64,000 nucleotides of DNA from Neobacillus paridis (GTDB lineage: Bacteria; Bacillota; Bacilli; Bacillales; Cytobacillaceae). The first letter of the stretch is position 1. Every line of letters starts with the position of its first letter. The translations under genes and the position numbers were made by a program. Where the stretch lies: the NCBI RefSeq assembly GCF_016765675.1, contig NZ_JAESWB010000005.1, forward strand, positions 124,001 through 188,000, given 5' to 3'. Shown piece after piece: positions 1 through 64,000 of this stretch. The notes below the pieces were generated by a model. The model was not told where the DNA came from. It saw only the letters and a program-made list of their open reading frames with translations, and did not search any database.

Positions 1-798
1 TTTTTTGAAAATCTCGATATGAATCATTATGCCAGCGAAGCAGCAAGGATAGCAGTCACAATGCTCGATGCCAGCCCCTGCCCCGGCGGAAAGTTCCCGG
101 TCATTATCGATAATGAGTTTGGCGGCGTCATTTTCCATGAAGCCTGCGGTCATGGCCTGGAAGCAACTGCTGTCGCTAAAAATAACTCGGTATTTGCAGG
201 CCATCTTGGAGAAAAGGTGGCTCCGGAGATTGTCACCTATATTGATGACGGCACCCTCCCAAATGAGTGGGGCTCCATCAATATTGACGATGAAGGTGAA
301 AAAGCGAGGAAAAATGTTCTTATCGAAAATGGGATTCTAAAAGGCTATTTAATCGATAAATTCAACGCGCGCCGGATGGGAATGGAATCAACCGGTTCAG
401 GGAGAAGAGAATCCTTCCGTTTCGCTCCAACCTCAAGAATGACCAATACGTATATTGCACCGGGAAAATCAACACCCGAAGAGATCATCGCCAATACCGA
501 GTACGGGATCTATGCAAAATACATGGGTGGCGGACAAGTGAGCCCGGCTACAGGTGATTATAACTTTGCCGTCATGGAAGCATATGAAGTAAAAAATGGC
601 AAGCTAGGCAAACCTCTCAAAGGGGCCACGCTCATTGGAAATGGACCGAAAACGCTGCAGCTTGTCGATATGGTCGGCAATAATTTGGGCCATGGCGCGG
701 GAATGTGCGGTTCCTTGAGCGGGAGTATCCCGGTAAACGTAGGGCAGCCGATGATCCGCGTCAGCGAAATAACTGTCGGTGGAACAAAGGGGGAATAA
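1..798 (+). CDS. tldD: TldD metallopeptidase subunit, 5'-truncated by window edge
   Basis: This is the C-terminal part of TldD, the zinc-peptidase subunit of the TldD/TldE heterodimer that degrades or matures small unfolded peptides in the cytosol. The frame is open from base 1 (it begins Phe-Phe-Glu-Asn), so the true start lies upstream; about 265 of the usual 450-480 residues are present. The zinc motif HExxxH is read as HEACGH near bases 136-153, and the late glycine-rich GHGAGMCGS segment supplies the Cys expected as a further metal ligand. The stop lies 3 bases before the tldE start, so the two are one operon and probably translationally coupled. The family assignment is strong; the natural substrate in this organism is unknown. 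Confidence 0.93.
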   Translation, partial: FFENLDMNHYASEAARIAVTMLDASPCPGGKFPVIIDNEFGGVIFHEACGHGLEATAVAKNNSVFAGHLGEKVAPEIVTYIDDGTLPNEWGSINIDDEGEKARKNVLIENGILKGYLIDKFNARRMGMESTGSGRRESFRFAPTSRMTNTYIAPGKSTPEEIIANTEYGIYAKYMGGGQVSPATGDYNFAVMEAYEVKNGKLGKPLKGATLIGNGPKTLQLVDMVGNNLGHGAGMCGSLSGSIPVNVGQPMIRVSEITVGGTKGE

Positions 799-801
799 CG
801 A

Positions 802-2145
802 ATGAACATCGAGGAATTCCAATCAAAGCTATTCGATGCAGCGCACAGCAGCGGTTTTACAGAGACTGAGATCTATTATGAAAAGAAAGAAGTTTTTGGC
901 TGCCAAATCTACCAAGGGGAAATTGACCAATATGAAATTGCCGAAGACGGCGGCGTTTCTTTTCGGGGCATTTTTAACGGAAAAATGGGTTACGCTTATT
1001 CCGAAAAGATCGATGAGGGATCCATCCCCTTCCTGTTAGAAAGTGCCAAAGAAAATACACAGATCCTAAATGAAGAAGAACGTGAGGAAGTTTTTGCCGG
1101 CAGCAGCCACTACGAGAAGCGCAATTTTTTCTCAGAATCATTAAATAAAGTGACTATTCCGGAAAAAATCAAGTTTATTCAAGATGTGGAACGGGAAATT
1201 TTGGCGGCGGATCCCCGCATTGTTGCCACCGATACCTGCCAGATCCGGACGGAAGCGCTTACTAGATTCCTCATTAATAACAAGGGCTTGTCTCTTTCTG
1301 ATCGGGTCAATTATTTATATTTGATATTGGAAGTCATCGCCAAAGAGGCGGAGGAAACAAAATCTGCCTATACCTTTCATGTGACAAAGGACTTTCATAG
1401 TTTAGATGCGAAAGCCATCGCTCAAAAAGTGGTCGATGAAACACTCTCTCAATTAGGAGCAAGGAACATCGCAAGTAAGGATTACCCAATTCTTTTAAGA
1501 AATGATGCCGCGGCCAGCTTGCTGTATACGTTTTCAGCTAACTTTTCCGCTGAAAACACACAGGCAGGTATTTCCGCATTAAAGGATAAACTTGGTGTAG
1601 CGATTGCTGCTGATAAAATCACCATCGTTGATGATCCCTTCCTTGAAGACGGATTGGCGAGCAGGACGTTTGACAGCGAAGGGGTGGCTTCTAAGAAATT
1701 GACATTAGTCGATTCCGGAACGTTAACATCGCTGCTTCATAATCGTAAAACAGCGGAAAAGGACCGAACTGAAACAACTGGGCATGCCCATAAAGATTCT
1801 TATAAAAGTGCTGTTAAAGTTGGACCTTCCAACCTTTTTATTGAACCATCAACCACGTCTTTTGAAAACTTACTGGCATCGATTGATGAAGGTGTTTTAA
1901 TCACCAATCTTTCCGGTCTCCATTCTGGAACGAATCTGGTATCCGGTGATTTTTCAGTTGCTGCCAATGGATTTTACGTAAAAGATGGGAAAATTCAATA
2001 CCCGGTAAACTTAATGACTATAGCGGGTAATTTTTATCAAATGCTGCACGATGTTGAGGAAGTTGGCTCCGATTTAACCTTCCCGCTGCTACCAGTCGGC
2101 TCCCCATCGCTGTTGATAAAATCGTTATCGGTTACGGTGGAATAA
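802..2145 (+). CDS. tldE: TldE/PmbA, non-catalytic partner of TldD
   Basis: This 447-residue protein is the PmbA/TldE partner. It lacks the HExxxH motif seen in TldD, as expected for the subunit that builds the enclosed chamber of the heterodimer. Recognisable landmarks are the C-terminal glycine-rich GDFSVAANGFYVKDGK-type strand and the following NLMTIAGNF segment typical of the fold. The start follows the tldD stop by 3 bases and an AAAGGGGG-type ribosome site lies within the end of tldD. A U-tailed hairpin follows immediately, so the operon ends here. In E. coli the pair matures microcin B17 and degrades CcdA; whether there is a peptide client here cannot be told from the window. Confidence 0.92.
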   Translation: MNIEEFQSKLFDAAHSSGFTETEIYYEKKEVFGCQIYQGEIDQYEIAEDGGVSFRGIFNGKMGYAYSEKIDEGSIPFLLESAKENTQILNEEEREEVFAGSSHYEKRNFFSESLNKVTIPEKIKFIQDVEREILAADPRIVATDTCQIRTEALTRFLINNKGLSLSDRVNYLYLILEVIAKEAEETKSAYTFHVTKDFHSLDAKAIAQKVVDETLSQLGARNIASKDYPILLRNDAAASLLYTFSANFSAENTQAGISALKDKLGVAIAADKITIVDDPFLEDGLASRTFDSEGVASKKLTLVDSGTLTSLLHNRKTAEKDRTETTGHAHKDSYKSAVKVGPSNLFIEPSTTSFENLLASIDEGVLITNLSGLHSGTNLVSGDFSVAANGFYVKDGKIQYPVNLMTIAGNFYQMLHDVEEVGSDLTFPLLPVGSPSLLIKSLSVTVE

Positions 2146-2152
2146 GGTTAAT

Positions 2153-2195
2153 AAAGTGGATTTGCGCGAAGGGTGCAAATCTACTTTTCTATTTT
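2153..2195 (+). terminator. Intrinsic terminator of tldDE
   Basis: Arms 2153-2165 and 2175-2187 form a 13-bp stem with one G-U pair and a 9-base loop, followed by a T-rich tail. Confidence 0.8.
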
Positions 2196-2207
2196 ATTAG
2201 CGAATTT
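2193..2207. repeat. Solitary copy of the TTTATTAGCG-AATTT element
   Basis: These 15 bases are the exact reverse complement of units found in the 21-bp-period array at 57,091-57,188. Here the element stands alone between the tldE and jetD terminators, which suggests a dispersed intergenic repeat. Its function is unknown. Confidence 0.6.
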
Positions 2208-2258
2208 AAAAACACTTAAAACGATGAAAGGCTGAACCAAAAATTAGGTTCAGCCTTT
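2205..2258 (-). terminator. Intrinsic terminator of the Wadjet operon
   Basis: A perfect 12-bp stem (2227-2238 with 2247-2258, AAAGGCTGAACC type) is followed on the minus strand by a T-rich tract down to about 2205. The jetD stop codon (2250-2252) lies inside the stem, so translation termination and the terminator overlap. Confidence 0.82.
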
Positions 2259-3542
2259 AGCAAATTCCTCTTTAATATCATTAATTAATTCCGCTAAAAT
2301 CCCTTCTTGATACCCCGCTTTTTGATGAAGTCTTATCGCTGCGGCAACCTCGGAAAGTTCGGGGGAGGTGACGGTATCCAACTTGGCAATTCTGCTTGTA
2401 ATATCTTCATCAGAAATTGTTTTCATATACGATTCGGCATCCATTCTCCAGTAGGTAACATGGTGGGGATATCGATCTTTTAGTCGTTGCGCCATCGAAA
2501 TACCTTCAGGATCCAGATCACCGGAATAATAGAGTTGACAACCTGATTCCACTAATAAATCCAAGACAATCCAGCTAGCTGTGCGAAATTGCCCATGAGT
2601 GCAAATCACTGGAGCATCTGGAACTTCATCGACAATCGTCGAACAAACACTTGAATTTTCCAGTACCCACACCTTATTCCCGTTCGCAGGCCAGATTTTG
2701 TTTATTTTTAATAATTCTTTAAATGGAACATTTAATACTGAGCCTGTTCTGACGGACGCTTGCCATACCGGATGCAGTCCGGACTCCCCTTCTGCAAGTA
2801 ACCCACGGAAGGTAACGAAACTCCACAAATCATCGCGCATCAACCCATAGATACTTAATAATTCGTTTAGTTCCTCTGTTGTTTTTGGCATTCCCGTTTC
2901 ACGTAATTCCTTTAATTGCTGATTGACGTGCAGACAATGAACAAGCAATTTTCCTGGGACTTGATTGTTATCAAAAAAGTGGGGATTACCAGTAGTTCGC
3001 TGTGCAAAAACAGGTAATCTTTCAAACTTATGATCCTTACAAGGTAGAGCCTGAAAAGCCTGAAAAACTATCGATAGTGATTTACGTAATTCCGCTGCAT
3101 CTTGCTTGTATAGTGACCAAATCCAGCGGGAATCAGCAGGCTTAGACTCAATCCAATCCCACCACCAGCTTCCCTCAGGATAAGCAGTCTTTAATTCTTG
3201 GAAAAATGATTTTTCCTTATCTTCCTCCAATCTGCTTTCCTCACTTTTTGTCAGGATCGATTCCCCCAACACCGCTTCAAGCAGTTCAATCAGTGAATAA
3301 TCAGCAAAACCAGTTTGCGCCAATTCTTTTTCAAAGGAAAGTAAACTCACTTTACCTTTATCAATAACATCCTCCACCGGCTGTCCTAAAAACCCAGCAA
3401 TCGATTCTACTTCATCATAAGAAAAATCGACAATGCTAACTGAACCGCCGACTCTCCCAAGAGAACGGTATTTTTCTTTAAATAAGGTGAAAAGCCTAAG
3501 AAAACCTGGCTCTTCCCTGAAAATCTGAACTTTGTCATTCAT
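2250..3542 (-). CDS. jetD: Wadjet JetD, TOPRIM nuclease subunit (DUF3323/DUF2399 type)
   Basis: A 430-residue protein and the last gene of the four-gene operon. JetD is the topoisomerase-VI-like nuclease that cleaves small circular plasmid DNA after the JetABC condensin-like motor extrudes it. The C-terminal TOPRIM fold is visible: the catalytic Glu at about 295 in VWVLEN, then the acidic DxD motif in GDLDPEG at about 341-347, where D342 and D344 would bind metal. The N-terminal half is the family's DNA-binding/arm region, with no other motif I can name. It overlaps the jetC stop by 8 bases. Domain naming is from knowledge of type II Wadjet (DUF2397, DUF2398, SbcC-like ATPase, DUF2399). All metal-binding residues appear intact, so I expect an active nuclease. 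Confidence 0.9.
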   Translation of the reverse strand: MNDKVQIFREEPGFLRLFTLFKEKYRSLGRVGGSVSIVDFSYDEVESIAGFLGQPVEDVIDKGKVSLLSFEKELAQTGFADYSLIELLEAVLGESILTKSEESRLEEDKEKSFFQELKTAYPEGSWWWDWIESKPADSRWIWSLYKQDAAELRKSLSIVFQAFQALPCKDHKFERLPVFAQRTTGNPHFFDNNQVPGKLLVHCLHVNQQLKELRETGMPKTTEELNELLSIYGLMRDDLWSFVTFRGLLAEGESGLHPVWQASVRTGSVLNVPFKELLKINKIWPANGNKVWVLENSSVCSTIVDEVPDAPVICTHGQFRTASWIVLDLLVESGCQLYYSGDLDPEGISMAQRLKDRYPHHVTYWRMDAESYMKTISDEDITSRIAKLDTVTSPELSEVAAAIRLHQKAGYQEGILAELINDIKEEFAKG

Positions 3543-6500
3543 TTGGAACCAGCTCCATCATCGGGGCCTCATCGACTACTAATGTGCGCTGCTTACCGTC
3601 CCACTGGTAACGAATCACTGTTACAAAGCTGGCATTCTTCGGCCGTACTAACTCACAAATAGATAGGCTGGAAATAGTATCATAATCTCCCCACAACGCT
3701 TGTGAGTTCATGATATAGTTAAAGCCAAGCTGTTCAACCACTTCAAACATATCGCGAATATTGTTCTCGTCGACACCAGCAAAGGCTTCATCAAGTGAAA
3801 TGATGTACGGGGCCATTGCTCCTGCTTCCTTATAGCGTGAATAAGCAGCTGTAAATAATGGTATATACATCGCCATTGCCTTTTCACCACCGCTGAATTT
3901 GAAGAAAGCATTGTTTGTTAATTCACGTTTCGGCTCATTTACCCGCTTATACGAGAGTACAAAGGTGAACCACTTCCGGTAATCGAGCACTTCCTTCAAC
4001 ACTTGATGGAGTGTCGAACCTTCATTACGCAACTGGATTAATTCCTTTGCTTTTTCAATTCTGGAGCGAAAGTGCATCGTAATTTTGGCTAAATCGTCCT
4101 CATTCAAAAATTTACTATTCCGTTGCAAAAGCTTAACCAAATCTTTTGTATCCAATTCTTGCTCTGATTCGGCAGTTAATGGTTTCCAGGCAATCGAGAA
4201 AGTCAGACCAGATGAATTATCACGGCTCTCCATGATTTTATCCATCTCACTTACCCATTGTTCAGCTCTTTTTATCCGGTTTCGTAATATGACCCCGACG
4301 CTGTTGACAATAATATCTTCATAGAGCTGACGATCTTGTTCGTCGAGCCAGCTTTTTTGGTCTGCAAGTTCTTTTTCTAATGAGCTGTGAACAAAATAAG
4401 GGGTCACGCGCTGACCTTTATATTCCATAAATATCAGCCGCCGGCTCTTCAGTTGATTCCACTCATCCATAAATGGCTGGTAATAATCGCCCCAAGCTTC
4501 TGAAAACCATTCCGGACGTTCGACTTCTTCGGTATATTCAAACATTCGATATTCCGTTAAATATACCTGTTCATTGATGAATGCCTTGGTTAACTGTTCA
4601 TTCAGTTTGGACCGGTCGTACTTGAGAGTAATCGCTTCAAGCTGCTTTATGATTTTACCAGGTTCCCTTTCCTCAACCTCTACAAAATCCCGGTTGATTT
4701 CTGTGTTCACCATTTGTGCCCATGCAGCAGCCATGTTTGACCAGAATTTAGCGCTTATTTGGGCAGCAGTTACATCTTTTTGAAGTGAATCGTATTTTGC
4801 TTCATTTTTAGGAATAACCTCCAAAAGATGTTGGATCCCAATTTCCGCTTCTTTTAGTTGCTGTTGAACTTGTTGAATCCGCTGCCTTACTTCATCAATT
4901 CCCTTTAATTTCAACTGTTCTTCAATCGCTTGAATTTCGGCTTTTTCTTTTCGCAGCTGGGATTCTTTAACGTTTTGTTCCCCTTTTAACTCGTCTAACT
5001 CAGCCTCTATTTCACTTAGACGATGATGTAACTCGGCCAATCTTTTTCGAGCATAAAAGCACTTTAGAAAAAGATCTTTAAACCCATACAAATGTTCGCG
5101 ATAGTTTTTGGCAGCGGCTTCCGCCTTCGCTAATACTTCTTTTGATAAGGATAGATTTAACTGCCCAGCTTGTTGGTGAAGCTGAAGTTTAATGTTTTGA
5201 AGCTTAGCATGAACCATTTTCCATTGTTCATCGAGCAGTTGGAGAAATTTTTTCTGTTCATCTAATTGGTGCCCGGTTTTTTCAATTTGTACATTGACGT
5301 CACTTAATCCTTGGTCCATCGGCATTGTTTGTTTCCAGATCTCTGCCTGACTTAATTCTTCATCGTATTCTCGCAGTTGAACGTGTAACTCTTGTAATTC
5401 GAACTGGAGCTGTTCCAGAATCTGTTCACATTCTTTCATTTTCTCCAGCTGGTATCGTTTACGAGAGGAGCGGCCGATAAATTTGGACGGGCCTTCATTT
5501 GGAGCATGTCCCACTAAACAGCCAAGTGAATACGATCCATCCACATCCAGATGAAAACCGGTGTCACCCTGTTCAAGCGGAATACTTCTGAGCACTTCAT
5601 CCACAAGCTTATTGGAAATTGAACTGTCCTCTTCTAAATCTGGACGCAAATAATCAGCTAATGTATACCCTAATAATTGCGGTTCCGGCTTGATGACCCG
5701 ATCATGAAGCGGGGCAATCGATTTTTCGGTAATTAAACTATCTAATATCCCTGTTTGTTTTAAGGCTGATTCAATTCTTTCTTTTTGCTCTTCCGTCACA
5801 TGATCCTGAAACTCAACGGCAGCGTAAAACGGTACAAACGCCTGCCCATCTTCCAGCAGCTGTTCACGAAATTCTTCTGTATCCTTGGCTCGTTCAGGAT
5901 TCGGCATTTTTAACGTCTTCCAATATTGTAATTCTAATTTAGCCGCTTCGATTTCCTGATTCTTAGCTTCAAGCAAATTTTTAACCCATCTTTTTTTCGT
6001 CCTGATTTCGGTTATAAATTCAGTAATCGCTGAAAAGAGCTTTTCTCTTACTTGGTCATAACGATTTTCTTCATATAAACCTTCTATGGCTCTAGCGATT
6101 TCTTGACGACTTTCATTCGTAAAAGTGAGCTTTGGATGTTCTTCGATCCAGCTAAATACAGCATGCTCCAGCTTTTGCTTTTCTTCGATAAACCATTCAG
6201 ATAAATGGTCGAGATTCTTCCGTAATTCATCCACTTCCTGTTTCTTTTCGGAAGATTGCCGCTGGAGCCTGTTATGTTCCTCTAACAGCCGATCTTCTTC
6301 TTCAGCCAGCTTTTTTAAACGGCTAAGCATTTGTTCATGCTCACCGATTTCCTGGAACCAGATAGAAAAATCAAACTCATCGTCCTGATGTCGTTCATAC
6401 CCACTGACATTCACCTCATGCTGTAAAAACGAAGCCTCCTCGGCATCAAACTCTAGGTCACCGAGTAAATTTTCCATCTCCATTTCATGTTGCTTTATCT

Positions 6501-7644
6501 CTGTTTGGGTTTGCTCCCGTTCTTGAAGAAGGCGATTATAACCGGAATTTTTTTGATCCCATTTCATTTGAAGCGAACGAATTTCATTCATCAGCAAGTT
6601 GCTGTTTTCGATTTTTTTCCGTTTTTCCTCTTCAAGATTCCAGACTTCGTGCCGCTCCAACCGTTGTTTGTCAGCTGCCGCCACTTCTTTTTGCTGGACA
6701 AATTCTTGTTTCCGTTTCCGCTGATGTTCAATCTCATTGGTTAGATTTTCAACTTGAGTCGTTAACCCCTTTACAAGTTCATCAGCTTCCCGTTGTCTTT
6801 TTAAAGCTGTTTGCCACTTTGCGGCCCATTCAGCTAAAATATACTGGTTGTAAGTATGATACTGTTTTACCAGCCGCTCGCTAGAAGCATACTCCCGTTC
6901 CAATTGTTCAAGCTGCTGTTGGGTCTGGTCCATACTCTCAATGGTATCTGACAAGGACCGTAACTCATCATCTGTTAATGGCGGCAAAGCAGATTCCAAT
7001 ATTTCATAAATAACCGTTGGCTTAAAATCTTTTGAAAGCTTCGGACTGCGTAATTGGATTAAAAGCTTGATCAAGTCCTCATATGCTTCAATGGATTGAA
7101 AACCAAATATATACTTATTGACAAGTTCCATATATTCTCGCTGTGAATGAACGAGAAAGCCGCCGTCACCGATACGATTTTCCAGTTCCTTCGCGGAAAA
7201 AGGCACTCTGTCCCCCTGCTGTTTATGGGCCAGTTCTAAATCTTGTCCAATTCTTCGATTATCTGTAATGACAAAATACCACGATTTGATCCCCTTATGC
7301 CTTTTCGCCTGCATGCCAATCCCGGTAGTAATGTAGCGCTCCATTCCAGCCATTTTGTATTCGATAAACAAATATCCTGTTCGTTCATCGCGATCGACCA
7401 CTTCTTTTTCACCAAGCAGATAATCTTCCATTCTGCGGGCTTTTGAACCAAACGGGTCCAAGCGGTCAGGGGATTTTTTTCCGTCTAACAACACGGGCAG
7501 AAAGCTTTGCATCGTAACCGATTTACCTGATCCATTTGTTCCCCGAAGCAGTAATTTACCGTCTGAGAAATGAAAAATTTCATCATCGTAATACCAAAAA
7601 TTCAATAAACCGGCTCGATTTAGCACCCACTTCGCTTCTGTCAT
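3535..7644 (-). CDS. jetC: Wadjet JetC, SMC/MukB-like ATPase
   Basis: A 1369-residue SMC-like motor. The Walker A loop GTNGSGKS is at residues 35-42. Long heptad-rich coiled coils fill most of the middle, split by a non-coiled hinge-like segment around residues 620-760. The ABC signature FSGGEK is at 1250-1255 and Walker B IISLDEAF ends with D1285-E1286. The whole ATPase head is therefore complete. In Wadjet systems this subunit dimerises and extrudes DNA loops, and circular DNA of plasmid size triggers cleavage by JetD. The start overlaps the jetB stop by 4 bases (ATGA type) and the end overlaps jetD by 8, showing tight translational coupling and fixed stoichiometry. The gene was formerly catalogued among TIGR02680-like proteins. 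Confidence 0.92.
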   Translation of the reverse strand: MTEAKWVLNRAGLLNFWYYDDEIFHFSDGKLLLRGTNGSGKSVTMQSFLPVLLDGKKSPDRLDPFGSKARRMEDYLLGEKEVVDRDERTGYLFIEYKMAGMERYITTGIGMQAKRHKGIKSWYFVITDNRRIGQDLELAHKQQGDRVPFSAKELENRIGDGGFLVHSQREYMELVNKYIFGFQSIEAYEDLIKLLIQLRSPKLSKDFKPTVIYEILESALPPLTDDELRSLSDTIESMDQTQQQLEQLEREYASSERLVKQYHTYNQYILAEWAAKWQTALKRQREADELVKGLTTQVENLTNEIEHQRKRKQEFVQQKEVAAADKQRLERHEVWNLEEEKRKKIENSNLLMNEIRSLQMKWDQKNSGYNRLLQEREQTQTEIKQHEMEMENLLGDLEFDAEEASFLQHEVNVSGYERHQDDEFDFSIWFQEIGEHEQMLSRLKKLAEEEDRLLEEHNRLQRQSSEKKQEVDELRKNLDHLSEWFIEEKQKLEHAVFSWIEEHPKLTFTNESRQEIARAIEGLYEENRYDQVREKLFSAITEFITEIRTKKRWVKNLLEAKNQEIEAAKLELQYWKTLKMPNPERAKDTEEFREQLLEDGQAFVPFYAAVEFQDHVTEEQKERIESALKQTGILDSLITEKSIAPLHDRVIKPEPQLLGYTLADYLRPDLEEDSSISNKLVDEVLRSIPLEQGDTGFHLDVDGSYSLGCLVGHAPNEGPSKFIGRSSRKRYQLEKMKECEQILEQLQFELQELHVQLREYDEELSQAEIWKQTMPMDQGLSDVNVQIEKTGHQLDEQKKFLQLLDEQWKMVHAKLQNIKLQLHQQAGQLNLSLSKEVLAKAEAAAKNYREHLYGFKDLFLKCFYARKRLAELHHRLSEIEAELDELKGEQNVKESQLRKEKAEIQAIEEQLKLKGIDEVRQRIQQVQQQLKEAEIGIQHLLEVIPKNEAKYDSLQKDVTAAQISAKFWSNMAAAWAQMVNTEINRDFVEVEEREPGKIIKQLEAITLKYDRSKLNEQLTKAFINEQVYLTEYRMFEYTEEVERPEWFSEAWGDYYQPFMDEWNQLKSRRLIFMEYKGQRVTPYFVHSSLEKELADQKSWLDEQDRQLYEDIIVNSVGVILRNRIKRAEQWVSEMDKIMESRDNSSGLTFSIAWKPLTAESEQELDTKDLVKLLQRNSKFLNEDDLAKITMHFRSRIEKAKELIQLRNEGSTLHQVLKEVLDYRKWFTFVLSYKRVNEPKRELTNNAFFKFSGGEKAMAMYIPLFTAAYSRYKEAGAMAPYIISLDEAFAGVDENNIRDMFEVVEQLGFNYIMNSQALWGDYDTISSLSICELVRPKNASFVTVIRYQWDGKQRTLVVDEAPMMELVPNE

Positions 7645-8804
7645 GATTCCTCTCCTCCTTTCAAAAAGTCTGCCGGGTACTCACCCGTCATGACTCCTAA
7701 CAGTGATTTAAGCCGGATCAGCGATGTTTCTGAATCTACTTCCACCATCATCCAATCCTTCATCGCCCGAATCAGCTCAACTCGAATGGCACTCGTGCTC
7801 ATATCGCGAAAGTACTTAGCCCACCCTGTTCCTTTTTCCCGGCGCAAATCATCAATCATCTGTTCGAATTCTCCTTCCGAAAGCAGGATTTCCCCGTTTT
7901 CATTTGCTTGAAACCGTTCAGGCTGTTGATGAATGTATTTAGAAATTTGAAGAATGAGGTCAGTTGATGCCTTCGTATTCGGAAAGGTTTGTTGGTACTG
8001 CTTTGGCTCGGCAATCGATAAAAAGGCGGTATTTTTGTAGACATGAAGTTTATAATCACTATGCTTTTCAATATCTTCCGCTAACCGATTTCGGTAATTC
8101 CGAATATAAAGAAAATCAGGGTCCTGCTGGTCGCTTCGATGTAATCCCGGGGAAAAGAACAGCCTGCGGTATACCCTTTTTCTTCGTTCATCCTCTTGAT
8201 TTAACTTCCAATCTTCCTCAAGCAGTTCACTCCAATGCTGATAAGTGGAGAAATCATCAGGATAGGTCCTCATAAAGTAACGGCTATAGATGGTTGCTTC
8301 ATATAAAACTTCCTGATCTTCGTTTTGATCAAAGCGGCTAATATCGCCATCAATAGTCCGAATTAAGCGAAATTCCAGTAACATCTTTACTGCCCTGATT
8401 AACGACTTCCGGTGGGTATAGAGCGTCCAATCAAGCGAAAAATCTCCCGGATAACCAGTTTGTATATCCTGACAAAGTTCTGAAAGCAGAAACTGCTCAT
8501 CGACTGCTTTTCCCTCGAGAAATGCAAGCGCACAGCAAAAAATGGCATAATCCATCGGTTCCTGAAACTCTTGAATTCCCATCCAGGATTCGGGTGCTGC
8601 CGGGATTTTTTCCAGCTTAATGAAGTGCTGATGTACAATCAGTCTTAGTCCGAATTTATCATCAAGATAGCGGCGCAATACTTTTTCCCGTTCACGCACC
8701 ATTTGATACCACTCCGGCTGTTCGGCTCGAAGGATCCAATAATGATGAAACAAAATATCCATGGCCTGCCTTGCCTTTTCATCAAATAATTGTGTCTGCT
8801 CCAT
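7641..8804 (-). CDS. jetB: Wadjet JetB, MukE-like winged-helix subunit (DUF2398 type)
   Basis: A 387-residue protein in the position of JetB, the KITE/MukE-like subunit that clamps the kleisin JetA and contacts DNA. No catalytic motif is visible. The content is helical with many aromatic and charged residues, as in the DUF2398/TIGR02678 family, and the length is as expected. The ATG follows the jetA stop by 4 bases, and the ribosome site GAGGTGATC is made from the jetA stop region. It overlaps jetC by 4 bases. Assignment comes from gene order and family resemblance rather than a diagnostic motif. Confidence 0.85.
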   Translation of the reverse strand: MEQTQLFDEKARQAMDILFHHYWILRAEQPEWYQMVREREKVLRRYLDDKFGLRLIVHQHFIKLEKIPAAPESWMGIQEFQEPMDYAIFCCALAFLEGKAVDEQFLLSELCQDIQTGYPGDFSLDWTLYTHRKSLIRAVKMLLEFRLIRTIDGDISRFDQNEDQEVLYEATIYSRYFMRTYPDDFSTYQHWSELLEEDWKLNQEDERRKRVYRRLFFSPGLHRSDQQDPDFLYIRNYRNRLAEDIEKHSDYKLHVYKNTAFLSIAEPKQYQQTFPNTKASTDLILQISKYIHQQPERFQANENGEILLSEGEFEQMIDDLRREKGTGWAKYFRDMSTSAIRVELIRAMKDWMMVEVDSETSLIRLKSLLGVMTGEYPADFLKGGEES

Positions 8805-8808
8805 TTGA

Positions 8809-10296
8809 TCACCTCATTTCGTCAAATATGAAAGCAGCGTCCGGCATTTGTAAGTCCCCATCTTCCGCCCTTAAGGTAATTGTTTTCTGACTATCCAGTA
8901 TTACCTTCACTTGCAGCCCGTAATCCGTCTTGACCATCCGATCTTTATTCGCCATTGATTTTCCAATCCAACTGAGCAGTACCTTGCGAATAAATGGCTC
9001 CACTTTAGGCAGTGATGAAAGGGTGATTTTTCCCTTGTTCATATATTTTTCTATTAATCTTTTCTCTTGTGCTCGTTCCTTTAAATACTGTTCCCTTTGC
9101 TCTTTTTTCTTTTGCTCATTGGAAATAAATGCGCTTGGTTTTGTTTTTTCTCGATAACGAACCGTCCGTGGTTTAATCGTTATTTCCGTTGGTGCCTCTT
9201 CCCAAGTGTCGACATGTAGATTTTCGGTTGTCGCTTCTTCCAGCTGCAGATGTTGAATCGTCATCGAACCAAAGACAACAGCTGATAGTTGATGGGCTTC
9301 TTCTTGGTCATGACAATCCGCAAACCATTTGGACAGCTGCAGGTAGTCCTTTTTTCTGCTCCGGAAATGCTGCTGCCTCTCCCCAATACGCTGGACATAC
9401 CTTGTCATGCGGCGAATCATTTCATTCGTCTGCCATTGCAAAATATCCAATTCACTTTGCTGGGTAACGGAGCCTAGGAACCATTGTCTAAGAGAGGACC
9501 AATATTCTTCATATTCCGTTTGCCAATCCGCGGCTGATGATGACACATCTTCTAAACGTGGAATCGCCCCGCGATGTTCAATTAATTTTTGAAAAAAAGG
9601 TTTCATATTTTCGATTGCAAGTTCGCTCAGTAATTGTTGAATTTGCAGCGATGTTTTCTGCAGCGAAACAATAAAGTCCCGCAAATAGGTAGTAAATTGA
9701 TTTTTATAGACGAGAAACGCTTCGGTTTGCATCCGTTGGTCTGTCTGTTCACTATTGATATAAGCGATATAATCGGCCGTACTTGTCCGGATCGTTTGAA
9801 AATAGCGAAAAACATCCTCCCATATTCGCATATATTCTTCCGCTGGCTTAGTTAAATCGTTGTCCAGCTCAGTTTGCAGGCTGGTTAACGCCTGATATAA
9901 CCGATCAAATTGCGAGCGTTCTAACGATCCTTGGAAGGTGTCCCCTATTTTTTCGAGGTTGACGATCATTCTCTCAATCTCAACAGTATAGGGTGTACAT
10001 TGATAACGAAATCTCTTTTTCTTGTATTCCTCAATCGTTTTAGCATTCGTCATATCCTGGCGGGCAATTAAGTTATTCCACTTGACGAGCTGCGCTAATT
10101 GTTGATGCAGCAGATCTTCCTGATAATCAGCAAAGGCCGGAATCGAGCGCATATAATCCAATATCTCCTCCGGCGCGATAAAATCTCTCATTCTTTCGTG
10201 CTGATGGTAAAAATAGCGAAGTATCGTTCGATAATAAGCAGCAGAATCTGCTGTTAAATAGCTTGTCTCAATGATTTTCTTCATAGTTGAATCCAA
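8809..10296 (-). CDS. jetA: Wadjet JetA, kleisin-like subunit (DUF2397 type)
   Basis: A 495-residue first gene of the operon. It is the DUF2397/TIGR02677-type kleisin that bridges the JetC heads and carries JetB. The N-terminus (YLTADSAAYYRTILRYFYHQHE) has a winged-helix look, the middle is helical and charged, and a C-terminal winged-helix-like region follows a Lys/Arg/Glu-rich linker near residues 385-425. The annotated start is TTG at 10,296 with AGGATGATG upstream; an in-frame ATG five codons later (10,284) is a weaker alternative because it lacks a clear ribosome site. A sigma-A promoter lies directly upstream. This completes a JetABCD set. Confidence 0.86.
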   Translation of the reverse strand: MDSTMKKIIETSYLTADSAAYYRTILRYFYHQHERMRDFIAPEEILDYMRSIPAFADYQEDLLHQQLAQLVKWNNLIARQDMTNAKTIEEYKKKRFRYQCTPYTVEIERMIVNLEKIGDTFQGSLERSQFDRLYQALTSLQTELDNDLTKPAEEYMRIWEDVFRYFQTIRTSTADYIAYINSEQTDQRMQTEAFLVYKNQFTTYLRDFIVSLQKTSLQIQQLLSELAIENMKPFFQKLIEHRGAIPRLEDVSSSAADWQTEYEEYWSSLRQWFLGSVTQQSELDILQWQTNEMIRRMTRYVQRIGERQQHFRSRKKDYLQLSKWFADCHDQEEAHQLSAVVFGSMTIQHLQLEEATTENLHVDTWEEAPTEITIKPRTVRYREKTKPSAFISNEQKKKEQREQYLKERAQEKRLIEKYMNKGKITLSSLPKVEPFIRKVLLSWIGKSMANKDRMVKTDYGLQVKVILDSQKTITLRAEDGDLQMPDAAFIFDEMR

Positions 10297-10336
10297 TGGG
10301 CATCATCCTATAAAAATGATCTATTTATACTATTGT

Positions 10337-10366
10337 ATTATATCGAACTTAGGATTAAAATGTAAA
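10337..10366 (-). promoter_or_regulatory. Sigma-A promoter of the Wadjet operon
   Basis: Minus strand: -35 TTTACA (10,361-10,366), 18-base spacer, consensus -10 TATAAT (10,337-10,342), about 40 bases before the jetA start. No operator is evident, so expression may be constitutive. Confidence 0.7.
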
Positions 10367-10449
10367 AATTTAGGGGTGCTTCCTATGCCAGTGTGAAAGT
10401 TTTTGGAGAGTGATGACGGCATGGCTTTTTATTTTTACAGTTAGAAGCC

Positions 10450-10494
10450 CTAGCGGACAGTTTTACTGGTTTCATACAGCAACCTGTCCCCTAG
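10450..10494. repeat. Inverted repeat downstream of the nitroreductase gene
   Basis: 11-base arms (10,450-10,460 and 10,484-10,494; one mismatch) with a 23-base loop. There is no T-tract directly after it, so it is at best a weak minus-strand terminator for the nitroreductase. Confidence 0.35.
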
Positions 10495-10502
10495 CAATAT
10501 AA

Positions 10503-10988
10503 TTATGGTAAATACTTCATTTTTTCTCTCATCGGCGTCCGTGGCTTTACTTCCGGAACTTCCTCCGGATAGCCAACAGCTATAACGCCAAGTACATCAT
10601 AGTTCTCAGGTACTTGCAACAGTTCTTGATTCGATCCCTTAATGGCAATCGATGACCAAAAGGTACCTACACCTTCCGACCAGGCAGCCAAATTAAAATT
10701 TTGAATAAAACAAGCAGTGGCTGCCGCATTTTCATCAGTTTCAATCTTGGTTGCACCTTGCCTGGATAAAACGGCCATTACGATCGGGGCATTTCCAAAG
10801 TTTGTTTTATGATTTAATTTTTTTCTTGTTTCTGGCCCGATCATATAAACTTCCCATGGTTCGGTCATCCGGTGATTAGGTGCCATTGCAGCCGCTTCCA
10901 GCCACTGCTGGATTAAATTCGGTTCTACTGCATCCGCTTTAAATTTTTTTATATTCCGCCGTGATCTAATCAAATCTAATATATTCAA
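10503..10988 (-). CDS. Nitroreductase-family flavoprotein
   Basis: A 161-residue nitroreductase-fold enzyme that would use FMN and NAD(P)H. The N-terminal RSRRNIKKF segment is the conserved phosphate-binding Arg cluster, AAAMAPNHRMTEPW carries the P-N-x-x-x-x-x-W active-site stretch, and GVIAVGYPEE near the C-terminus is the family's closing motif. It is at the short end for the family (YodC/YdjA-like). It starts with TTG, preceded by GGGAGG at good spacing. It is monocistronic as far as I can see. The true substrate (nitro compound, quinone or other) cannot be inferred. Confidence 0.85.
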   Translation of the reverse strand: MNILDLIRSRRNIKKFKADAVEPNLIQQWLEAAAMAPNHRMTEPWEVYMIGPETRKKLNHKTNFGNAPIVMAVLSRQGATKIETDENAAATACFIQNFNLAAWSEGVGTFWSSIAIKGSNQELLQVPENYDVLGVIAVGYPEEVPEVKPRTPMREKMKYLP

Positions 10989-11095
10989 GTGATTAACCTC
11001 CCTATTTTGTTCAAGTCCATTGTAATATCATATGTTACCAAAGCCAAATAAGGTGCTTCAAATGCTCAATAAGAAATAGGAGTATTTTTGGAAGG

Positions 11096-11659
11096 TCACG
11101 AAACGATAATTCTCTTTAATCTTTTAAAGAGAAAAAGGCCAAACTCGCTCCAAATCCAAGCATAAACAAAAGCAAATAAACCTGTCCCAGCTGTGGTAAG
11201 GAAGGAAAAGGAATTGGATACAGCCGAACCTAAAACCGGAAATTTAATCGCGTATAATAATGTGAGTATGCCGCTAGTCAAGAAGAACGCACCACATAAA
11301 ATAATACTGATTCTTTTTCTAAAAAAATAAAACGCTGCTCCTAAGCTCAGTCCCAATAATCCGGTTGTAAATGGAAACACAATTAATTCGCTCGGTTCAA
11401 GTAGCAGCAGCAATAGATTGGTAAGTATATAGGTGATCATTCCAAGTGGAACAGAAAACATCGAGCATATAAGAATCGGCGCTGTTGAAAAAGGGCTGAT
11501 TAAATACCCCGCTCCCGGCAAAAATCCTCCTGCCGATTGCAAAAGAGCAGCAATTGCTGCGAACAGAGCAGCTGATACCAGCCGTTTTGTTTTTGCTGTC
11601 TTTTGAAAATCTGTTTGAGCTGGCTTGACACTTTCTAAAATGGATTTAAAAAAATACAT
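11096..11659 (-). CDS. Five- to six-helix membrane protein, ECF S-component-like
   Basis: A 187-residue very hydrophobic protein with about six membrane segments after a roughly 25-residue cytosolic N-terminus ending in KTKRLV. The first helix pattern (Leu-Val-Ser-Ala-Ala-Leu-Phe-Ala-Ala), the small-residue-rich second segment and the compact length resemble the substrate-binding S subunits of energy-coupling-factor vitamin transporters. No EcfA or EcfT gene is nearby, which is normal for group II S components sharing a common module. The substrate cannot be told, and a DUF2232-type or other small membrane protein is possible. AGGAAGAGGGAG precedes the ATG. Confidence 0.45.
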   Translation of the reverse strand: MYFFKSILESVKPAQTDFQKTAKTKRLVSAALFAAIAALLQSAGGFLPGAGYLISPFSTAPILICSMFSVPLGMITYILTNLLLLLLEPSELIVFPFTTGLLGLSLGAAFYFFRKRISIILCGAFFLTSGILTLLYAIKFPVLGSAVSNSFSFLTTAGTGLFAFVYAWIWSEFGLFLFKRLKRIIVS

Positions 11660-11685
11660 AACATCTCCCTCTTCCTAAGGTAGAT

Positions 11686-11877
11686 TCACTTAAGGATACG
11701 CAACCTATAAAAAGGAGCGTGCTCCCTTGCGACTTGTACAGTGGGAAAGTAATTCCCGCTTATATCATACGAAGGTACAACTGCCGTTGACCCTGTTCTT
11801 GGTAAAAAGGAAGGAATAGGAAGGCCAATTCTTGGAATCTTTTCGGGACCGAAACAAAAATAAACAAGGTCAGCCCA
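11686..11877 (-). other. Start-less open frame, possible gene remnant, with small hairpin
   Basis: In the gap between the ligase fragment and the membrane protein, one minus-strand frame is open for 63 codons (ending TGA at 11,686-11,688). It reads protein-like (for example PRIGLPIPSFLPRTGSTAVV) but has no ATG, GTG or TTG start and no ribosome site. It could be a decayed gene end. The same stretch holds a small hairpin (11,711-11,728) followed on the minus strand by five T residues, and a TTGTAC/GTACAA inverted pair (11,734-11,780), so a structured leader of the downstream membrane protein is an alternative. Neither reading is secure. Confidence 0.25.
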
Positions 11878-11892
11878 TTATAGACTGACCTT
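11855..11892 (-). terminator. Terminator after the acyl-CoA ligase fragment
   Basis: AAGGTCAG arms at 11,866-11,873 and 11,885-11,892 form an 8-bp stem, followed on the minus strand by a T-rich tail (TTGTTTATTTTTG). It ends the acyl-CoA catabolic operon. Confidence 0.7.
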
Positions 11893-11918
11893 TCTTCGAT
11901 GTTTAAGGTCAGCTTGCA

Positions 11919-12959
11919 TTATTCAGCTGTTACCTCGTCAATCAAGTCTTGGTAAAGGTGCACGTATTTCTTAACAATTTCTTTTTTATTAAATTTTCCA
12001 ACACTCGTTTTGGGAATCTCATTTACAAAAATGTACTGATCCGGGAATTGCCATTTTGCAAAGTGATCATATAATAAATTTTCAAATTCTTCTTTAGATA
12101 CAGTTTTATTATTTTTTGTAACTACTAATGCCAGCGGACGTTCCTGCCACTTTGTATGGGGAATGCCGACAACTGCTGCCTCAAGAACGTCAGGGTGTCC
12201 CATCAGAGCATTCTCCAAATCAATTGAAGATATCCATTCCCCTCCACTCTTAATCACATCCTTGATTCGGTCGACAATTTTGACATATCCATACTCGTCA
12301 ATCGTTCCGGCATCACCGCTTCGCCAATACCCGTCCCAGAAACCATTTTCAGTACCAGGCGCGTTGTGGTAGGAACCGGTAATCCATGGACCTCTTACAC
12401 AAATTTCGCCAACTGTTTTCCCATCCCTGGAGACCTCTTCTCCTGTGTCAGGATTGCATAATTTAAAATCAATTCCAGGTGCTTGTAAACCTTGTTTCCT
12501 TCGCAAGTCCCATTTTTCTTCCTCTGTCAGTTTATTTTGCAGTTGTGGATTTAAATGGTAATTGACTGTCACCAATGGAGTCGTCTCAGTAGCCCCATAG
12601 GCATGAATAATCTCAGCTCCGGTAAGTTCTTTGAATCCCTTCATCATTGACACAGGAGGCTCAGTTGCACCAGATAAAAATCTAGCTCTACTAAAATCAG
12701 GTTTTTTCTCGAAGGTTCGAATGTAATGAAGCATCGGTAAGAAAATAGCTGGTGAGCCAGCAGATAGAGTGACCTTTTCTTCAATCATCAGATCAACAAG
12801 CGGTGAAGTGTCTTCTGCCGTATACCGGCCAGGAAAAATCAGCTTCGCTCCCATCATCACAGCCGTATGGACCAATCCCCAAGATTGTCCATGGAACATC
12901 GGCACAATTACCAGTAAACAATCTTGACTATTTACACCAACTAAGGCTGCCTCCGCCAT
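11919..12959 (-). pseudogene. Acyl-CoA synthetase (AMP-binding), N-terminally deleted
   Basis: The 346 codons cover only the second part of a long/medium-chain fatty-acyl-CoA ligase of usual length near 540. Visible are the VPMFHGQSWGL region, the HAYGATETTPL adenylate motif (A5), the YWRSGDAGTIDEYGYVKIVDR hinge region (A7-A8), KSGGEWIS and the late catalytic Lys in KTSVGKFNKKEI (A10). The P-loop-like A3 motif (YTSGTTGxPKG) and everything before it are missing. The first residues fuse directly onto the end of the upstream thiolase frame; the ATG at 12,959 lies inside that gene with only a crowded GGAG before it. A deletion that removed roughly 200 codons is the simplest explanation. Loss of A3 should abolish adenylation. 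A sequencing or assembly artefact cannot be excluded. Confidence 0.82.
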
Positions 12960-14070
12960 TGGCTCCGTCTACTTGGCGATTACCTGCCTCTCCGCGCAAT
13001 TGCCGTACCAGTTCTGTACATTGGGCCAATCCAGTAGCCCCCAATGGATGACCTTTGGACATTAAGCCCCCGGAAGGATTGACAACGTATTTTCCTCCGT
13101 ACGTATTATCGTGATCATTAATCAGTTTTTCGGCTTCACCTTCCCCACAAAGCCCCAAGGCCTCATAGGTTATCACCTCGTTTGGAGTAAAGCAATCATG
13201 CAGCTCGACGACATCGACAGCTTCCGGATCAAACCCGGCCATATGGTATACCTGTTGGGCGGCACGAGCTGTCATTCCGCTTCCGACTAAATGAAGATTA
13301 TCTTCATAGGAATCAGGTGTATCTGTCGTCATGGACTGGGCAGCGATTACTACAGATTTTTGAAGATTATGTTTTTTAGCAAAAGCGTCACTACAAACAA
13401 TAACAGCAGCTGCTCCACATATAGGAGGGCATGCCATCAATCTTCTTAACCCCGGATACACTTCCGCAGAACTCATGACTTCATCGAGGGTAATTTCTTT
13501 TGTGAACAAAGAATAAGGATTGTTCATTGCATGTTGCCTTGATTTGACCGCAACTTTCCCAAAAATATCGGGGTTAGCACCGTACTTTTTTAGATATTCC
13601 AACCCGGCAGCTCCAAAAAATTTCAAGGCAACAGGACCATCTGGCAATTCTGGATTCAATTGAGTGAAACGATCATAGATCCATTGAAACGGAGATGTCC
13701 GATCCGTCCAATTGTCACCTAAAGCACCTGGTTTCATTTCTTCAAAGCCAAAGGCCAGGGCACAATCAGCTGAACCCGATTCAATTGCCTGACGAGCCAT
13801 ATAAAGAGCCGTTGAACCCGAGGAGCAATTATTATTCACATTAATAATTGGAATACCTGTCATCCCCACTTGATACAGGGCGGTTTGTCCAGATGTACTG
13901 TCTCCGTAAACATAACTGGCACAAGCTTGATTCACATCAGCTAAGGTAATCCCTGCATCTTCGAGTGCTCCTTTGATGGCTTTGGACGCCATGATTTCAT
14001 ACGGTTCATTTTTGCCTGGCTTCTCAAACTTTACCATGTTTACTCCAATTACTTTTGCATGATTTGTCAT
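12928..14070 (-). pseudogene. SCP2-type thiolase, C-terminally truncated by deletion
   Basis: 380 codons of a thiolase/lipid-transfer-type acetyl-CoA acyltransferase. The nucleophilic Cys lies in NNNCSSGSTALY (about residue 82) and the catalytic His in MSKGHPLGATG. After QVDGA the frame departs from the family: the expected end (LQHNxGLGGAxVVxxY, which supplies the second glycine-rich active-site loop) is replaced by a short tail NGGGSLSWCK, read from ligase DNA in another frame. The gene therefore ends at the same scar that removed the ligase 5' end and overlaps the ligase frame by 32 bases. The role before damage would be thiolysis of 3-ketoacyl-CoA. Residual activity is doubtful. Confidence 0.8.
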
Positions 14071-14090
14071 TTGCTAACCACCCTTCATTT

Positions 14091-14861
14091 TTATCTTGGC
14101 GACATCCGGATTCCGCCATCTAAACGAATAACTTCCCCGTTTAAATATTCATGTTCCATAATAAAGGTTGCTAGTTCGGCAAATTCAGATGGCCGTCCTA
14201 ATCGTTTGGGAAACTCAACACTTTCCGATAGTTTTTTGATGACCTTTTCGGATAATGTATCTGCCATTGGGGTCATAAATAAGCCTGGGGCAATCGTATT
14301 CACGCGAATACCAAATTCTGATAAATCGCGGGAAACAGGGAGCGTCATTCCAGCCACTCCGGCTTTACTTGCACCATATGCAGCCTGCCCCATTTGTCCG
14401 TCAAATGCAGCAACGGAGGCGGTATTGATAATGACTCCTCTTTCACCGGAATCAGTCAGGGGTTCATTATTTTTCATTTCATTAGCCGCTAATCTTAAAA
14501 CATTAAAAGTTCCGATTAGATTAATTCCAATGACTCTATTAAACTCTTCCAGCGGCAATACACCCTTCTTCCCAATTGTTTTCCCAGGGGTACCGACCCC
14601 TGCACAGTTAACACAAATATGAATAGCTCCAAAGGCCTCGATTGCTTGTTTAATTCCTTTTTGAACCGATTCATCATCAGCAACATTCACAATTGCGGAT
14701 TGGACATTCTCACCTAATTGCTCGACAGCTTCTTTTGCTTTCAATTCATTTAGATCAAAAATAACCACTTTAGCCCCTTTTTCCACCAGCCTTGTGACAG
14801 TGGCTAAACCTAAACCCGATGCTCCTCCCGTAACTACTGCAACCTTATCTTTTAAATTCAT
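14091..14861 (-). CDS. SDR-family 3-hydroxyacyl-CoA dehydrogenase (HSD10-like)
   Basis: A 256-residue classical short-chain dehydrogenase. TGGASGLGLAT at residues 11-21 is the NAD-binding Gly motif, D36 (VVIFDLNE) indicates NAD over NADP, NCAGVG is the N-A-G strand, and the active site is S (NTASVAAFDG), Y and K in YGASKAGV. The insertion between the NAG motif and the catalytic Ser (TIGKKGVLPLEEFNRV) matches 3-hydroxyacyl-CoA dehydrogenase type 2, so I assign the third step of a beta-oxidation-like spiral. It is co-transcribed with the neighbouring CoA-transferase (22-base gap) and thiolase (20-base gap). AAAGGAGATG precedes the ATG. Confidence 0.86.
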   Translation of the reverse strand: MNLKDKVAVVTGGASGLGLATVTRLVEKGAKVVIFDLNELKAKEAVEQLGENVQSAIVNVADDESVQKGIKQAIEAFGAIHICVNCAGVGTPGKTIGKKGVLPLEEFNRVIGINLIGTFNVLRLAANEMKNNEPLTDSGERGVIINTASVAAFDGQMGQAAYGASKAGVAGMTLPVSRDLSEFGIRVNTIAPGLFMTPMADTLSEKVIKKLSESVEFPKRLGRPSEFAELATFIMEHEYLNGEVIRLDGGIRMSPR

Positions 14862-14883
14862 ATTCTTACATCTCCTTTACTTT

Positions 14884-16071
14884 TTACTTTTTTACAGAAA
14901 TCCCCTTATCTGCAAATTCATTCATGGTTTCCTTATTAAAGCCCGCTTCCTTTAATATTTCCTCCGAGTGGTAACCCGTTTGTACACCTGCGAATCGGTA
15001 CTGGGCAGGCTGAGTTAAAAATTTAATTGGAAATGCGATCTGTTTTTGGCTCCCTCCATCTGTTTTAGGAACAGAAACGACCAGTTCCCTAGCCTTAACG
15101 TGCGGATGTTCAACTGATTCCGAAAAATGAAGTACAGGTTCGACACAGCCGTCAAAATCATCGCCAAGCAGATCTAACCATTCGTTAAATGTTTTCTCTT
15201 TGAAGGTTTTAATAAGTATCTGTTTAAAAGCCTGTTGATCGTCTTTTCGCTCGCTGCTGCTCAAGGTTATTAAGTTAGGATCGCCGATCAGATTACATAA
15301 TTTTGCTTGAAATTGTGGTTCAAGACTGCCAACTGAGAAATAACGATGATCTTTCGTTTCATAATAATCATAGAAATGACCGCCATTTAATAATAGTGAC
15401 TCAGGTTCCGGTTCCATGCCACCAACCAAATAACCTGAACCAAACAGTGCATTTAAGGAAAATACCGAGTCCGTTATGCTAACATCAATATATTGCCCTT
15501 CCCCGGTCTGACTACGATGGTATACTGCCGCCAAAATAGCTATTACCGCTGGCATGGAGCCCCCTGCGAGATCGGCAACCTGAATCCCTGCAGGAACCGG
15601 TGCCTGACCTTTCCGAGAAGAATAACTTGCAGCACCTGCTAGTGACAAATAATTAATATCATGACCCGCCCGGTGCCGAAGCGGGCCTGTTTGACCGTAT
15701 CCCGTAATCGAGCAAAAGATAATTTTGGGATTGATTTGTTTTAATGTTTCATACCCAATTCCCAGTCGATCCATGACACCCGGTCTGAATTGCTCAATTA
15801 CAATATCGTATTCCTGAATTAATTGGTATACGACCTCTTTTGCTTCATCTTTTTTTAAGTCTAAAGCTAAAGACCGTTTGGAACGATTTAAATGGGCAAA
15901 TGCAGCTGACACCTCACCATCCATGGGTGGAAGATGCTTTGTTAAATCATCTCGAGTTGGCGATTCTACTTTTATAACCTCTGCTCCCATATCAGCCAGC
16001 ATCATCGTTGCAAATGGTCCAGGAAGGAGTGTTGTGAAATCCAAAATCTTTAAACCTGTTAAAATCCCCAC
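14884..16071 (-). CDS. Family III CoA-transferase (CaiB/BaiF)
   Basis: A 395-residue formyl-CoA-transferase-family protein. Diagnostic are LDFTTLLPGPFATMMLADMGAEVIKVE at the N-terminus, the catalytic Asp in GHDINYLSLAG (about 170) and the interlaced-dimer C-terminal region. Such enzymes move CoA between an acyl-CoA and a free acid and can activate the pathway substrate without ATP, or belong to racemase-type (Amacr-like) relatives that act on branched acyl-CoAs. The start is GTG with GGAGGAG upstream. It lies second in the sigma-54-driven operon. With the ligase broken, this enzyme could be the remaining CoA-activation route; that is inference. Confidence 0.88.
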   Translation of the reverse strand: MGILTGLKILDFTTLLPGPFATMMLADMGAEVIKVESPTRDDLTKHLPPMDGEVSAAFAHLNRSKRSLALDLKKDEAKEVVYQLIQEYDIVIEQFRPGVMDRLGIGYETLKQINPKIIFCSITGYGQTGPLRHRAGHDINYLSLAGAASYSSRKGQAPVPAGIQVADLAGGSMPAVIAILAAVYHRSQTGEGQYIDVSITDSVFSLNALFGSGYLVGGMEPEPESLLLNGGHFYDYYETKDHRYFSVGSLEPQFQAKLCNLIGDPNLITLSSSERKDDQQAFKQILIKTFKEKTFNEWLDLLGDDFDGCVEPVLHFSESVEHPHVKARELVVSVPKTDGGSQKQIAFPIKFLTQPAQYRFAGVQTGYHSEEILKEAGFNKETMNEFADKGISVKK

Positions 16072-16089
16072 TTCGTTTCTCCTCCAAAC

Positions 16090-17247
16090 CTATTTTCCTA
16101 GAATATCTTTACTAATGATTTCCTTCATTATTTCGGAGGTTCCCCCATAAATCCGTTGAACTCTTGCATCGGTATACGCCCTTGAGATTGGGTACTCTTC
16201 CATATAACCGTATCCGCCAAAAAGCTGCAGACAGCCATCAATAACTCTTCCTTGCGCTTCAGTAGCAGATAATTTAGCAATACTCGCATCCGCAGTGGAT
16301 AGCTGATTTTCCGCCAGCAAGGCTAAACATTGGTTTACATACGCTCGATTCACTTTGGCTTCCGTCACCATTTCAGCAATTTTGTGGCGAATTACCTGAA
16401 GACTGCTAAGTGGTTTACCAAATGCCTCTCTTTCATGGAGATAATGAATTGTTATCTCTAAAGCTCCTTCCATTGCCCCGCATGCCCCAACGGCTAGAAT
16501 TGTCCGCTCCCGTGGCAATTCTTTCATTAGGGTTATAAAACCACCATCCAACATTCCTAAAATTTCCTTAGGGGACACCATAACACCATCTAAAAATAAT
16601 TCAGACGTATCGGCAGAACGGAGACCTATTTTCTTTAGTTTTTTCCCTTTCGTTAATCTAGGCGAATCGGCACCAACAATAAAAAGGGTTGTCCCTTTTG
16701 AAGCAGGAACGGATGGATTTGTTTTTGCAACTACAATAACAAAATCAAAATTCTGTCCGTTAGAGATAAATGTTTTTGAACCGTTAATAATATAATTTCC
16801 GCTTGGAAGTTGAACAGCTGTTGTTTTAATACCCTGCAGGTCGCTACCTGCACCAGGCTCTGTCATTGCGATAGCACCGATGAATTCACCGCTAGCCATC
16901 TTCGGTAAATAGTGCGTCTTTTGTTCTTCTGTACCTGAATTTAAAATATATTGGGCCACAATATTTGAATGAACTGCTAAATTTCCGGAAATGGAATGAT
17001 ATCCCAAGCGGCTAAATTCATCAACGATACCAGCAGCAAACTGTAAAGGTACCCCTAATCCTCCATATTGTTCTGGAAGATCTACACAAAGGAGCCCGGC
17101 ATCACCAAGCTTTTTCCAAAATTCCTTAGGAATAATCCCATCCTCTTCCCAGCCGCTGTAAAAGGGTTCAATTTCTTTTTTCGCAAAGGCTTCGATTGTT
17201 TTTTTAAATAGTGTAATTTCTTCTTGGATGGCTAAAGAATGCTTCAT
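16090..17247 (-). CDS. Acyl-CoA dehydrogenase
   Basis: A 385-residue flavoprotein of the standard ACAD length and first gene of the operon. The family signatures AMTEPGAGSDLQGI (substrate/FAD loop) and QLFGGYGYMEEYPISRAYTDARVQRIYGGTSEI are both present. The catalytic base is the Glu in the final IYGGTSEIMK segment. It catalyses the first, alpha-beta dehydrogenation step on an unidentified acyl-CoA, passing electrons to ETF. It is transcribed from a consensus sigma-54 promoter 44 bases before the start and divergent from the activator gene. GGAGG lies 8 bases before the ATG. Confidence 0.93.
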   Translation of the reverse strand: MKHSLAIQEEITLFKKTIEAFAKKEIEPFYSGWEEDGIIPKEFWKKLGDAGLLCVDLPEQYGGLGVPLQFAAGIVDEFSRLGYHSISGNLAVHSNIVAQYILNSGTEEQKTHYLPKMASGEFIGAIAMTEPGAGSDLQGIKTTAVQLPSGNYIINGSKTFISNGQNFDFVIVVAKTNPSVPASKGTTLFIVGADSPRLTKGKKLKKIGLRSADTSELFLDGVMVSPKEILGMLDGGFITLMKELPRERTILAVGACGAMEGALEITIHYLHEREAFGKPLSSLQVIRHKIAEMVTEAKVNRAYVNQCLALLAENQLSTADASIAKLSATEAQGRVIDGCLQLFGGYGYMEEYPISRAYTDARVQRIYGGTSEIMKEIISKDILGK

Positions 17248-17290
17248 TCCGTTTCCTCCAATTCTTAATAATTGACTTATCTAGATCTAA

Positions 17291-17306
17291 TGCAAGTTGT
17301 GTGCCA
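17291..17306 (-). promoter_or_regulatory. Sigma-54 (-24/-12) promoter of the acyl-CoA operon
   Basis: The minus strand reads TGGCAC-ACAAC-TTGCA, a full match to the -24/-12 consensus with the invariant GG and GC at correct spacing. Transcription should start near 17,280, giving a leader of about 30 bases to the dehydrogenase ATG at 17,247. Confidence 0.88.
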
Positions 17307-17347
17307 AATTATCTTTGTAGAAAAATAGAGTAATTTGCCTGTCAATG

Positions 17348-17365
17348 TGTTAAGATTAATTAACA
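17348..17365. promoter_or_regulatory. Candidate activator site in the divergent control region
   Basis: TGTTAA-N6-TTAACA inverted repeat about 42 bases upstream of the -24 element and 70 bases before the activator start. The same TGTTAA/TTAACA words occur in the control region of the enoyl-CoA hydratase. Enhancer function for the local sigma-54 activator is inferred. Confidence 0.45.
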
Positions 17366-17436
17366 GAATATTGTAAATTGTAAAATATCCTAACAAAAAA
17401 GTGTAAACACATCATATGTCAATAGGAGGAGGTTTT

Positions 17437-19152
17437 ATGTTTATTTCAGATCTGATGAATACAGATTTTATTTGTTGTTCTAAAAACGACAAATTGGGAG
17501 ATGTTCTTCCACAGTTTACAAAGACAAATTCAAATTTACTTCCTGTCGTAGATTCATCTCATAAATTAATCGGTATTATTACGAAAAATAAACTATTTCA
17601 ACTATTAAGCTCTCGACCTTCCTTCAATATCACGATTGAGAAATACTGTAATTTCAGGCCAGTTTTCCTTCACCCCACGGATGCTGTAGAAGATGCAAGG
17701 CAATTACTATTGAAACATAATATTGGGCATGCCCCTGTTGTCAATCATGAAATGGTGCCTGTTGGTGTAATGTCAACCAACGAATTACTATCATCCTACA
17801 GTATGGTTTATAGTCAATTAACATCCGTCCTTGAAATTGCTTATGATGCTATTATTCTTGTTAATAAAAATGCGGAAATTTCCATGGTCAACAAAGGCTT
17901 CAGCGATTTATTCGGATTACATCGTAAGGACGTATTAAATAAATCTACCACCGAATTATTTCCTGAGTTAGAGATAGAAAATGTCATAAAAACTGGAATT
18001 AGCATTGACAATGTTCCCCATCTTATTGAAGGTCAGCAATCTCTTATTTCAATTAAACCGATTAAAGAGAATGGTGAAATAATTAGTGCCATATGTAAAA
18101 TTACATACCGGGGATTGACCCATTTACATGACGCAATTACCAAAGTAAGAAAGTTAGAAAAGCAGATAAATGATTATCAAATTAAAATAAATGAGATTAA
18201 AGGAACAAAATACACTCTATTTGACATCGCGGGAGAATCAAAAGTTATTCAAAAAGTAAAGAATGAAGCAGCACTTGCTGCGAAAACGATGTCCACTGTT
18301 TTAATTATTGGCGAAAGCGGGACAGGAAAAGAATTATTTGCCCAAGGGATTCATGCAGCATCAGGACAAATGGGACCTTTTATTGAAGTCAATTGTGCGG
18401 CCATACCTCCAGAATTGTTAGAATCCGAGTTTTTCGGTTATGCGGATGGTGCCTTTACCGGTGCAAAAAAAGGCGGTATGAAAGGAAAATTTGAACTAGC
18501 TCAAAACGGGACCATCTTTTTGGATGAAATTGGAGACATGTCTTTACATCTTCAAACTAAAATTCTGCGTGTTCTTCAGGAAAAGGAATTTCAACCAATT
18601 GGCAGTTCTAAAACGATCCATCTGAATACCAAAATCATCGCTGCCACGAATCAAAATATTGAAAAATTGGTTTCAGAAGGGAAATTCAGAGAAGACTTAT
18701 ATTATCGGCTCAATATCATTCGCCTAAATATCCCTCCTTTGCGAGAAAGAATTGAGGATTTGCCTGATATTATTCAAGCAGTGGTAAACCGCTTAAATCA
18801 AAATGGTTTTTACATCAAAGGGGTTACCCATTTGGCACTAACAAAACTAATGAAGTACAAATGGCCAGGGAATATAAGAGAATTACAAAATGTTCTCAAA
18901 AGAGCCGCAAACCTCAAATCGGGAGATTACATTGATGCGGAACATATCCCAGCTTTCACGGACCTACAGGAGGACGTAGTTCCCGTTGCCTCTTCTCCCC
19001 TCACCTATAAAGAAAGAATAAAAACAACAGAGAAAGACATGATCATTGCTGCGTTAAAAGAAGCGAATGGCAACAAATCAAAGGCTAGCCAGCTTCTAGG
19101 AATCAGCCGCCCTTGGCTGTACGCAAAATTGAAAAAATATAATTTAGAGTAG
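17437..19152 (+). CDS. Sigma-54-dependent activator with CBS pair and PAS domain
   Basis: About 571 residues. I place the start at ATG 17,437 because TAGGAGGAGG lies just before it; the longer frame from 17,416 would contain that ribosome site. Order: two CBS motifs (residues 1-115), a PAS domain (about 120-225), a short coiled linker, an AAA+ domain with Walker A GESGTGKE, the sigma-54-contacting GAFTGA loop and Walker B IFLDEIGD, then a Fis-type helix-turn-helix ending KASQLLGISRPWLYAKLKKY. CBS pairs often sense adenine nucleotides or acyl-CoA-like ligands, which would fit control of acyl-CoA catabolism. It is divergent from the dehydrogenase operon and has GAFTGA intact, so it should activate the -24/-12 promoters at 17,291 and 20,144. 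Confidence 0.9.
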   Translation: MFISDLMNTDFICCSKNDKLGDVLPQFTKTNSNLLPVVDSSHKLIGIITKNKLFQLLSSRPSFNITIEKYCNFRPVFLHPTDAVEDARQLLLKHNIGHAPVVNHEMVPVGVMSTNELLSSYSMVYSQLTSVLEIAYDAIILVNKNAEISMVNKGFSDLFGLHRKDVLNKSTTELFPELEIENVIKTGISIDNVPHLIEGQQSLISIKPIKENGEIISAICKITYRGLTHLHDAITKVRKLEKQINDYQIKINEIKGTKYTLFDIAGESKVIQKVKNEAALAAKTMSTVLIIGESGTGKELFAQGIHAASGQMGPFIEVNCAAIPPELLESEFFGYADGAFTGAKKGGMKGKFELAQNGTIFLDEIGDMSLHLQTKILRVLQEKEFQPIGSSKTIHLNTKIIAATNQNIEKLVSEGKFREDLYYRLNIIRLNIPPLRERIEDLPDIIQAVVNRLNQNGFYIKGVTHLALTKLMKYKWPGNIRELQNVLKRAANLKSGDYIDAEHIPAFTDLQEDVVPVASSPLTYKERIKTTEKDMIIAALKEANGNKSKASQLLGISRPWLYAKLKKYNLE

Positions 19153-19167
19153 AAAGCAGACTCTTCA

Positions 19168-19208
19168 ATAAGAAAAAGGGGCAAAATGTATTCCCCTCTC
19201 TTTCTTAT
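19168..19208. terminator. Bidirectional terminator between convergent genes
   Basis: ATAAGAAA-AGGGG and CCCCTCTTTCTTAT arms form a long stem between the activator (plus) and the enoyl-CoA hydratase (minus), with T- and A-rich flanks on the two sides. Confidence 0.65.
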
Positions 19209-19217
19209 GTACCTGTA

Positions 19218-20006
19218 TCAATATCCTTTAAAATTCGGTGTTCGTTTTTCCGAAAAAGCAGACAGACCTTCACGAAAATCATGTGAACGGGTATGATTCT
19301 TTAATGCCAATAATTCCTGCCTTAATGCAATTTCAAGAGGCTGCTCTAGTCCATCGGTCACTAACCTTTTCATTTCTTTTAACACAAGCGGGCTCTTTAA
19401 GGCAATTTTGTCAGCCAGTTCCTGGACGTAAACTTCAAGATCATCTGCTGGAGTCACCTCATGAACGAGACCAAAATTCTTCATTTCTTCGGCTGAGATA
19501 AAATCTCCGGTAAATAATAAATACTTGGCACGGTTCACTCCTATTTTTCGCGGAAGCCTTACCGAACCTCCGCCGCCTGGAAGAACGCCAAAATTAGAGT
19601 GAGCGTCGCCGATTTTGGCTTTTTCAGAAGCAACGATAATATCAGCAGTCATGGCAATTTCCAAACCACCAGCCAGAGTCATTCCATTTAGGGCAGCAAT
19701 CAACGGCTTTGACAAATGATTTAGCGTATCAAACAAATCTCCTGCCAAATCTAATATTCCCTTTTGTCCATCAGGCTGTCTATCCAAATCAGTCAGGAGT
19801 TCCTTTAAATCAGCCCCCGCACAAAAAGCTTTGCCCTTTCCGGATAACACAATAACACGGACAGATGGATCTTGCTCCACCTCACGAAGTGCAGACAATA
19901 ATTCGATTATCAATGATTTTGAGAGGGAATTCATTTCATTTGGGCGGTTTAAATAAATCCAGGCTGAAAGTTTCTTTCTTTCAAGGATAATGGTATTGTA
20001 AATCAC
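19218..20006 (-). CDS. Enoyl-CoA hydratase/isomerase family protein
   Basis: A 262-residue crotonase-fold enzyme. The oxyanion-hole segments are KAFCAGADLKEL and ALNGMTLAGGLEIAMTADIIVAS. The catalytic Glu positions usually found near LAGGLEIA and FGVLPGGGGSVRLPR appear filled, consistent with a hydratase, although isomerase or hydrolase members look alike. It is a separate transcription unit from the acyl-CoA operon but is preceded by its own sigma-54 promoter (20,144-20,159), so it should be co-regulated as the missing hydration step. It starts with GTG after AAAGGGGA. Confidence 0.88.
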   Translation of the reverse strand: MIYNTIILERKKLSAWIYLNRPNEMNSLSKSLIIELLSALREVEQDPSVRVIVLSGKGKAFCAGADLKELLTDLDRQPDGQKGILDLAGDLFDTLNHLSKPLIAALNGMTLAGGLEIAMTADIIVASEKAKIGDAHSNFGVLPGGGGSVRLPRKIGVNRAKYLLFTGDFISAEEMKNFGLVHEVTPADDLEVYVQELADKIALKSPLVLKEMKRLVTDGLEQPLEIALRQELLALKNHTRSHDFREGLSAFSEKRTPNFKGY

Positions 20007-20143
20007 GTTTCATTCCCCTTTCATACTAATTATTTTTTTAACAAAGCAATATTATCGTCTTTGTTTACTTTAAATGAAGATGTCTCAAACCTTTGTCCAA
20101 AGAGTAGTTCACCAAATTTCATTACCTCACGACATAAATATGA

Positions 20144-20159
20144 TGCAATCTTTGTGCCA
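20144..20159 (-). promoter_or_regulatory. Sigma-54 (-24/-12) promoter of the enoyl-CoA hydratase
   Basis: The minus strand reads TGGCAC-AAAGA-TTGCA, a full consensus match with the same -24 half as the promoter at 17,291. Predicted start of transcription is near 20,133, giving a leader of about 125 bases. Confidence 0.82.
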
Positions 20160-20216
20160 ATTCTTTTACCCACCATATTGACTATTTTCAATGGTAAAAT
20201 GAACAACCTGTAAAGT

Positions 20217-20259
20217 CTTCTTAACAGCGGATTGTTAAGAAGGCCATACAGATTGTTAA
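20217..20259. promoter_or_regulatory. Candidate sigma-54 enhancer site (UAS)
   Basis: A perfect inverted repeat with 10-base arms, CTTCTTAACA (20,217-20,226) and TGTTAAGAAG (20,233-20,242), separated by 6 bases. GATTGTTAA also occurs twice 21 bases apart (20,230 and 20,251), two helical turns. The block is 60-100 bases upstream of the -24 element, where bacterial enhancer-binding proteins act. Confidence 0.5.
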
Positions 20260-20421
20260 CAAAAGGGATTGTCGAAACAGTGTATAGGTTGTTTTCCTTT
20301 CATTTCGCTTACTAAAAAAATGTTAAACAAGCTAGGTCTAAATCTCAGTTTCTCCTAATATTTTATAGAAACAAGTAGATTTATCCTTTTTTATAAACTA
20401 AATAGTAAGGAGAGACCCGGG

Positions 20422-20634
20422 ATGGTTGTTGTTCATTTTCTTGAAAATAAGACGGTTGTACTAAGCCAGCTGCGAAAACAAATTCCTACTGTCAATGATG
20501 CTATTAAAATAAAGGGTCGTAAAGGAAAAATAGAGAGTATTGTGAAAGTGAGTGACAAGGTCGTTCAGATTCAAGTCATCTTTGAAAAAGTTAAGAAGGT
20601 ACAGCCGGCCTTAAAAGATGTTAAAAAACGCTAA
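20422..20634 (+). CDS. Small basic protein, unknown function
   Basis: A 70-residue Lys/Val-rich protein. The core DAIKIKGRKGKIESIVKVSDKVVQIQVIFEKV has alternating beta-strand character that recalls small KOW-like or DUF2187 (YkvS-like) proteins, but I cannot assign it. The start is supported by AAGGAGA 8 bases upstream. A perfect hairpin follows, so it is its own short transcription unit. Confidence 0.6.
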   Translation: MVVVHFLENKTVVLSQLRKQIPTVNDAIKIKGRKGKIESIVKVSDKVVQIQVIFEKVKKVQPALKDVKKR

Positions 20635-20641
20635 AAAGTTG

Positions 20642-20677
20642 CAGTCCCATGGCAAATACTGATACACCATGGGACTG
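20642..20677 (+). terminator. Hairpin after the 70-residue gene
   Basis: Perfect 11-bp arms CAGTCCCATGG and CCATGGGACTG with a 14-base loop, followed by TCCTATTGATTT. The T-tract is poor, so this is a moderate terminator call. Confidence 0.5.
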
Positions 20678-20780
20678 TCCTATTGATTTAAATATTCCTT
20701 ATTTCTAGTAAAATAAAAAGACCGAGTATGATGTCCATATCCGGTCCCAGGAAGCGCAACGAAATGAAATTTCCGGTGAA

Positions 20781-20975
20781 TTACATCGAGAGATCTTCCA
20801 AGTCAAAGCCACGCTCAAAATGATTCATATCGGTTAATTCGATAATATAGTCATAGTTCATGATAGAAAGTTGGATTTTTTCCTTCTCTTCCATTGACAG
20901 GTTTTGTTTCTCTAATTTTTTCAATAAACCGAGTTTCGCTGCCTCTAAAATTTCTTTAGTTTCTTGGTAGTCCAT
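20781..20975 (-). CDS. Small acidic helical protein, unknown function
   Basis: 65 residues, predicted largely helical (KEILEAAKLGLLKKLEKQNL), ending in an acidic tail. I start it at ATG 20,975 with AAGGAGGGG upstream; a TTG two codons earlier is the alternative. It ends near the convergent hairpin. I recognise no family. Confidence 0.55.
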   Translation of the reverse strand: MDYQETKEILEAAKLGLLKKLEKQNLSMEEKEKIQLSIMNYDYIIELTDMNHFERGFDLEDLSM

Positions 20976-21142
20976 CTTCAAAACCCCTCCTTATTTCCTC
21001 GCATTACAAAAGACCAAAAATTGTAATCGCTTTCTTTTTCTATCTTTATTATAATAAAAAAATGAATTCAGTTTTTATGATAAATATGGTGATTTTGTGA
21101 AACAACGAAATTTTCAAATTTCTGTAACAATTGCAAACTAAC

Positions 21143-21186
21143 AAAAAACGGTTCGCAAGCTGCAACAAAGGCAGCTCAAGAACCGT
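21143..21186 (-). terminator. Terminator of the MarR-EmrAB efflux operon
   Basis: Minus-strand ACGGTTC-N3-AGCTGC pairs with GCAGCT-N3-GAACCGT, followed directly by six T residues (21,143-21,148). A strong intrinsic terminator. Confidence 0.85.
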
Positions 21187-21198
21187 CTTGGTGTTTTA

Positions 21199-23070
21199 TT
21201 ATTCTGCAGATGGTTTCGCTCTTTTGATAAAGAAGGCAAGGATTAAGGCAACGACGGCAATTCCGGTAGCCACAACAAAGGCGTCGTTAATACCGCTGAT
21301 GGTTGCTTGTTTTACCGTTTCACCATAAATGGTGGAAGTTGCCAGGATTTGTCCTTGCTGAACAGGGATGCCTGCCGCCGAGGCAATTCCATGGCCTAAC
21401 TCCGTAAGTTTGTTTGCCAAATATGGGTTAGCACTTGTCACCACGTTTGCAAAATTAGCGGAGTGAAAATCACTGCGATTTGTCATTACGGTGACAAGAA
21501 ACGCTGTGCCAAGGCTTCCGGCAACGGTTCTCGCGGTATTCGATGCGGAAGTTCCATGCCCTGCCAACCGTAACGGCAGCTGGTTCATGCCCTCTGTTTG
21601 TACCGTCATCGATAAGAACGACATCCCAAACATTCGCATGACATACAACAGCATGATATAACCATAGCTCGTGGACATCGTTAGTTTCGTAAATTGCCAT
21701 GTTGTAATGACTGTGATAATAAGTCCGAAGACCGCCAGCCAGCGAGCCCCGATTTTATCGAACAGCTTGCCGGAAATTGGCATCATCACTGCCATAACAA
21801 TTGCTCCAGGCAGCATTAATAGGCCGGAATCAAGCGCCGAATAAGCACGGATATTTTGCAGATAAATCGGCAGTAAGATCATGGCGGCAAACATCGCCAT
21901 ATTAATAACCATCCCGATGACTGTGGTTAAGGCAAAGATATCGTATTTAAACACGCGTAATTCCAACATCGGCTGATCTGTCGTTAACTCCCGCCAGATA
22001 AAACTGATTAAACCAATCACACCGATAAGCAGCGATACTCTGACATCCGTACTATCCCAGCCGTTATTACCCGCTTCACTAAAGCCGTAAAGTAAAAATC
22101 CTAATCCAATTGTTGAGAATATAAACCCAGCAGTATCAAATTTGGGCTTCGTAATTTCGATTACATCAACCATCCAAGCAATCGACATGATGATCGACAA
22201 GATGCCAAACGGAATAACGATATCAAAAAGTACACGCCAAGAATAATGACCAATAATCCACCCTGATAATGTAGGGCCCAGTGCCGGAGCAAACAGCATC
22301 GCAACACCCATAATTCCCATTGCTGCACCGCGCTTATCAGGCGGATAAATTGTTAGGAATACCGTCATCAATAGTGGCATGATAATTCCAGCACCAGCAG
22401 CTTGGACGATCCTCCCAAGCATTAACAGCGAAAACGATGTCGATAAGGAACAGATCACGGAACCAACTGTAAATGAAAATATCGCAAAAATGAATAATTT
22501 CCTTGTCCCTAGTCTGGCAGTCAAAAAGGCGGTTATCGGGATGACAATGCCGTTGGTCAACATATATCCCGTGGAAAGCCACTGAACGGTGCTGGCAGAT
22601 ACACCAAAATCATTCATAATATGAGGGATCGCCACGTTCAGCAGAGTTTGATTCAAAATTGCCACAAATGCACCAAGCATCATCGTTGCAATAATCTTCC
22701 CTTTCCCACCTTTAATTTCCATTGATTTATTGGGTGGAGACTCCTCATCGCTATCTTGATTTTCTGCTTTTGCTTCATGCTCATTAGGAGAATGATGGAC
22801 TCCTTGGACGAAATCCTCTTTTTGTTTTGCTGGGTTCGAAACTTTCTCAGCGGAAGAACTGTGAATCGCTTGTTCCGATGCCATTTCTCGGATAATTAGT
22901 TTTTCATCAGGAGAAGTACTGGTTTTTTGATCAATTGTCTCTTCCTGAAAGTTTTGTCTACTGCTTTCCAGCGCAGCTTTTCTACTTTTCTTTTTCTTTA
23001 TTACCATCAGATTGATGATGATCAAAAGGATAATGGATATGAGGACATAACCTGCGATATATACTGACAT
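21199..23070 (-). CDS. DHA2-family (EmrB/QacA) MFS efflux pump with N-terminal extension
   Basis: 623 residues, longer than the usual 480-520. Residues from about 120 on are a 14-helix drug:H+ antiporter: LNQTLLNVAIPHIMNDFGVS with the conserved Asp-free motif D1, and LFAPALGPTLSGWII as the antiporter motif C. The first 115 residues are extra: one membrane helix (residues 5-24), a KKKKSRK stop-transfer cluster, then a hydrophilic, acidic, probably disordered linker of about 80 residues. This predicts 15 helices. It pairs with the HlyD-type protein 8 bases upstream to form a two-component exporter across membrane and wall, under control of the MarR gene. Confidence 0.88.
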   Translation of the reverse strand: MSVYIAGYVLISIILLIIINLMVIKKKKSRKAALESSRQNFQEETIDQKTSTSPDEKLIIREMASEQAIHSSSAEKVSNPAKQKEDFVQGVHHSPNEHEAKAENQDSDEESPPNKSMEIKGGKGKIIATMMLGAFVAILNQTLLNVAIPHIMNDFGVSASTVQWLSTGYMLTNGIVIPITAFLTARLGTRKLFIFAIFSFTVGSVICSLSTSFSLLMLGRIVQAAGAGIIMPLLMTVFLTIYPPDKRGAAMGIMGVAMLFAPALGPTLSGWIIGHYSWRVLFDIVIPFGILSIIMSIAWMVDVIEITKPKFDTAGFIFSTIGLGFLLYGFSEAGNNGWDSTDVRVSLLIGVIGLISFIWRELTTDQPMLELRVFKYDIFALTTVIGMVINMAMFAAMILLPIYLQNIRAYSALDSGLLMLPGAIVMAVMMPISGKLFDKIGARWLAVFGLIITVITTWQFTKLTMSTSYGYIMLLYVMRMFGMSFLSMTVQTEGMNQLPLRLAGHGTSASNTARTVAGSLGTAFLVTVMTNRSDFHSANFANVVTSANPYLANKLTELGHGIASAAGIPVQQGQILATSTIYGETVKQATISGINDAFVVATGIAVVALILAFFIKRAKPSAE

Positions 23071-23078
23071 ATTATCAC

Positions 23079-23726
23079 CTACTTATGAATCCGCACGGTC
23101 ACATTCATTCCAGGAACTAACCTCTCTCCATAATGATCAATTGAAATTTTCACGGGAATGACCTGCGTTTCTTTCGTGTAATTTCCTGATGCATTATTCT
23201 TTGGCAGCAGGGAGAAAGTACCGGCAGTAGCTAATCCGATTTCTTTAACTGTCCCGGTCAGCGTGATGTTTGGAAACGCATCAACATAAATATCAACATC
23301 CTGCCCCACTTTTACATCATTAAGATCTGTTTCTTCAATATTTGCTGTCACCCAGAGATGGTCAAGGTCATAACTGACAGCAAGAGGTGATCCGGCAGCA
23401 ACCATGGTATTCTTTACCGCATTTGCTTGGACAATGGTCCCGTCTGCCGGGGCTTTGATATCCATTTTAACCGTTCCAGTTTCTCCGGCCGTTTCAACAG
23501 TGCCAACTGTTTCATCTTTTGAAAAAGTTTTTCCCGTCGCACCATCCCATTTTACAAGCTTCCCGGCGGCAGGAGAAGCAATGCTAACCTGCTGTCCTGA
23601 AATTTGTGCGTTATCAGTAGAAATATAGTTTACCGATTGATTGTAATAATAGTAGCCCGTAAAACCTCCGCCAACCAAGATGATCAAGATAATAATATTA
23701 AGTAAAATCATTCTTTTTGCATTCAT
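23079..23726 (-). CDS. EmrA/HlyD-type membrane fusion protein
   Basis: A 215-residue periplasmic-adaptor-family protein with one N-terminal membrane anchor (residues 5-27), then a biotinyl-lipoyl-like hairpin (YISTDNAQISGQQVSIASPAAGKLVKW) and a beta-barrel domain ending VIPVKISIDHYGERLVPGMNVTVRI. It lacks the long alpha-hairpin of Gram-negative EmrA, as is usual in Bacillaceae. It lies between the MarR gene and the DHA2 pump (8-base gap) and so is their partner. Confidence 0.88.
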   Translation of the reverse strand: MNAKRMILLNIIILIILVGGGFTGYYYYNQSVNYISTDNAQISGQQVSIASPAAGKLVKWDGATGKTFSKDETVGTVETAGETGTVKMDIKAPADGTIVQANAVKNTMVAAGSPLAVSYDLDHLWVTANIEETDLNDVKVGQDVDIYVDAFPNITLTGTVKEIGLATAGTFSLLPKNNASGNYTKETQVIPVKISIDHYGERLVPGMNVTVRIHK

Positions 23727-23741
23727 ATAAATTTTTCCTCC

Positions 23742-24176
23742 TCATTCACTTAAGATGTTTTTAATTTTTTCATGTAACCTCAAAAGATTTTGTATTTCCT
23801 CTTCCGGCAACTGCTTGATTTGCTCAAGCTTTTCTACCAGCAAAGATTCCGACGAAAAAACCTCCACCAATTTTTGTTCGCCTTTTTGCGTTAATCGAAT
23901 GGTGACTGACCGGCGGTCATGTGGCAGAGCTTCCCGTTCAACCAGACCGTTTTGCACTAACCGACTTACAATTCCGCTAACTGTACTATTCGTCAGTTTA
24001 ATTTTATCTGCCAACTCCACTAAACCAATGTTCGGATTGGCAGAAATTTTAAAGAGAGTAAAAAGTTGACCAACAGTCAGCCCATTTTTATCCGCATCTT
24101 GTTTTGTCACATGAAAAAGAAGCTTATTAATTGCATGAAAGGATTTTAAAATTTCGTTATTAAAGGCTTTCTCCAT
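23742..24176 (-). CDS. MarR-family repressor of the efflux operon
   Basis: 144 residues from ATG 24,176, chosen because AGAGGGGAG lies just before it; the open frame extends 34 codons upstream through the operator and promoter, which argues against the longer start. The winged helix is complete: GLVELADKIKLTNSTVSGIVSRLVQNGLV is the recognition helix region, and the wing has the DxRS signature (HDRRSVTIRLT). It is first gene of the unit and overlaps its own operator, so autoregulation with release by a pump substrate is expected. Confidence 0.88.
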   Translation of the reverse strand: MEKAFNNEILKSFHAINKLLFHVTKQDADKNGLTVGQLFTLFKISANPNIGLVELADKIKLTNSTVSGIVSRLVQNGLVEREALPHDRRSVTIRLTQKGEQKLVEVFSSESLLVEKLEQIKQLPEEEIQNLLRLHEKIKNILSE

Positions 24177-24209
24177 TAAACTCCCCTCTTTTTTAAGAAT
24201 ACTTTCCAT

Positions 24210-24231
24210 ACGAATATTTCGTACACGAAAT
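24210..24231. promoter_or_regulatory. MarR operator, two overlapping palindromes
   Basis: ACGAA-TAT-TTCGT (24,210-24,222) and ATTTCGT-AC-ACGAAAT (24,216-24,231) overlap directly downstream of the -10 box in the MarR leader. Both are perfect. Confidence 0.7.
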
Positions 24232-24246
24232 AATTTGTGTTTATTA

Positions 24247-24275
24247 TAATTACACACCTCACTATCCCGTGTCAA
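24247..24275 (-). promoter_or_regulatory. Sigma-A promoter of the MarR-EmrAB operon
   Basis: Minus strand: consensus -35 TTGACA (24,270-24,275), 17-base spacer, -10 TAATTA (24,247-24,252), partly overlapping a TATAAT four bases further on. The operator covers about +10 to +30. Confidence 0.7.
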
Positions 24276-24423
24276 CAATTTTTTTCATTCTTACAATAAA
24301 AGATGAATAGGAACATTTTCAAACTCACCAATACCATAATACCCAACATTTTCCGTAAACCTTAGTTGATTTGTATTTAAGTAAATTATTGTTATTTTAC
24401 AAAAACAAATCCTATTCCTATAG

Positions 24424-24443
24424 TTTGTGAACATTTTGTGAAC
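24424..24443 (+). promoter_or_regulatory. Tandem TTTGTGAAC repeats upstream of qox
   Basis: Two exact TTTGTGAAC copies (24,424-24,432 and 24,435-24,443), 11 bases apart, about 125 bases before qoxA. They resemble the TTTGTGAAT-type element associated with the ResD/SrrA respiratory regulators. Function is inferred. Confidence 0.4.
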
Positions 24444-24566
24444 GGCTGATTTTTTTATTAAAATTAATACAAAAAGGTAATTGTTTTTGATATATTAATA
24501 TAGAGTTTTTACTATAAACATAGTGTATACAAAGTAAAAGTATTTAAAGCGAAAGGGGAACTTACA

Positions 24567-25478
24567 TTGAATAAATGGATCCAAACTGCTAAACTTTCTC
24601 TCCTCGCCTTTTTGGGCACAGCTCTTTTATCAGGGTGCGATCGAAGTAAATTTATTGTACTTGATCCAAGAGGGCCAGTTGGGAAGCAGGAATATAACTT
24701 GATTATTTTATCTGTCATTTTATGCGCGATTATTATCATTCCTGTTATCGGTATTTTCACTTATATTGTCTTGAAATACCGGGATAAACCCAACAACAAG
24801 GCCCCTTACCAGCCTGAATGGGATGATAATAAATTTCTAGAGATTATTTGGTGGGGAATTCCAATTATAATTGTCGCTATACTTGGTGTATTTACTGCAA
24901 AGACAACAATGAATTTGACAAAACCACCGGTAAAAGACGTTGATCCCATTGTTGTCCAAGTAACTTCATTAGATTGGAAGTGGATGTTTACATATCCCGA
25001 TAAAAAAATTGCCACTGTCAATTATGCGGAGATTCCAGCAGGTGTACCAGTTCAATTCATCTTAACCTCTGATGCCCCAATGAACTCCTTCTGGGTACCG
25101 CAATTGGGCGGACAGGAATACACCATGCCCGGGATGTCGATGGGATTATGGCTGCAAGCAGATAAAGTCGGAGAATACTTTGGCTCCGGCGCCAACTTTA
25201 CCGGCAAAGGATTTGCCCATATGCAATTTAGGGTTAAAGCAGTCAAGCAGGAAGAGTTCAATAAATGGGCCAAACAGGTTCAGAAAGACTCTCCTGTATT
25301 AACAAAAGCTGGATATAAGAAATTGTCCAAGCCTAGTCTTGAAAAAGAATTAAGTTTTTCTTCTTACCCAATAGGTCTGTTTGAAGACATTGTTAATAAA
25401 AATGGCGGAATCTATTATGATCACATGAATCATATGGGTGATCACACGACAATGTCCGACATGAATATGAAGAAATAA
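24567..25478 (+). CDS. qoxA: Quinol oxidase aa3 subunit II
   Basis: A 303-residue lipoprotein: signal peptide with lipobox ALLSGC (Cys24), two membrane helices (about 45-70 and 90-110), then the extracellular cupredoxin domain. The Cys-x3-Cys copper-A ligand set is absent, so it takes electrons from menaquinol rather than cytochrome c. The His-rich tail (YYDHMNHMGDHTTMSDMN) is notable. It starts with TTG after AAGGGGA; the nearby ATG is out of frame. First gene of qoxABCD. Confidence 0.93.
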   Translation: MNKWIQTAKLSLLAFLGTALLSGCDRSKFIVLDPRGPVGKQEYNLIILSVILCAIIIIPVIGIFTYIVLKYRDKPNNKAPYQPEWDDNKFLEIIWWGIPIIIVAILGVFTAKTTMNLTKPPVKDVDPIVVQVTSLDWKWMFTYPDKKIATVNYAEIPAGVPVQFILTSDAPMNSFWVPQLGGQEYTMPGMSMGLWLQADKVGEYFGSGANFTGKGFAHMQFRVKAVKQEEFNKWAKQVQKDSPVLTKAGYKKLSKPSLEKELSFSSYPIGLFEDIVNKNGGIYYDHMNHMGDHTTMSDMNMKK

Positions 25479-25502
25479 TGTACATCAGGAGGAAAATTAT
25501 AA

Positions 25503-27488
25503 ATGGATAATTCGCATTTTTTTGTCACAGGTGACCCAATGATTTATGGTGCAGATGTTTCCATTATTTTAGTCAGTCTTGCTATTATCATTTACCTTAC
25601 CTATTTTAAAAAATGGGGCTGGCTTTGGCGAGAATGGATTACTACTGTTGATCATAAGAAAATCGGTATTATGTATCTCTTATCTTCCCTGCTAATGCTC
25701 TTCCGCGGCGGTGTAGATGCTGTTTTAATGCGGATTCAGCTGGCCGTTCCGAATAGCCACTTTTTAGCATCAGAACACTATAATGAAATTTTCACCACTC
25801 ATGGTACGATCATGATTTTATTTATGGCGATGCCGTTCATGTTTGCTTTATTTAACATGGTCGTTCCGCTGCAAATCGGTGCCAGAGACGTAGCCTATCC
25901 GTTTTTAAATGCGGTAAGCTTTTGGTTGTTCTTTCTTGGAGCGATGCTCCTGAATATCTCCTTTGTCATTGGCGGATCGCCAAATGCGGGCTGGCTGTCT
26001 TACGCGCCATTATCAGAAAATGACTTTAGTCCCGGACCAGGTCAAAACTTTTGGATTTGGGGCATTCAGATTTCCGGTATTGGCAGTCTGATGACTGGAA
26101 TTAATTTTGTCGTGACCATCTTAAAAATGCGCACACCAACCATGCGCTTAAGGGATATGCCATTATTTTCCTGGTCTGTCTTAGCTTCATCGATCGCCAT
26201 TCTTGGGGTGTTCCCAATTTTTACAGCAACTTTAGCGATGCTGACGATTGACCGTCTGCTTGGCGGACACTTCTTTACGATGACCGGCGGCGGTAATCCG
26301 ATGATGTGGGTAAACTTAATTTGGATGTGGGGACATCCTGAGGTATATATTGTGGTTCTCCCTGCTTTCGGTGTCTTTTCCGAGATTGTTGCAACCTTCT
26401 CGAAAAAACGCATCTTTGGATATGCCTCGATGGTCTTTTCGATGATTGCAATCAGTATTGTTTCTTACTACACTTGGGTGCACCATTTCTTTACAATGGG
26501 TGCCGGGGCAAATGTCAATATCGTTTTTGCCATTTGTACAATGATTATCGCAATCCCAACAGGTGTTAAAGTATTTAACTGGCTGTTTACGATGTACCGG
26601 GGCCGGATTCGAATTACTCAGCCAATGTTGTGGTTTATGGCATTTGTTCCGTGTTTTCTAGTCGGCGGTGCCACTGGTGTCATGCTCGCGGCAGCACCAG
26701 CAGATTACCAATACCATAACAGCTATTTCTTAATCGCCCACTTCCACCAAGTATTGATCGGCGGCGTTGTCTTTGGTTATCTCGCCGGAATGTATTATTG
26801 GTTCCCGAAAATCTTCGGAATTAAACTGAATGAAAGATTAGGAAAATGGGCCTTTTGGACGTGGCAAATTGGTTTCTATGTTTGCTTTATGCCGCAATAC
26901 GCACTCGGATTCATGGGGATGACCCGTCGGATGTATACGTACAACTCAACCATGGGCTGGGACATGGGCTGGGCGCCGCTCAACATGATCTCAACCGTTG
27001 GAGCATTCTTGATGGGGATCGGCTTCATCTTCCAAGTTTGGCAAATTCTTTATAGCATTAAACATGGTGAACGTGACGTAACAGGCGATGCTTGGGATGG
27101 CCGTACATTAGAGTGGTCGATTCCGTCTCCACCACCGGTTTACAACTTTGCGATTCTGCCTGTTGTAAAAGGCCGTGATGCATGGTGGTATCAAAAACAA
27201 GAAATGCAAAAGGGAAGCTATCAAAAAGAAGCAGTCAAATATGAGCCCATTCATATGCCAAACAATTCCGGCATACCATTTTTGATGGCGGTTTGCTTCT
27301 TTATTGCCGGATTTGGCTTTACTTTTGAATGGTGGTGGATGGGTATTGCTGGATTAATTGGTGTATTTATCACCTTATTCGCACGTTCCTTCCAATACAA
27401 TACCGATCATTTTATATCTGTAGAAGAAATCGAAAGAACGGAAAATGCTTTAAGGAATCACGGTTCGATTCATCGGACTGCAAATTAG
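25503..27488 (+). CDS. qoxB: Quinol oxidase aa3 subunit I
   Basis: A 661-residue heme-copper oxidase core subunit with about 14-15 membrane helices. It carries the low-spin heme His in TTHGTIM, the copper-B/Tyr crosslink motif WGHPEVYIVVLP, the HH pair in YYTWVHHFF and the heme ligand pair in AHFHQVLIGG. It reduces O2 to water and pumps protons using heme a and a3. AGGAGG lies 7 bases upstream. The C-terminus extends past the catalytic core as in other QoxB proteins. Confidence 0.95.
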   Translation: MDNSHFFVTGDPMIYGADVSIILVSLAIIIYLTYFKKWGWLWREWITTVDHKKIGIMYLLSSLLMLFRGGVDAVLMRIQLAVPNSHFLASEHYNEIFTTHGTIMILFMAMPFMFALFNMVVPLQIGARDVAYPFLNAVSFWLFFLGAMLLNISFVIGGSPNAGWLSYAPLSENDFSPGPGQNFWIWGIQISGIGSLMTGINFVVTILKMRTPTMRLRDMPLFSWSVLASSIAILGVFPIFTATLAMLTIDRLLGGHFFTMTGGGNPMMWVNLIWMWGHPEVYIVVLPAFGVFSEIVATFSKKRIFGYASMVFSMIAISIVSYYTWVHHFFTMGAGANVNIVFAICTMIIAIPTGVKVFNWLFTMYRGRIRITQPMLWFMAFVPCFLVGGATGVMLAAAPADYQYHNSYFLIAHFHQVLIGGVVFGYLAGMYYWFPKIFGIKLNERLGKWAFWTWQIGFYVCFMPQYALGFMGMTRRMYTYNSTMGWDMGWAPLNMISTVGAFLMGIGFIFQVWQILYSIKHGERDVTGDAWDGRTLEWSIPSPPPVYNFAILPVVKGRDAWWYQKQEMQKGSYQKEAVKYEPIHMPNNSGIPFLMAVCFFIAGFGFTFEWWWMGIAGLIGVFITLFARSFQYNTDHFISVEEIERTENALRNHGSIHRTAN

Positions 27489-27502
27489 GAGGCTTTGAGA
27501 AC

Positions 27503-28108
27503 ATGTCACAAACTATTTCTGCCCATGTTTCTGACCAGAACCACGGTCATGTTGACCAGGAAGGTCTAAAAACATTAGGTTTTTGGATTTTCCTTGTTAC
27601 CGACTGTCTGTTATTTGCCACTTTTTTCGCTGCCTATGCGGTGCTTCGGACCCACACAGAAGGCGGCTTTTCGGCAAAAGATTTCAATGTACCTAACTTT
27701 ATAATTGAAACATTTATTCTCTTGACCAGCTCGTTTACAAGCGGTCTGGCAGTCTTATCGATGCATAAAGGGAATAAAAAAGGGCTGATCCGCTGGCTGA
27801 TCATCACACTACTTTTAGGCGCGGCGTTTGTTGGGCTGGAAGTGAAGGAATTTGCCGATCTAGCGGCTGAAGGAGCAACCATCTCCCGAAGCGCCTTCCT
27901 TACTTCTTTCTTTGCTCTCGTCGGAACACACGGAGCTCACGTCACCTTTGGAATTTTTTGGATGATTGGCATCCTCTTTCAACTATCCAAAAGAGGAATT
28001 ACTCCAGTAACTACAAGAAAAGTTTCCTTGGTCAGCCTTTATTGGCACTTCCTGGATGCGGTATGGATTTTCATCCTGACAGTTGTTTATTTAATGGGGG
28101 TGATGTAA
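27503..28108 (+). CDS. qoxC: Quinol oxidase aa3 subunit III
   Basis: 201 residues, five membrane helices, CyoC/QoxC family (ending AVWIFILTVVYLMGVM). The start is ATG 27,503 with TTAGGAGG upstream; the open frame reaches back into qoxB in another phase and that part is not coding. A His-rich N-terminus (HVSDQNHGHVDQEG) precedes helix 1. Confidence 0.93.
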   Translation: MSQTISAHVSDQNHGHVDQEGLKTLGFWIFLVTDCLLFATFFAAYAVLRTHTEGGFSAKDFNVPNFIIETFILLTSSFTSGLAVLSMHKGNKKGLIRWLIITLLLGAAFVGLEVKEFADLAAEGATISRSAFLTSFFALVGTHGAHVTFGIFWMIGILFQLSKRGITPVTTRKVSLVSLYWHFLDAVWIFILTVVYLMGVM

Positions 28109-28110
28109 CG

Positions 28111-28416
28111 ATGTCGAACCAAGAACATACAGCTTCAATCAAAGCCTATGTGACCGGCTTTATTCTTTCCATCGTGTTGACAGTCATTCCCCTTGTGCTC
28201 GTTCTGAATCATATGATGGGAAAAGCCGCCCTGACCGTCAGTATTTTGCTCGCTGCTGTCTTGCAATTTGTCGTTCAGTTGTTCTTCTTTATGCATATTC
28301 GCGACGGCGAAGGTCCACGTTACAATGTAATGGCCTTAATTCTGGGGATTATTTTTGTGGTAACAATTGTTGCTGGGGCCATATGGATTATGTCGTTTAA
28401 CTCCCAGGTTCAATAA
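28111..28416 (+). CDS. qoxD: Quinol oxidase aa3 subunit IV
   Basis: 101 residues with three membrane helices, CyoD/QoxD family (FVVQLFFFMHIRDGEGPRYN). It starts 3 bases after the qoxC stop with GGGGGTG as ribosome site. Assembly subunit of the oxidase. Confidence 0.92.
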   Translation: MSNQEHTASIKAYVTGFILSIVLTVIPLVLVLNHMMGKAALTVSILLAAVLQFVVQLFFFMHIRDGEGPRYNVMALILGIIFVVTIVAGAIWIMSFNSQVQ

Positions 28417-28486
28417 TTGTACGCCTGTTATCGAGAATTCATCACATATTTCTTGAAAAAGTAAAAAAACTAATCAAAATGATTGC

Positions 28487-28540
28487 TAGGAGCTTCCCTG
28501 TTTACCTCATTTGGCGCTAAGGGAAGTTCTCTATTTTATC
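28487..28540 (+). terminator. Hairpin between qoxD and ctaA
   Basis: TAGGAGCTTCCCT (28,487-28,499) pairs imperfectly with AGGGAAGTTCTCTA (28,520-28,533), followed by TTTTAT. It may end or attenuate qox transcription before the heme A synthase gene. Confidence 0.5.
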
Positions 28541-28587
28541 ACTTGTTACACCGGAATATACGGAAATTTAAAAGAGGATGTTTGTTT

Positions 28588-29469
28588 ATGCGCTATTTTT
28601 GGCTTTCATTTACGGCGGCTGCGCTGATATTTTTGGTAAATATTATTGGCTTTATTGATACAATGACAAATTCCGCCATGGGCTGTGGAAGTGGCTACCC
28701 CTTATGTAATGGGAAGCTTATTCCGGATTTCACTGACTACCATTCGGTAATTGAATACACCCACCGCATTGTCGTGGTTCTTGCCAGTATTTTATTATTT
28801 GTCGTGTCGGCGATATCGTGGTTCCGCTATAAATCACAGACGATCAAATGGCTGGTGCTGTTTGCCATTGTCGGAATCCTAGGGGAATCTACGCTTGGTG
28901 CGCTAACCGTTATTCTTCCGCTATCTCCGTTCCTTTTGGCGGCTCATTTAGGGATTGCACTTATCTCTTTCTCGGCATTGGCGAATATCTCCTATGTCAT
29001 TTATCATCAAGAAAAGAACATTCGCCATCAGGGTCGGCTGCCCACTTCCTTTGCGTATATTTCTTGGTTTGTCTTTTTCTTCCTATACCTGGCGATTTAT
29101 TTTGGCGGTTATGTTTCAAAAACAGGGTCGGGTGGTGCCTTCCGCGGCTTTCCGATTCCGACGGAGCACTTTTCCGAGGTGGGGAATGCCTTTTGGGTAG
29201 ATGTGATCCACCGCCTGTTTGCTTTAGTATTAGTAATCCTATTTGTTATCCTTTTTGCCTATGCGAAAAAGTACCATTTGACTCGTCCGGACCTCTATCG
29301 CTTAAGCGGAATTTGTTTGTTGCTCATTGTGCTGCAGGCTTTAAGTGGAGCGCTCTTGATTTATACCCATTTAAGTCTTGGCGCCGTCCTGGTCCATGTA
29401 TCGATTGTTTCCCTGCTCGTCGCAACCCTAAGTATTATTTGTATTCAAAGCTGGATTAAGCCTGACTGA
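28588..29469 (+). CDS. ctaA: Heme A synthase, CtaA type
   Basis: About 293 residues from ATG 28,588 (AAGAGGATG upstream; the longer frame from 28,483 runs through the hairpin). Eight membrane helices. Conserved motifs are the extracellular Cys pair in GCGSGYPLC, ExxHR in IEYTHRIVVVLAS and the second heme-binding HR in DVIHRLFALVL. It oxidises the heme O methyl group to give heme A, the cofactor of the QoxB oxidase just upstream, so its placement is functionally logical. Bacilli usually also carry ctaA beside ctaB; this may be a second copy. Confidence 0.88.
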   Translation: MRYFWLSFTAAALIFLVNIIGFIDTMTNSAMGCGSGYPLCNGKLIPDFTDYHSVIEYTHRIVVVLASILLFVVSAISWFRYKSQTIKWLVLFAIVGILGESTLGALTVILPLSPFLLAAHLGIALISFSALANISYVIYHQEKNIRHQGRLPTSFAYISWFVFFFLYLAIYFGGYVSKTGSGGAFRGFPIPTEHFSEVGNAFWVDVIHRLFALVLVILFVILFAYAKKYHLTRPDLYRLSGICLLLIVLQALSGALLIYTHLSLGAVLVHVSIVSLLVATLSIICIQSWIKPD

Positions 29470-29494
29470 GCCATAGGGAAAATATATTATAAGA

Positions 29495-29545
29495 AACAGG
29501 AACCAGCTGCCTTGTGAAAATGGGTGATTGGCTCCTGTTTTGTTA
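29495..29545 (+). terminator. Terminator after ctaA
   Basis: AACAGGA-x-CCA and TGG-x-TCCTGTT arms, followed by TTGTTAT. Confidence 0.7.
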
Positions 29546-29599
29546 TCTACACCAGGGACAGAGACCCCCACTTACTTACCTGATAACACTAGAGTGGAA

Positions 29600-30769
29600 C
29601 TAGTAATGGTAACAAATTTGATAAAGCTCGACTAATTCACGATGTGTCGGAATCCGCGGATTGTTACCCGGACTGCCACTTTCGATGGCATCCGCCGCCA
29701 TTTTTTCTACAACTCGATCAAATGCTTGTTGTTCAATTCCCCACCCTTTTAAGTTTGGTATGTTCAGATTTTGGCAAAGGCTTGCTACCGAGCTGACGGC
29801 TATTTCAGCGGCCTCATCATCAGATAGCCCAACTTTTTGCGGTTGGAATAGCCTCCCAATTACTGCCAGACGGTTAATACAAGCCCCCATACTAAACTCT
29901 AAAACGGCCGGAAGCAGCATCGCATTCGAAATGCCGTGGGGTACATGAAACAGTGCCCCGATTGGCCGCGACATCCCATGGACCAGACAGACGGAGGCAT
30001 TGGAAAAAGCCATCCCTGCCTGCAGCGAACCTAATGATATGGCCTCGCGGGCATCGGTGTTTTCACCGTTATCATACGCTGATTGTAAATTTGAAATAAT
30101 CAGTTCCATCGCCGATATGGCCAATGTATCAGTCATTGGCTGAGCTTTTCTTGAAAGATATGCCTCGATAGCGTGACTTAAAGCATCGACACCGGTTGCC
30201 GCTGTCACAGCTTTCGGAGAAGAAATGGTTAACAGCGGATCGACAATCGCAACTTCAGGCAAAAAAGCTGGCTGTTTAATCATCATTTTGACATCATTAG
30301 TTGTGTTCGTAATTACCGTAACATCTGTAGCTTCCGATCCGGTGCCTGCTGTCGTTGGAATGGCAATATGCGGGATGGGCGGTTTAGCAACTATGTTCTT
30401 TTCCCGTTGATAATCGCCAATGTAGCCTCCATTCGTCGCTAAAACCGCAACCGATTTTGCCGTATCAATACAGCTGCCGCCGCCTAAAGAAATCACCAAA
30501 TCACATTGCTCCTGCTGGAATAATTCGAGAGCTTCCCTTACATACTGATCGGTGGGTTCGGAATCCACACCTTGATAAACAGATGCAGCTACCCCCGCTT
30601 GATTGAGCAGGTTTTGACATTTGCTGATATTGCCCAGTTGATCCATGATTTTATCACTAACGATGAGCGCCTTTTTTCCTCTAATTGCCGCTTCCCTACC
30701 TACATTATCAAAGGCATTTCTTCCATAAAAAATCGAATTAGGGGTTCGAAAAACTGCAAAATTTTTCAT
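29600..30769 (-). CDS. Iron-containing alcohol dehydrogenase
   Basis: About 389 residues from ATG 30,769, preferred over the GTG at 30,781 because GGAG precedes it at workable spacing. NAD-binding SLGGGSCIDTAKS and PTTAGTGSEATDVTV are the group III ADH signatures. The metal ligands are the Asp in VDALSHAIEAYLS, its His, and the His residues in VHGMSRPIGALFHVPHG. It interconverts primary alcohols or diols and aldehydes with NAD. It lies at the far end of the polyamine/aldehyde island but has its own upstream gap; the substrate is unassigned. Confidence 0.9.
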   Translation of the reverse strand: MKNFAVFRTPNSIFYGRNAFDNVGREAAIRGKKALIVSDKIMDQLGNISKCQNLLNQAGVAASVYQGVDSEPTDQYVREALELFQQEQCDLVISLGGGSCIDTAKSVAVLATNGGYIGDYQREKNIVAKPPIPHIAIPTTAGTGSEATDVTVITNTTNDVKMMIKQPAFLPEVAIVDPLLTISSPKAVTAATGVDALSHAIEAYLSRKAQPMTDTLAISAMELIISNLQSAYDNGENTDAREAISLGSLQAGMAFSNASVCLVHGMSRPIGALFHVPHGISNAMLLPAVLEFSMGACINRLAVIGRLFQPQKVGLSDDEAAEIAVSSVASLCQNLNIPNLKGWGIEQQAFDRVVEKMAADAIESGSPGNNPRIPTHRELVELYQICYHY

Positions 30770-30846
30770 TCGTTCGATCACTCCGTCCCACTTAATAATA
30801 ACCTGAACATTTCAGCTATTGTTCAATTCTACACGCTCAAACCTTT

Positions 30847-31212
30847 TTAAGAGAAAATAGTTTTACTCCAGGTAAATGCCTGGCTAAGGGTCCTTAATGT
30901 GTAGACACGGGCCGCAAAGATGAACAATTCATCGTAGTGATTTCTCACATATTCGTCGATAATGTCCATCCCCTGTTGAAATTGATTAACCAAGTAATGC
31001 GTATATTTCGCATCCCAGGAAAACTGATTGATTCTCTGAAGTTCATCTGCGATAATTTGAAACTTGTATTCCTCGGTTAACAGCTTGATCTGATAGACTT
31101 TATCGCGATTTAAAGGAAAACTATTATTATTTTCATAGTTACACCGGACATATTTTATAAAAGAATTGATATTTTCAGATAACAGATTTGCTTTTTGCAT
31201 TTCAAAGTTCAT
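30847..31212 (-). CDS. Hypothetical helical protein next to the alcohol dehydrogenase
   Basis: 121 residues from ATG 31,212, chosen because GGGGAGTG sits 5 bases upstream. Soluble, mostly helical, rich in Asn, Tyr and Phe; no motif recognised. A TAATGT/ACATTA inverted repeat (31,227-31,248) lies just before it and may be an operator. The gene lies 66 bases upstream of the alcohol dehydrogenase and on the same strand, so co-transcription is plausible. Confidence 0.55.
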   Translation of the reverse strand: MNFEMQKANLLSENINSFIKYVRCNYENNNSFPLNRDKVYQIKLLTEEYKFQIIADELQRINQFSWDAKYTHYLVNQFQQGMDIIDEYVRNHYDELFIFAARVYTLRTLSQAFTWSKTIFS

Positions 31213-31289
31213 TTTTCCACTCCCCATAATGTAACCAGTAACACATTACTTACAAGAGTGTATGTTTTTCATTAAAGATATAATACTGG

Positions 31290-31317
31290 TTTATAAAGAA
31301 AACGCGCCGATTGACAA
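31290..31317 (-). promoter_or_regulatory. Possible sigma-A promoter for the hypothetical-adh pair
   Basis: Minus strand: TTGTCA (31,312-31,317), 16-base spacer, TATAAA (31,290-31,295). Confidence 0.45.
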
Positions 31318-31428
31318 GCCTTTAAGGCGAAGATAGAGGCATAGTTCGCCCTAAAGACCAATACTTACGAAGCTTTCCTTAGTACACTTATGTCTGATAG
31401 AAAAGTTAATACTTTCCTATCGGCCGAG

Positions 31429-31467
31429 AAAAAAGCTCCTCTCAACCGCTTGAGAAGAGCTTTTTTT
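31429..31467 (-). terminator. Terminator of the DhaS-like aldehyde dehydrogenase
   Basis: AAAAAAGCTC... and ...GAGCTTTTTTT arms around a 4-base loop, with internal near-complementarity (CTCTCAA/TTGAGAA) and a T-tract on the minus strand. Confidence 0.82.
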
Positions 31468-31484
31468 GTATTTTGAAAAAGTGG

Positions 31485-32972
31485 TTATTGTTTAACGGAA
31501 ATCCAAACACTTTTAACTTCGGTGTAGTTATTTAAGGCATAAGAGCCCATTTCACGGCCAATTCCAGATTGTTTATAGCCGCCAAACGGTGACGCTGCAT
31601 CAAAGGCATTATAGCAGTTTACCCAAACCGTACCTGCCCGCAAGCGATTAGCAATATAGTGGGCCTTGGATACATCCTTCGTCCATACCCCAGCTGCTAG
31701 ACCATATTCGCTGTTGTTTGCACGTTCAATCAACTCATCAAGATCTTCATATGGCAGTGCAGAAATAACTGGTCCAAAGATTTCCTCCTTGGCAATCGTC
31801 ATTTCATCACGGACATCCGCAAAAATGGTCGGCGAAACAAAATAGCCTTGCTCAAACGGCTTATCGCCACCGGTTAATAACTCCGCCCCTTCATTAAGGC
31901 CTTTTTCAATATAACCAAGAACGCGATTTTGTTGTTCGATCGAAACGAGCGGACCAATTTCGGTATCCGCATGGAGTCCGGCCCCTTGCTTAATTTTTTG
32001 CGCGTGGCTTACCATATCCGCTACAACATTATCAAATTGCTTTTTCTGAATAAATACTCTTGAACCGGCACAGCAAACTTGACCTTGGTTAAACATAACC
32101 CCATTAAGAGCGCCTGGTATAGCCTGCGAAAGGTCGGCATCCGGGAGAATGATATTTGGAGACTTTCCGCCAAGCTCAAGCGTGACTCGTTTCAAGGTTT
32201 TGGAAGCTCTTTCCATGATAAGCTTACCCACTTCGGTTGAGCCGGTAAAAGCCACTTTATCAACTAGCGGGTGATCTACAAGCGGCTGACCTGCCGTTTC
32301 GCCAAAACCAGGAACAACGTTCACAACCCCGGCCGGGAATCCGGCTTCTTCGATTAATTCTGCTAAGTATAAAGCAGACAGCGGCGTTTGTTCCGCCGGT
32401 TTAAGGACGACGGTACAACCGGTAGCAAGTGCTGCACCAAGCTTCCACATCGCCATTAATAATGGGAAGTTCCATGGGATAATTTGACCGACAACCCCAA
32501 CAGCCTCATGACGAGTGTAGTTAAAAAACGGCCCATTTACAGGAATCGTTTGACCCACGATTTTCGTGGACCAGCCAGCATAGTAACGCATATGTTCAAT
32601 CGCCAGCGGTATATCAGCGGCTGTCGTTTCTCGAATTGGTTTCCCGTTATCCAACGTTTCTAATTGGGCAAGTTCTTCTTTATTTTCTTCCATTAAATCC
32701 GCTAATTTGTACATCAGGCGACTGCGCTCGGCTGCGCTCATTTTCGACCACGGGCCATCATCAAAGGCTTTTCTTGCTGCTCTTACAGCACGGTCGATGT
32801 CTTTTTCTTCTGCCTCATAGACAGCAGCCAGTACCTCACCAGTAGCGGGGTTATACGTATCGAATGTTTTTTGAGAGAAGCTTTCAACAAATTGACCATC
32901 AATGTACAGTTTCTTTTTCCCCAGTAAAAATTTTTCTACCTTTTCTTTTAAATCTACTGTTACTTGACTCAA
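31485..32972 (-). CDS. NAD-dependent aldehyde dehydrogenase (DhaS/AldA-like)
   Basis: 495 residues, the standard ALDH length. Catalytic Glu in VTLELGGKSPN (about 268) and Cys in FNQGQVCCAGSR (about 302); the cofactor-binding FTGSTEVG is also intact. It resembles broad-range B. subtilis DhaS-type enzymes. It is transcribed separately from the pot operon, with a perfect cre box 41 bases upstream of its start, so glucose repression by CcpA is expected. Probable role: oxidising aldehydes arising from amines or alcohols in this island. Confidence 0.9.
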   Translation of the reverse strand: MSQVTVDLKEKVEKFLLGKKKLYIDGQFVESFSQKTFDTYNPATGEVLAAVYEAEEKDIDRAVRAARKAFDDGPWSKMSAAERSRLMYKLADLMEENKEELAQLETLDNGKPIRETTAADIPLAIEHMRYYAGWSTKIVGQTIPVNGPFFNYTRHEAVGVVGQIIPWNFPLLMAMWKLGAALATGCTVVLKPAEQTPLSALYLAELIEEAGFPAGVVNVVPGFGETAGQPLVDHPLVDKVAFTGSTEVGKLIMERASKTLKRVTLELGGKSPNIILPDADLSQAIPGALNGVMFNQGQVCCAGSRVFIQKKQFDNVVADMVSHAQKIKQGAGLHADTEIGPLVSIEQQNRVLGYIEKGLNEGAELLTGGDKPFEQGYFVSPTIFADVRDEMTIAKEEIFGPVISALPYEDLDELIERANNSEYGLAAGVWTKDVSKAHYIANRLRAGTVWVNCYNAFDAASPFGGYKQSGIGREMGSYALNNYTEVKSVWISVKQ

Positions 32973-33012
32973 ATGTTCCTTCCTCCCTTGTTAGATCATT
33001 GACAAAAGGAAT

Positions 33013-33026
33013 TGACAACGTTTTCA
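33013..33026. promoter_or_regulatory. cre box (CcpA operator), perfect consensus
   Basis: Minus strand TGAAAACGTTGTCA fits TGWAANCGNTNWCA at every position, between the promoter region and the start of the aldehyde dehydrogenase gene, a repressing location. Confidence 0.8.
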
Positions 33027-33167
33027 ATCCCACCTAATATACTATCATTAGCAAAAACAAGGATTCAATAAAATTTTGTCCAAATTTTCAGACATATTAT
33101 GACAGTATTATTAGACATATGAATACAGTTTCTTTGATACTGGTAATTGTTTTTGACATATAGAACT

Positions 33168-33218
33168 GGCCTATGAGACACTTTGCAGGGTTTCGGCAAG
33201 TATTTTGTCCCATAGACC
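33168..33218 (-). repeat. Long inverted repeat after the pot-aldH operon
   Basis: 13-base arms (33,168-33,180 and 33,206-33,218) pair with two G-U pairs in the minus-strand RNA. No T-tract follows, so it may be an RNA-stabilising 3' structure or a weak terminator. Confidence 0.45.
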
Positions 33219-33224
33219 TTTAAG

Positions 33225-34721
33225 CTACATTTTACTAGCAGCTACACCTGTTCCCATCTCTTTTCTTTTAAACCAGCCACTAGGCTGGACATTTAAATCG
33301 ATATTTACTTGTTTTACCTCTTGGTAGGCCTCAAATCCAAAGGTTCCCAGTTCCCGGCCGATGCCGCTTTGTTTATAACCGCCCCACGGCGCTTCGTTAA
33401 AGGTAGGATGGTAGGTGTTAATCCAAGTGATTCCCGCACGCAATTTACGGATTACCCGCTGTGCCTTTGCTCCATCGGAGGTAAATACAGCACCTGCCAG
33501 CCCATATTGCGAGTCATTGGCTAGTTTAATAGCCTCTTCTTCATCCTTAAAGGTTTGAATGACTAATACCGGGCCAAAGATTTCTTCTTTGACAATTCTC
33601 ATTTCAGGTGAGGTGTTACTGAAAATGGTCGGAGCGACAAAAAAGCCTTTTTCGAACAAGCGGTTACCACCACATAATAATTGTGCGCCTTCCTCTTTTC
33701 CAAGAGAAATATAGGTAAGCACCTTCTCCATATGCTGTTTCGAGATCAGCGGTCCCATTTCTGTTGATGGATCCATCCCATTTCCGACGATAATATCCTT
33801 TGCCCTTTTTACCAGTTCCGGGACAAATCGGTCATATAATGTTTCCTGTAAAATTAGCCGCGAACCGGCAGAACATACTTGCCCTTGGTTGGCAAATATT
33901 GCATACAATGCATAATCAACAGCTGTTTCAAAATCAGCATCATCAAAAACAATATTAGGAGATTTCCCGCCTAACTCAAGCGAAATATTTTTGAGCGTAT
34001 CGGCTGCGGCTTTCATGATTTTCTTTCCGGTCACTGTCCCCCCGGTAAAGGCGATTTTATCGACTAAAGGATTTCTTGCCAATTCTGCGCCGACAGTCGC
34101 CCCTTCTCCAAGAATAAGATTGGCAACTCCCGGCGGGAAGCCAACCTCATCTATAATTTCAAATAATTGAATCAAACTTAACGGCGTTTGCTCAGCAGGC
34201 TTAATCACGACCGAGCATCCCGCAGCCAATGCCGGTGCCAGCTTTTGTACTGCCATCACTAACGGGTAATTCCAGGGAACGATTTGCCCGGCTACCCCAA
34301 TCGGTTCCCGCACCACATAGGCTTGAATATCGTCGGGAACATCGTACACCTGCCCAGTCGGTTTCGTTGCCAACCCGGCATAGTATCGAAATTGGTTGAC
34401 CGCGTCGGCAACATCATATCTGGATTCCCTTAATGGTTTACCATTATTTAACGTTTCAAGAACAGCGAACCTCTCGATTTCTTCTTCCAGCCGGTCGGCA
34501 ACCTGCATCAACAGCTCCGCCCTGTTCCTGGCATGAGTTTCCCCCCAGCCATCTTGATAAAAAGCTCTATGTGCGGCCTGAATTGCCGCCATCGCATCCT
34601 CAACCGTCGCTTCGGTCACTTCAGCAATTATCTCCTCTGTTGCCGGATTGATTACCTCCCGTACCGCACCACTGTTGCTTAGTACCCACTTACCATTAAT
34701 GTACATTTTTTTGATACTCAT
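33225..34721 (-). CDS. Aminoaldehyde/betaine-aldehyde-type dehydrogenase
   Basis: 498 residues with catalytic Glu in ISLELGGKSPN and Cys in ANQGQVCSAGSR. The C-terminal WINTYHPTFNEAPWGGYKQSG is the form seen in betaine- and 4-aminobutyraldehyde dehydrogenases. It starts 29 bases after potD in the same operon as the polyamine transporter, so I infer oxidation of 4-aminobutanal (from putrescine transamination) to GABA. The last about 20 residues (PSGWFKRKEMGTGVAASKM) extend past the usual end. Confidence 0.88.
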   Translation of the reverse strand: MSIKKMYINGKWVLSNSGAVREVINPATEEIIAEVTEATVEDAMAAIQAAHRAFYQDGWGETHARNRAELLMQVADRLEEEIERFAVLETLNNGKPLRESRYDVADAVNQFRYYAGLATKPTGQVYDVPDDIQAYVVREPIGVAGQIVPWNYPLVMAVQKLAPALAAGCSVVIKPAEQTPLSLIQLFEIIDEVGFPPGVANLILGEGATVGAELARNPLVDKIAFTGGTVTGKKIMKAAADTLKNISLELGGKSPNIVFDDADFETAVDYALYAIFANQGQVCSAGSRLILQETLYDRFVPELVKRAKDIIVGNGMDPSTEMGPLISKQHMEKVLTYISLGKEEGAQLLCGGNRLFEKGFFVAPTIFSNTSPEMRIVKEEIFGPVLVIQTFKDEEEAIKLANDSQYGLAGAVFTSDGAKAQRVIRKLRAGITWINTYHPTFNEAPWGGYKQSGIGRELGTFGFEAYQEVKQVNIDLNVQPSGWFKRKEMGTGVAASKM

Positions 34722-34750
34722 ACGCTATACTCTCCCTTTTAAACGGATAT

Positions 34751-35824
34751 TTAGTCTTGATGCATTTTAAATTCCAGAAATAATTCATTAAAATAGGCTA
34801 TATTCTTTTTCCCTAAATCTTCATAGACTTCCAGCTTATCCGTCAATTCCGGAGCTGGATAAAATCGCTTATCCTTCACGACGTCTTTGGGCATGTAGGA
34901 AAGAGCCTTTTTATTCGGTGTTGAATAGCCCACATATTCGGCATTTTTGGCGGCGTTTTTCGGGTCAAGCATAAAATTAATAAATTTGTGGGCCCCTCCG
35001 ATATTTTTGACGGTCTTCGGGATAACCATATTATCAAACCAAACGTTAGAGCCTTCCTTTGGAACAACATAATCTAAGTCTTCATTATTGGATATCGTCT
35101 CTGAGGCTTCACCAGACCAAGTGAAACCAACAGCGGCCTCTTCGTTAGCAAGCAAAATCTTGATTTCATCCCCTACGATTGCCTTTACATTTGGCATCAA
35201 TGAATCTAGCTTTTTCTTGGCCGCAAGTAAATGCTGCTTATTCGTATCATTGAGCGAATACCCCAAACTGTTTAATCCCATTCCAATTACTTCACGGGCG
35301 CTGTCAACTAATAGAATTTGATTTTTTAAATCAGGATCCCACAGGTCGTTCCAGCTGGTTATTTTTTTCCCACCCAGCATTTTGGGGTTGTAAACAATTC
35401 CAGCAGTGCCCCAAAAATAAGGCATGGAATATTTATTACCGGGATCAAAAGACAAATCCATGAATCGTTGATCAATATGGACCAGATTAGGAAGCTTGGA
35501 ATGATCCAAGGGAACGAGCAAGCCCTTTTTCACCATCTTCACAATCGTATAATCAGAGGGGATGGCTATGTCATAATTCGTGCCCCCCTGCTCGATTTTC
35601 GTCATCATCGCCTCATTTGAATCGAACGTTTCATAGATGACCTTGATCCCGGTTTCTTTTTCAAATTTCTTGATTAAATCGGGGTCAATATAATCACCCC
35701 AATTGTAAACCGTCAGCGTATTACCGCCTGAATATCCTTGAGAAGAGTTCAAATTGGCATTCACCATCAGCAGGGCTGCCGACACGATCACGATCGTCAG
35801 AAAAAACTGCAGCAGTTTCTTCAT
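34751..35824 (-). CDS. potD: Spermidine/putrescine-binding protein
   Basis: A 357-residue periplasmic-type binding protein. A hydrophobic signal/anchor (residues 4-24) is followed by TLTVYNWGDYIDPDLIKKFEKETGIKV, the PotD/PotF signature. There is no lipobox Cys, so it is either processed by signal peptidase I or stays anchored by the uncleaved helix; that is unusual, since Gram-positive PotD proteins are mostly lipoproteins. The start overlaps the potC stop (ATGA). It delivers polyamine to PotABC. Confidence 0.9.
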   Translation of the reverse strand: MKKLLQFFLTIVIVSAALLMVNANLNSSQGYSGGNTLTVYNWGDYIDPDLIKKFEKETGIKVIYETFDSNEAMMTKIEQGGTNYDIAIPSDYTIVKMVKKGLLVPLDHSKLPNLVHIDQRFMDLSFDPGNKYSMPYFWGTAGIVYNPKMLGGKKITSWNDLWDPDLKNQILLVDSAREVIGMGLNSLGYSLNDTNKQHLLAAKKKLDSLMPNVKAIVGDEIKILLANEEAAVGFTWSGEASETISNNEDLDYVVPKEGSNVWFDNMVIPKTVKNIGGAHKFINFMLDPKNAAKNAEYVGYSTPNKKALSYMPKDVVKDKRFYPAPELTDKLEVYEDLGKKNIAYFNELFLEFKMHQD

Positions 35825-36630
35825 CGTTTTTGAACCCCCAATCCGCTCGCCTTATTATTTCTTAACGTAATGAAGTGATAAATCACCACAAGTAACAGTG
35901 TGACTAAGAACAGCAACGCTGATAAGGCATTAATATTTAAGGAAATTCCCCGGCGGGCTAAGGAATATATTTCCACCGAAAGGGTCGAAAAACCGTTGCC
36001 GGTGACAAAAAAGGTTACAGAGAAATCATCCAAAGAATAGGTTAAGGCCATAAAAAAGCCGGCAAAGATCCCCGGAGAAATAAACGGAATGATCACCTTT
36101 GTTAACACATCCCAGCTGTTTGCCCCGAGATCCCGGGCCGCATCAATCAGCGACGGGCTCATTTCCATTAATTTTGGCAGCACCATTAACACTACAATTG
36201 GAATGCTAAAAGCAATGTGAGACAATAAAACGGAATAAAATCCGAGTTTCACTCCGGCGATGGTAAACAATATCAGGAATGAGGCCCCGATAATGACGTC
36301 CGGGCTGACAATTAACACATTGTTTAATGACAATAACATGTTTTTTGTTTGTCTTTTTTTGGCATTATAGATAGCCAAGGCGCCCAACATACCAAAAATA
36401 GTCGAAAAGAGAGCTGAAAGAAGGGCGACAATAATCGTGTTTAAAACAATAATCAGCATCCGAGTATCATGAAAAAGTTCGCGATACCACTGCATCGAAA
36501 ACCCTTTAAAGTCAAACATCGTGTCTCCGCTATTGAAGGAATAAAAGATCAAAAAGAAAATCGGGGCATAGAGGATGAAAAAGATGGCCGCTAATCCTAT
36601 CTTTGCTAATGGTGATAAATGTTGTCCCAT
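35821..36630 (-). CDS. potC: Polyamine ABC transporter permease PotC
   Basis: 269 residues, six membrane helices, with the ABC permease EAA loop in [23 protein letters not shown] start at ATG 36,630, with GGGGTG upstream; a GTG three codons earlier is the alternative. It overlaps potD by 4 bases. Confidence 0.9.
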   Translation of the reverse strand: MGQHLSPLAKIGLAAIFFILYAPIFFLIFYSFNSGDTMFDFKGFSMQWYRELFHDTRMLIIVLNTIIVALLSALFSTIFGMLGALAIYNAKKRQTKNMLLSLNNVLIVSPDVIIGASFLILFTIAGVKLGFYSVLLSHIAFSIPIVVLMVLPKLMEMSPSLIDAARDLGANSWDVLTKVIIPFISPGIFAGFFMALTYSLDDFSVTFFVTGNGFSTLSVEIYSLARRGISLNINALSALLFLVTLLLVVIYHFITLRNNKASGLGVQKR

Positions 36631-36631
36631 C

Positions 36632-37435
36632 TTACACACCCCGCTTTCGGGTATTGGTCAGAAACATGAATAAAATCATAATCAGGATTAAAAATACAGC
36701 AATGGTCGAACCCATGCCCCAATCCTGAGTGACAAGAAACTGCTGCTCAATCGCTGTACCGAGGGTAATTACCTTGTTTCCCGCAATTAACCGCGTCAGC
36801 ATGAATAAGGAAAGCGCTGGAATGAATGTCACCTGCCAGCCGGACTTCACCCCGTCAATCGTCAGCGGAAAAATGACCCGATAAAAGGCTGTCCACGCAG
36901 AAGCCCCAAGGTCTCGTGCCGCATCCAACAGGGTCGGATTTAATTCATTTAAACTATTAAAAATGGGAAGAATCATGAACGGAATAAAGATATATACTGA
37001 TACAAACACAAAGCTGAAATCGGTAAATAAAATTTGCTGTTCCCCCATACCGATGATTTTTAAAAAACTGTTTGCCACCCCATATGTACCGAAAATACCG
37101 AGGAAGGCATATGCTTTTAACAATAAATTTATCCACGATGGAACAATGATTAACAGCAGCCAAAATTGCTTATGCTTCGTTTTCGTTAATAAATAGGCAG
37201 TAGGATAGGCAATCAAAAAAGTGATCACTGTAATTAAAAAGGCGTACCAAAAGGAGCTTAGCGTCATTTTTAAATATACGGCGGTGAAAAACTTTTGATA
37301 ATTGACGAACGAAAAATTCCCTTCAATGTCGAATAAAGAGTAGTAGACGATCAGCAAGATGGGCAAAATGACAAAAATCACAATCCACAAAAAATAAGAA
37401 AACGAGTAAAGGTTGCGGCTCAATTTACTTTCCAT
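36632..37435 (-). CDS. potB: Polyamine ABC transporter permease PotB
   Basis: 267 residues, six membrane helices, EAA loop [22 protein letters not shown]. The start lies inside the last codons of potA (16-base overlap), which suggests translational coupling. Partner of PotC in the membrane channel. Confidence 0.9.
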
Positions 37436-38541
37436 TGCGCGGAATCCCCCTTATCCGCATAGGTTTCCAAACGGCGGTCGAATTCTTCTTCTGTCTCCCC
37501 AAGACGCATAACATGGATCGCTTCTCTATCAAAAGAAAGACCGATCTCTTTGCCCACTTTTGCCTTTTTCGTTGAATGGACAAGCCACTCATTGTCGTCT
37601 TTATCGTAGCAGCAGATTTCATAATGGACGCCGCGAAATAGCTGCGAATCAACACGTACCTGGAGTCTTCCCAGTTCAGGGGTGGTAATCTCCAAATCCT
37701 CCGGCCGAATAACAATTTCAACCGGTTCATTGGCATTAAACCCTTTATCATCACATTCAAACTTTTTTCCGACAAATTCAACCAAATAATCTTCTACCAT
37801 TTTACCTTCGACAATATTGGACTCCCCGATAAAATCGGCAACAAACCGATTAATCGGTTCATCATAAATATCGGTTGGCGTTCCACTTTGCTGGATTTTT
37901 CCGTTGTTGATGACAAAAATTTCATCAGACATCGCCAAAGCTTCTTCCTGGTCATGGGTGACGAAAACAAAAGTAATCCCTAACCTGCGCTGCAGTTCCC
38001 GTAATTCGTACTGCATCTCCGTCCTTAACTTTAAATCAAGAGCCGATAATGGTTCATCAAGCAGGATCATTTCCGGTTTGTTGACAATCGCCCGGGCGAT
38101 TGCTACGCGCTGCCGCTGACCACCGGACATTTCGCGGATTTCCCGATATTCATAGCCATCCAAATTGACAAAACTTAATGCTTGTTTCACTTTTGCCTCA
38201 ATCTCGGTTTTTTTTACCTTCTTAATCCTTAAACCGAAAGCGACATTCTCAAATACATTTAAATGAGGAAAAAGCGCATAATCTTGAAAAACCGTATTCA
38301 CTTGGCGTTTATTGGCTGGCAGGTGATTAATTTTTTGACCATTAAACCAAATTTCGCCTTCAGATGGCTCGGTAAAACCGGCGATCAGTCTTAAAATCGT
38401 TGTTTTTCCGCAGCCGGATGGACCGAGCAGGGTGTAAAATTTTCCTCGCTCAAGGGTAAAGCTGACGTTGTCTAAAACAGGCGGATTATTCCCAAATCGC
38501 TTTGTTACGTTTTTGAATTGGATTATTGAAGCAACATTCAT
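37420..38541 (-). CDS. potA: Polyamine ABC transporter ATPase PotA
   Basis: About 373 residues from ATG 38,541 (AAAGGAGG upstream; the frame is open 12 codons further). Walker [10 protein letters not shown]-loop, signature [15 protein letters not shown], Walker [13 protein letters not shown] and switch His in VTHDQEEA are all present, followed by a C-terminal TOBE-type regulatory domain. It powers polyamine import. First gene of potABCD-aldH. Confidence 0.92.
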
Positions 38542-38582
38542 AGCGGCCTCCTTTAATCGCTTCGTTATGATTATCAAACTCT

Positions 38583-38596
38583 TTAAAGCGCTTCCA
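38583..38596. promoter_or_regulatory. cre-like box upstream of potA
   Basis: Minus strand TGGAAGCGCTTTAA matches 12 of 14 consensus positions, about 42 bases before the potA start. Carbon-catabolite control of the transporter operon is inferred. Confidence 0.5.
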
Positions 38597-38619
38597 TGCC
38601 TTTTATCACTAGATTGAAA

Positions 38620-38646
38620 GAATAGCTCCTGCCAGAGGAGCTATTC
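38620..38646 (-). terminator. Hairpin after the saccharopine-dehydrogenase-family gene
   Basis: Perfect 10-bp arms GAATAGCTCC and GGAGCTATTC with a 7-base loop; only a short T-tract follows on the minus strand. Confidence 0.6.
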
Positions 38647-38667
38647 ACTGTCTTACATTTTTTATAA

Positions 38668-39870
38668 TTAAGCCGTTTTGATAATTGGACTAGTTTTCTT
38701 CATCACATACCATTCCATTCCTCTAGCCTGCATGCGCTCTAAGAACGGAACGGGGTCAATTTTTTCCGGTGGAATGCAGCCGGTTTCGGTCAACAGCCCT
38801 TCGGCAATCATGTCTACCGCGACAACTGGCGGTACGCCTGTTTGCCAAACCGTTGCTTGGAAACCCACCTTTTCATAAATTTCATCATGGTTGGCGATTG
38901 TATAGACATACAGTTCTACGTTTTGGCCACCCTTTGTTCCTTTTACATACGCGCCCACACAGGAATATCCGTGAATTTTTCCTGCCAATTCAGCGGGCTT
39001 TGGCATTGTCGTGACAACGACATCACGCGGCACAACCTCTACCCCGCCAACATTGATCGGCTCTTTACTATCAAGTCCTAAATAACTCAATACCTTCAGT
39101 GTATTCACGAAATCCGGGTGAAGCGCATAGCGGAACTCGACATATTCACATCCTTTTCCAATCGACTTTCCGAGGGTTACTGCTTCTTCGTGTTCAACGA
39201 CATAGCAGTCTAACCAGCCAATTGGGTCGGGAAATTCAAACTCATCCTTATTCGCAAATGGTGTAGGATAATATTGTAAACCACCTTTAGCAGTCCAGTA
39301 ATTGGGCTTTGCCAAACACTCCTGAATTGCTGTTTGCGGACTAAAGTAAGCGCAAAAGCCCTCATAATCAACTTCGGAATTATCTCCGTCGAGAATGGTA
39401 ATCGATTTAACCGTATCTAACTGGTCGGCCGCATATCGAGCCGCAATATTGGAAAAACCAGGATCACAACCTAATCCCATAATACCTAGCACACCCGCTT
39501 GTTTAAATTGATCACCCCAATCCAGTTGCTTTAATAGGTCGTCCGGGCCATCGGAAGCCATGTCAATATAATGGGTCTTCGTTTCGACACATGCTTGCAT
39601 TACCGAATAATTAAATTCCGGTATCCCTGCGTGAAGAAGTACATTTACATCATCCAAAATAGAAGCAACACTTTTTGTATTACTGGCATCTACCTGGCAA
39701 ACCTCAATTGTGGCAGAAGACGTCTTTCTTAGCGCTTGTGCAAGCTTCTCCGCTGCCTTTGTCGAGATATCCGCCAGCACCAATTTCGTTAAATATTCTT
39801 TTTTGACTACTTCCGATGCACAAACTTGACCTACACCGCCAACTCCCAAAATCACTACATTAAAACTCAA
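38668..39870 (-). CDS. Saccharopine dehydrogenase-family oxidoreductase
   Basis: A 400-residue NAD(P)-binding enzyme. The N-terminal VVILGVGGVGQVCASEV is a Rossmann GxGxxG, and GLGCDPGFSNIAARYA matches the saccharopine/carboxynorspermidine dehydrogenase family. Members reductively join or split an aldehyde and an amino acid or amine. Located between the putrescine aminotransferase and the pot genes, it may act on an aminoaldehyde or its condensation product; that specific role is inference. It starts with TTG, with AGGAGG 9 bases before it. Lysine catabolism is the alternative role. Confidence 0.8.
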   Translation of the reverse strand: MSFNVVILGVGGVGQVCASEVVKKEYLTKLVLADISTKAAEKLAQALRKTSSATIEVCQVDASNTKSVASILDDVNVLLHAGIPEFNYSVMQACVETKTHYIDMASDGPDDLLKQLDWGDQFKQAGVLGIMGLGCDPGFSNIAARYAADQLDTVKSITILDGDNSEVDYEGFCAYFSPQTAIQECLAKPNYWTAKGGLQYYPTPFANKDEFEFPDPIGWLDCYVVEHEEAVTLGKSIGKGCEYVEFRYALHPDFVNTLKVLSYLGLDSKEPINVGGVEVVPRDVVVTTMPKPAELAGKIHGYSCVGAYVKGTKGGQNVELYVYTIANHDEIYEKVGFQATVWQTGVPPVVAVDMIAEGLLTETGCIPPEKIDPVPFLERMQARGMEWYVMKKTSPIIKTA

Positions 39871-40183
39871 ACAGTCGTCCTCCTAAAATTTTTTTACTTC
39901 TAGATCCGAATACGAAACAACCAACGTTTTCTAGCTACAATCGTAAGCAATTGTTTCAATTTATATTGCCACTCCCCTTTCAGTGTTCTCATTTATTTAT
40001 ATTAAGCCGGTTGAAAATAATGGAGTTCCACTTTTGGCCTAATACACTAAATTAGGATAAAAATTATGGAAAAAGCAATATTAAATACCATATATTACTT
40101 ATTATATCACTTGCACCGATTTAAAAGAAGGTATATTTCGTAATATTCAGATAATATCCACGAAGCCTGTAGACTTTCGCCAA
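39871..40183. other. 313-base gap between patA and the dehydrogenase gene
   Basis: AT-rich with no gene that I can support. It holds a weak minus-strand -10 (TATAAT near 40,100) with a poor -35, and a TGGTAT-N6-TTGCT motif (40,075-40,091) resembling a sigma-54 promoter but one base too long in the spacer. No clear terminator is present, so the dehydrogenase may be read from the patA promoter. Confidence 0.4.
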
Positions 40184-41554
40184 TTATGAAAGCACCGTTT
40201 GATACTGTGGCTCATTTGCCATTGCTCCAAGATGTTGCTCGATCGCGTTAAGGACCGTATCAATTTGTTCATAGGAGATCACTGCCGGCGGCTCAATTCG
40301 GATAACAGTGGCATTATTCAAGGTGCCTCCGACCAAGATGTTGTCAGTAAATAAGCGTTTCGCTAAATCGAAGCCAATTTCATTGTTGGCAAACTGCATA
40401 CCAATTAACAAACCTTTGCCCCTTACCGCCACCATTAAATCGGAATATTGACTTTGGATTTTACCAAGACGGGTTAAAATATATTCCCCTTTCTCTCTCG
40501 CCACTTCGGGGATATTTTCCTCAAGAATCGTCTTAATACCAGCAATGGCACCTGCACAGCAGAGCGGGTTACCGCCAAACGTCGATGAACCCAACAAGAA
40601 AGGATTCTCCTCCAGCTTGCTCCAATGCTGCGGGCGGGCGACCATAGCAGCAATCGGCATCACACCGCCGCCAAAGGCTTTCCCTAAAGTCATAATATCG
40701 GGAACAACATCAAAATGTTCAATGCCGAACATCCTTCCAGTCCGTCCCATTCCGGTTTGAATTTCATCGTCAATCAGTAGACAGCCATGCTTATCACAAA
40801 TCTCACGGAGACGCTTAAAGTAGTCTTGTGGAGGAACATTCACGCCGCCTTCCCCTTGAATCGGCTCGACGATGATACCGGCAACGGTTTCCCCGGTTGC
40901 TTCGAGATTTTTCACCATTCTTTCCGTTTCGTCGGCATTGCCATATTCAACATGATAGAATCCCGGCAGAAGCGGCATATACGGTTCACGGAATACAGCC
41001 TTCCCTGAAGCGGAAAGTGAGCCGAAGGTTTTTCCATGGAACCCATTGGTCGTGGAAATAAAGCATCTTTTTCCAGTGGCAATTCTCGCCAGCTTAAGGG
41101 CCATCTCATTAGCTTCTGTGCCACAATTGGTTAAATAGGAGTATTGCAGATCACCCGGAGTAATCGCGGCAACCAGCTTTGATAAATAACCGCGGAGAGG
41201 ATCGATCAGTTCCTGGCTGTGAAGGGCGTATCGTTTGATTTGCGCTTCAACCGCTTTCACCACTTTCGGATTGCGGTGCCCCAGCAGGTACACACCATAA
41301 CCGCCGAGACAATCGATAAACTCCCGGCCTTTTGTATCACGGAATACTGCACCCTCGCCTTCCCATTCGACAAAAGAGAAATCCGTAGAGGCAGCTTTAC
41401 GATGTTTTAAAATCGCACGATTTACATATTTTTCAAAGTTTTCAACAGAGTCATCGACAATTTGCTGTTTTTCCTCGGTTGAAAGCTCTTCACTTTCAAT
41501 GAAATGTAAAATATTCTTAGCCAATCTTAAACTTTCTTCTCTCGATTTTTGCAT
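40184..41554 (-). CDS. patA: Putrescine aminotransferase (class III, PLP)
   Basis: About 456 residues. It aligns by eye with E. coli YgjG/PatA along its whole length: FIDCLGGYGVYLLGHRNP, LHSQELIDPLRGYL, GGNPLCCAGAIAG and the C-terminal VGGTLNNATVIRIEPP. The PLP Lys is in TLGKAFGGGVMP. It transfers the putrescine amino group to 2-oxoglutarate, giving 4-aminobutanal. I set the start at ATG 41,554 (AAGGATGG upstream). The longest open frame would begin at 41,617, but those bases are the sigma-54 promoter itself. Confidence 0.9.
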   Translation of the reverse strand: MQKSREESLRLAKNILHFIESEELSTEEKQQIVDDSVENFEKYVNRAILKHRKAASTDFSFVEWEGEGAVFRDTKGREFIDCLGGYGVYLLGHRNPKVVKAVEAQIKRYALHSQELIDPLRGYLSKLVAAITPGDLQYSYLTNCGTEANEMALKLARIATGKRCFISTTNGFHGKTFGSLSASGKAVFREPYMPLLPGFYHVEYGNADETERMVKNLEATGETVAGIIVEPIQGEGGVNVPPQDYFKRLREICDKHGCLLIDDEIQTGMGRTGRMFGIEHFDVVPDIMTLGKAFGGGVMPIAAMVARPQHWSKLEENPFLLGSSTFGGNPLCCAGAIAGIKTILEENIPEVAREKGEYILTRLGKIQSQYSDLMVAVRGKGLLIGMQFANNEIGFDLAKRLFTDNILVGGTLNNATVIRIEPPAVISYEQIDTVLNAIEQHLGAMANEPQYQTVLS

Positions 41555-41600
41555 CTTATCCATCCTTTTTTCATATTTTAAAAGTTTCAAATTAATAAAA

Positions 41601-41616
41601 TGCAAGAACCATGCCA
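41601..41616 (-). promoter_or_regulatory. Sigma-54 (-24/-12) promoter of patA
   Basis: The minus strand reads TGGCAT-GGTTC-TTGCA with invariant GG and GC at correct spacing. The predicted transcription start near 41,590 gives a 36-base leader. Confidence 0.85.
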
Positions 41617-41657
41617 AAATAATAATGCTATAATAGCAAGCTATAGCTAAATGAAAT

Positions 41658-41773
41658 TTCTCAAAACTGAGAAGTTTTAGAGATTTACTCTTTCAGTATT
41701 TATAGATTGTCGTTATAAAGCTGTACCTCATCTCCATTTCTCAAATATTAGAAATTTTTCTCATATTTGAGAA
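41658..41773. promoter_or_regulatory. Three phased activator sites (UAS) for patA
   Basis: TTCTCA-N4-TGAGAA occurs exactly at 41,658-41,673 and 41,758-41,773, and once with a mismatch (TTCTCA-N4-TTAGAA) at 41,738-41,753. The starts are 80 and 20 bases apart, multiples of about one helical turn, so the sites face the same side. They lie about 75, 155 and 175 bases before the predicted start of transcription. One site overlaps the last codons of the activator gene. Confidence 0.72.
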
Positions 41774-43559
41774 GGTCATATTCCTCCAGTTTTCGGTAAA
41801 GAGTGGCTAAACTTATGTCTAATTCTTGAGCCATCAATTTTTTGCCACTCACACTCGTCCCGTATTTTCCAAGTAATTGTGACAATATTCTTTTTTCCTC
41901 GATTTGAATTCGTTTTTTCAGGCTTAGCTGACTAGAAGGCCGTTTTGTTTTTTTCCAATTGAGGATCCTCCGGGGGAGACTAGCCGGTGTAATTCTTGTG
42001 GTACTCTCCATATTAACCGCATATTCGACGGCGTTTTCCAATTCTCTGATATTTCCCGGCCAAGGATATTCCCGTAAAAGAGCCACCGTTTCCTCCTCAA
42101 ACTGTTCAACATATTTGTTGGCAATTTTTAAATGTTTTTTTAAAAAATGCTGCATTAGTATGGGAATATCCTCGGCTCTTTCTCTTAACGATGGCATCGT
42201 CATCGGGATGACGTTCAGTCGAAAGTATAAATCGGCTCGAAACTCCCCTTCCGAAACCATTTGTTCCAGGTTTTTATTGGTAGCTGCAATGACGCGGACA
42301 TTAATCGGAATCGCTTTTGTCCCGCCGATCCGCTCAATCTCTTTATGCTGCAGAACGTGCAGCAGTTTTATTTGTAAATGCAGCGGCAAATCACCGATTT
42401 CATCAAGAAAGATCGTTCCCTTGTCCGCCAGTTCAAATTTTCCTATTTTCCCTTGGCGGCTTGCCCCGGTGAATGCTCCGCTATCATAACCAAATAATTC
42501 ACTCTCTAATAACGATTCAGGAATCGCGCCGCAGTTGATCGTAATAAAAGGGCCTTCCCGGCGATTGCCGGCATTATGGATGGCCATTGCCAGCAAACCT
42601 TTTCCCGTACCGGTTTCCCCAGTGATCAGAATCGTTGATTTGCTGTTGCAAACCTTTAAAGCATGTTCTTTTACCTTCTTTAACGGGCCACTATTGCCAA
42701 TTACTTCTCCCATAGAAGAGATGCGTTGCAGGCTCGTCATCGAATAGGCGAGTTTGTGAACATCGGCGCTTTTTCGAAAGGAAGCAACTGCGCCGATAAT
42801 CCGTTGTTCTCCCCTAATGGGTGAGGTGGATACCAAAAAGTCGGTTTGAACCCCATTAATTTCGTATCTCTCCTCCTTCTCTTTATATTCTATTCCAGTG
42901 GTCAGTACCTCTAGCATCGGCGACCCGGGTAAAATATCCGACAAATGGCGACCAATCAGTGTCTTTCTCGTTTGCCCCAGTAATGCTTCAGCTGTCGGAT
43001 TCACTTGATTAATGTTTCCAACTTCATCAATTGCGATGATCCCTTCATGAATCGATTCAATAATCGTGTTGAGTTGTTTGGTGGTTAGCAGCAATTTTTT
43101 AATAGCTTCCTGTTCGGCAATTTTTCCAGCTAGTAATTTTTCCATTTGCCCTAAAAACTCTAGCATATAATATTTATTCTCGATCAATTGTTTTTGCTGC
43201 TCCACGGTAAAAGCCAGCAGTCCAATTACGCCAATGGCTTTTCCTTGATAGCGAATCGGACTGCATATTTCGGCAATTTCTTCTGTTTCACTTGTTAACA
43301 CAGAAGGGTCGTAATGTGGGTCATTTCGTGCATCTTCAATAATAAATGGGCGATTGGTCGTCAGCACTCTGCCATATAAAAAACCAGCCTCTTTAAAGCC
43401 ATTTTCCTCCTTTTGATTAATCCGTTTTTTGATTTGCCCCGTGCCAGCAACTACCGTCATCGTTTCATCGACAATTTCCGTATCCAGTTTCAAGGCGGCG
43501 GAAATGGCCGCGGCAATTTCCTGAACCTGCTCCTGAAACTCCATCAATCGGCTGCTCAT
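41748..43559 (-). CDS. Sigma-54-dependent activator with GAF and PAS domains
   Basis: About 604 residues from ATG 43,559 (GGAGGG upstream; an ATG one codon earlier is crowded). Order: a GAF-like sensor (about 25-150), a PAS domain (about 165-270, IDEVGNINQVNPTAEALLG), AAA+ with Walker A GETGTGKG, GAFTGA loop and IFLDEIGD Walker B, and a Fis-type helix-turn-helix (SLATLYRKLEEY). The gene lies directly upstream of patA in the same direction, and the sites described above lie between and within them. It should activate putrescine use; the ligand seen by the GAF domain is unknown. Confidence 0.9.
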   Translation of the reverse strand: MSSRLMEFQEQVQEIAAAISAALKLDTEIVDETMTVVAGTGQIKKRINQKEENGFKEAGFLYGRVLTTNRPFIIEDARNDPHYDPSVLTSETEEIAEICSPIRYQGKAIGVIGLLAFTVEQQKQLIENKYYMLEFLGQMEKLLAGKIAEQEAIKKLLLTTKQLNTIIESIHEGIIAIDEVGNINQVNPTAEALLGQTRKTLIGRHLSDILPGSPMLEVLTTGIEYKEKEERYEINGVQTDFLVSTSPIRGEQRIIGAVASFRKSADVHKLAYSMTSLQRISSMGEVIGNSGPLKKVKEHALKVCNSKSTILITGETGTGKGLLAMAIHNAGNRREGPFITINCGAIPESLLESELFGYDSGAFTGASRQGKIGKFELADKGTIFLDEIGDLPLHLQIKLLHVLQHKEIERIGGTKAIPINVRVIAATNKNLEQMVSEGEFRADLYFRLNVIPMTMPSLRERAEDIPILMQHFLKKHLKIANKYVEQFEEETVALLREYPWPGNIRELENAVEYAVNMESTTRITPASLPRRILNWKKTKRPSSQLSLKKRIQIEEKRILSQLLGKYGTSVSGKKLMAQELDISLATLYRKLEEYDLLKYEKNF

Positions 43560-43656
43560 CATTTCCCTCCAAACTAACTCTAAAATATTTAATATCTGAA
43601 AAAACACCCTGCGATGGTTTTCATGAAAGTGTTTGATTAAAATTTCAATATTCGCT

Positions 43657-43693
43657 AAAAAAAAAGAAAATCCTTTTTCTACAAAGGATTTTC
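43657..43693 (-). terminator. Strong terminator overlapping the yhgE stop
   Basis: Perfect 11-bp arms GAAAATCCTTT and AAAGGATTTTC with a 6-base loop, followed by nine T residues on the minus strand. The stop codon of the YhgE gene is in the loop, so its last four codons form the stem. Confidence 0.88.
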
Positions 43694-45703
43694 GGAAATT
43701 GTTCTTCGCCCGTTGAATACGCGGTTTAGAATATATCCGCCAATTAAAAAGATCAGCAAAAAAACGGCAAGGATGGTTGTGATGGTCATTAATCTTGATG
43801 CGGTTATTCCGCTCGTAATCATTCTGAGACCTTCAACTGTGTAGGTCATCGGGAAAAATGGGGAAAGGACGCGAAAGAATTTCGGTGCCGTTTCAATTGG
43901 AAAGGTTCCTCCGGAAGATGCCAGCTGAAGAATGAATAGAATAAACACGATCGGCGTCCCAATGAGCCCAATTGCATACGTCAGCCCATACATGATGGTA
44001 AAGAATACCACCGAGATGAACATATTCCCTAGAAAAAATAAAGGCTGGTTAACCGTATCAATTCCCATGCCAAAAACAAGGACCAGCGATAAAATCACAG
44101 CTTGGATCATCACTAAAATCGAACCCGAGATAAAAGTTCTGAAATACGTCTTAAGAAATTTTGTTTTCACGACATCTGTCAGTTTGGTAAGTGACAAAAC
44201 CAAGTTTATTAACATCGCCCCCAGCCATAATGACAAGGAAATAAAATATGGAGCGAGTCCCTCACCATAGTACTTTACTTTATTAATCGTTTTATCTTTG
44301 ATCGCCAATGGATTTTTTACATAGTTGGAAATCCCTTCGACGGTAAAGGTCAGATGATCATTCATTTTTTCGTAGCCGGCTTTTAGCCCGTCTTGCAATT
44401 TTCCGGCTCCTTGATTGGCGGAATCGATACCGGCATTAAGCTGTTTGGCGCCAGTCTCTAATTTCGTTAATCCTGTCGTCAACTCCGCTGTTTTATTCGC
44501 CGCGGTATTTAAGCCCTTTTGCAAATCATGACTTCCGGATTGCAGCTTTTTAGCTCCGTCAAGCAGTTGGTCCACTCCTTGAGCTGCGCTTTCAAGCGCT
44601 TTTGTTCCTTCGGCAACCTTTTCGGCACCCCTTTTTAGCCTCTTAAGGATGCTGATTAAATCATCGGCAGCGGAGGCCGAAGTTGTTAATCTTTTCTCCA
44701 GATCTTGGTCATTCATAGTGGTGATGAGCTGCGCAACGATTTCTCTAGCGCGGGCTATACTGGCAGGATCGTTCGTTTTTTCTAAAAGGGAGGAAGCCTG
44801 GCTGAGCGCTTCCTTTAATTGGCTAATACTATCAGCTGATGCAGTTAATCCTTGCGAAAGATTGGCTTGATCTATTGCGGTGGTCAACTGCTGCAATCGG
44901 TTAGAAACCGTTTTTGCACCCTCCGATAGGACAGAGATATCACTTGCACTTTGCGTTATCCCTCCCTTAAACTGTTCCAGGCCATCGACTAATGTATTCA
45001 ACCCGGTAGAGAGCTTTGTTTGCCCGGCTGCGGCCTTTTCTAACCCATCTTGCAGCTTTTGTGAGCCGTTTGCGGCATCATGAATTCCTGCGGATAGCCG
45101 GGAAGAACCGGCTGCCAGCTTTTTCGTTCCAGTTTGCAGGTCATGGGCTCCATCGCTGGCATCCTTTAAAGAATCTTTCACGTCGTACAAGCCCTTTGTC
45201 AGCGCCTTCACTGCTTCCTTCTGAATCGTCCCGGTAATTTTCTCTTTTATATTTTCCGCCGCCCTCTGGGACACTTGCGCGAACACATAGTTTTTTCCTT
45301 TATTCCCTTCGTAAATAATTGACGGCCGTTCCAGTTTTCCCTTTTTCGCTTCGGCAATCTTTTTGGAAAAATCTGCAGGAATAACAATCAACGCATAATA
45401 AGTAGCCCCTCTGATTCCCCGTTTGGCTTCGTCATATGACACAAAATGCCAGCCGATGCTTTTATTGTCTTCGATACTATCTTGAATGTCCTGGCCCAAA
45501 TGATAGGTCTTTCCATCGCGAACAACTGGTTGGTCCTGGTTGACAAAAGCAACCGGCACCTTGTCAAAACGACTGTAGGGATCCCAAAATGCGCTGAGAT
45601 AAATCCCTGAATAAAGGAGTGGAACAAAAAGTAATGCAACCATCACGATACAGATCATTCTAAATAAAGCCTTTTTCCGGTCTGTTTCCTTTATTTCTTC
45701 CAT
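43679..45703 (-). CDS. YhgE/Pip-family membrane protein
   Basis: About 674 residues from ATG 45,703 (AGGTGGGG upstream). One N-terminal helix (YSGIYLSAFWDPYSR follows it), then a roughly 400-residue extracellular region, and five to six C-terminal helices of ABC-2/YhgE type. The extracellular region contains many Leu-x-x-Gly repeats (LAAGSSRLSAGIHDAANGSQKL type), the hallmark of this family, predicted to form long helical hairpins. Lactococcal Pip is a phage receptor and B. subtilis YueB a SPP1 receptor, and staphylococcal EsaA is related, so a role as a phage receptor or secretion component is possible but not shown. Confidence 0.87.
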   Translation of the reverse strand: MEEIKETDRKKALFRMICIVMVALLFVPLLYSGIYLSAFWDPYSRFDKVPVAFVNQDQPVVRDGKTYHLGQDIQDSIEDNKSIGWHFVSYDEAKRGIRGATYYALIVIPADFSKKIAEAKKGKLERPSIIYEGNKGKNYVFAQVSQRAAENIKEKITGTIQKEAVKALTKGLYDVKDSLKDASDGAHDLQTGTKKLAAGSSRLSAGIHDAANGSQKLQDGLEKAAAGQTKLSTGLNTLVDGLEQFKGGITQSASDISVLSEGAKTVSNRLQQLTTAIDQANLSQGLTASADSISQLKEALSQASSLLEKTNDPASIARAREIVAQLITTMNDQDLEKRLTTSASAADDLISILKRLKRGAEKVAEGTKALESAAQGVDQLLDGAKKLQSGSHDLQKGLNTAANKTAELTTGLTKLETGAKQLNAGIDSANQGAGKLQDGLKAGYEKMNDHLTFTVEGISNYVKNPLAIKDKTINKVKYYGEGLAPYFISLSLWLGAMLINLVLSLTKLTDVVKTKFLKTYFRTFISGSILVMIQAVILSLVLVFGMGIDTVNQPLFFLGNMFISVVFFTIMYGLTYAIGLIGTPIVFILFILQLASSGGTFPIETAPKFFRVLSPFFPMTYTVEGLRMITSGITASRLMTITTILAVFLLIFLIGGYILNRVFNGRRTISENPL

Positions 45704-45796
45704 TCCAACCCCACCTAAAACAGTATTATGACTGTAATTTTCCCTGTCCAAAGAGGTTTATTCGGGAGTGTGTGTTTATTCCGATTTTTAAGCCAT

Positions 45797-45836
45797 GAAA
45801 AAACACCCAGCAAGATTTTCCTGCTGGGCGTTTTTC
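45797..45836. terminator. Bidirectional terminator after the PRPP-synthetase paralogue
   Basis: CACCCAGCA and TGCTGGGCG arms with a 9-base loop, A-tract on one side and T-tract on the other. It ends the minus-strand gene at 45,931. Confidence 0.8.
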
Positions 45837-45930
45837 GATACGACTCTGGAAGTAGCCAAAATGGCCCTTCATTCAATATTTGAAAGGAATAGCTCATGGA
45901 TGTCATACTCTGAAAGTTGCCGGATTGGCT

Positions 45931-46881
45931 TTATTCAAATAACGGACTTACCGCTTTTTCATTGTGAATTCGTTCAATCGCCTCTACAAGCAGCGGAGCA
46001 ATCGACAAAGAAGTAATTTTCGAAATGCGTTTTTCTTCTGGCAGCTTAATGGTGTTCGTTACCACTAATTCCTTAAGCGCCGAAGACTCGATGCGGCTGA
46101 CCGCCTCTCCAGATAGCACAGGATGGGTACCGCAGGCATAAACTGCTTTTGCCCCATTCTCAAGCAAAGCATTAGCACCGGTAGTAATCGTTTCGGCGGT
46201 GTCCACTAAATCATCGATAATAATGGCATTTTTACCTTCAATATTTCCAACAATGTTCATGATTTCCGAAACATCATGTTCCGGGCGCCGTCTGTCAATT
46301 AAAGCAATCGGAGCGTTTAACCAACCCGCCATTTTTCTTGCCCTGACCACACCACCATTATGCGGTGCAACAATGACCACATCGTCCAACGCCTTTTTGA
46401 CGAAATAGGCCGAAAGAATCGGAATGCCTGTCAGGTGATCCACCGGTATGTCAAAAAATCCTTGCGCCTGGGGAGCGTGAAAATCTATTGTCAGTACTCT
46501 GGTGGCCCCCGTCTTTTCTAACAGATCAGCGATTAATCGGGCTGTTATCGGTTCCCGGGATCGGGCTTTTCGGTCCTGACGGGCATAGCTGTAGTAAGGC
46601 ATAACCACATTAATCATTTTAGCCGATGCTCTTTTCAAAGCATCAATCATGATCAATAGCTCCATAATATGTGTATTCGTTGGTTCAGATGCAGATTGGA
46701 TAACAAAGACCTCGCTGCCGCGAACGCTTTCTTCAATGTTTATCTGGATTTCTCCATCACTAAATTGATTAACAGAACATTTCCCAAGCTCACAACCTAA
46801 AAGCTTGGCCATTTCCTCAGCTAGTTGTCGATTTGAATTTAATGAAAACATTTTAAAATTCTTTTTTAATATGTAGGCCAC
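45931..46881 (-). CDS. Ribose-phosphate pyrophosphokinase paralogue with altered motifs
   Basis: A 316-residue PRPP-synthetase-family protein with a GTG start and GGAGG 7 bases upstream. Most of the fold is canonical: [17 protein letters not shown] (ATP-binding), [17 protein letters not shown] with His135, and RARKMA of the flexible loop. Two normally invariant motifs differ: the usual SPDHGG is APHNGG (172-177), and the ribose-phosphate loop DTAGT is DTAET (228-232). The housekeeping prs gene of bacilli sits beside glmU, not here, so this is a second, divergent copy. It may be a weakly active, retargeted or regulatory paralogue, like eukaryotic PRPP-synthetase-associated proteins; that is inference. 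Confidence 0.85.
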
Positions 46882-46955
46882 CGCATTTCCTCCATGCTAT
46901 CTATTTTAAGTTTTAATTATCACCAATTTATTATTTTACACGAAAAGAGCCAAAA

Positions 46956-46986
46956 AAGGCAAAAATCCACCCAAGAAAGGTGGATT
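46956..46986 (-). terminator. Terminator of the L,D-transpeptidase gene
   Basis: AATCCACC and GGTGGATT arms with a short loop, followed on the minus strand by TTTTTGCC. Confidence 0.7.
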
Positions 46987-47013
46987 AAAATATGTTATTC
47001 GTCATAAATCGGT

Positions 47014-48393
47014 TTAATAAACAACTACTGGCTCATATTGAGTCAGACTGGCATAAACCGATTTCATTGAATTTAACGGAGTATTAACACAGCCGCCCGA
47101 GCCATGTTCCAAGTAGGCATTGCTTGCCCAGTTTGAGCGCCAACTGGCATCATGAAAGCCGACACCGCCATTGGTAAATTGCGCCCAAAACTTCACTTTA
47201 ACGGAATAATTCAAATTGCCTACTTCGCTTCCTTCAAGGATCGACGGCGATTCTTTGTACATGATATACCAGACTCCTGGTGGTGTATCTTCATGGGTAT
47301 TATGCCGTCCAGTGACAACATTAGATGTTACTTGCAGCTTACCATTTTTATAAATCCAAATTCGCTGTTCCTTGATCGATACTTCAGCATACGTATCGCC
47401 GATTCCATAATTAGTGGTCGTATTGTAGCCAGTACCGCGGGTAGTCCAGCCGATTCCATAAATATGTTCCGCTTCAACCGACCTTTTCCCCTTTTCGAAG
47501 GCTTTTTTCAGCATTTCCGTTTCTTTATCGACGTCAATTGCCCAGCCGAAGGTTTCTCCTTTTACCTTGATCAATGATCCCGAGTGAGTTTTAAAGGTAT
47601 AATCCTTACCTAGGGTGGATTGGGATTTATTGATTTCAGCAATCTTAGCTTTAAGCTCAGTGGTGTCAATGGTATATTTCATGTTTTTGGAAACTGAAGC
47701 ATTTTTAATTAGTTCGCTGGCTTTTAATGAGTAAACCTTATTTTGCAGTTGATAAGCGATCGTTTGCTGGAGCAGTTTTTGCAGCAGTTTCTTTTCTTGT
47801 TTGACAATCTGACTATTTTCTCTGACCGGCTGTATGTATACAGGTTTCAAATGAATTTCACTGCTGTATTTATGCCGCTGATAATCCTTTAACAGCTTGG
47901 CAACATCCCATTTTGTTCCATTTTTACTCTTTGAGACTGTCATGTCCCCCTGTTCTAAATGGGCCTCGGCATCTACCGGGGCTTCTAAGCTCTTGTTCAA
48001 TGAAAGCAGCTTTGCTTTTACTTCCTTCTTCATCGTAGTGCTACGATACTGATCTTGTTTCTTTGGAACCAGCAAATAACTTTTTTCCCTTGAAGATGGA
48101 AGAAACGTCTGCTGTTTCTTTAATATTTTTTCCACACTTGTCAGATCATTTTTGGTAAAGCCCATCTTGGAATCTTTACCATTAAATATTTTTTTCTGTC
48201 CAACATAAACTTCGTTTTTCAAGACTGTTCCTTTGAGCTTTTTCAATGCTTGTTCAGCAGTCAGCCCGCCGACCTTGGTGTCATTGATTTTGATGTTGGC
48301 ATTAAACCGGGTTGCCTGATGATAGTAAAGGATGCCCGTCCCGATAATAATAATTGCAATAACACTGCTGATGATAATATTTCTTTTACGCAT
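47014..48393 (-). CDS. Membrane-anchored L,D-transpeptidase (YkuD) with VanW-type binding domains
   Basis: About 459 residues from ATG 48,393 (MRKRN; GGAG upstream). An N-terminal signal anchor (about residues 5-23), then two peptidoglycan-binding_4-like regions (NDTKVGGLTAEQALKKLKG marks the first), and a C-terminal YkuD domain. The catalytic motif is complete: GFHDASW supplies the His and HGSGGCVNTPL the Ser-Gly-Cys nucleophile. Such enzymes form 3-3 cross-links or attach proteins to the wall, outside the membrane and insensitive to most penicillins. Monocistronic. Confidence 0.9.
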   Translation of the reverse strand: MRKRNIIISSVIAIIIIGTGILYYHQATRFNANIKINDTKVGGLTAEQALKKLKGTVLKNEVYVGQKKIFNGKDSKMGFTKNDLTSVEKILKKQQTFLPSSREKSYLLVPKKQDQYRSTTMKKEVKAKLLSLNKSLEAPVDAEAHLEQGDMTVSKSKNGTKWDVAKLLKDYQRHKYSSEIHLKPVYIQPVRENSQIVKQEKKLLQKLLQQTIAYQLQNKVYSLKASELIKNASVSKNMKYTIDTTELKAKIAEINKSQSTLGKDYTFKTHSGSLIKVKGETFGWAIDVDKETEMLKKAFEKGKRSVEAEHIYGIGWTTRGTGYNTTTNYGIGDTYAEVSIKEQRIWIYKNGKLQVTSNVVTGRHNTHEDTPPGVWYIMYKESPSILEGSEVGNLNYSVKVKFWAQFTNGGVGFHDASWRSNWASNAYLEHGSGGCVNTPLNSMKSVYASLTQYEPVVVY

Positions 48394-48588
48394 GACCCCA
48401 TACTCCAAACAATTTGTGATTAGATAAAATGAAAAGTCGCCTGTCATCCTATCTGACAACTATTATACTAAAATATCATGACAAATGTTTGGTTTTCACT
48501 ATTTTTTTATGAAAAACTAAGAAATAAATTTTTTTCGTATGGATTGGGGCGAGACACACCTATTATGGCGTGTCATCCTTGCAAAATC

Positions 48589-49776
48589 TTAACGATAGCT
48601 TTTTTCAAGTACATAACTTTTTCTCTTTCCCAGCATCAAAAAATATAAAAGCGAACAGGCCAAAACGAAGAAGGCCATGACTAAATACATTTCTCGGAAA
48701 CCAATTGTTTGAATGAACATTCCTAATACAAAAGGACTGATCCCGGCCCCGCCATCAGTAAACATAAAAAACGTGGACGTTGCCAAGCCCATCCGATGTT
48801 TGGGTGAAACCTTAATGGACAATGCCTGGGCGCTTGACAAAAAGTTGCCATACCCCAACCCGACAAAAGCGCCAGCAAGCAGCAGCACAAATCCGTTATG
48901 TGCCTGACTTAATAGAAACAGTCCAAATGCAAATAGGAAAAATGTGGTATACATCACGACATTTCCACCCGTCTTATCAAACCATCTGCCGATCACTGGT
49001 CGCGAAACTAAAATCGCTGCCGAATAGGTAATAAAGAAGAAACTACCCGCTTCCACAAGGTTAATTTCTTGAGAATATGAAGTCAAAAAAGACAAAACAC
49101 TGTAATATCCAAAGCCGATAAAGGCGCTGATAATCGAAATCGGGACGGCCGCTGGTTCGACATAATCACTGATGTTAAATTTTCTTTTATTCCCTACATC
49201 AGCAATAGGTTTTTCTACTTTAGGAACTTTTAAGATCATGACTCCTAAAAATCCTATCATGACGATGCAAGTACAAAGAATTAAATTAACTTGAAAACTG
49301 GCATGATGCACAAGATACATTCCTAGAAATGGACCTACTGCAGAGGCAAGTGTCGTACTTAAGGCATAATAGCCCGTCCCTTCACCACGCCGTGATGTCG
49401 GGATAATACTAGCGACAATAGTTCCTGTCGATGTTGAACAGACACCAAAGGCTGCGCCATGTAAAATTCGAAGAACAATTAATAATGGCAAGTTAGAAAT
49501 AAAAAAGTATAAAAACGTCGTGATTAAGAAGCAAGCAAAGCCAATATATAGCATCTTTTTCCATCCAATATGATCAATCCAACTTCCGGTAAACAGTCTT
49601 CCAAACACCGCACCAAGAATAAAAATTCCTGCCGACAATCCGGCCATACTTGTAGAAGTATGAAATTGATCAATGGCAAAAACGGTAATCGTTGAGATCA
49701 ACGTATAGTAAGTAAAATAAGCGAAGAAATTTTCCAATGATACAATCACAAAATCTTTAGTCCATAACTTTTGCAT
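48589..49776 (-). CDS. MFS transporter, 12 helices
   Basis: 395 residues with twelve predicted helices. GAVFGRLFTGSWIDHIGWKK is the loop 2-3 motif (G-x3-D/G-R) and STSTGTIVASIIPTSRRGEGTGYY the family's helix 4-5 region; it resembles YfcJ/SetA-like exporters of bacilli. It lies 66 bases after the LysR gene on the same strand, suggesting either co-transcription or control by that regulator. Substrate unknown. Confidence 0.85.
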   Translation of the reverse strand: MQKLWTKDFVIVSLENFFAYFTYYTLISTITVFAIDQFHTSTSMAGLSAGIFILGAVFGRLFTGSWIDHIGWKKMLYIGFACFLITTFLYFFISNLPLLIVLRILHGAAFGVCSTSTGTIVASIIPTSRRGEGTGYYALSTTLASAVGPFLGMYLVHHASFQVNLILCTCIVMIGFLGVMILKVPKVEKPIADVGNKRKFNISDYVEPAAVPISIISAFIGFGYYSVLSFLTSYSQEINLVEAGSFFFITYSAAILVSRPVIGRWFDKTGGNVVMYTTFFLFAFGLFLLSQAHNGFVLLLAGAFVGLGYGNFLSSAQALSIKVSPKHRMGLATSTFFMFTDGGAGISPFVLGMFIQTIGFREMYLVMAFFVLACSLLYFLMLGKRKSYVLEKSYR

Positions 49777-49842
49777 AAATATTCAAGTCCTTTAAAAGAA
49801 TTCCCTAAAATTACTGCTATTTCACAAAACCATGCATTGCAA

Positions 49843-50730
49843 TTATCCATGCAGGTCAGCGGACAAGTTCCGTACAAAATCAATAAATTTCTTAGTAACA
49901 GGTGATAAATATTTCCCTTGTATCCAGGTTAGACAAATTTGCCTGCGACATACCGGCTTTTTAACTCGAAGCAATTTGATTTTATTGCGGTCCAACAACT
50001 TGGAATTGGGGATGATTGAAACACCTAAATTTGCTTCCACTAATCCGGCCACCGTACCAATCTCTTCCCCCTCAAAGGCGATTAATGGTGAGAATCCTGC
50101 ACGTTTACAAAGTTGATCGGTAATACTCCGAAGTCCGGCCCCATTTTTAAAGGCAATAAACGGTTCGTTTTTTACGGTGAGTAAATTCACCTCCTCGGTT
50201 TCTGCTAACGGGTGGTGGACAGAAACAGCTAGAAATAATTCTTCCTCCCATAAAGTTTCGCGAAAAAATTCCTTGTAGTCTTCCACATGTGAAACCAGAG
50301 CAATATCCGTTTCACCTGAAAGCAATTGTTCATAGAGTTGACCAGCCCCTGCTTCGCTCAGGTTAAATTTCACTTTGGGGAATTGACGTAAAAATAAACT
50401 TAAAATTTCCGGAATAAAACTAATCCCAAGTGAATGTAAAAACGCTAATGAAATGGTGCCATGCTCAGGATGAATCAGATCTTGAATTTCCTGTTTCCCC
50501 AGCTCCATTTCCCGGATGGCCCGCTCCACACGATAAAGGAATCGTTTTCCAAACTGATTTAAGGTAATGTTTCGGCCGTTTCTGTCAAACAGCTTGACTC
50601 CCAACTCTTCTTCCAACTTCGAGATCGCTCTGCTCACTGCCGGTTGTGATATCGAAAGAATCTCTGCTGCCTTTGTAATATGCTCGGTGGCTGCCACCGT
50701 TTGAAAATATTGGATTTGATGCCACTCCAT
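49843..50730 (-). CDS. LysR-family transcriptional regulator
   Basis: 295 residues. N-terminal winged helix (MEWHQIQYFQTVAATEHITKAAEILSISQPAVSRAISKLEEELG) and a C-terminal two-lobe effector-binding domain, GltC/CynR-like. It lies upstream of the MFS gene on the same strand instead of divergent as is usual for LysR target pairs. No effector can be assigned. Confidence 0.92.
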   Translation of the reverse strand: MEWHQIQYFQTVAATEHITKAAEILSISQPAVSRAISKLEEELGVKLFDRNGRNITLNQFGKRFLYRVERAIREMELGKQEIQDLIHPEHGTISLAFLHSLGISFIPEILSLFLRQFPKVKFNLSEAGAGQLYEQLLSGETDIALVSHVEDYKEFFRETLWEEELFLAVSVHHPLAETEEVNLLTVKNEPFIAFKNGAGLRSITDQLCKRAGFSPLIAFEGEEIGTVAGLVEANLGVSIIPNSKLLDRNKIKLLRVKKPVCRRQICLTWIQGKYLSPVTKKFIDFVRNLSADLHG

Positions 50731-50841
50731 CGATTTACCCCGCTAAAATATTTTTGACACTTTCTTATCTTACTCCAACTCTTTTTATAACATCCAATTC
50801 ATTATTTGCATGAAATTGATGCATAAAACTTATCAATTTGT

Positions 50842-50886
50842 AAAAAAGCGATTCTTATCATAAAGGAATCGCTTTCGTTTTTTGAA
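50842..50886. terminator. Bidirectional hairpin in the esterase-lysR gap
   Basis: Perfect AAAGCGATTC/GAATCGCTTT arms with an 11-base loop; a T-tract follows on both strands. Confidence 0.72.
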
Positions 50887-50902
50887 TAAAATTTATAAGA
50901 GC

Positions 50903-50933
50903 AAAAAAAAATAAGCCAGCCATTAAACTGGCT
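50903..50933 (-). terminator. Terminator downstream of the esterase gene
   Basis: AGCCAG/CTGGCT arms followed on the minus strand by T-A-T9. Together with the hairpin at 50,842 this makes a double terminator after the esterase. Confidence 0.7.
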
Positions 50934-51012
50934 AGCTATTATCGTTTTTTTGAAAGGAATTTTTCTATATATTAATTGACTGCTTGATGGCATGGATAAG
51001 CGACATAGAAGA

Positions 51013-51978
51013 TTACTGTCCTTTTCTTACAAGTACATTACGGTTAAGTACATATTTTACCGCCCCGATATACTCGGTCAGTGCTCTTTGACTGACAGCA
51101 GCGGTTGGGACAACACCTTCAAATCCGTGAAAGCACCCCGGATACAAATGGAATTCAACATCGACGCCGGCACGGCAAAGGCGCGTTACATAATCCAGTG
51201 TTTCATCACGGAAGGGATCTAATTGTCCCACACAAGTATACGTATATGGCAGGCCTGTTAAATCAGTGGCACGGGATGGTGCCGCATACTGGGGAACCGA
51301 GTCCTTACCGTTTTCACCATTTAAATACATCGTCCATCCTTTTTCGTTTAAATCATGATTCCAAATCATCTTACCTGTTATTTCGAGGCTTGATGGTGTA
51401 TTATTCCGGTCATCGATCATTGGATACAATGGCATTTGGAAACATAATTCTGGACCTTTTCGATCCCTGGCAAGCAGAGCTAATGCTGCGGTTAATCCGC
51501 CGCCAGCACTTGCCCCCGCTATCCCTATCCTTGCTGCATCAACTCCTAATTCAGACGCCTGTTCAGCAAACCATTTCAACGCAGCATAGCAATCCTCTAA
51601 TCCGGCAGGATATGGATGTTCCGGCGCGAGGCGATAATCAACCGATACTACTACGCAATTGGCCTCCGTCACAAACCGTTGACATAAGACATCATCACCT
51701 TCAGGGACGCCAAGGACATAACCGCCGCCATGAATCCACAATAGACCAGGGAGGACAGCATTTTTCTCCTTTGGTTCATAGATTCGTACCCTCACTTCCG
51801 AAGCATCCTTTGGTCCAGGTACCATTCTGTTTGTAATGGTAACAGACTCGTCGACTGGTATTTCCATAGATTGTGAAATTGCTGCCATTGCCGCTCTTGT
51901 TGCCTCAACATTATCCAGATCTAGCGGCGGGAATAAATCAAGTGTCTCTACTAATTCAGGATCAATTCTATTTCTCAT
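51013..51978 (-). CDS. Alpha/beta-hydrolase of the HSL esterase family
   Basis: About 321 residues from ATG 51,978 (AAAGGAG upstream). The oxyanion HGGGYVLG motif and the nucleophile elbow GASAGGG are diagnostic of hormone-sensitive-lipase-type esterases; the Asp is in QLDPFRDE and the His in CFHGFEG. It hydrolyses short esters. Placed after a Baeyer-Villiger monooxygenase and an SDR remnant, it likely cleaved the ester or lactone made by the monooxygenase. A cre-like box lies 65 bases upstream. Confidence 0.9.
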   Translation of the reverse strand: MRNRIDPELVETLDLFPPLDLDNVEATRAAMAAISQSMEIPVDESVTITNRMVPGPKDASEVRVRIYEPKEKNAVLPGLLWIHGGGYVLGVPEGDDVLCQRFVTEANCVVVSVDYRLAPEHPYPAGLEDCYAALKWFAEQASELGVDAARIGIAGASAGGGLTAALALLARDRKGPELCFQMPLYPMIDDRNNTPSSLEITGKMIWNHDLNEKGWTMYLNGENGKDSVPQYAAPSRATDLTGLPYTYTCVGQLDPFRDETLDYVTRLCRAGVDVEFHLYPGCFHGFEGVVPTAAVSQRALTEYIGAVKYVLNRNVLVRKGQ

Positions 51979-52042
51979 GATCAATTCTCCTTTGTCCATT
52001 TATTATTAAATCTATTCTTTACATAAAAAACTATTCCATTAA

Positions 52043-52056
52043 TGTATGCGTTTACA
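52043..52056. promoter_or_regulatory. cre-like box upstream of the esterase
   Basis: TGTATGCGTTTACA matches TGWAANCGNTNWCA at 13 of 14 positions, in the leader region of the esterase gene. Confidence 0.5.
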
Positions 52057-52079
52057 ATTATTTAAACGCGGTTTTTTTG

Positions 52080-52216
<137 letters not shown>

Positions 52217-52252
52217 AATTTGATTAGAGAATTGTAGTTATTAGAAATATTA

Positions 52253-53878
52253 TTAATGTAAAGCTTTTATCGGCGACAATGTAAACCCATCATACCCTGC
52301 AGCTGCAACTTCATTACATTTATGTTTGTAATTGTCAAAACCTCCTAAATAGATGAGAAAACTACGCGGTTTACCGGCAATATTTGCCCCGGTGTACCAG
52401 GAATCGGTTTTCACATAAAGCGTCGTTTCCGCTACCTCACGACAATGTTTGCTCCATGCTTCTTCTACCTCTAATGTAGGCTCAATTGTTTCCACTTCAT
52501 GCTCCCGCAAAAACTGCAAACAATCGGCAATCCATTCAACATGCTGCTCGATCGCCGAAGGCATGTTTACTAGAACAGAAGGACTCTCTGGACCCGTAAT
52601 CATAAAGAAGTTGGGAAAACCTTCAGTCGCTAGACCTAGATAAGTTCGTACCTTCGAGCCTTCTTCCCATTTTTCCTTCAGTTTTACCCCATCCTTGCCG
52701 CGAATATCGATTTTAAATAATGGACCTGTCATCCCGTCATACCCGGTAGCAAAAACAAGGATATCCAGTTTATATTCTGATTCCTTTGTTCGAATTCCGT
52801 TTGAGGTAATTTCGACAATGGGTTCTTTCTTGACATCAACTAAAGTAACATTCTCTCTGTTATAAGTCTCATAATAATCAGTATCCAAAATTGGGCGTTT
52901 TGTACCAAAATAATAGTCTGGCAATAGCTTTTCGGCAACTTCCGGATTATGAACAATTTCCTTTATTTTTGAACGGATAAAATCAGCTGCGGTTTTATTC
53001 GCTTCTTCATTGATAAAAAGATCGTAATAGGCAGAGGTTAAAGCGAATCCCCCTTCCGCCCAAGCCTTCTCATAAACTTGCTGGCGTTTTTCCGGCGGAT
53101 CTGACAGTGCTGAAACATTTCGAATCAAGAGGCCACTGCCAGTTGAGGATTCACGCATGAGTCTTTTAACCTCTTCGAAGTCTTCTTTCGTTTGTTTGAT
53201 AAACTCCGGGTCGTAGCCGTAGTTTCTTGCAGGAATCGTATATTGAGGAGTTCGTTGAAAAACAGTTAAATGGTTCGCTTCTTTCGCAATAACCGGTATT
53301 GCCTGAACGCCGCTGGAACCGGTGCCAATGACGCCAACCCGCTTCCCGGTAAAATCAACCTTTTCCTTGGGCCATTTGCCGGTATGATACCACTGGCCTT
53401 TAAAACGATTCAGGCCCTTAAAATTAGGTAGATTAGCTGCTGAAAGACATCCCACTCCCGAAATAAAATACTTTGCTGTCACATTTGTGCCATCATCTAA
53501 TTGTAAGGTCCAACGATTGTTTGCTTCATCAAAATGTGCTGCAGTGATTCGAGTATTAAACTGTATGTCCCGGCGGAGAGCAAATTTTTCGGCAACATGA
53601 TTAAGATAACGGAGAATTTCATCCTGTGCCGGATATTTTGATGTCCAAGTCCATTCTTGGTAAAGCTCTTTCGAGAAGGTATAGTTATAATAAATACTTT
53701 CGATGTCGCAACGTGCTCCGGGATAACGGTTCCAATACCAAACGCCCCCTACCCCATCTCCAGCTTCATACACGCGGGTGGAGAAGCCCGCTTCCCGTAA
53801 ACAATAAAGCATGTATAACCCGGAAAAACCAGCTCCTAAAACGACTGCATCAAAGCCATTCTCTTGATTTGTTGCCAC
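52253..53878 (-). CDS. Baeyer-Villiger monooxygenase (flavin-dependent)
   Basis: 541 residues. Two Rossmann motifs, GAGFSG (15-20, FAD) and GTGSSG (185-190, NADPH), flank the BVMO fingerprint FKGQWYHTGKWP (159-170, F-x-G-x3-H-x3-W-P). GGVWYWNRYPGARCD is the cyclohexanone/phenylacetone monooxygenase-type segment. It inserts oxygen next to a ketone, giving an ester or lactone. First gene of the minus-strand unit and divergent from the LuxR-type regulator; ketone specificity is unknown. Confidence 0.92.
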   Translation of the reverse strand: MATNQENGFDAVVLGAGFSGLYMLYCLREAGFSTRVYEAGDGVGGVWYWNRYPGARCDIESIYYNYTFSKELYQEWTWTSKYPAQDEILRYLNHVAEKFALRRDIQFNTRITAAHFDEANNRWTLQLDDGTNVTAKYFISGVGCLSAANLPNFKGLNRFKGQWYHTGKWPKEKVDFTGKRVGVIGTGSSGVQAIPVIAKEANHLTVFQRTPQYTIPARNYGYDPEFIKQTKEDFEEVKRLMRESSTGSGLLIRNVSALSDPPEKRQQVYEKAWAEGGFALTSAYYDLFINEEANKTAADFIRSKIKEIVHNPEVAEKLLPDYYFGTKRPILDTDYYETYNRENVTLVDVKKEPIVEITSNGIRTKESEYKLDILVFATGYDGMTGPLFKIDIRGKDGVKLKEKWEEGSKVRTYLGLATEGFPNFFMITGPESPSVLVNMPSAIEQHVEWIADCLQFLREHEVETIEPTLEVEEAWSKHCREVAETTLYVKTDSWYTGANIAGKPRSFLIYLGGFDNYKHKCNEVAAAGYDGFTLSPIKALH

Positions 53879-53988
53879 TTTTACCTACCTCCCACTTTAA
53901 ATGATCGTAATCTGCAAACTCCTTACCAATTTATTCCTTTACTGCAAATAACATGTTGCTAGTTTAAGGATAACTCTTTTAGAAATAT

Positions 53989-54017
53989 TTGAATATTCCG
54001 TAATTTTAGAGTATACT
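53989..54017 (+). promoter_or_regulatory. Sigma-A promoter of the LuxR-type regulator
   Basis: -35 TTGAAT (53,989-53,994), 17-base spacer, -10 TATACT (54,012-54,017), 24 bases before the start codon. Confidence 0.68.
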
Positions 54018-54040
54018 ATCCTTAAAAAAGGGGATGTTTT

Positions 54041-54733
54041 ATGGTCTTATATGATACCATTTTACAATCTATTCAAAGGCTAGAGTCTCCTATAAGTCAT
54101 GAGGAACAGCTTGTGAAAATTTTAGAAATTTACATGGAACACTTCCCTGTCCTGGATTCCTACTTACTAAGATACTCTCCTCTAGGCTACCTTGCAGAAG
54201 GAATCATTTTCCTTAATTCAACTGGTGGTGTACATATAGGGGAAATTCGTGATGATATTCGTTCAATCCCCATTATTTTTTCAGCGATTCGTGAAAGAAA
54301 AGCAAAATATTGCACCGGATCAGAATATCTCAAACAGATGAGTAATAAATATACAATTTCTTCAAAAAATAATTCCCTGTTAGTTGTTCCCATCTTCTAT
54401 CACTCGTTTGTATTTGGCTATATATGTAGTTCAGAATTTAAACTAGGTACAATCATGGACGATCAGTTGCTATCGGCTTTTACCCTTTATGGAAAATTGG
54501 TTGGAAAGGTGATTGCCGGTAATAATGATGATGGGATACAGTTTTTAAGCCGGAGGGAATTGGAAGTAATGAAAAGAATAGCAACAGGAGAAAGTACAAA
54601 AGAAATGGCTGACCAAATGGCAATAAGTGAATTAACGATTAATCAATACGTAAAATCAGCGATTAAAAAACTTGGGGCAAAAAATCGGGCACATGCTGTT
54701 GGAGAATTATTTAGGAAAGGAATTATTTCTTAA
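54041..54733 (+). CDS. GAF-like sensor with LuxR-type helix-turn-helix
   Basis: 230 residues. The N-terminal 155 residues look like a GAF-type ligand domain and contain no phospho-acceptor receiver. The C-terminal LuxR/GerE helix-turn-helix runs LSRRELEVMKRIATGESTKEMADQMAISELTINQYVKSAIKKLGAKNRAHAV. It is divergent from the Baeyer-Villiger monooxygenase and is the likely activator of that operon, sensing a small molecule directly. A hairpin terminator follows. Confidence 0.85.
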   Translation: MVLYDTILQSIQRLESPISHEEQLVKILEIYMEHFPVLDSYLLRYSPLGYLAEGIIFLNSTGGVHIGEIRDDIRSIPIIFSAIRERKAKYCTGSEYLKQMSNKYTISSKNNSLLVVPIFYHSFVFGYICSSEFKLGTIMDDQLLSAFTLYGKLVGKVIAGNNDDGIQFLSRRELEVMKRIATGESTKEMADQMAISELTINQYVKSAIKKLGAKNRAHAVGELFRKGIIS

Positions 54734-54768
54734 GCGAATAATGAAAGTGCTTGATTACGATTCAAAAT

Positions 54769-54800
54769 CCGTCTACATACCATAATTAGACGGTCTCTTT
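54769..54800 (+). terminator. Terminator of the LuxR-type gene
   Basis: CCGTCTA/TAGACGG arms with an 11-base loop followed by TCTCTTTATTG. Confidence 0.6.
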
Positions 54801-54854
54801 ATTGAGGGGATTGGTTAAATTTAATCGTAGGGTGGATTTTCCCGAAACCCCCTC

Positions 54855-55361
54855 TTATTTCTGCAGCCTCTGCTTTTTCCAATAATCATAGATAAATTCT
54901 TTAAATAATTCGTTTAAAACGGCCTTTTTTTGTTTTGCCAGCCATTCCACTTGGTCAATTGGCAGCTTTAGTTTTAATTTAATGTCTTCATTAGGCATTT
55001 CTACCTTTCGAATTTCTTCCAATGTAATACCTTTTTTAATATTTGGAAACTCCGGGTCGTTTTCGTTGATTATCGAAAAATTTTTATATTCCTGAATATC
55101 ATCAAGTTCAGTATATAAATTTAGCTGCGGCAGGCTGCCTGCTACACAGTTCACATGCATAATCGAGTTTATCATTCTGCCGTCGTCTAATTCTATTTCA
55201 ACAATCAAATTATCAAGATCTTGATACTTTTTTAATGCTACTTCCGTTATAATTAAATCGATTTGTAACGAGTTTCCCTCGCTAGATTCATAAATATAAA
55301 TGGCACTGTTAAAAAAGTGAATACTCTCCCCATCTATTTTTACTGATTTAATTTCAGCCAT
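54855..55361 (-). CDS. Hypothetical cytosolic protein
   Basis: 168 residues from ATG 55,361 (TTTGGAGGA upstream). Beta-rich N-terminal part (IKSVKIDGESIHFFNSAIYIYES) and a helical C-terminal part (LPIDQVEWLAKQKKAVLNELFKEFIYDYWKK). No signal, membrane helix or known motif; I do not recognise the family. It stands alone with gaps on both sides. Confidence 0.6.
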   Translation of the reverse strand: MAEIKSVKIDGESIHFFNSAIYIYESSEGNSLQIDLIITEVALKKYQDLDNLIVEIELDDGRMINSIMHVNCVAGSLPQLNLYTELDDIQEYKNFSIINENDPEFPNIKKGITLEEIRKVEMPNEDIKLKLKLPIDQVEWLAKQKKAVLNELFKEFIYDYWKKQRLQK

Positions 55362-55539
55362 AAACCGTTCCTCCAAACTCTGGCAACAATTCTATTAAAT
55401 TATTTTAGTACAAAACTGTACAGTTTTTCAAAACTTTTTAAGGAATACCGACCAATAAGTGATAGGCCGATTTTTTTGTTTCTTGGTGAGAAACAGTTTT
55501 CCATTTTTCGTTTTAGATCTCATCGAAAAAAACGCACTT

Positions 55540-55562
55540 AAAAAGGGCCTAAAGCCCTTTTT
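55540..55562 (-). terminator. Terminator of the sirtuin gene
   Basis: AAAAAGGGC/GCCCTTTTT perfect 9-bp stem with a 5-base loop; the T run of the minus-strand arm provides the tail. Confidence 0.8.
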
Positions 55563-55567
55563 AAAAT

Positions 55568-56350
55568 TCAACCGTTCTGTAGTCCAGATAATGCTTTATC
55601 AATTTTATTCAATGTTTTTCCAATTGAATCATGGATAACAAAGGCCCCAGCAGCGTTATCATAGGGAGTATCTCCTTTATTAATAATGACCAACGGGACC
55701 CCACGCCTTCTGTATTGTGGAAAGGTTGAAAAAGGAGTTACCTTTAAACTCGTACCCAATACCAATAGACAATCCGCCTGCTCGATAAGTTGGATAATTG
55801 TTTCAAACCCCTCGGCTGTAAACCACTCACCAGCATCCCCATATAAGACAACATTCGGTTTAATATAACGTTCTTGTACCCTCTTTGTTTTACAATGATC
55901 ACAAATGTAAAAGTCTTGCATTTCCTCCATCCGGTTAACCATTGCTTCCGTTGAATAAACTTCCCCACAATGCAAACAGGCTGCATCCTTGATCGTTCCA
56001 TGAAACTCAATCACGTTTTGACTGCCAGCTTTTTGATGGAGGCCATCTATGTTTTGGGTAATAATCTGGCGAACTTTCCCCTGCTTCTCCCATTTTGTTA
56101 ATATTTCATGCCCCAGATTTGGTTTGACGTCAGGGTAATAAAGATTTTCAATCGCAAACTGATAAAACTCTGCAGGATGGCGAAAAAAATAATCGAGCGA
56201 GAGCAAATATTCAGGTGCCATCGAATAAATACCTGTTTCTGAGCGAAAATCCTTAATACCAGACTCAGTGCTAATTCCGGCACCTGTCAGTACAACAATG
56301 TTTTGAGCATTTTTAATTAGGTCAGTACAAGTTTCTAAGTTGCTATTCAT
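55568..56350 (-). CDS. Sir2-family NAD-dependent protein deacylase
   Basis: About 260 residues from ATG 56,350 (AGAGGTG upstream). NAD-binding GAGISTESGIKDFR, TQNIDGLHQKAG and the catalytic His in EFHGT are present. The zinc site is filled by CLHC and CDHC pairs. It removes acyl groups from protein lysines using NAD, as SrtN/CobB do. It is 54 bases after the HD-domain gene on the same strand, so co-transcription is possible. Confidence 0.92.
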   Translation of the reverse strand: MNSNLETCTDLIKNAQNIVVLTGAGISTESGIKDFRSETGIYSMAPEYLLSLDYFFRHPAEFYQFAIENLYYPDVKPNLGHEILTKWEKQGKVRQIITQNIDGLHQKAGSQNVIEFHGTIKDAACLHCGEVYSTEAMVNRMEEMQDFYICDHCKTKRVQERYIKPNVVLYGDAGEWFTAEGFETIIQLIEQADCLLVLGTSLKVTPFSTFPQYRRRGVPLVIINKGDTPYDNAAGAFVIHDSIGKTLNKIDKALSGLQNG

Positions 56351-56404
56351 CTTAAACACCTCTAGTTTCCACTTTGATGGTTTATTGGTTATTTGCTAAT
56401 AAGT

Positions 56405-56947
56405 TCATGATTCAAACACATTCCTGACTTCTTTCTCTAATTCTCCAATAAGGGTAAATTCATTTTTTCTGGGGTTTAGCTCCTTCACGATACTGGCATA
56501 ATACCAATGCTGTTGCTCCTTTCCCTGTTTAAACCGCGCCCAGACTTGATTACCAACAAGCTTCAAATCATCATGAATAGATTGTAGGTTATGCAATTTA
56601 TCAGCTGTAATGACCTGGATTTCCTCCAAATTTGCTGCCTTTAGCCTATCAATCGTATGTTGCTTTCTTTCATGCCAGGGAAGGCTCTTGTCAGGTTCTG
56701 ACGCGGCACGCACCAAATTGGCAATCCTCCTGCCGAAATGTTCTTTCAACTCTGTAAAAGTTGTTTTTGTATCTTCCAACGTATCATGTAAAATGCCGGC
56801 AGCAATAACGTCAACAGAACAATTTGCTTTTTGAAGAAGCATTCCTACCGCAAATGGATGTGTAATATAAGGGATTTCTGTCGCTTTCCGCTTTTGGTCC
56901 CTGTGAGCGATGGCAGCAAAATTGATCGCCTTTTGAATAACGTCCAA
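56405..56947 (-). CDS. HD-domain protein, MESH1-like (p)ppGpp-hydrolase type
   Basis: 180 residues, a stand-alone RelA/SpoT-type HD domain. The metal and substrate motifs are AHRDQKRKATEIPYITHPFAV, AGILHDTLEDT and ADKLHNLQSI. There is no synthetase, TGS or ACT domain, so it would be a small alarmone hydrolase, or act on another pyrophosphorylated nucleotide. GGAGGG precedes the ATG and a U-tailed hairpin lies 12-50 bases before it in the leader. Confidence 0.85.
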   Translation of the reverse strand: MDVIQKAINFAAIAHRDQKRKATEIPYITHPFAVGMLLQKANCSVDVIAAGILHDTLEDTKTTFTELKEHFGRRIANLVRAASEPDKSLPWHERKQHTIDRLKAANLEEIQVITADKLHNLQSIHDDLKLVGNQVWARFKQGKEQQHWYYASIVKELNPRKNEFTLIGELEKEVRNVFES

Positions 56948-56960
56948 ATTTCAACCCTCC

Positions 56961-57002
56961 AAAATAAAAAAATCAGCGGGAATATGGAAAAACCCACTGA
57001 TT
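56961..57002 (-). terminator. U-tailed hairpin in the leader of the HD-domain gene
   Basis: Minus-strand AATCAGTGGG (from 57,002) pairs with CCCGCTGATT (to 56,971) with one G-U pair, followed by TTTTTATTTT and only then the GGAGGG ribosome site of the next gene. A terminator placed between promoter and gene suggests premature termination control; no gene I accept lies upstream on that strand. Confidence 0.6.
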
Positions 57003-57090
57003 GCAGTTTTATTTCATGTGCTATTGGATGGATTTTCCTCAGTTAGATTATAATCTATTTTGATCGTAACTTTCCACCATACTTCTTAAT

Positions 57091-57188
57091 GAATCGCTAA
57101 TAAAAACCTCCATTCCGCTAATAAATGACTCAAATTCGCTAATAAAACCTTTAAATTCGCTAATAAATCTATAAAAACCGCTAATATG
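57091..57188. repeat. Five-unit tandem repeat with exact 21-bp period
   Basis: The 10-base core CGCTAATAAA begins at 57,095, 57,116, 57,137 and 57,158 and, with two changes, at 57,179: an exact 21-base period with 11-base spacers that partly agree (AAATT before the core in units 3 and 4). It fills the space just upstream of the DUF2533 gene. A minus-strand frame through it reads heptads of FISEF type, probably not a gene. Confidence 0.8.
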
Positions 57189-57241
57189 GTATGGAAAACA
57201 TGATATGATAGTGATAAATTTAATGACTCCAGGAGGAAATA

Positions 57242-57496
57242 ATGAGCGTCCATAAAGATTTAATTCGCCATGCGCAAAAGCAAAATCAAGACTATCAATC
57301 ATTTTTGCAGTTGGATGAATTGCGTGAAAAGTATATTGAAGAAGCTATATCACTCTGTAAACAAGGTAAATCTTTTTCAACCGATAAGATTAATGAGGTA
57401 ACGAGGAAGATGAATAGTATTCCTCTGCGCATTGTTCCTGAACGAAAAATCGTGACTGCCGAGATGGTTCAGGAGTATGTAAATAGGTCAAGATAA
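57242..57496 (+). CDS. DUF2533-family protein, YpbS-like
   Basis: 84 residues, hydrophilic and helical. It resembles B. subtilis YpbS: an N-terminal VHKDLIRHAQKQ, the central REKYIEEAISLCKQGKSFSTDKINEVTRKMN and a final RKIVTAEMVQEYV. Function is unknown. CCAGGAGGA lies 5 bases before the ATG. The 21-bp repeat array is directly upstream. Confidence 0.75.
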   Translation: MSVHKDLIRHAQKQNQDYQSFLQLDELREKYIEEAISLCKQGKSFSTDKINEVTRKMNSIPLRIVPERKIVTAEMVQEYVNRSR

Positions 57497-57664
57497 ATGC
57501 AAAGAGTACCCGGCAACTCCTTTGTCTAAACAAGTAATCTTTGTTAAATTTCAAGGTCTTTGCGATTGTTTCAGCTGCTTGTCATATCCCAGTTTGTTGC
57601 GAATAATATTAAGGACCCAACCGGATTCTTAGGAGGTACCGCGTAGTAATTCAAACTGCATTCA

Positions 57665-57701
57665 TAAAAAAAGTGATGAGGCCTATTCATCACTTTTTTC
57701 T
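57665..57701. terminator. Bidirectional terminator after the NCS1 permease
   Basis: AAAAAAGTGATGA/TCATCACTTTTTT arms with an 8-base loop, T-tracts in both directions. It ends the minus-strand permease gene. Confidence 0.85.
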
Positions 57702-57705
57702 ATAT

Positions 57706-59052
57706 CTAAACTGCATTTTCCTCTTCTGTTTGCTTTGATTCATGCTCAGCTATTATTTCCGTAAACCGATCAGGTGCGACTTTTGCTTTTATCTTCATGG
57801 CAGCAAAATAGACAATTGCGGAGGCGATAATTGATTGAACGGCAGGTAATCCAATTGGATTTACATATTGGGTGTAATATCCTAGTAATGTTCCTACTAC
57901 TAAAGAAATGGTCGCCATCCAATTCCAACCTTTATGATCAACCCATTTTTGCTTGCGGATAAAGAAGAAATCAGCCATGATGACACCGCCAATGGCCGGA
58001 TAAATTAATGCCGTCATATAAAGGAAATCCATAAAATAATCAAGGATTCCTGCCAGAGCAATAACAATAGATACCAGTGTCCCAGCTAGTGTTAGCAGCG
58101 CACGGCCCCTGTTTGAGTTGACATTTAACATATTGGCAAGTGCCAGTCCCATACTATAGTTGTTTACTAATTGGCTTGTCCATGTAGCAAGCCACAAAAT
58201 CAAGAATCCCCAAACAGGAAAACCAAGATTCATCATGACATTAACAATATCAGCATCACCAACACCAATGGACATAATCGCTCCTACATAAAATAGTGGA
58301 AAACCCACAGCAACAATTCCCAAAGGTATAAGAATATTATCTTTTACAGTAGGTTTGGCATAACGGGTATAGTCAGATGCAATAACCCACTGAGAAACAT
58401 TGATTCCAATTACTAGGCTAATTGCTGCAAGGAAGGTCATTTGCGGCTCCGGGTTCCAAGATATAATTTTGTCCCAGCCGGTATTTTTTAATGCATAGAA
58501 GATTCCGCCGGCTATTAATAAAAGACCTGCAGGTACCGCTAAATAATCGGTCCATTTCATGGAAGAATATCCGATGATTGACGGCAAAGCGAACAGAAGT
58601 CCAGCAATAACCGTAACAATGGCCCACGGAACCCATTCAGTTTTATAATCAATTCCAAACATGGCAGTAATCGCATTTCCTGCTACGGCTGTTTGTAATG
58701 CCCACCAACCCATTGAAACAATAAAGATTGTGAGTCCAACAATAAATCTCGCCTGTGTTGAACCGAAGCTTGTTCTAGCAATAACGGAAGAAGAGCGACC
58801 TGTTTTTGCACCAATATATCCAGCAAGCGTATTTCCAATCCATTGAAAAACGAATAAAGCGATAATCAATATCCATAATAACTTTCCTAAACCAAAACTG
58901 GCGGTTAAAGAAGCACCAACCATTAATACAGGTATCGTAAATTCCAAACCGCCAAAAATGATTGCAGGTGAGATCCAATGCTGCCGTTGATTTAATGGAA
59001 CAGCCGCAAGAGCCTCATCCTTTCCCCCTTTTCTTAATGAAACATCTTCCAT
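57706..59052 (-). CDS. NCS1-family nucleobase/hydantoin-type permease
   Basis: 448 residues with twelve predicted helices. It resembles cytosine permease CodB and purine-cytosine permeases (SPAIIFGGLEFTIPVLMVGASL at helix 1, NVSQWVIASDYTRYA in helix 6, and the GVIMADFF region in helix 10). The family carries cytosine, allantoin, hydantoins and related ring amides. It lies downstream of hyuAB-cupin but behind a terminator, so it has its own promoter. Its neighbours make a cyclic amide the likeliest cargo; that is inference. Confidence 0.85.
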   Translation of the reverse strand: MEDVSLRKGGKDEALAAVPLNQRQHWISPAIIFGGLEFTIPVLMVGASLTASFGLGKLLWILIIALFVFQWIGNTLAGYIGAKTGRSSSVIARTSFGSTQARFIVGLTIFIVSMGWWALQTAVAGNAITAMFGIDYKTEWVPWAIVTVIAGLLFALPSIIGYSSMKWTDYLAVPAGLLLIAGGIFYALKNTGWDKIISWNPEPQMTFLAAISLVIGINVSQWVIASDYTRYAKPTVKDNILIPLGIVAVGFPLFYVGAIMSIGVGDADIVNVMMNLGFPVWGFLILWLATWTSQLVNNYSMGLALANMLNVNSNRGRALLTLAGTLVSIVIALAGILDYFMDFLYMTALIYPAIGGVIMADFFFIRKQKWVDHKGWNWMATISLVVGTLLGYYTQYVNPIGLPAVQSIIASAIVYFAAMKIKAKVAPDRFTEIIAEHESKQTEEENAV

Positions 59053-59132
59053 CCCAATTCAACTCCTTTTGATATTTTTCTAATATAACTTATTGACTGA
59101 TGATTACCAATATTCCGTAAATTTTCTTTAGT

Positions 59133-59161
59133 AAAAAAGCCTTGCCTAGCAAGGCTTTTTT
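59133..59161 (-). terminator. Terminator of the hyuAB-cupin operon
   Basis: AAAAAAGCCTTGC/GCAAGGCTTTTTT with a 3-base loop and T-tract; symmetrical and likely to work on both strands. Confidence 0.85.
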
Positions 59162-59171
59162 TGGAAATTAA

Positions 59172-59501
59172 TTATCCAACTAATACCCAGATAATTTTGC
59201 AGTCTTCATTACTGTCATTATAGGCAATATGTTCCTCTCCTGCTGGAATAAACGTAGCTTCTCCGCTTGATGCCCGATAAACTTTTCCGTTTACCTCCGT
59301 CACAATCGAGCCCTTCACGATGATGGAATATTCATTTTCCTCATGTTTTGATACTCCTTTGAAAGGGACTCTTTTTCCTGGTGGAATAGTGACGGTGCCC
59401 ATCGCTAAATTTCCTGAAAGAGATGCCTGTGAAAAAACGGTTTTTAACCGTACGGCAGCGTTCGCATCTTCTGGTAAACTTTCAATGTTCAAAACTTCCA
59501 C
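59172..59501 (-). CDS. Small cupin-domain protein in the hyu operon
   Basis: 109 residues forming one cupin barrel: VPFKGVSKHEENEYSIIVKGSIV is motif 1 with His and Glu metal ligands, and IPAGEEHIAYND is motif 2 with His. GTG start; GGGGGGAGA precedes it and the hyuB stop is 1 base upstream. It may be an isomerase, racemase-like helper or ligand sensor for the hyu pathway. Confidence 0.82.
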   Translation of the reverse strand: MEVLNIESLPEDANAAVRLKTVFSQASLSGNLAMGTVTIPPGKRVPFKGVSKHEENEYSIIVKGSIVTEVNGKVYRASSGEATFIPAGEEHIAYNDSNEDCKIIWVLVG

Positions 59502-59502
59502 T

Positions 59503-61251
59503 TTATTCTCCCCCCTGGTGTCTCTTTGAGGTTACGCCTTCAACAGTAAACATTTCCGGGTTCACAATGACACCATAATCGTCATGCGCTTGTTCAATCG
59601 AAATGTAACCGTTTTTTACGTCCTTCGCCACTTTTTCCACAGGACGGTTAAATGGATTGCCATAACCACCACCGGTTGCTGTAACGAGCTTTATAACATC
59701 ACCGGTATTTAATGGATATCTTGGATAAATTCCGTAAGGTCCGTCTACTTCTCCATTAACCTTTTCCACATAAAATTTATTTGCTGACCCGTCTTTTCCT
59801 CCATTGATCCCCCATGGAACAAATTTATGGCGGCCAAATGTGATCGAAGCCGATTGGTTATCCGTCAATGCTCTATATGAGCGTACAACCCCTGCACCGC
59901 CGATATATTCACCGGCACCAGCACCATCTGTGTGAAGACTGTACTCATCGACCAATACGCCGTATCTAGTTTCTGCTACCTCTACTGGTACGTTGTAAGT
60001 TTCACCATCACCAATACAGAACTGTCCTCTTGCGCCATCCTGACCTTCAGCAGCCCCCCATCCTCCAACAGATGGCTCAACAATCAGGAATGGCTCTTTT
60101 GTATCAGGGTGAACACCTGATAAAACAACCGAGCAGACGGATAATAAATGACCGGCTGACAAACGATGTGGTACAACAGGGGCAAGTGCCTTCCATATTA
60201 AATCGGCACCGGCCTGCATACTTTCCCAATAAATTGATACTGGAGCCGGCCGTTTAGCCGATAGTACAGACCCTTTATCGGTTATAACTTCCAAAAGACG
60301 GAATACGCCATCATTAGCATCCTGTGATGGGTTGGTAATTGCTAAGAATATCGCACGGACCGCTGATACAAGTGCAGTATAGGAACAATTAATCGGTCCC
60401 GGTACTTGCGGATGGCTTCCACGAAAGTCGGCAATAAACTTTTCATCTGTGATGGTCACTTTAACTTTTACTTTGAAAGGTCCATTTCCGAAACCATCAT
60501 CATCAATAAATCCTTCTGTCTCATATGTCCCCTTCGGAAGTTTGCGAAGTTCTTGTCTGGCAAGTTCCTCACCGTGATCCAACAAGTAATCAATTGACGA
60601 AAGAACGATATCTTTCCCATGTTTGTCACATAATTCAACGACTCGTTTTTCACCCGTTTTTAAGGCAGCGACCTGCGCCCACATATCTCCCAGAGACAAA
60701 TCAGGGAAACGTACATTCGCTTCAATAATGTCAACAATTGCCTGATTAATTTGTCCTTCATTAAACAGTTTTACACAAGGGAATTGCAAACCCTCCTGAA
60801 ATATTTCCGTTGCATCGTTACTGTAGGACCCCGGGTCTTTACCGCCAACTTCTGTCCAATGTGCTTTATTGGCCGAAAAAGCAACCAGTTCACCTTTATA
60901 GAATATTGGCAATACAAGTCCAACGTCAGATAAATGGGAGCCCCCACCGCCATAAGAATCATTAATAATAATGATATCGCCTGGTTTTAACTTACCGTCA
61001 CCAAATTTTTTCAGTGTTTGTTTCACCATATCGGACAGCATTCCAATAAATCCTGTCACACCATTCCCCTGTGTTAATAACTGGCCTTTCGCATCAGTAA
61101 GGCCGCTGGCATAGTCAAGGACTTCATAAATAATTGGGCTCATTGAAGTTTTTGCCAAGGCAATAAACATTTCATCACCGATAGCAATCAATGAATCTTT
61201 AACAATCTCCAATGTAAATGGGTCAACTTTTGTTTTGACAGTTTGTGTCAT
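59503..61251 (-). CDS. hyuB: Hydantoinase B/oxoprolinase family subunit
   Basis: 582 residues from ATG 61,251, one base after the hyuA stop and preceded by GGGGGTGGAG; the open frame continues 60 codons into hyuA in another phase and I exclude that. The family start DPFTLEIVKDSLIAIGDEMF and the segments INDSYGGGGSHLSDVGLV, EPSVGGWGAAEGQDGARGQ and GGGYGNPFNRPVEKV are present. With HyuA it forms an ATP-dependent ring-opening amidohydrolase or carboxylase (hydantoin, 5-oxoproline, acetone and acetophenone types share this fold). Confidence 0.9.
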   Translation of the reverse strand: MTQTVKTKVDPFTLEIVKDSLIAIGDEMFIALAKTSMSPIIYEVLDYASGLTDAKGQLLTQGNGVTGFIGMLSDMVKQTLKKFGDGKLKPGDIIIINDSYGGGGSHLSDVGLVLPIFYKGELVAFSANKAHWTEVGGKDPGSYSNDATEIFQEGLQFPCVKLFNEGQINQAIVDIIEANVRFPDLSLGDMWAQVAALKTGEKRVVELCDKHGKDIVLSSIDYLLDHGEELARQELRKLPKGTYETEGFIDDDGFGNGPFKVKVKVTITDEKFIADFRGSHPQVPGPINCSYTALVSAVRAIFLAITNPSQDANDGVFRLLEVITDKGSVLSAKRPAPVSIYWESMQAGADLIWKALAPVVPHRLSAGHLLSVCSVVLSGVHPDTKEPFLIVEPSVGGWGAAEGQDGARGQFCIGDGETYNVPVEVAETRYGVLVDEYSLHTDGAGAGEYIGGAGVVRSYRALTDNQSASITFGRHKFVPWGINGGKDGSANKFYVEKVNGEVDGPYGIYPRYPLNTGDVIKLVTATGGGYGNPFNRPVEKVAKDVKNGYISIEQAHDDYGVIVNPEMFTVEGVTSKRHQGGE

Positions 61252-61252
61252 T

Positions 61253-63295
61253 TCACTCCACCCCCGTGTCAATGATAAGATTTCCATATTCATCAACAGA
61301 TAACGTCTGACCAGGATAAAGGACTGTTGAAGCAGAAGTTTCTTCGACAATTGCCGGTCCAGAAACCTTACTATCCTTACCAAGCAAATGACGATGATAA
61401 ACCTTTGTATCCATCCAGCCTTGTTCTTCAAAATAAACAGGACGTGATTCTTTTAAAGCATCTTCAGCCTTACCGCTAAACTCCAATTTCTTCATCGATG
61501 GTTTTATAACCTTTCCAAAGGCCGTTAAATGCAAGCTGACTATTTCTGTCGGGGTTCCCTCCAACTTAAACGTATAATTCTGCTCATGAAGATTGCCGAA
61601 ACGCTCTACCACTACTGAAATCGTTTCTGAAGTCCAATCTCCATTTGGAACCGGAACCTTTACGGTATGTTCTTGTCCAAGATAACGAATATCTGCAAAC
61701 CTGGTGAACAATACCTTACTTTTCTCAAGACCTTCCTCTTTAAATTGCATAAGTGCCTGGTATTCAAGGGAATGCCATTCATTATTCAGTTCAGTCAAGT
61801 CCACCTGATTTAACCTTCTAATATATGTCTGGATATAATCATGGCGCAGATCGGTCATCAACATTCCCCAAGCGGAGAATACTGAAGATGCGACCGGAAC
61901 AATGACTTTTTTCACACCTAAATCTTTCGCAAGTGCGGTCGCATGCATCGAACCGCCGCCACCAAAGGCAACTAACGAAAATTCACGTGGATTATGTCCT
62001 TTACGGACAGAAATAAGCTTCAAGGCATTTAACATATTAGAATTAGCGATGCGAATAATTCCTAACGCTGCATCTTCAACTGACAAATCAAAATGATCAG
62101 CAACCTTTTCTTTAATCGCAGACTTTACTTTTTCCAAGTCCACTTGGTAATCAAAATTCTCAGTGGAAAGTCGGCCTGTAACTAAGTTGGCATCAGTTGT
62201 TGTTGGTTCAGTCCCACCTTGTCCATAAGCAACTGGTCCTGGAAGTGCACCTGCTGATTGTGGTCCTACCTTTAAGGAACCAGCCCTATCTATCCAGGCG
62301 ATCGAACCGCCACCATTGCCAATTTCTACAATGTCAACCACTGGCACTTTAATGGGATAGCCAGCATTTCGCTCATTTTTTTCAATAAAATAGTCAGTTG
62401 AAACCTTTACTTCTCCTTTATTGATTAGAGAACACTTCGCAGTAGTTCCACCGATGTCAAAAGCAATAATATTTTCTTCACCAATAATGTCTCCAAGTAC
62501 CGCTGCACCATAAATTCCAGCGACTGGACCCGATTCTACCATATTAATCGGTGTTTGCTTAGCACTATTAAATGTTGTCGTTCCGCCGTTTGACTGCATA
62601 ATATAATTTTGGCTGTCTGTATGATTTTCCAATAGTTTTGCATGCAAACGGTCTACATAAGATGCGGCAATTGGTTTTACATAAGAGTTAAACACCGCTG
62701 TACTTGTCCGCTCATATTCCCGCCATTCTTTCGTAACTTCATGCGAAGCAGTAACCGCCACTTCTGGCCAAAGCTCATGAATCAACTCTTTTGTTTCAAT
62801 TTCATGAACAGGATTTACATAGGAGTGCAAATAGGAAATCGCGATAGCTTCCACTTCTTCTTTTTGGAAATAAGCGATAACCTCCTTTACTTGCTCTTTA
62901 TTCAACAGCGTGAGTACCTCACCTTTATAGTTAAGACGTTCTTCAACTTCCTGTCTTAAATAACGCTCAACAAATGGCACCGGCTTTTGATAGCGAACAT
63001 TAAATAAGTCAGGACGGTTCCCACGGGCAATTTCCAGGACATCACGAAAACCTTTCGTGGTAATCAAACCGGTCTTAACTCCTTTCCTTTCCGTCAAGGC
63101 ATTGATAATAACCGTTGTTCCATGAATAAATGTTTGGATAGCTGTTTGATCAATTCCACTTTTTTCAATGACATCAATGACACCCTTTTCAAAATTTGGA
63201 GGCGTTGTATGGCTCTTCGCCACGCCAATTTCTCCATTTTCATTGACATACACTAAATCAGTGAATGTTCCACCAATGTCTGTTGCTACACGCAT
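61253..63295 (-). CDS. hyuA: Hydantoinase A/oxoprolinase family subunit
   Basis: A 680-residue ASKHA-type ATPase subunit. Two phosphate-binding motifs, VATDIGGTFTDLVY (residues 3-16) and IAFDIGGTTAKCSL (about 285), and the HGTTVIINALTERKG loop are diagnostic. It partners HyuB. The lone A/B pair without a third small zinc subunit argues for hydantoinase/oxoprolinase rather than acetone carboxylase. A regulator gene on the same strand lies 45 bases upstream. AAAGGTGGAG precedes the ATG. Confidence 0.9.
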   Translation of the reverse strand: MRVATDIGGTFTDLVYVNENGEIGVAKSHTTPPNFEKGVIDVIEKSGIDQTAIQTFIHGTTVIINALTERKGVKTGLITTKGFRDVLEIARGNRPDLFNVRYQKPVPFVERYLRQEVEERLNYKGEVLTLLNKEQVKEVIAYFQKEEVEAIAISYLHSYVNPVHEIETKELIHELWPEVAVTASHEVTKEWREYERTSTAVFNSYVKPIAASYVDRLHAKLLENHTDSQNYIMQSNGGTTTFNSAKQTPINMVESGPVAGIYGAAVLGDIIGEENIIAFDIGGTTAKCSLINKGEVKVSTDYFIEKNERNAGYPIKVPVVDIVEIGNGGGSIAWIDRAGSLKVGPQSAGALPGPVAYGQGGTEPTTTDANLVTGRLSTENFDYQVDLEKVKSAIKEKVADHFDLSVEDAALGIIRIANSNMLNALKLISVRKGHNPREFSLVAFGGGGSMHATALAKDLGVKKVIVPVASSVFSAWGMLMTDLRHDYIQTYIRRLNQVDLTELNNEWHSLEYQALMQFKEEGLEKSKVLFTRFADIRYLGQEHTVKVPVPNGDWTSETISVVVERFGNLHEQNYTFKLEGTPTEIVSLHLTAFGKVIKPSMKKLEFSGKAEDALKESRPVYFEEQGWMDTKVYHRHLLGKDSKVSGPAIVEETSASTVLYPGQTLSVDEYGNLIIDTGVE

Positions 63296-63340
63296 ATATA
63301 CTCCACCTTTCTATAAAGCTTGATATTTTGAAAACTTCAG

Positions 63341-63886
63341 TTAAAAAATAACTGGAGTCAAAACTGACAAAAGTATTGTTTCTTCATTAAAAGGATTTTC
63401 CAGTGAATGCGGACACGTGGATGGAAAATGAATTGAGTCACCTTCACGTACGACATATTCCTTGCCATCAATGTAGAAAATAACATTTCCTTTCAACACA
63501 AAGTAAAATTCTTCCCCTGGATGACCGTATTTTTGCGTTTGCTTTTGATTGGGGGGAATGTTTACTAATAGTGGTTCAAGCATTCTTCCTGTAAATTCTC
63601 CATTCAATCTTGAGTAAAGAAAATCTGAACCAGTTAATTTAAATGGTTTTTGTTGATCAACTTTTACTAAATAATCTTCCTGTGTCTTTTCTTCTTCGAA
63701 AAATTCAGTAATTTTAACATTTAAAGCATCCGCAATTTTTTTCAGGGAGGTAATCGCTAAGGAAGTCGTTCCTCTTTCTACTTGCGATAAAAAACTAATC
63801 GATAGATCTGTTTTTTCACTTAGCTCCTTCAAGGTGTAACCCCTTAAAAGGCGCAGTTCCTTAATTTTTTTATAAATTTCATCCAT
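63341..63886 (-). CDS. XRE-family regulator with C-terminal cupin
   Basis: About 181 residues from ATG 63,886 (AAAGGAG upstream; the longer frame crosses the operator array). N-terminal XRE helix-turn-helix (GYTLKELSEKTDLSISFLSQVERG) and a C-terminal cupin ligand domain (GHPGEEFYFVLKGNVIFYIDG). The same layout occurs in PuuR- and ClgR-like local repressors. It is first gene ahead of hyuA and should sense the pathway substrate, probably acting on its own promoter. Confidence 0.88.
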   Translation of the reverse strand: MDEIYKKIKELRLLRGYTLKELSEKTDLSISFLSQVERGTTSLAITSLKKIADALNVKITEFFEEEKTQEDYLVKVDQQKPFKLTGSDFLYSRLNGEFTGRMLEPLLVNIPPNQKQTQKYGHPGEEFYFVLKGNVIFYIDGKEYVVREGDSIHFPSTCPHSLENPFNEETILLSVLTPVIF

Positions 63887-63906
63887 ATGAAACTCCTTTG
63901 AAGTAT

Positions 63907-63964
63907 AGTAATAAAATTTTAGTATTACTGAAAATAACTTTAGTATTACTGTAATGAAGTAATA
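63907..63964. promoter_or_regulatory. Operator array for the XRE-cupin regulator
   Basis: Two nested palindromes: AGTAATA (63,907-63,913) with TATTACT (63,923-63,929), and TATTACT (63,944-63,950) with AGTAATA (63,958-63,964). TTAGTATTACTG is also repeated exactly at 21-base spacing (63,919 and 63,940). The array is 20-80 bases before the start codon. Confidence 0.6.
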
Positions 63965-64000
63965 ATAACACACTATATTACGAATTGAAAGAATATTTAC

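Follow-up and report, generated by a model that had tools for sequence, protein, structure and literature searches.

A type II Wadjet (JetABCD) operon beside tldE in Neobacillus paridis, a close homologue of the structurally solved Neobacillus vireti system

Plasmid defence has been described for type I Wadjet of E. coli GF4-3 (ecJET) and for C. glutamicum MksBEFG, systems that combine kleisin, KITE, SMC and TOPRIM nuclease subunits (PMC10586767, PMC10123090, PMC12647877). In the published model, a DNA circle is extruded by JetABC motors up to the point at which these meet, and the collision activates JetD; linear DNA and the large chromosome escape cleavage (PMC10586767). The type II complex of Neobacillus vireti (nvJET), the subject of a structural study by Roisne-Hamelin, Liu and Gruber (Structure 2025, doi 10.1016/j.str.2025.06.004; reference 30 of PMC12647877), is reported to cleave naked circular DNA (PMC12647877). 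For ecJET a donut-shaped hinge is described, with two JetB in each half complex, whereas nvJET has one JetB and a hinge lacking a central channel, and did not get past obstacles in the assay of that paper (PMC12647877). In the literature searched, Wadjet is mentioned together with vireti or Neobacillus only in PMC12647877.

A kleisin, KITE, SMC and TOPRIM nuclease set like those of type I Wadjet and MksBEFG, composed of proteins that belong to other protein families, is encoded in the window analysed here, a stretch of 64,000 nucleotides from the draft genome of Neobacillus paridis (NZ_JAESWB010000005.1, 124,001 to 188,000; all coordinates below are positions within the window). Four open reading frames on the minus strand (10296-2250) follow in the order jetA, jetB, jetC, jetD, encoding a kleisin subunit with a TTG start (JetA, DUF2397/TIGR02677; 8809-10296, 495 aa), a KITE/MukE-like subunit (JetB, DUF2398/TIGR02678; 7641-8804, 387 aa), an SMC-like ATPase (JetC, TIGR02680; 3535-7644, 1369 aa) and a TOPRIM nuclease (JetD, DUF3323 with DUF2399/JetD_C, TIGR02679; 2250-3542, 430 aa). 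The first-pass annotation had described four overlapping genes, which holds for jetC/jetD (8 nt) and jetB/jetC (4 nt) but not for jetA and jetB, which are separated by 4 nt. The ABCD order recurs in the named loci L013 to L092 (the best 80 of 287) wherever all four genes were found, and jetC is present as a single copy in the draft genome.

Profile searches assign all four proteins to type II Wadjet. The best PADLOC models are JetA2 (690 bits), JetB2 (523 bits), JetC2 (1668 bits) and JetD2 (536 bits), with type I models scoring weakly (at best 52.7 bits for JetC1 vs 1668 for JetC2). JetA matches PF09660 (DUF2397, 476 bits) and TIGR02677 (426.5 bits, cut-off 165.9); JetB matches PF09661 (DUF2398, 358 bits) and TIGR02678 (255 bits, cut-off 125); JetC matches TIGR02680 (955 bits, cut-off 463); and JetD matches PF11796, PF09664 and PF09983 (DUF3323, DUF2399 and JetD_C), all over cut-off, together with TIGR02679 (232 bits, cut-off 196). 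Chance would not give scores this high. The sole Pfam match of JetC over cut-off, SbcC_Walker_B (77 bits), spans 87 of its 1369 residues; it marks an ATPase motif domain and does not assign the protein to SbcC. Pfam SMC_N reaches 25.1 bits, under its cut-off of 40, and the NCBIfam housekeeping SMC model SMC_prok_B 17.2 bits against a cut-off of 567. The complete type II-like JetABCD system proposed in the first-pass annotation is thus borne out by full type II sets in PADLOC, Pfam and NCBIfam (TIGR02677-02680, all over cut-off); the profile comparison that it had suggested returns DUF2397, DUF2398, TIGR02680 and DUF3323/DUF2399 models for the four proteins respectively, with best models that are neither MukBEF nor SbcC and with TOPRIM-family matches for the 430-residue JetD. 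By PDB sequence search, JetA, JetB and JetC match, as the only solved chains, their namesakes in entries 9qe0/9qe1 (9qe0_E aligned over JetA 1-495, 9qe0_A over JetC 1-1367, and 9qe0_D matching JetB). JetD has no sequence match among solved chains, and a profile search returned two chance matches (E 0.5-0.8), so the placement of its TOPRIM site draws on family models and conservation.

The closest relative by JetC, among the best 80 of 287 loci, is the Wadjet-II system of N. vireti (nvJET; PDB 9qe0/9qe1). JetA and JetB of N. vireti DSM 15602 (locus L037) align to the 9qe0/9qe1 chains without visible difference, and the PDB entry is therefore taken as the N. vireti complex. Gene content and gene order agree between the two operons, and the proteins are 73-88% identical in almost gapless alignments: 435/495 (87.9%) for JetA, 335/386 (86.8%) for JetB, 1098/1369 (80.2%) for JetC and 314/430 (73.0%) for JetD, with 0, 4, 1 and 1 gap columns. 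In JetC, the two ends that carry the ATPase motifs are almost identical (97/100 over residues 1-100 and 98/100 over 1201-1300). Both operons lie at an equivalent site, running convergently towards tldDE, and share the same ribosome-binding string. Unlike the N. vireti operon, that of the window begins jetA with TTG rather than ATG, has a gap of 4 nt between jetA and jetB where the N. vireti genes overlap, and has a different gene upstream of jetA.

Within JetC, the Walker A (GTNGSGKS, 35-42), signature (FSGGEK, 1250-1255) and Walker B (YIISLDE, 1280-1286) motifs lie at the residues given in the first-pass annotation, which was also right in describing the TOPRIM Glu/DxD residues as intact. Across 78 JetC rows (the window and 77 full-frame relatives from the best 80 of 287 encoding stretches), G35, G40, K41 and S42 are present in 77, the remaining row having one gap, and S1251 to E1254, D1285 and E1286 are invariant (78/78). 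JetD E295, D342 and D344 are invariant in 77/77 rows (the window and 76 full JetD relatives from the same best 80 of 287), with alignment A1 holding the window and 47 of these 76 relatives. Mutation of E236 or D279 is reported to impair the MksG nuclease drastically (PMC10123090), and by residue order, as opposed to structural alignment, these positions may be equated with JetD E295 and D342/D344. The residue counts omit partial frames of jetA (L021, L025, L040, L051), jetB (L090), jetC (L025, L029, L063) and jetD (L057, L063), as well as loci without jetD (L042, L089) or without jetA (L089, L090). In the Wadjet II loci L021, L025, L040, L051, L057, L063 and L090, the partial frame of jetA, jetB, jetC or jetD may reflect decay, a contig end or an assembly error.

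The SMC-like character of JetC, and the correspondence of JetA and JetB to kleisin and KITE subunits, would also be expected of a MukBEF/MksBEF-type chromosome organiser with a housekeeping role, in which the nuclease would be of minor importance. Such a role is very unlikely, given the presence of an intact jetD with conserved E295, D342 and D344, the best PADLOC matches to JetA2 to JetD2, and the distribution of jetC, which, unlike a housekeeping gene, is missing from 50 of the 61 genus genomes.

Upstream of jetA, a likely sigma-70-type promoter (TTTAAT-16-TACAAT; 10332-10359, minus strand) was recognised by eye as the better-kept pair when the upstream regions of the window and 10 chosen relatives, 11 in all, were aligned; TTTAAT (10359-10354) pairs with a box (10337-10332) that reads TANAAT in 11/11 regions and TACAAT in 8. 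The single promoter claimed in the first-pass annotation stands as a candidate upstream of jetA, but the better-kept pair lies a few bases from the TTTACA/TATAAT that it had implied. A consensus promoter scan was uninformative (13 sites vs 18.0 expected from shuffles) and, with a count below that of the shuffles, was dropped as evidence in favour of the alignment. The ribosome-binding string AGGATGAT is present in 11/11 aligned regions, and the jetA start codon falls at one shared place as TTG, ATG or GTG, with TTG the commonest among the 11 rows. After jetD, an intrinsic terminator with a 12-bp stem (2227-2258, minus strand; -20.2 kcal/mol, z = -6.3 vs shuffles) agrees with the single terminator previously claimed for the operon, although terminator-like sites in the region are no more numerous than chance predicts (8 vs 7.2). 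That the operon is a silent or decaying relic, as might be suggested by its TTG start and by decay known in the genus (the jetC of N. bataviensis, split into several frames), is very unlikely in view of its four full-length frames, intact active-site motifs, a ribosome-binding string kept in all 11 rows of an alignment where TTG is the commonest start, and a strong terminator.

The reading to which we give a probability of about 0.94 is that the window holds an intact chromosomal type II Wadjet operon of a Neobacillus-group genome, in which JetABC would serve as the motor and JetD would cut small circles. The operon is complete and, from its intact frames and residues, probably active in plasmid restriction. 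On the analogy of the published nvJET and type I work, from which loop extrusion, circle sensing and cutting are here extended to the proteins of the window, JetA, JetB and JetC would form a dimeric SMC motor driving ATP-dependent DNA loop extrusion; the motors would run fully round a small circular DNA and then collide, whereupon a JetD TOPRIM dimer would cut the circle without sequence preference. Since JetC aligns to nvJetC from end to end with a single gap column, its hinge probably lacks a channel, like that of nvJetC, and with such a hinge obstacle bypass would be poor. The absence of plasmid replicons was considered as support and set aside: none of the 11 jetC carriers has a plasmid-replication family over cut-off, against 5/50 of the other genomes (Fisher p = 0.57). 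Rep_1 occurs in 1/61 genus genomes and Rep_3 over cut-off in 5/61, together in five genomes, with a sixth Rep_3 match, in G006, falling under cut-off.

The operon is flanked by a convergent tldE of the PmbA/TldD peptidase family (802-2145, plus strand; assigned by Pfam) and, upstream of jetA, by a nitroreductase-family gene (PF00881; 10503-10988, minus strand), both outside the system. It had been described as standing alone beside tldDE without other defence genes, and PADLOC searches of 40 of the 48 other window ORFs of at least 150 aa are in accord, with no second defence system found. Five ORFs with PADLOC matches, the strongest (RtcR and mad3 models) included, are generic by Pfam, comprising two sigma-54 activators, an ABC transporter ATPase, a MarR regulator and an ABC-2 membrane protein; five further ORFs gave weak PADLOC matches (E about 1e-4 to 1e-3). 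Searches of the window returned no tRNA and no Rfam match.

Within the genus, jetC is carried by 11/61 genomes including that of the window, full-length in 10 and broken in one (G081, N. bataviensis), and in a quick-method tree the window JetC groups with named Neobacillus JetC. The broken gene (L029 10001-13764; L128 4147-7916) lies in several frames and is shorter than its relatives, with jetA, jetB and jetD of full length; the split is either natural loss or assembly error. A tldE was found in 19/60 genus genomes, the window's included, and about 12 kb downstream of it were read in 17 of the 18 others, the contig of G066 ending there. The jetDCBA genes are convergent with tldE in 3/17 of these regions, directly in N. 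vireti (G078) and G030 and with a 395-aa ORF between in G081, and the remaining 14/17 have other genes downstream. Jet genes thus stand beside tldE in 4/11 jetC carriers (the window, G078, G030 and G081); in six (G004, G029, G035, G062, G064 and G067) no tldE was detected, and in G014 tldE and jetC are on separate contigs. In one carrier in which tldE is absent, G029 (L015), a nitroreductase gene nonetheless lies upstream of jetA as in the window.

A counterpart of the site without the operon is found in genome G061, in which a nitroreductase gene 86% identical to that of the window directly follows tldE with no jet between, followed by homologues of three further window genes in kept order with other ORFs interspersed. 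DNA similarity between the window and G061 fades at about 2188 on the left, near a terminator-like hairpin after tldE (2153-2187, plus strand), and returns at about 10478 on the right, the corresponding gap in G061 being about 0.4 kb. In a tldE tree, from which G066 is omitted, the window is sister to G061 (97/95); the label 'jet at tldE' requires 4 changes on this tree, a count not lower than that for shuffled labels (mean 3.6).

A box of the form TTCGC[CT][AG]ATA recurs every 20-21 bp, sometimes at multiples of this spacing, with 10-11 variable bases between neighbours, and occurs in the window at 57093-57167 (plus strand) and once at 2193-2204 (minus strand). The two-box pattern is present in 38/61 genus genomes (15 matches in that of the window, 82 in N. 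vireti) and in none with reversed-pattern controls, and in 28/30 loci examined (L146-L175, with several covering one and the same site) the boxes fall outside any ORF of 100 aa or more; the array resembles an intergenic repeat of this group with helical phasing. The gap between tldE and the nitroreductase gene in G061 (L123) contains four boxes in one orientation, then two in the other. As a mechanism of insertion at the operon edge the boxes were rejected, since of the 16 other tldE regions read, L126 and L130 alone have boxes no further than about 300 bp from the end of tldE.

Our own reading of this distribution is of old residence at the tldE site followed by repeated loss or rearrangement, with repeated gain as the alternative. 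Tentatively, and at somewhat less than even odds, the DNA downstream of tldE may be a site of recurrent turnover in Neobacillus, where an ancient Wadjet has on several occasions been lost, broken, relocated or replaced; this reading is weakened by the 7/11 jetC carriers that have no jet genes beside tldE. The kind of system is already known, and the addition made here is genomic detail on the patchiness of jetC and on the G061 site without jet genes, together with a close homologue of the N. vireti system, whose structure is solved and whose genomic position it shares. The G061 site without the operon and the broken jetC of G081 could be used to ask what role type II Wadjet plays in its native hosts; if the turnover reading is true, close relatives with and without the operon would offer natural pairs for assessing the cost and protection of a native type II Wadjet.
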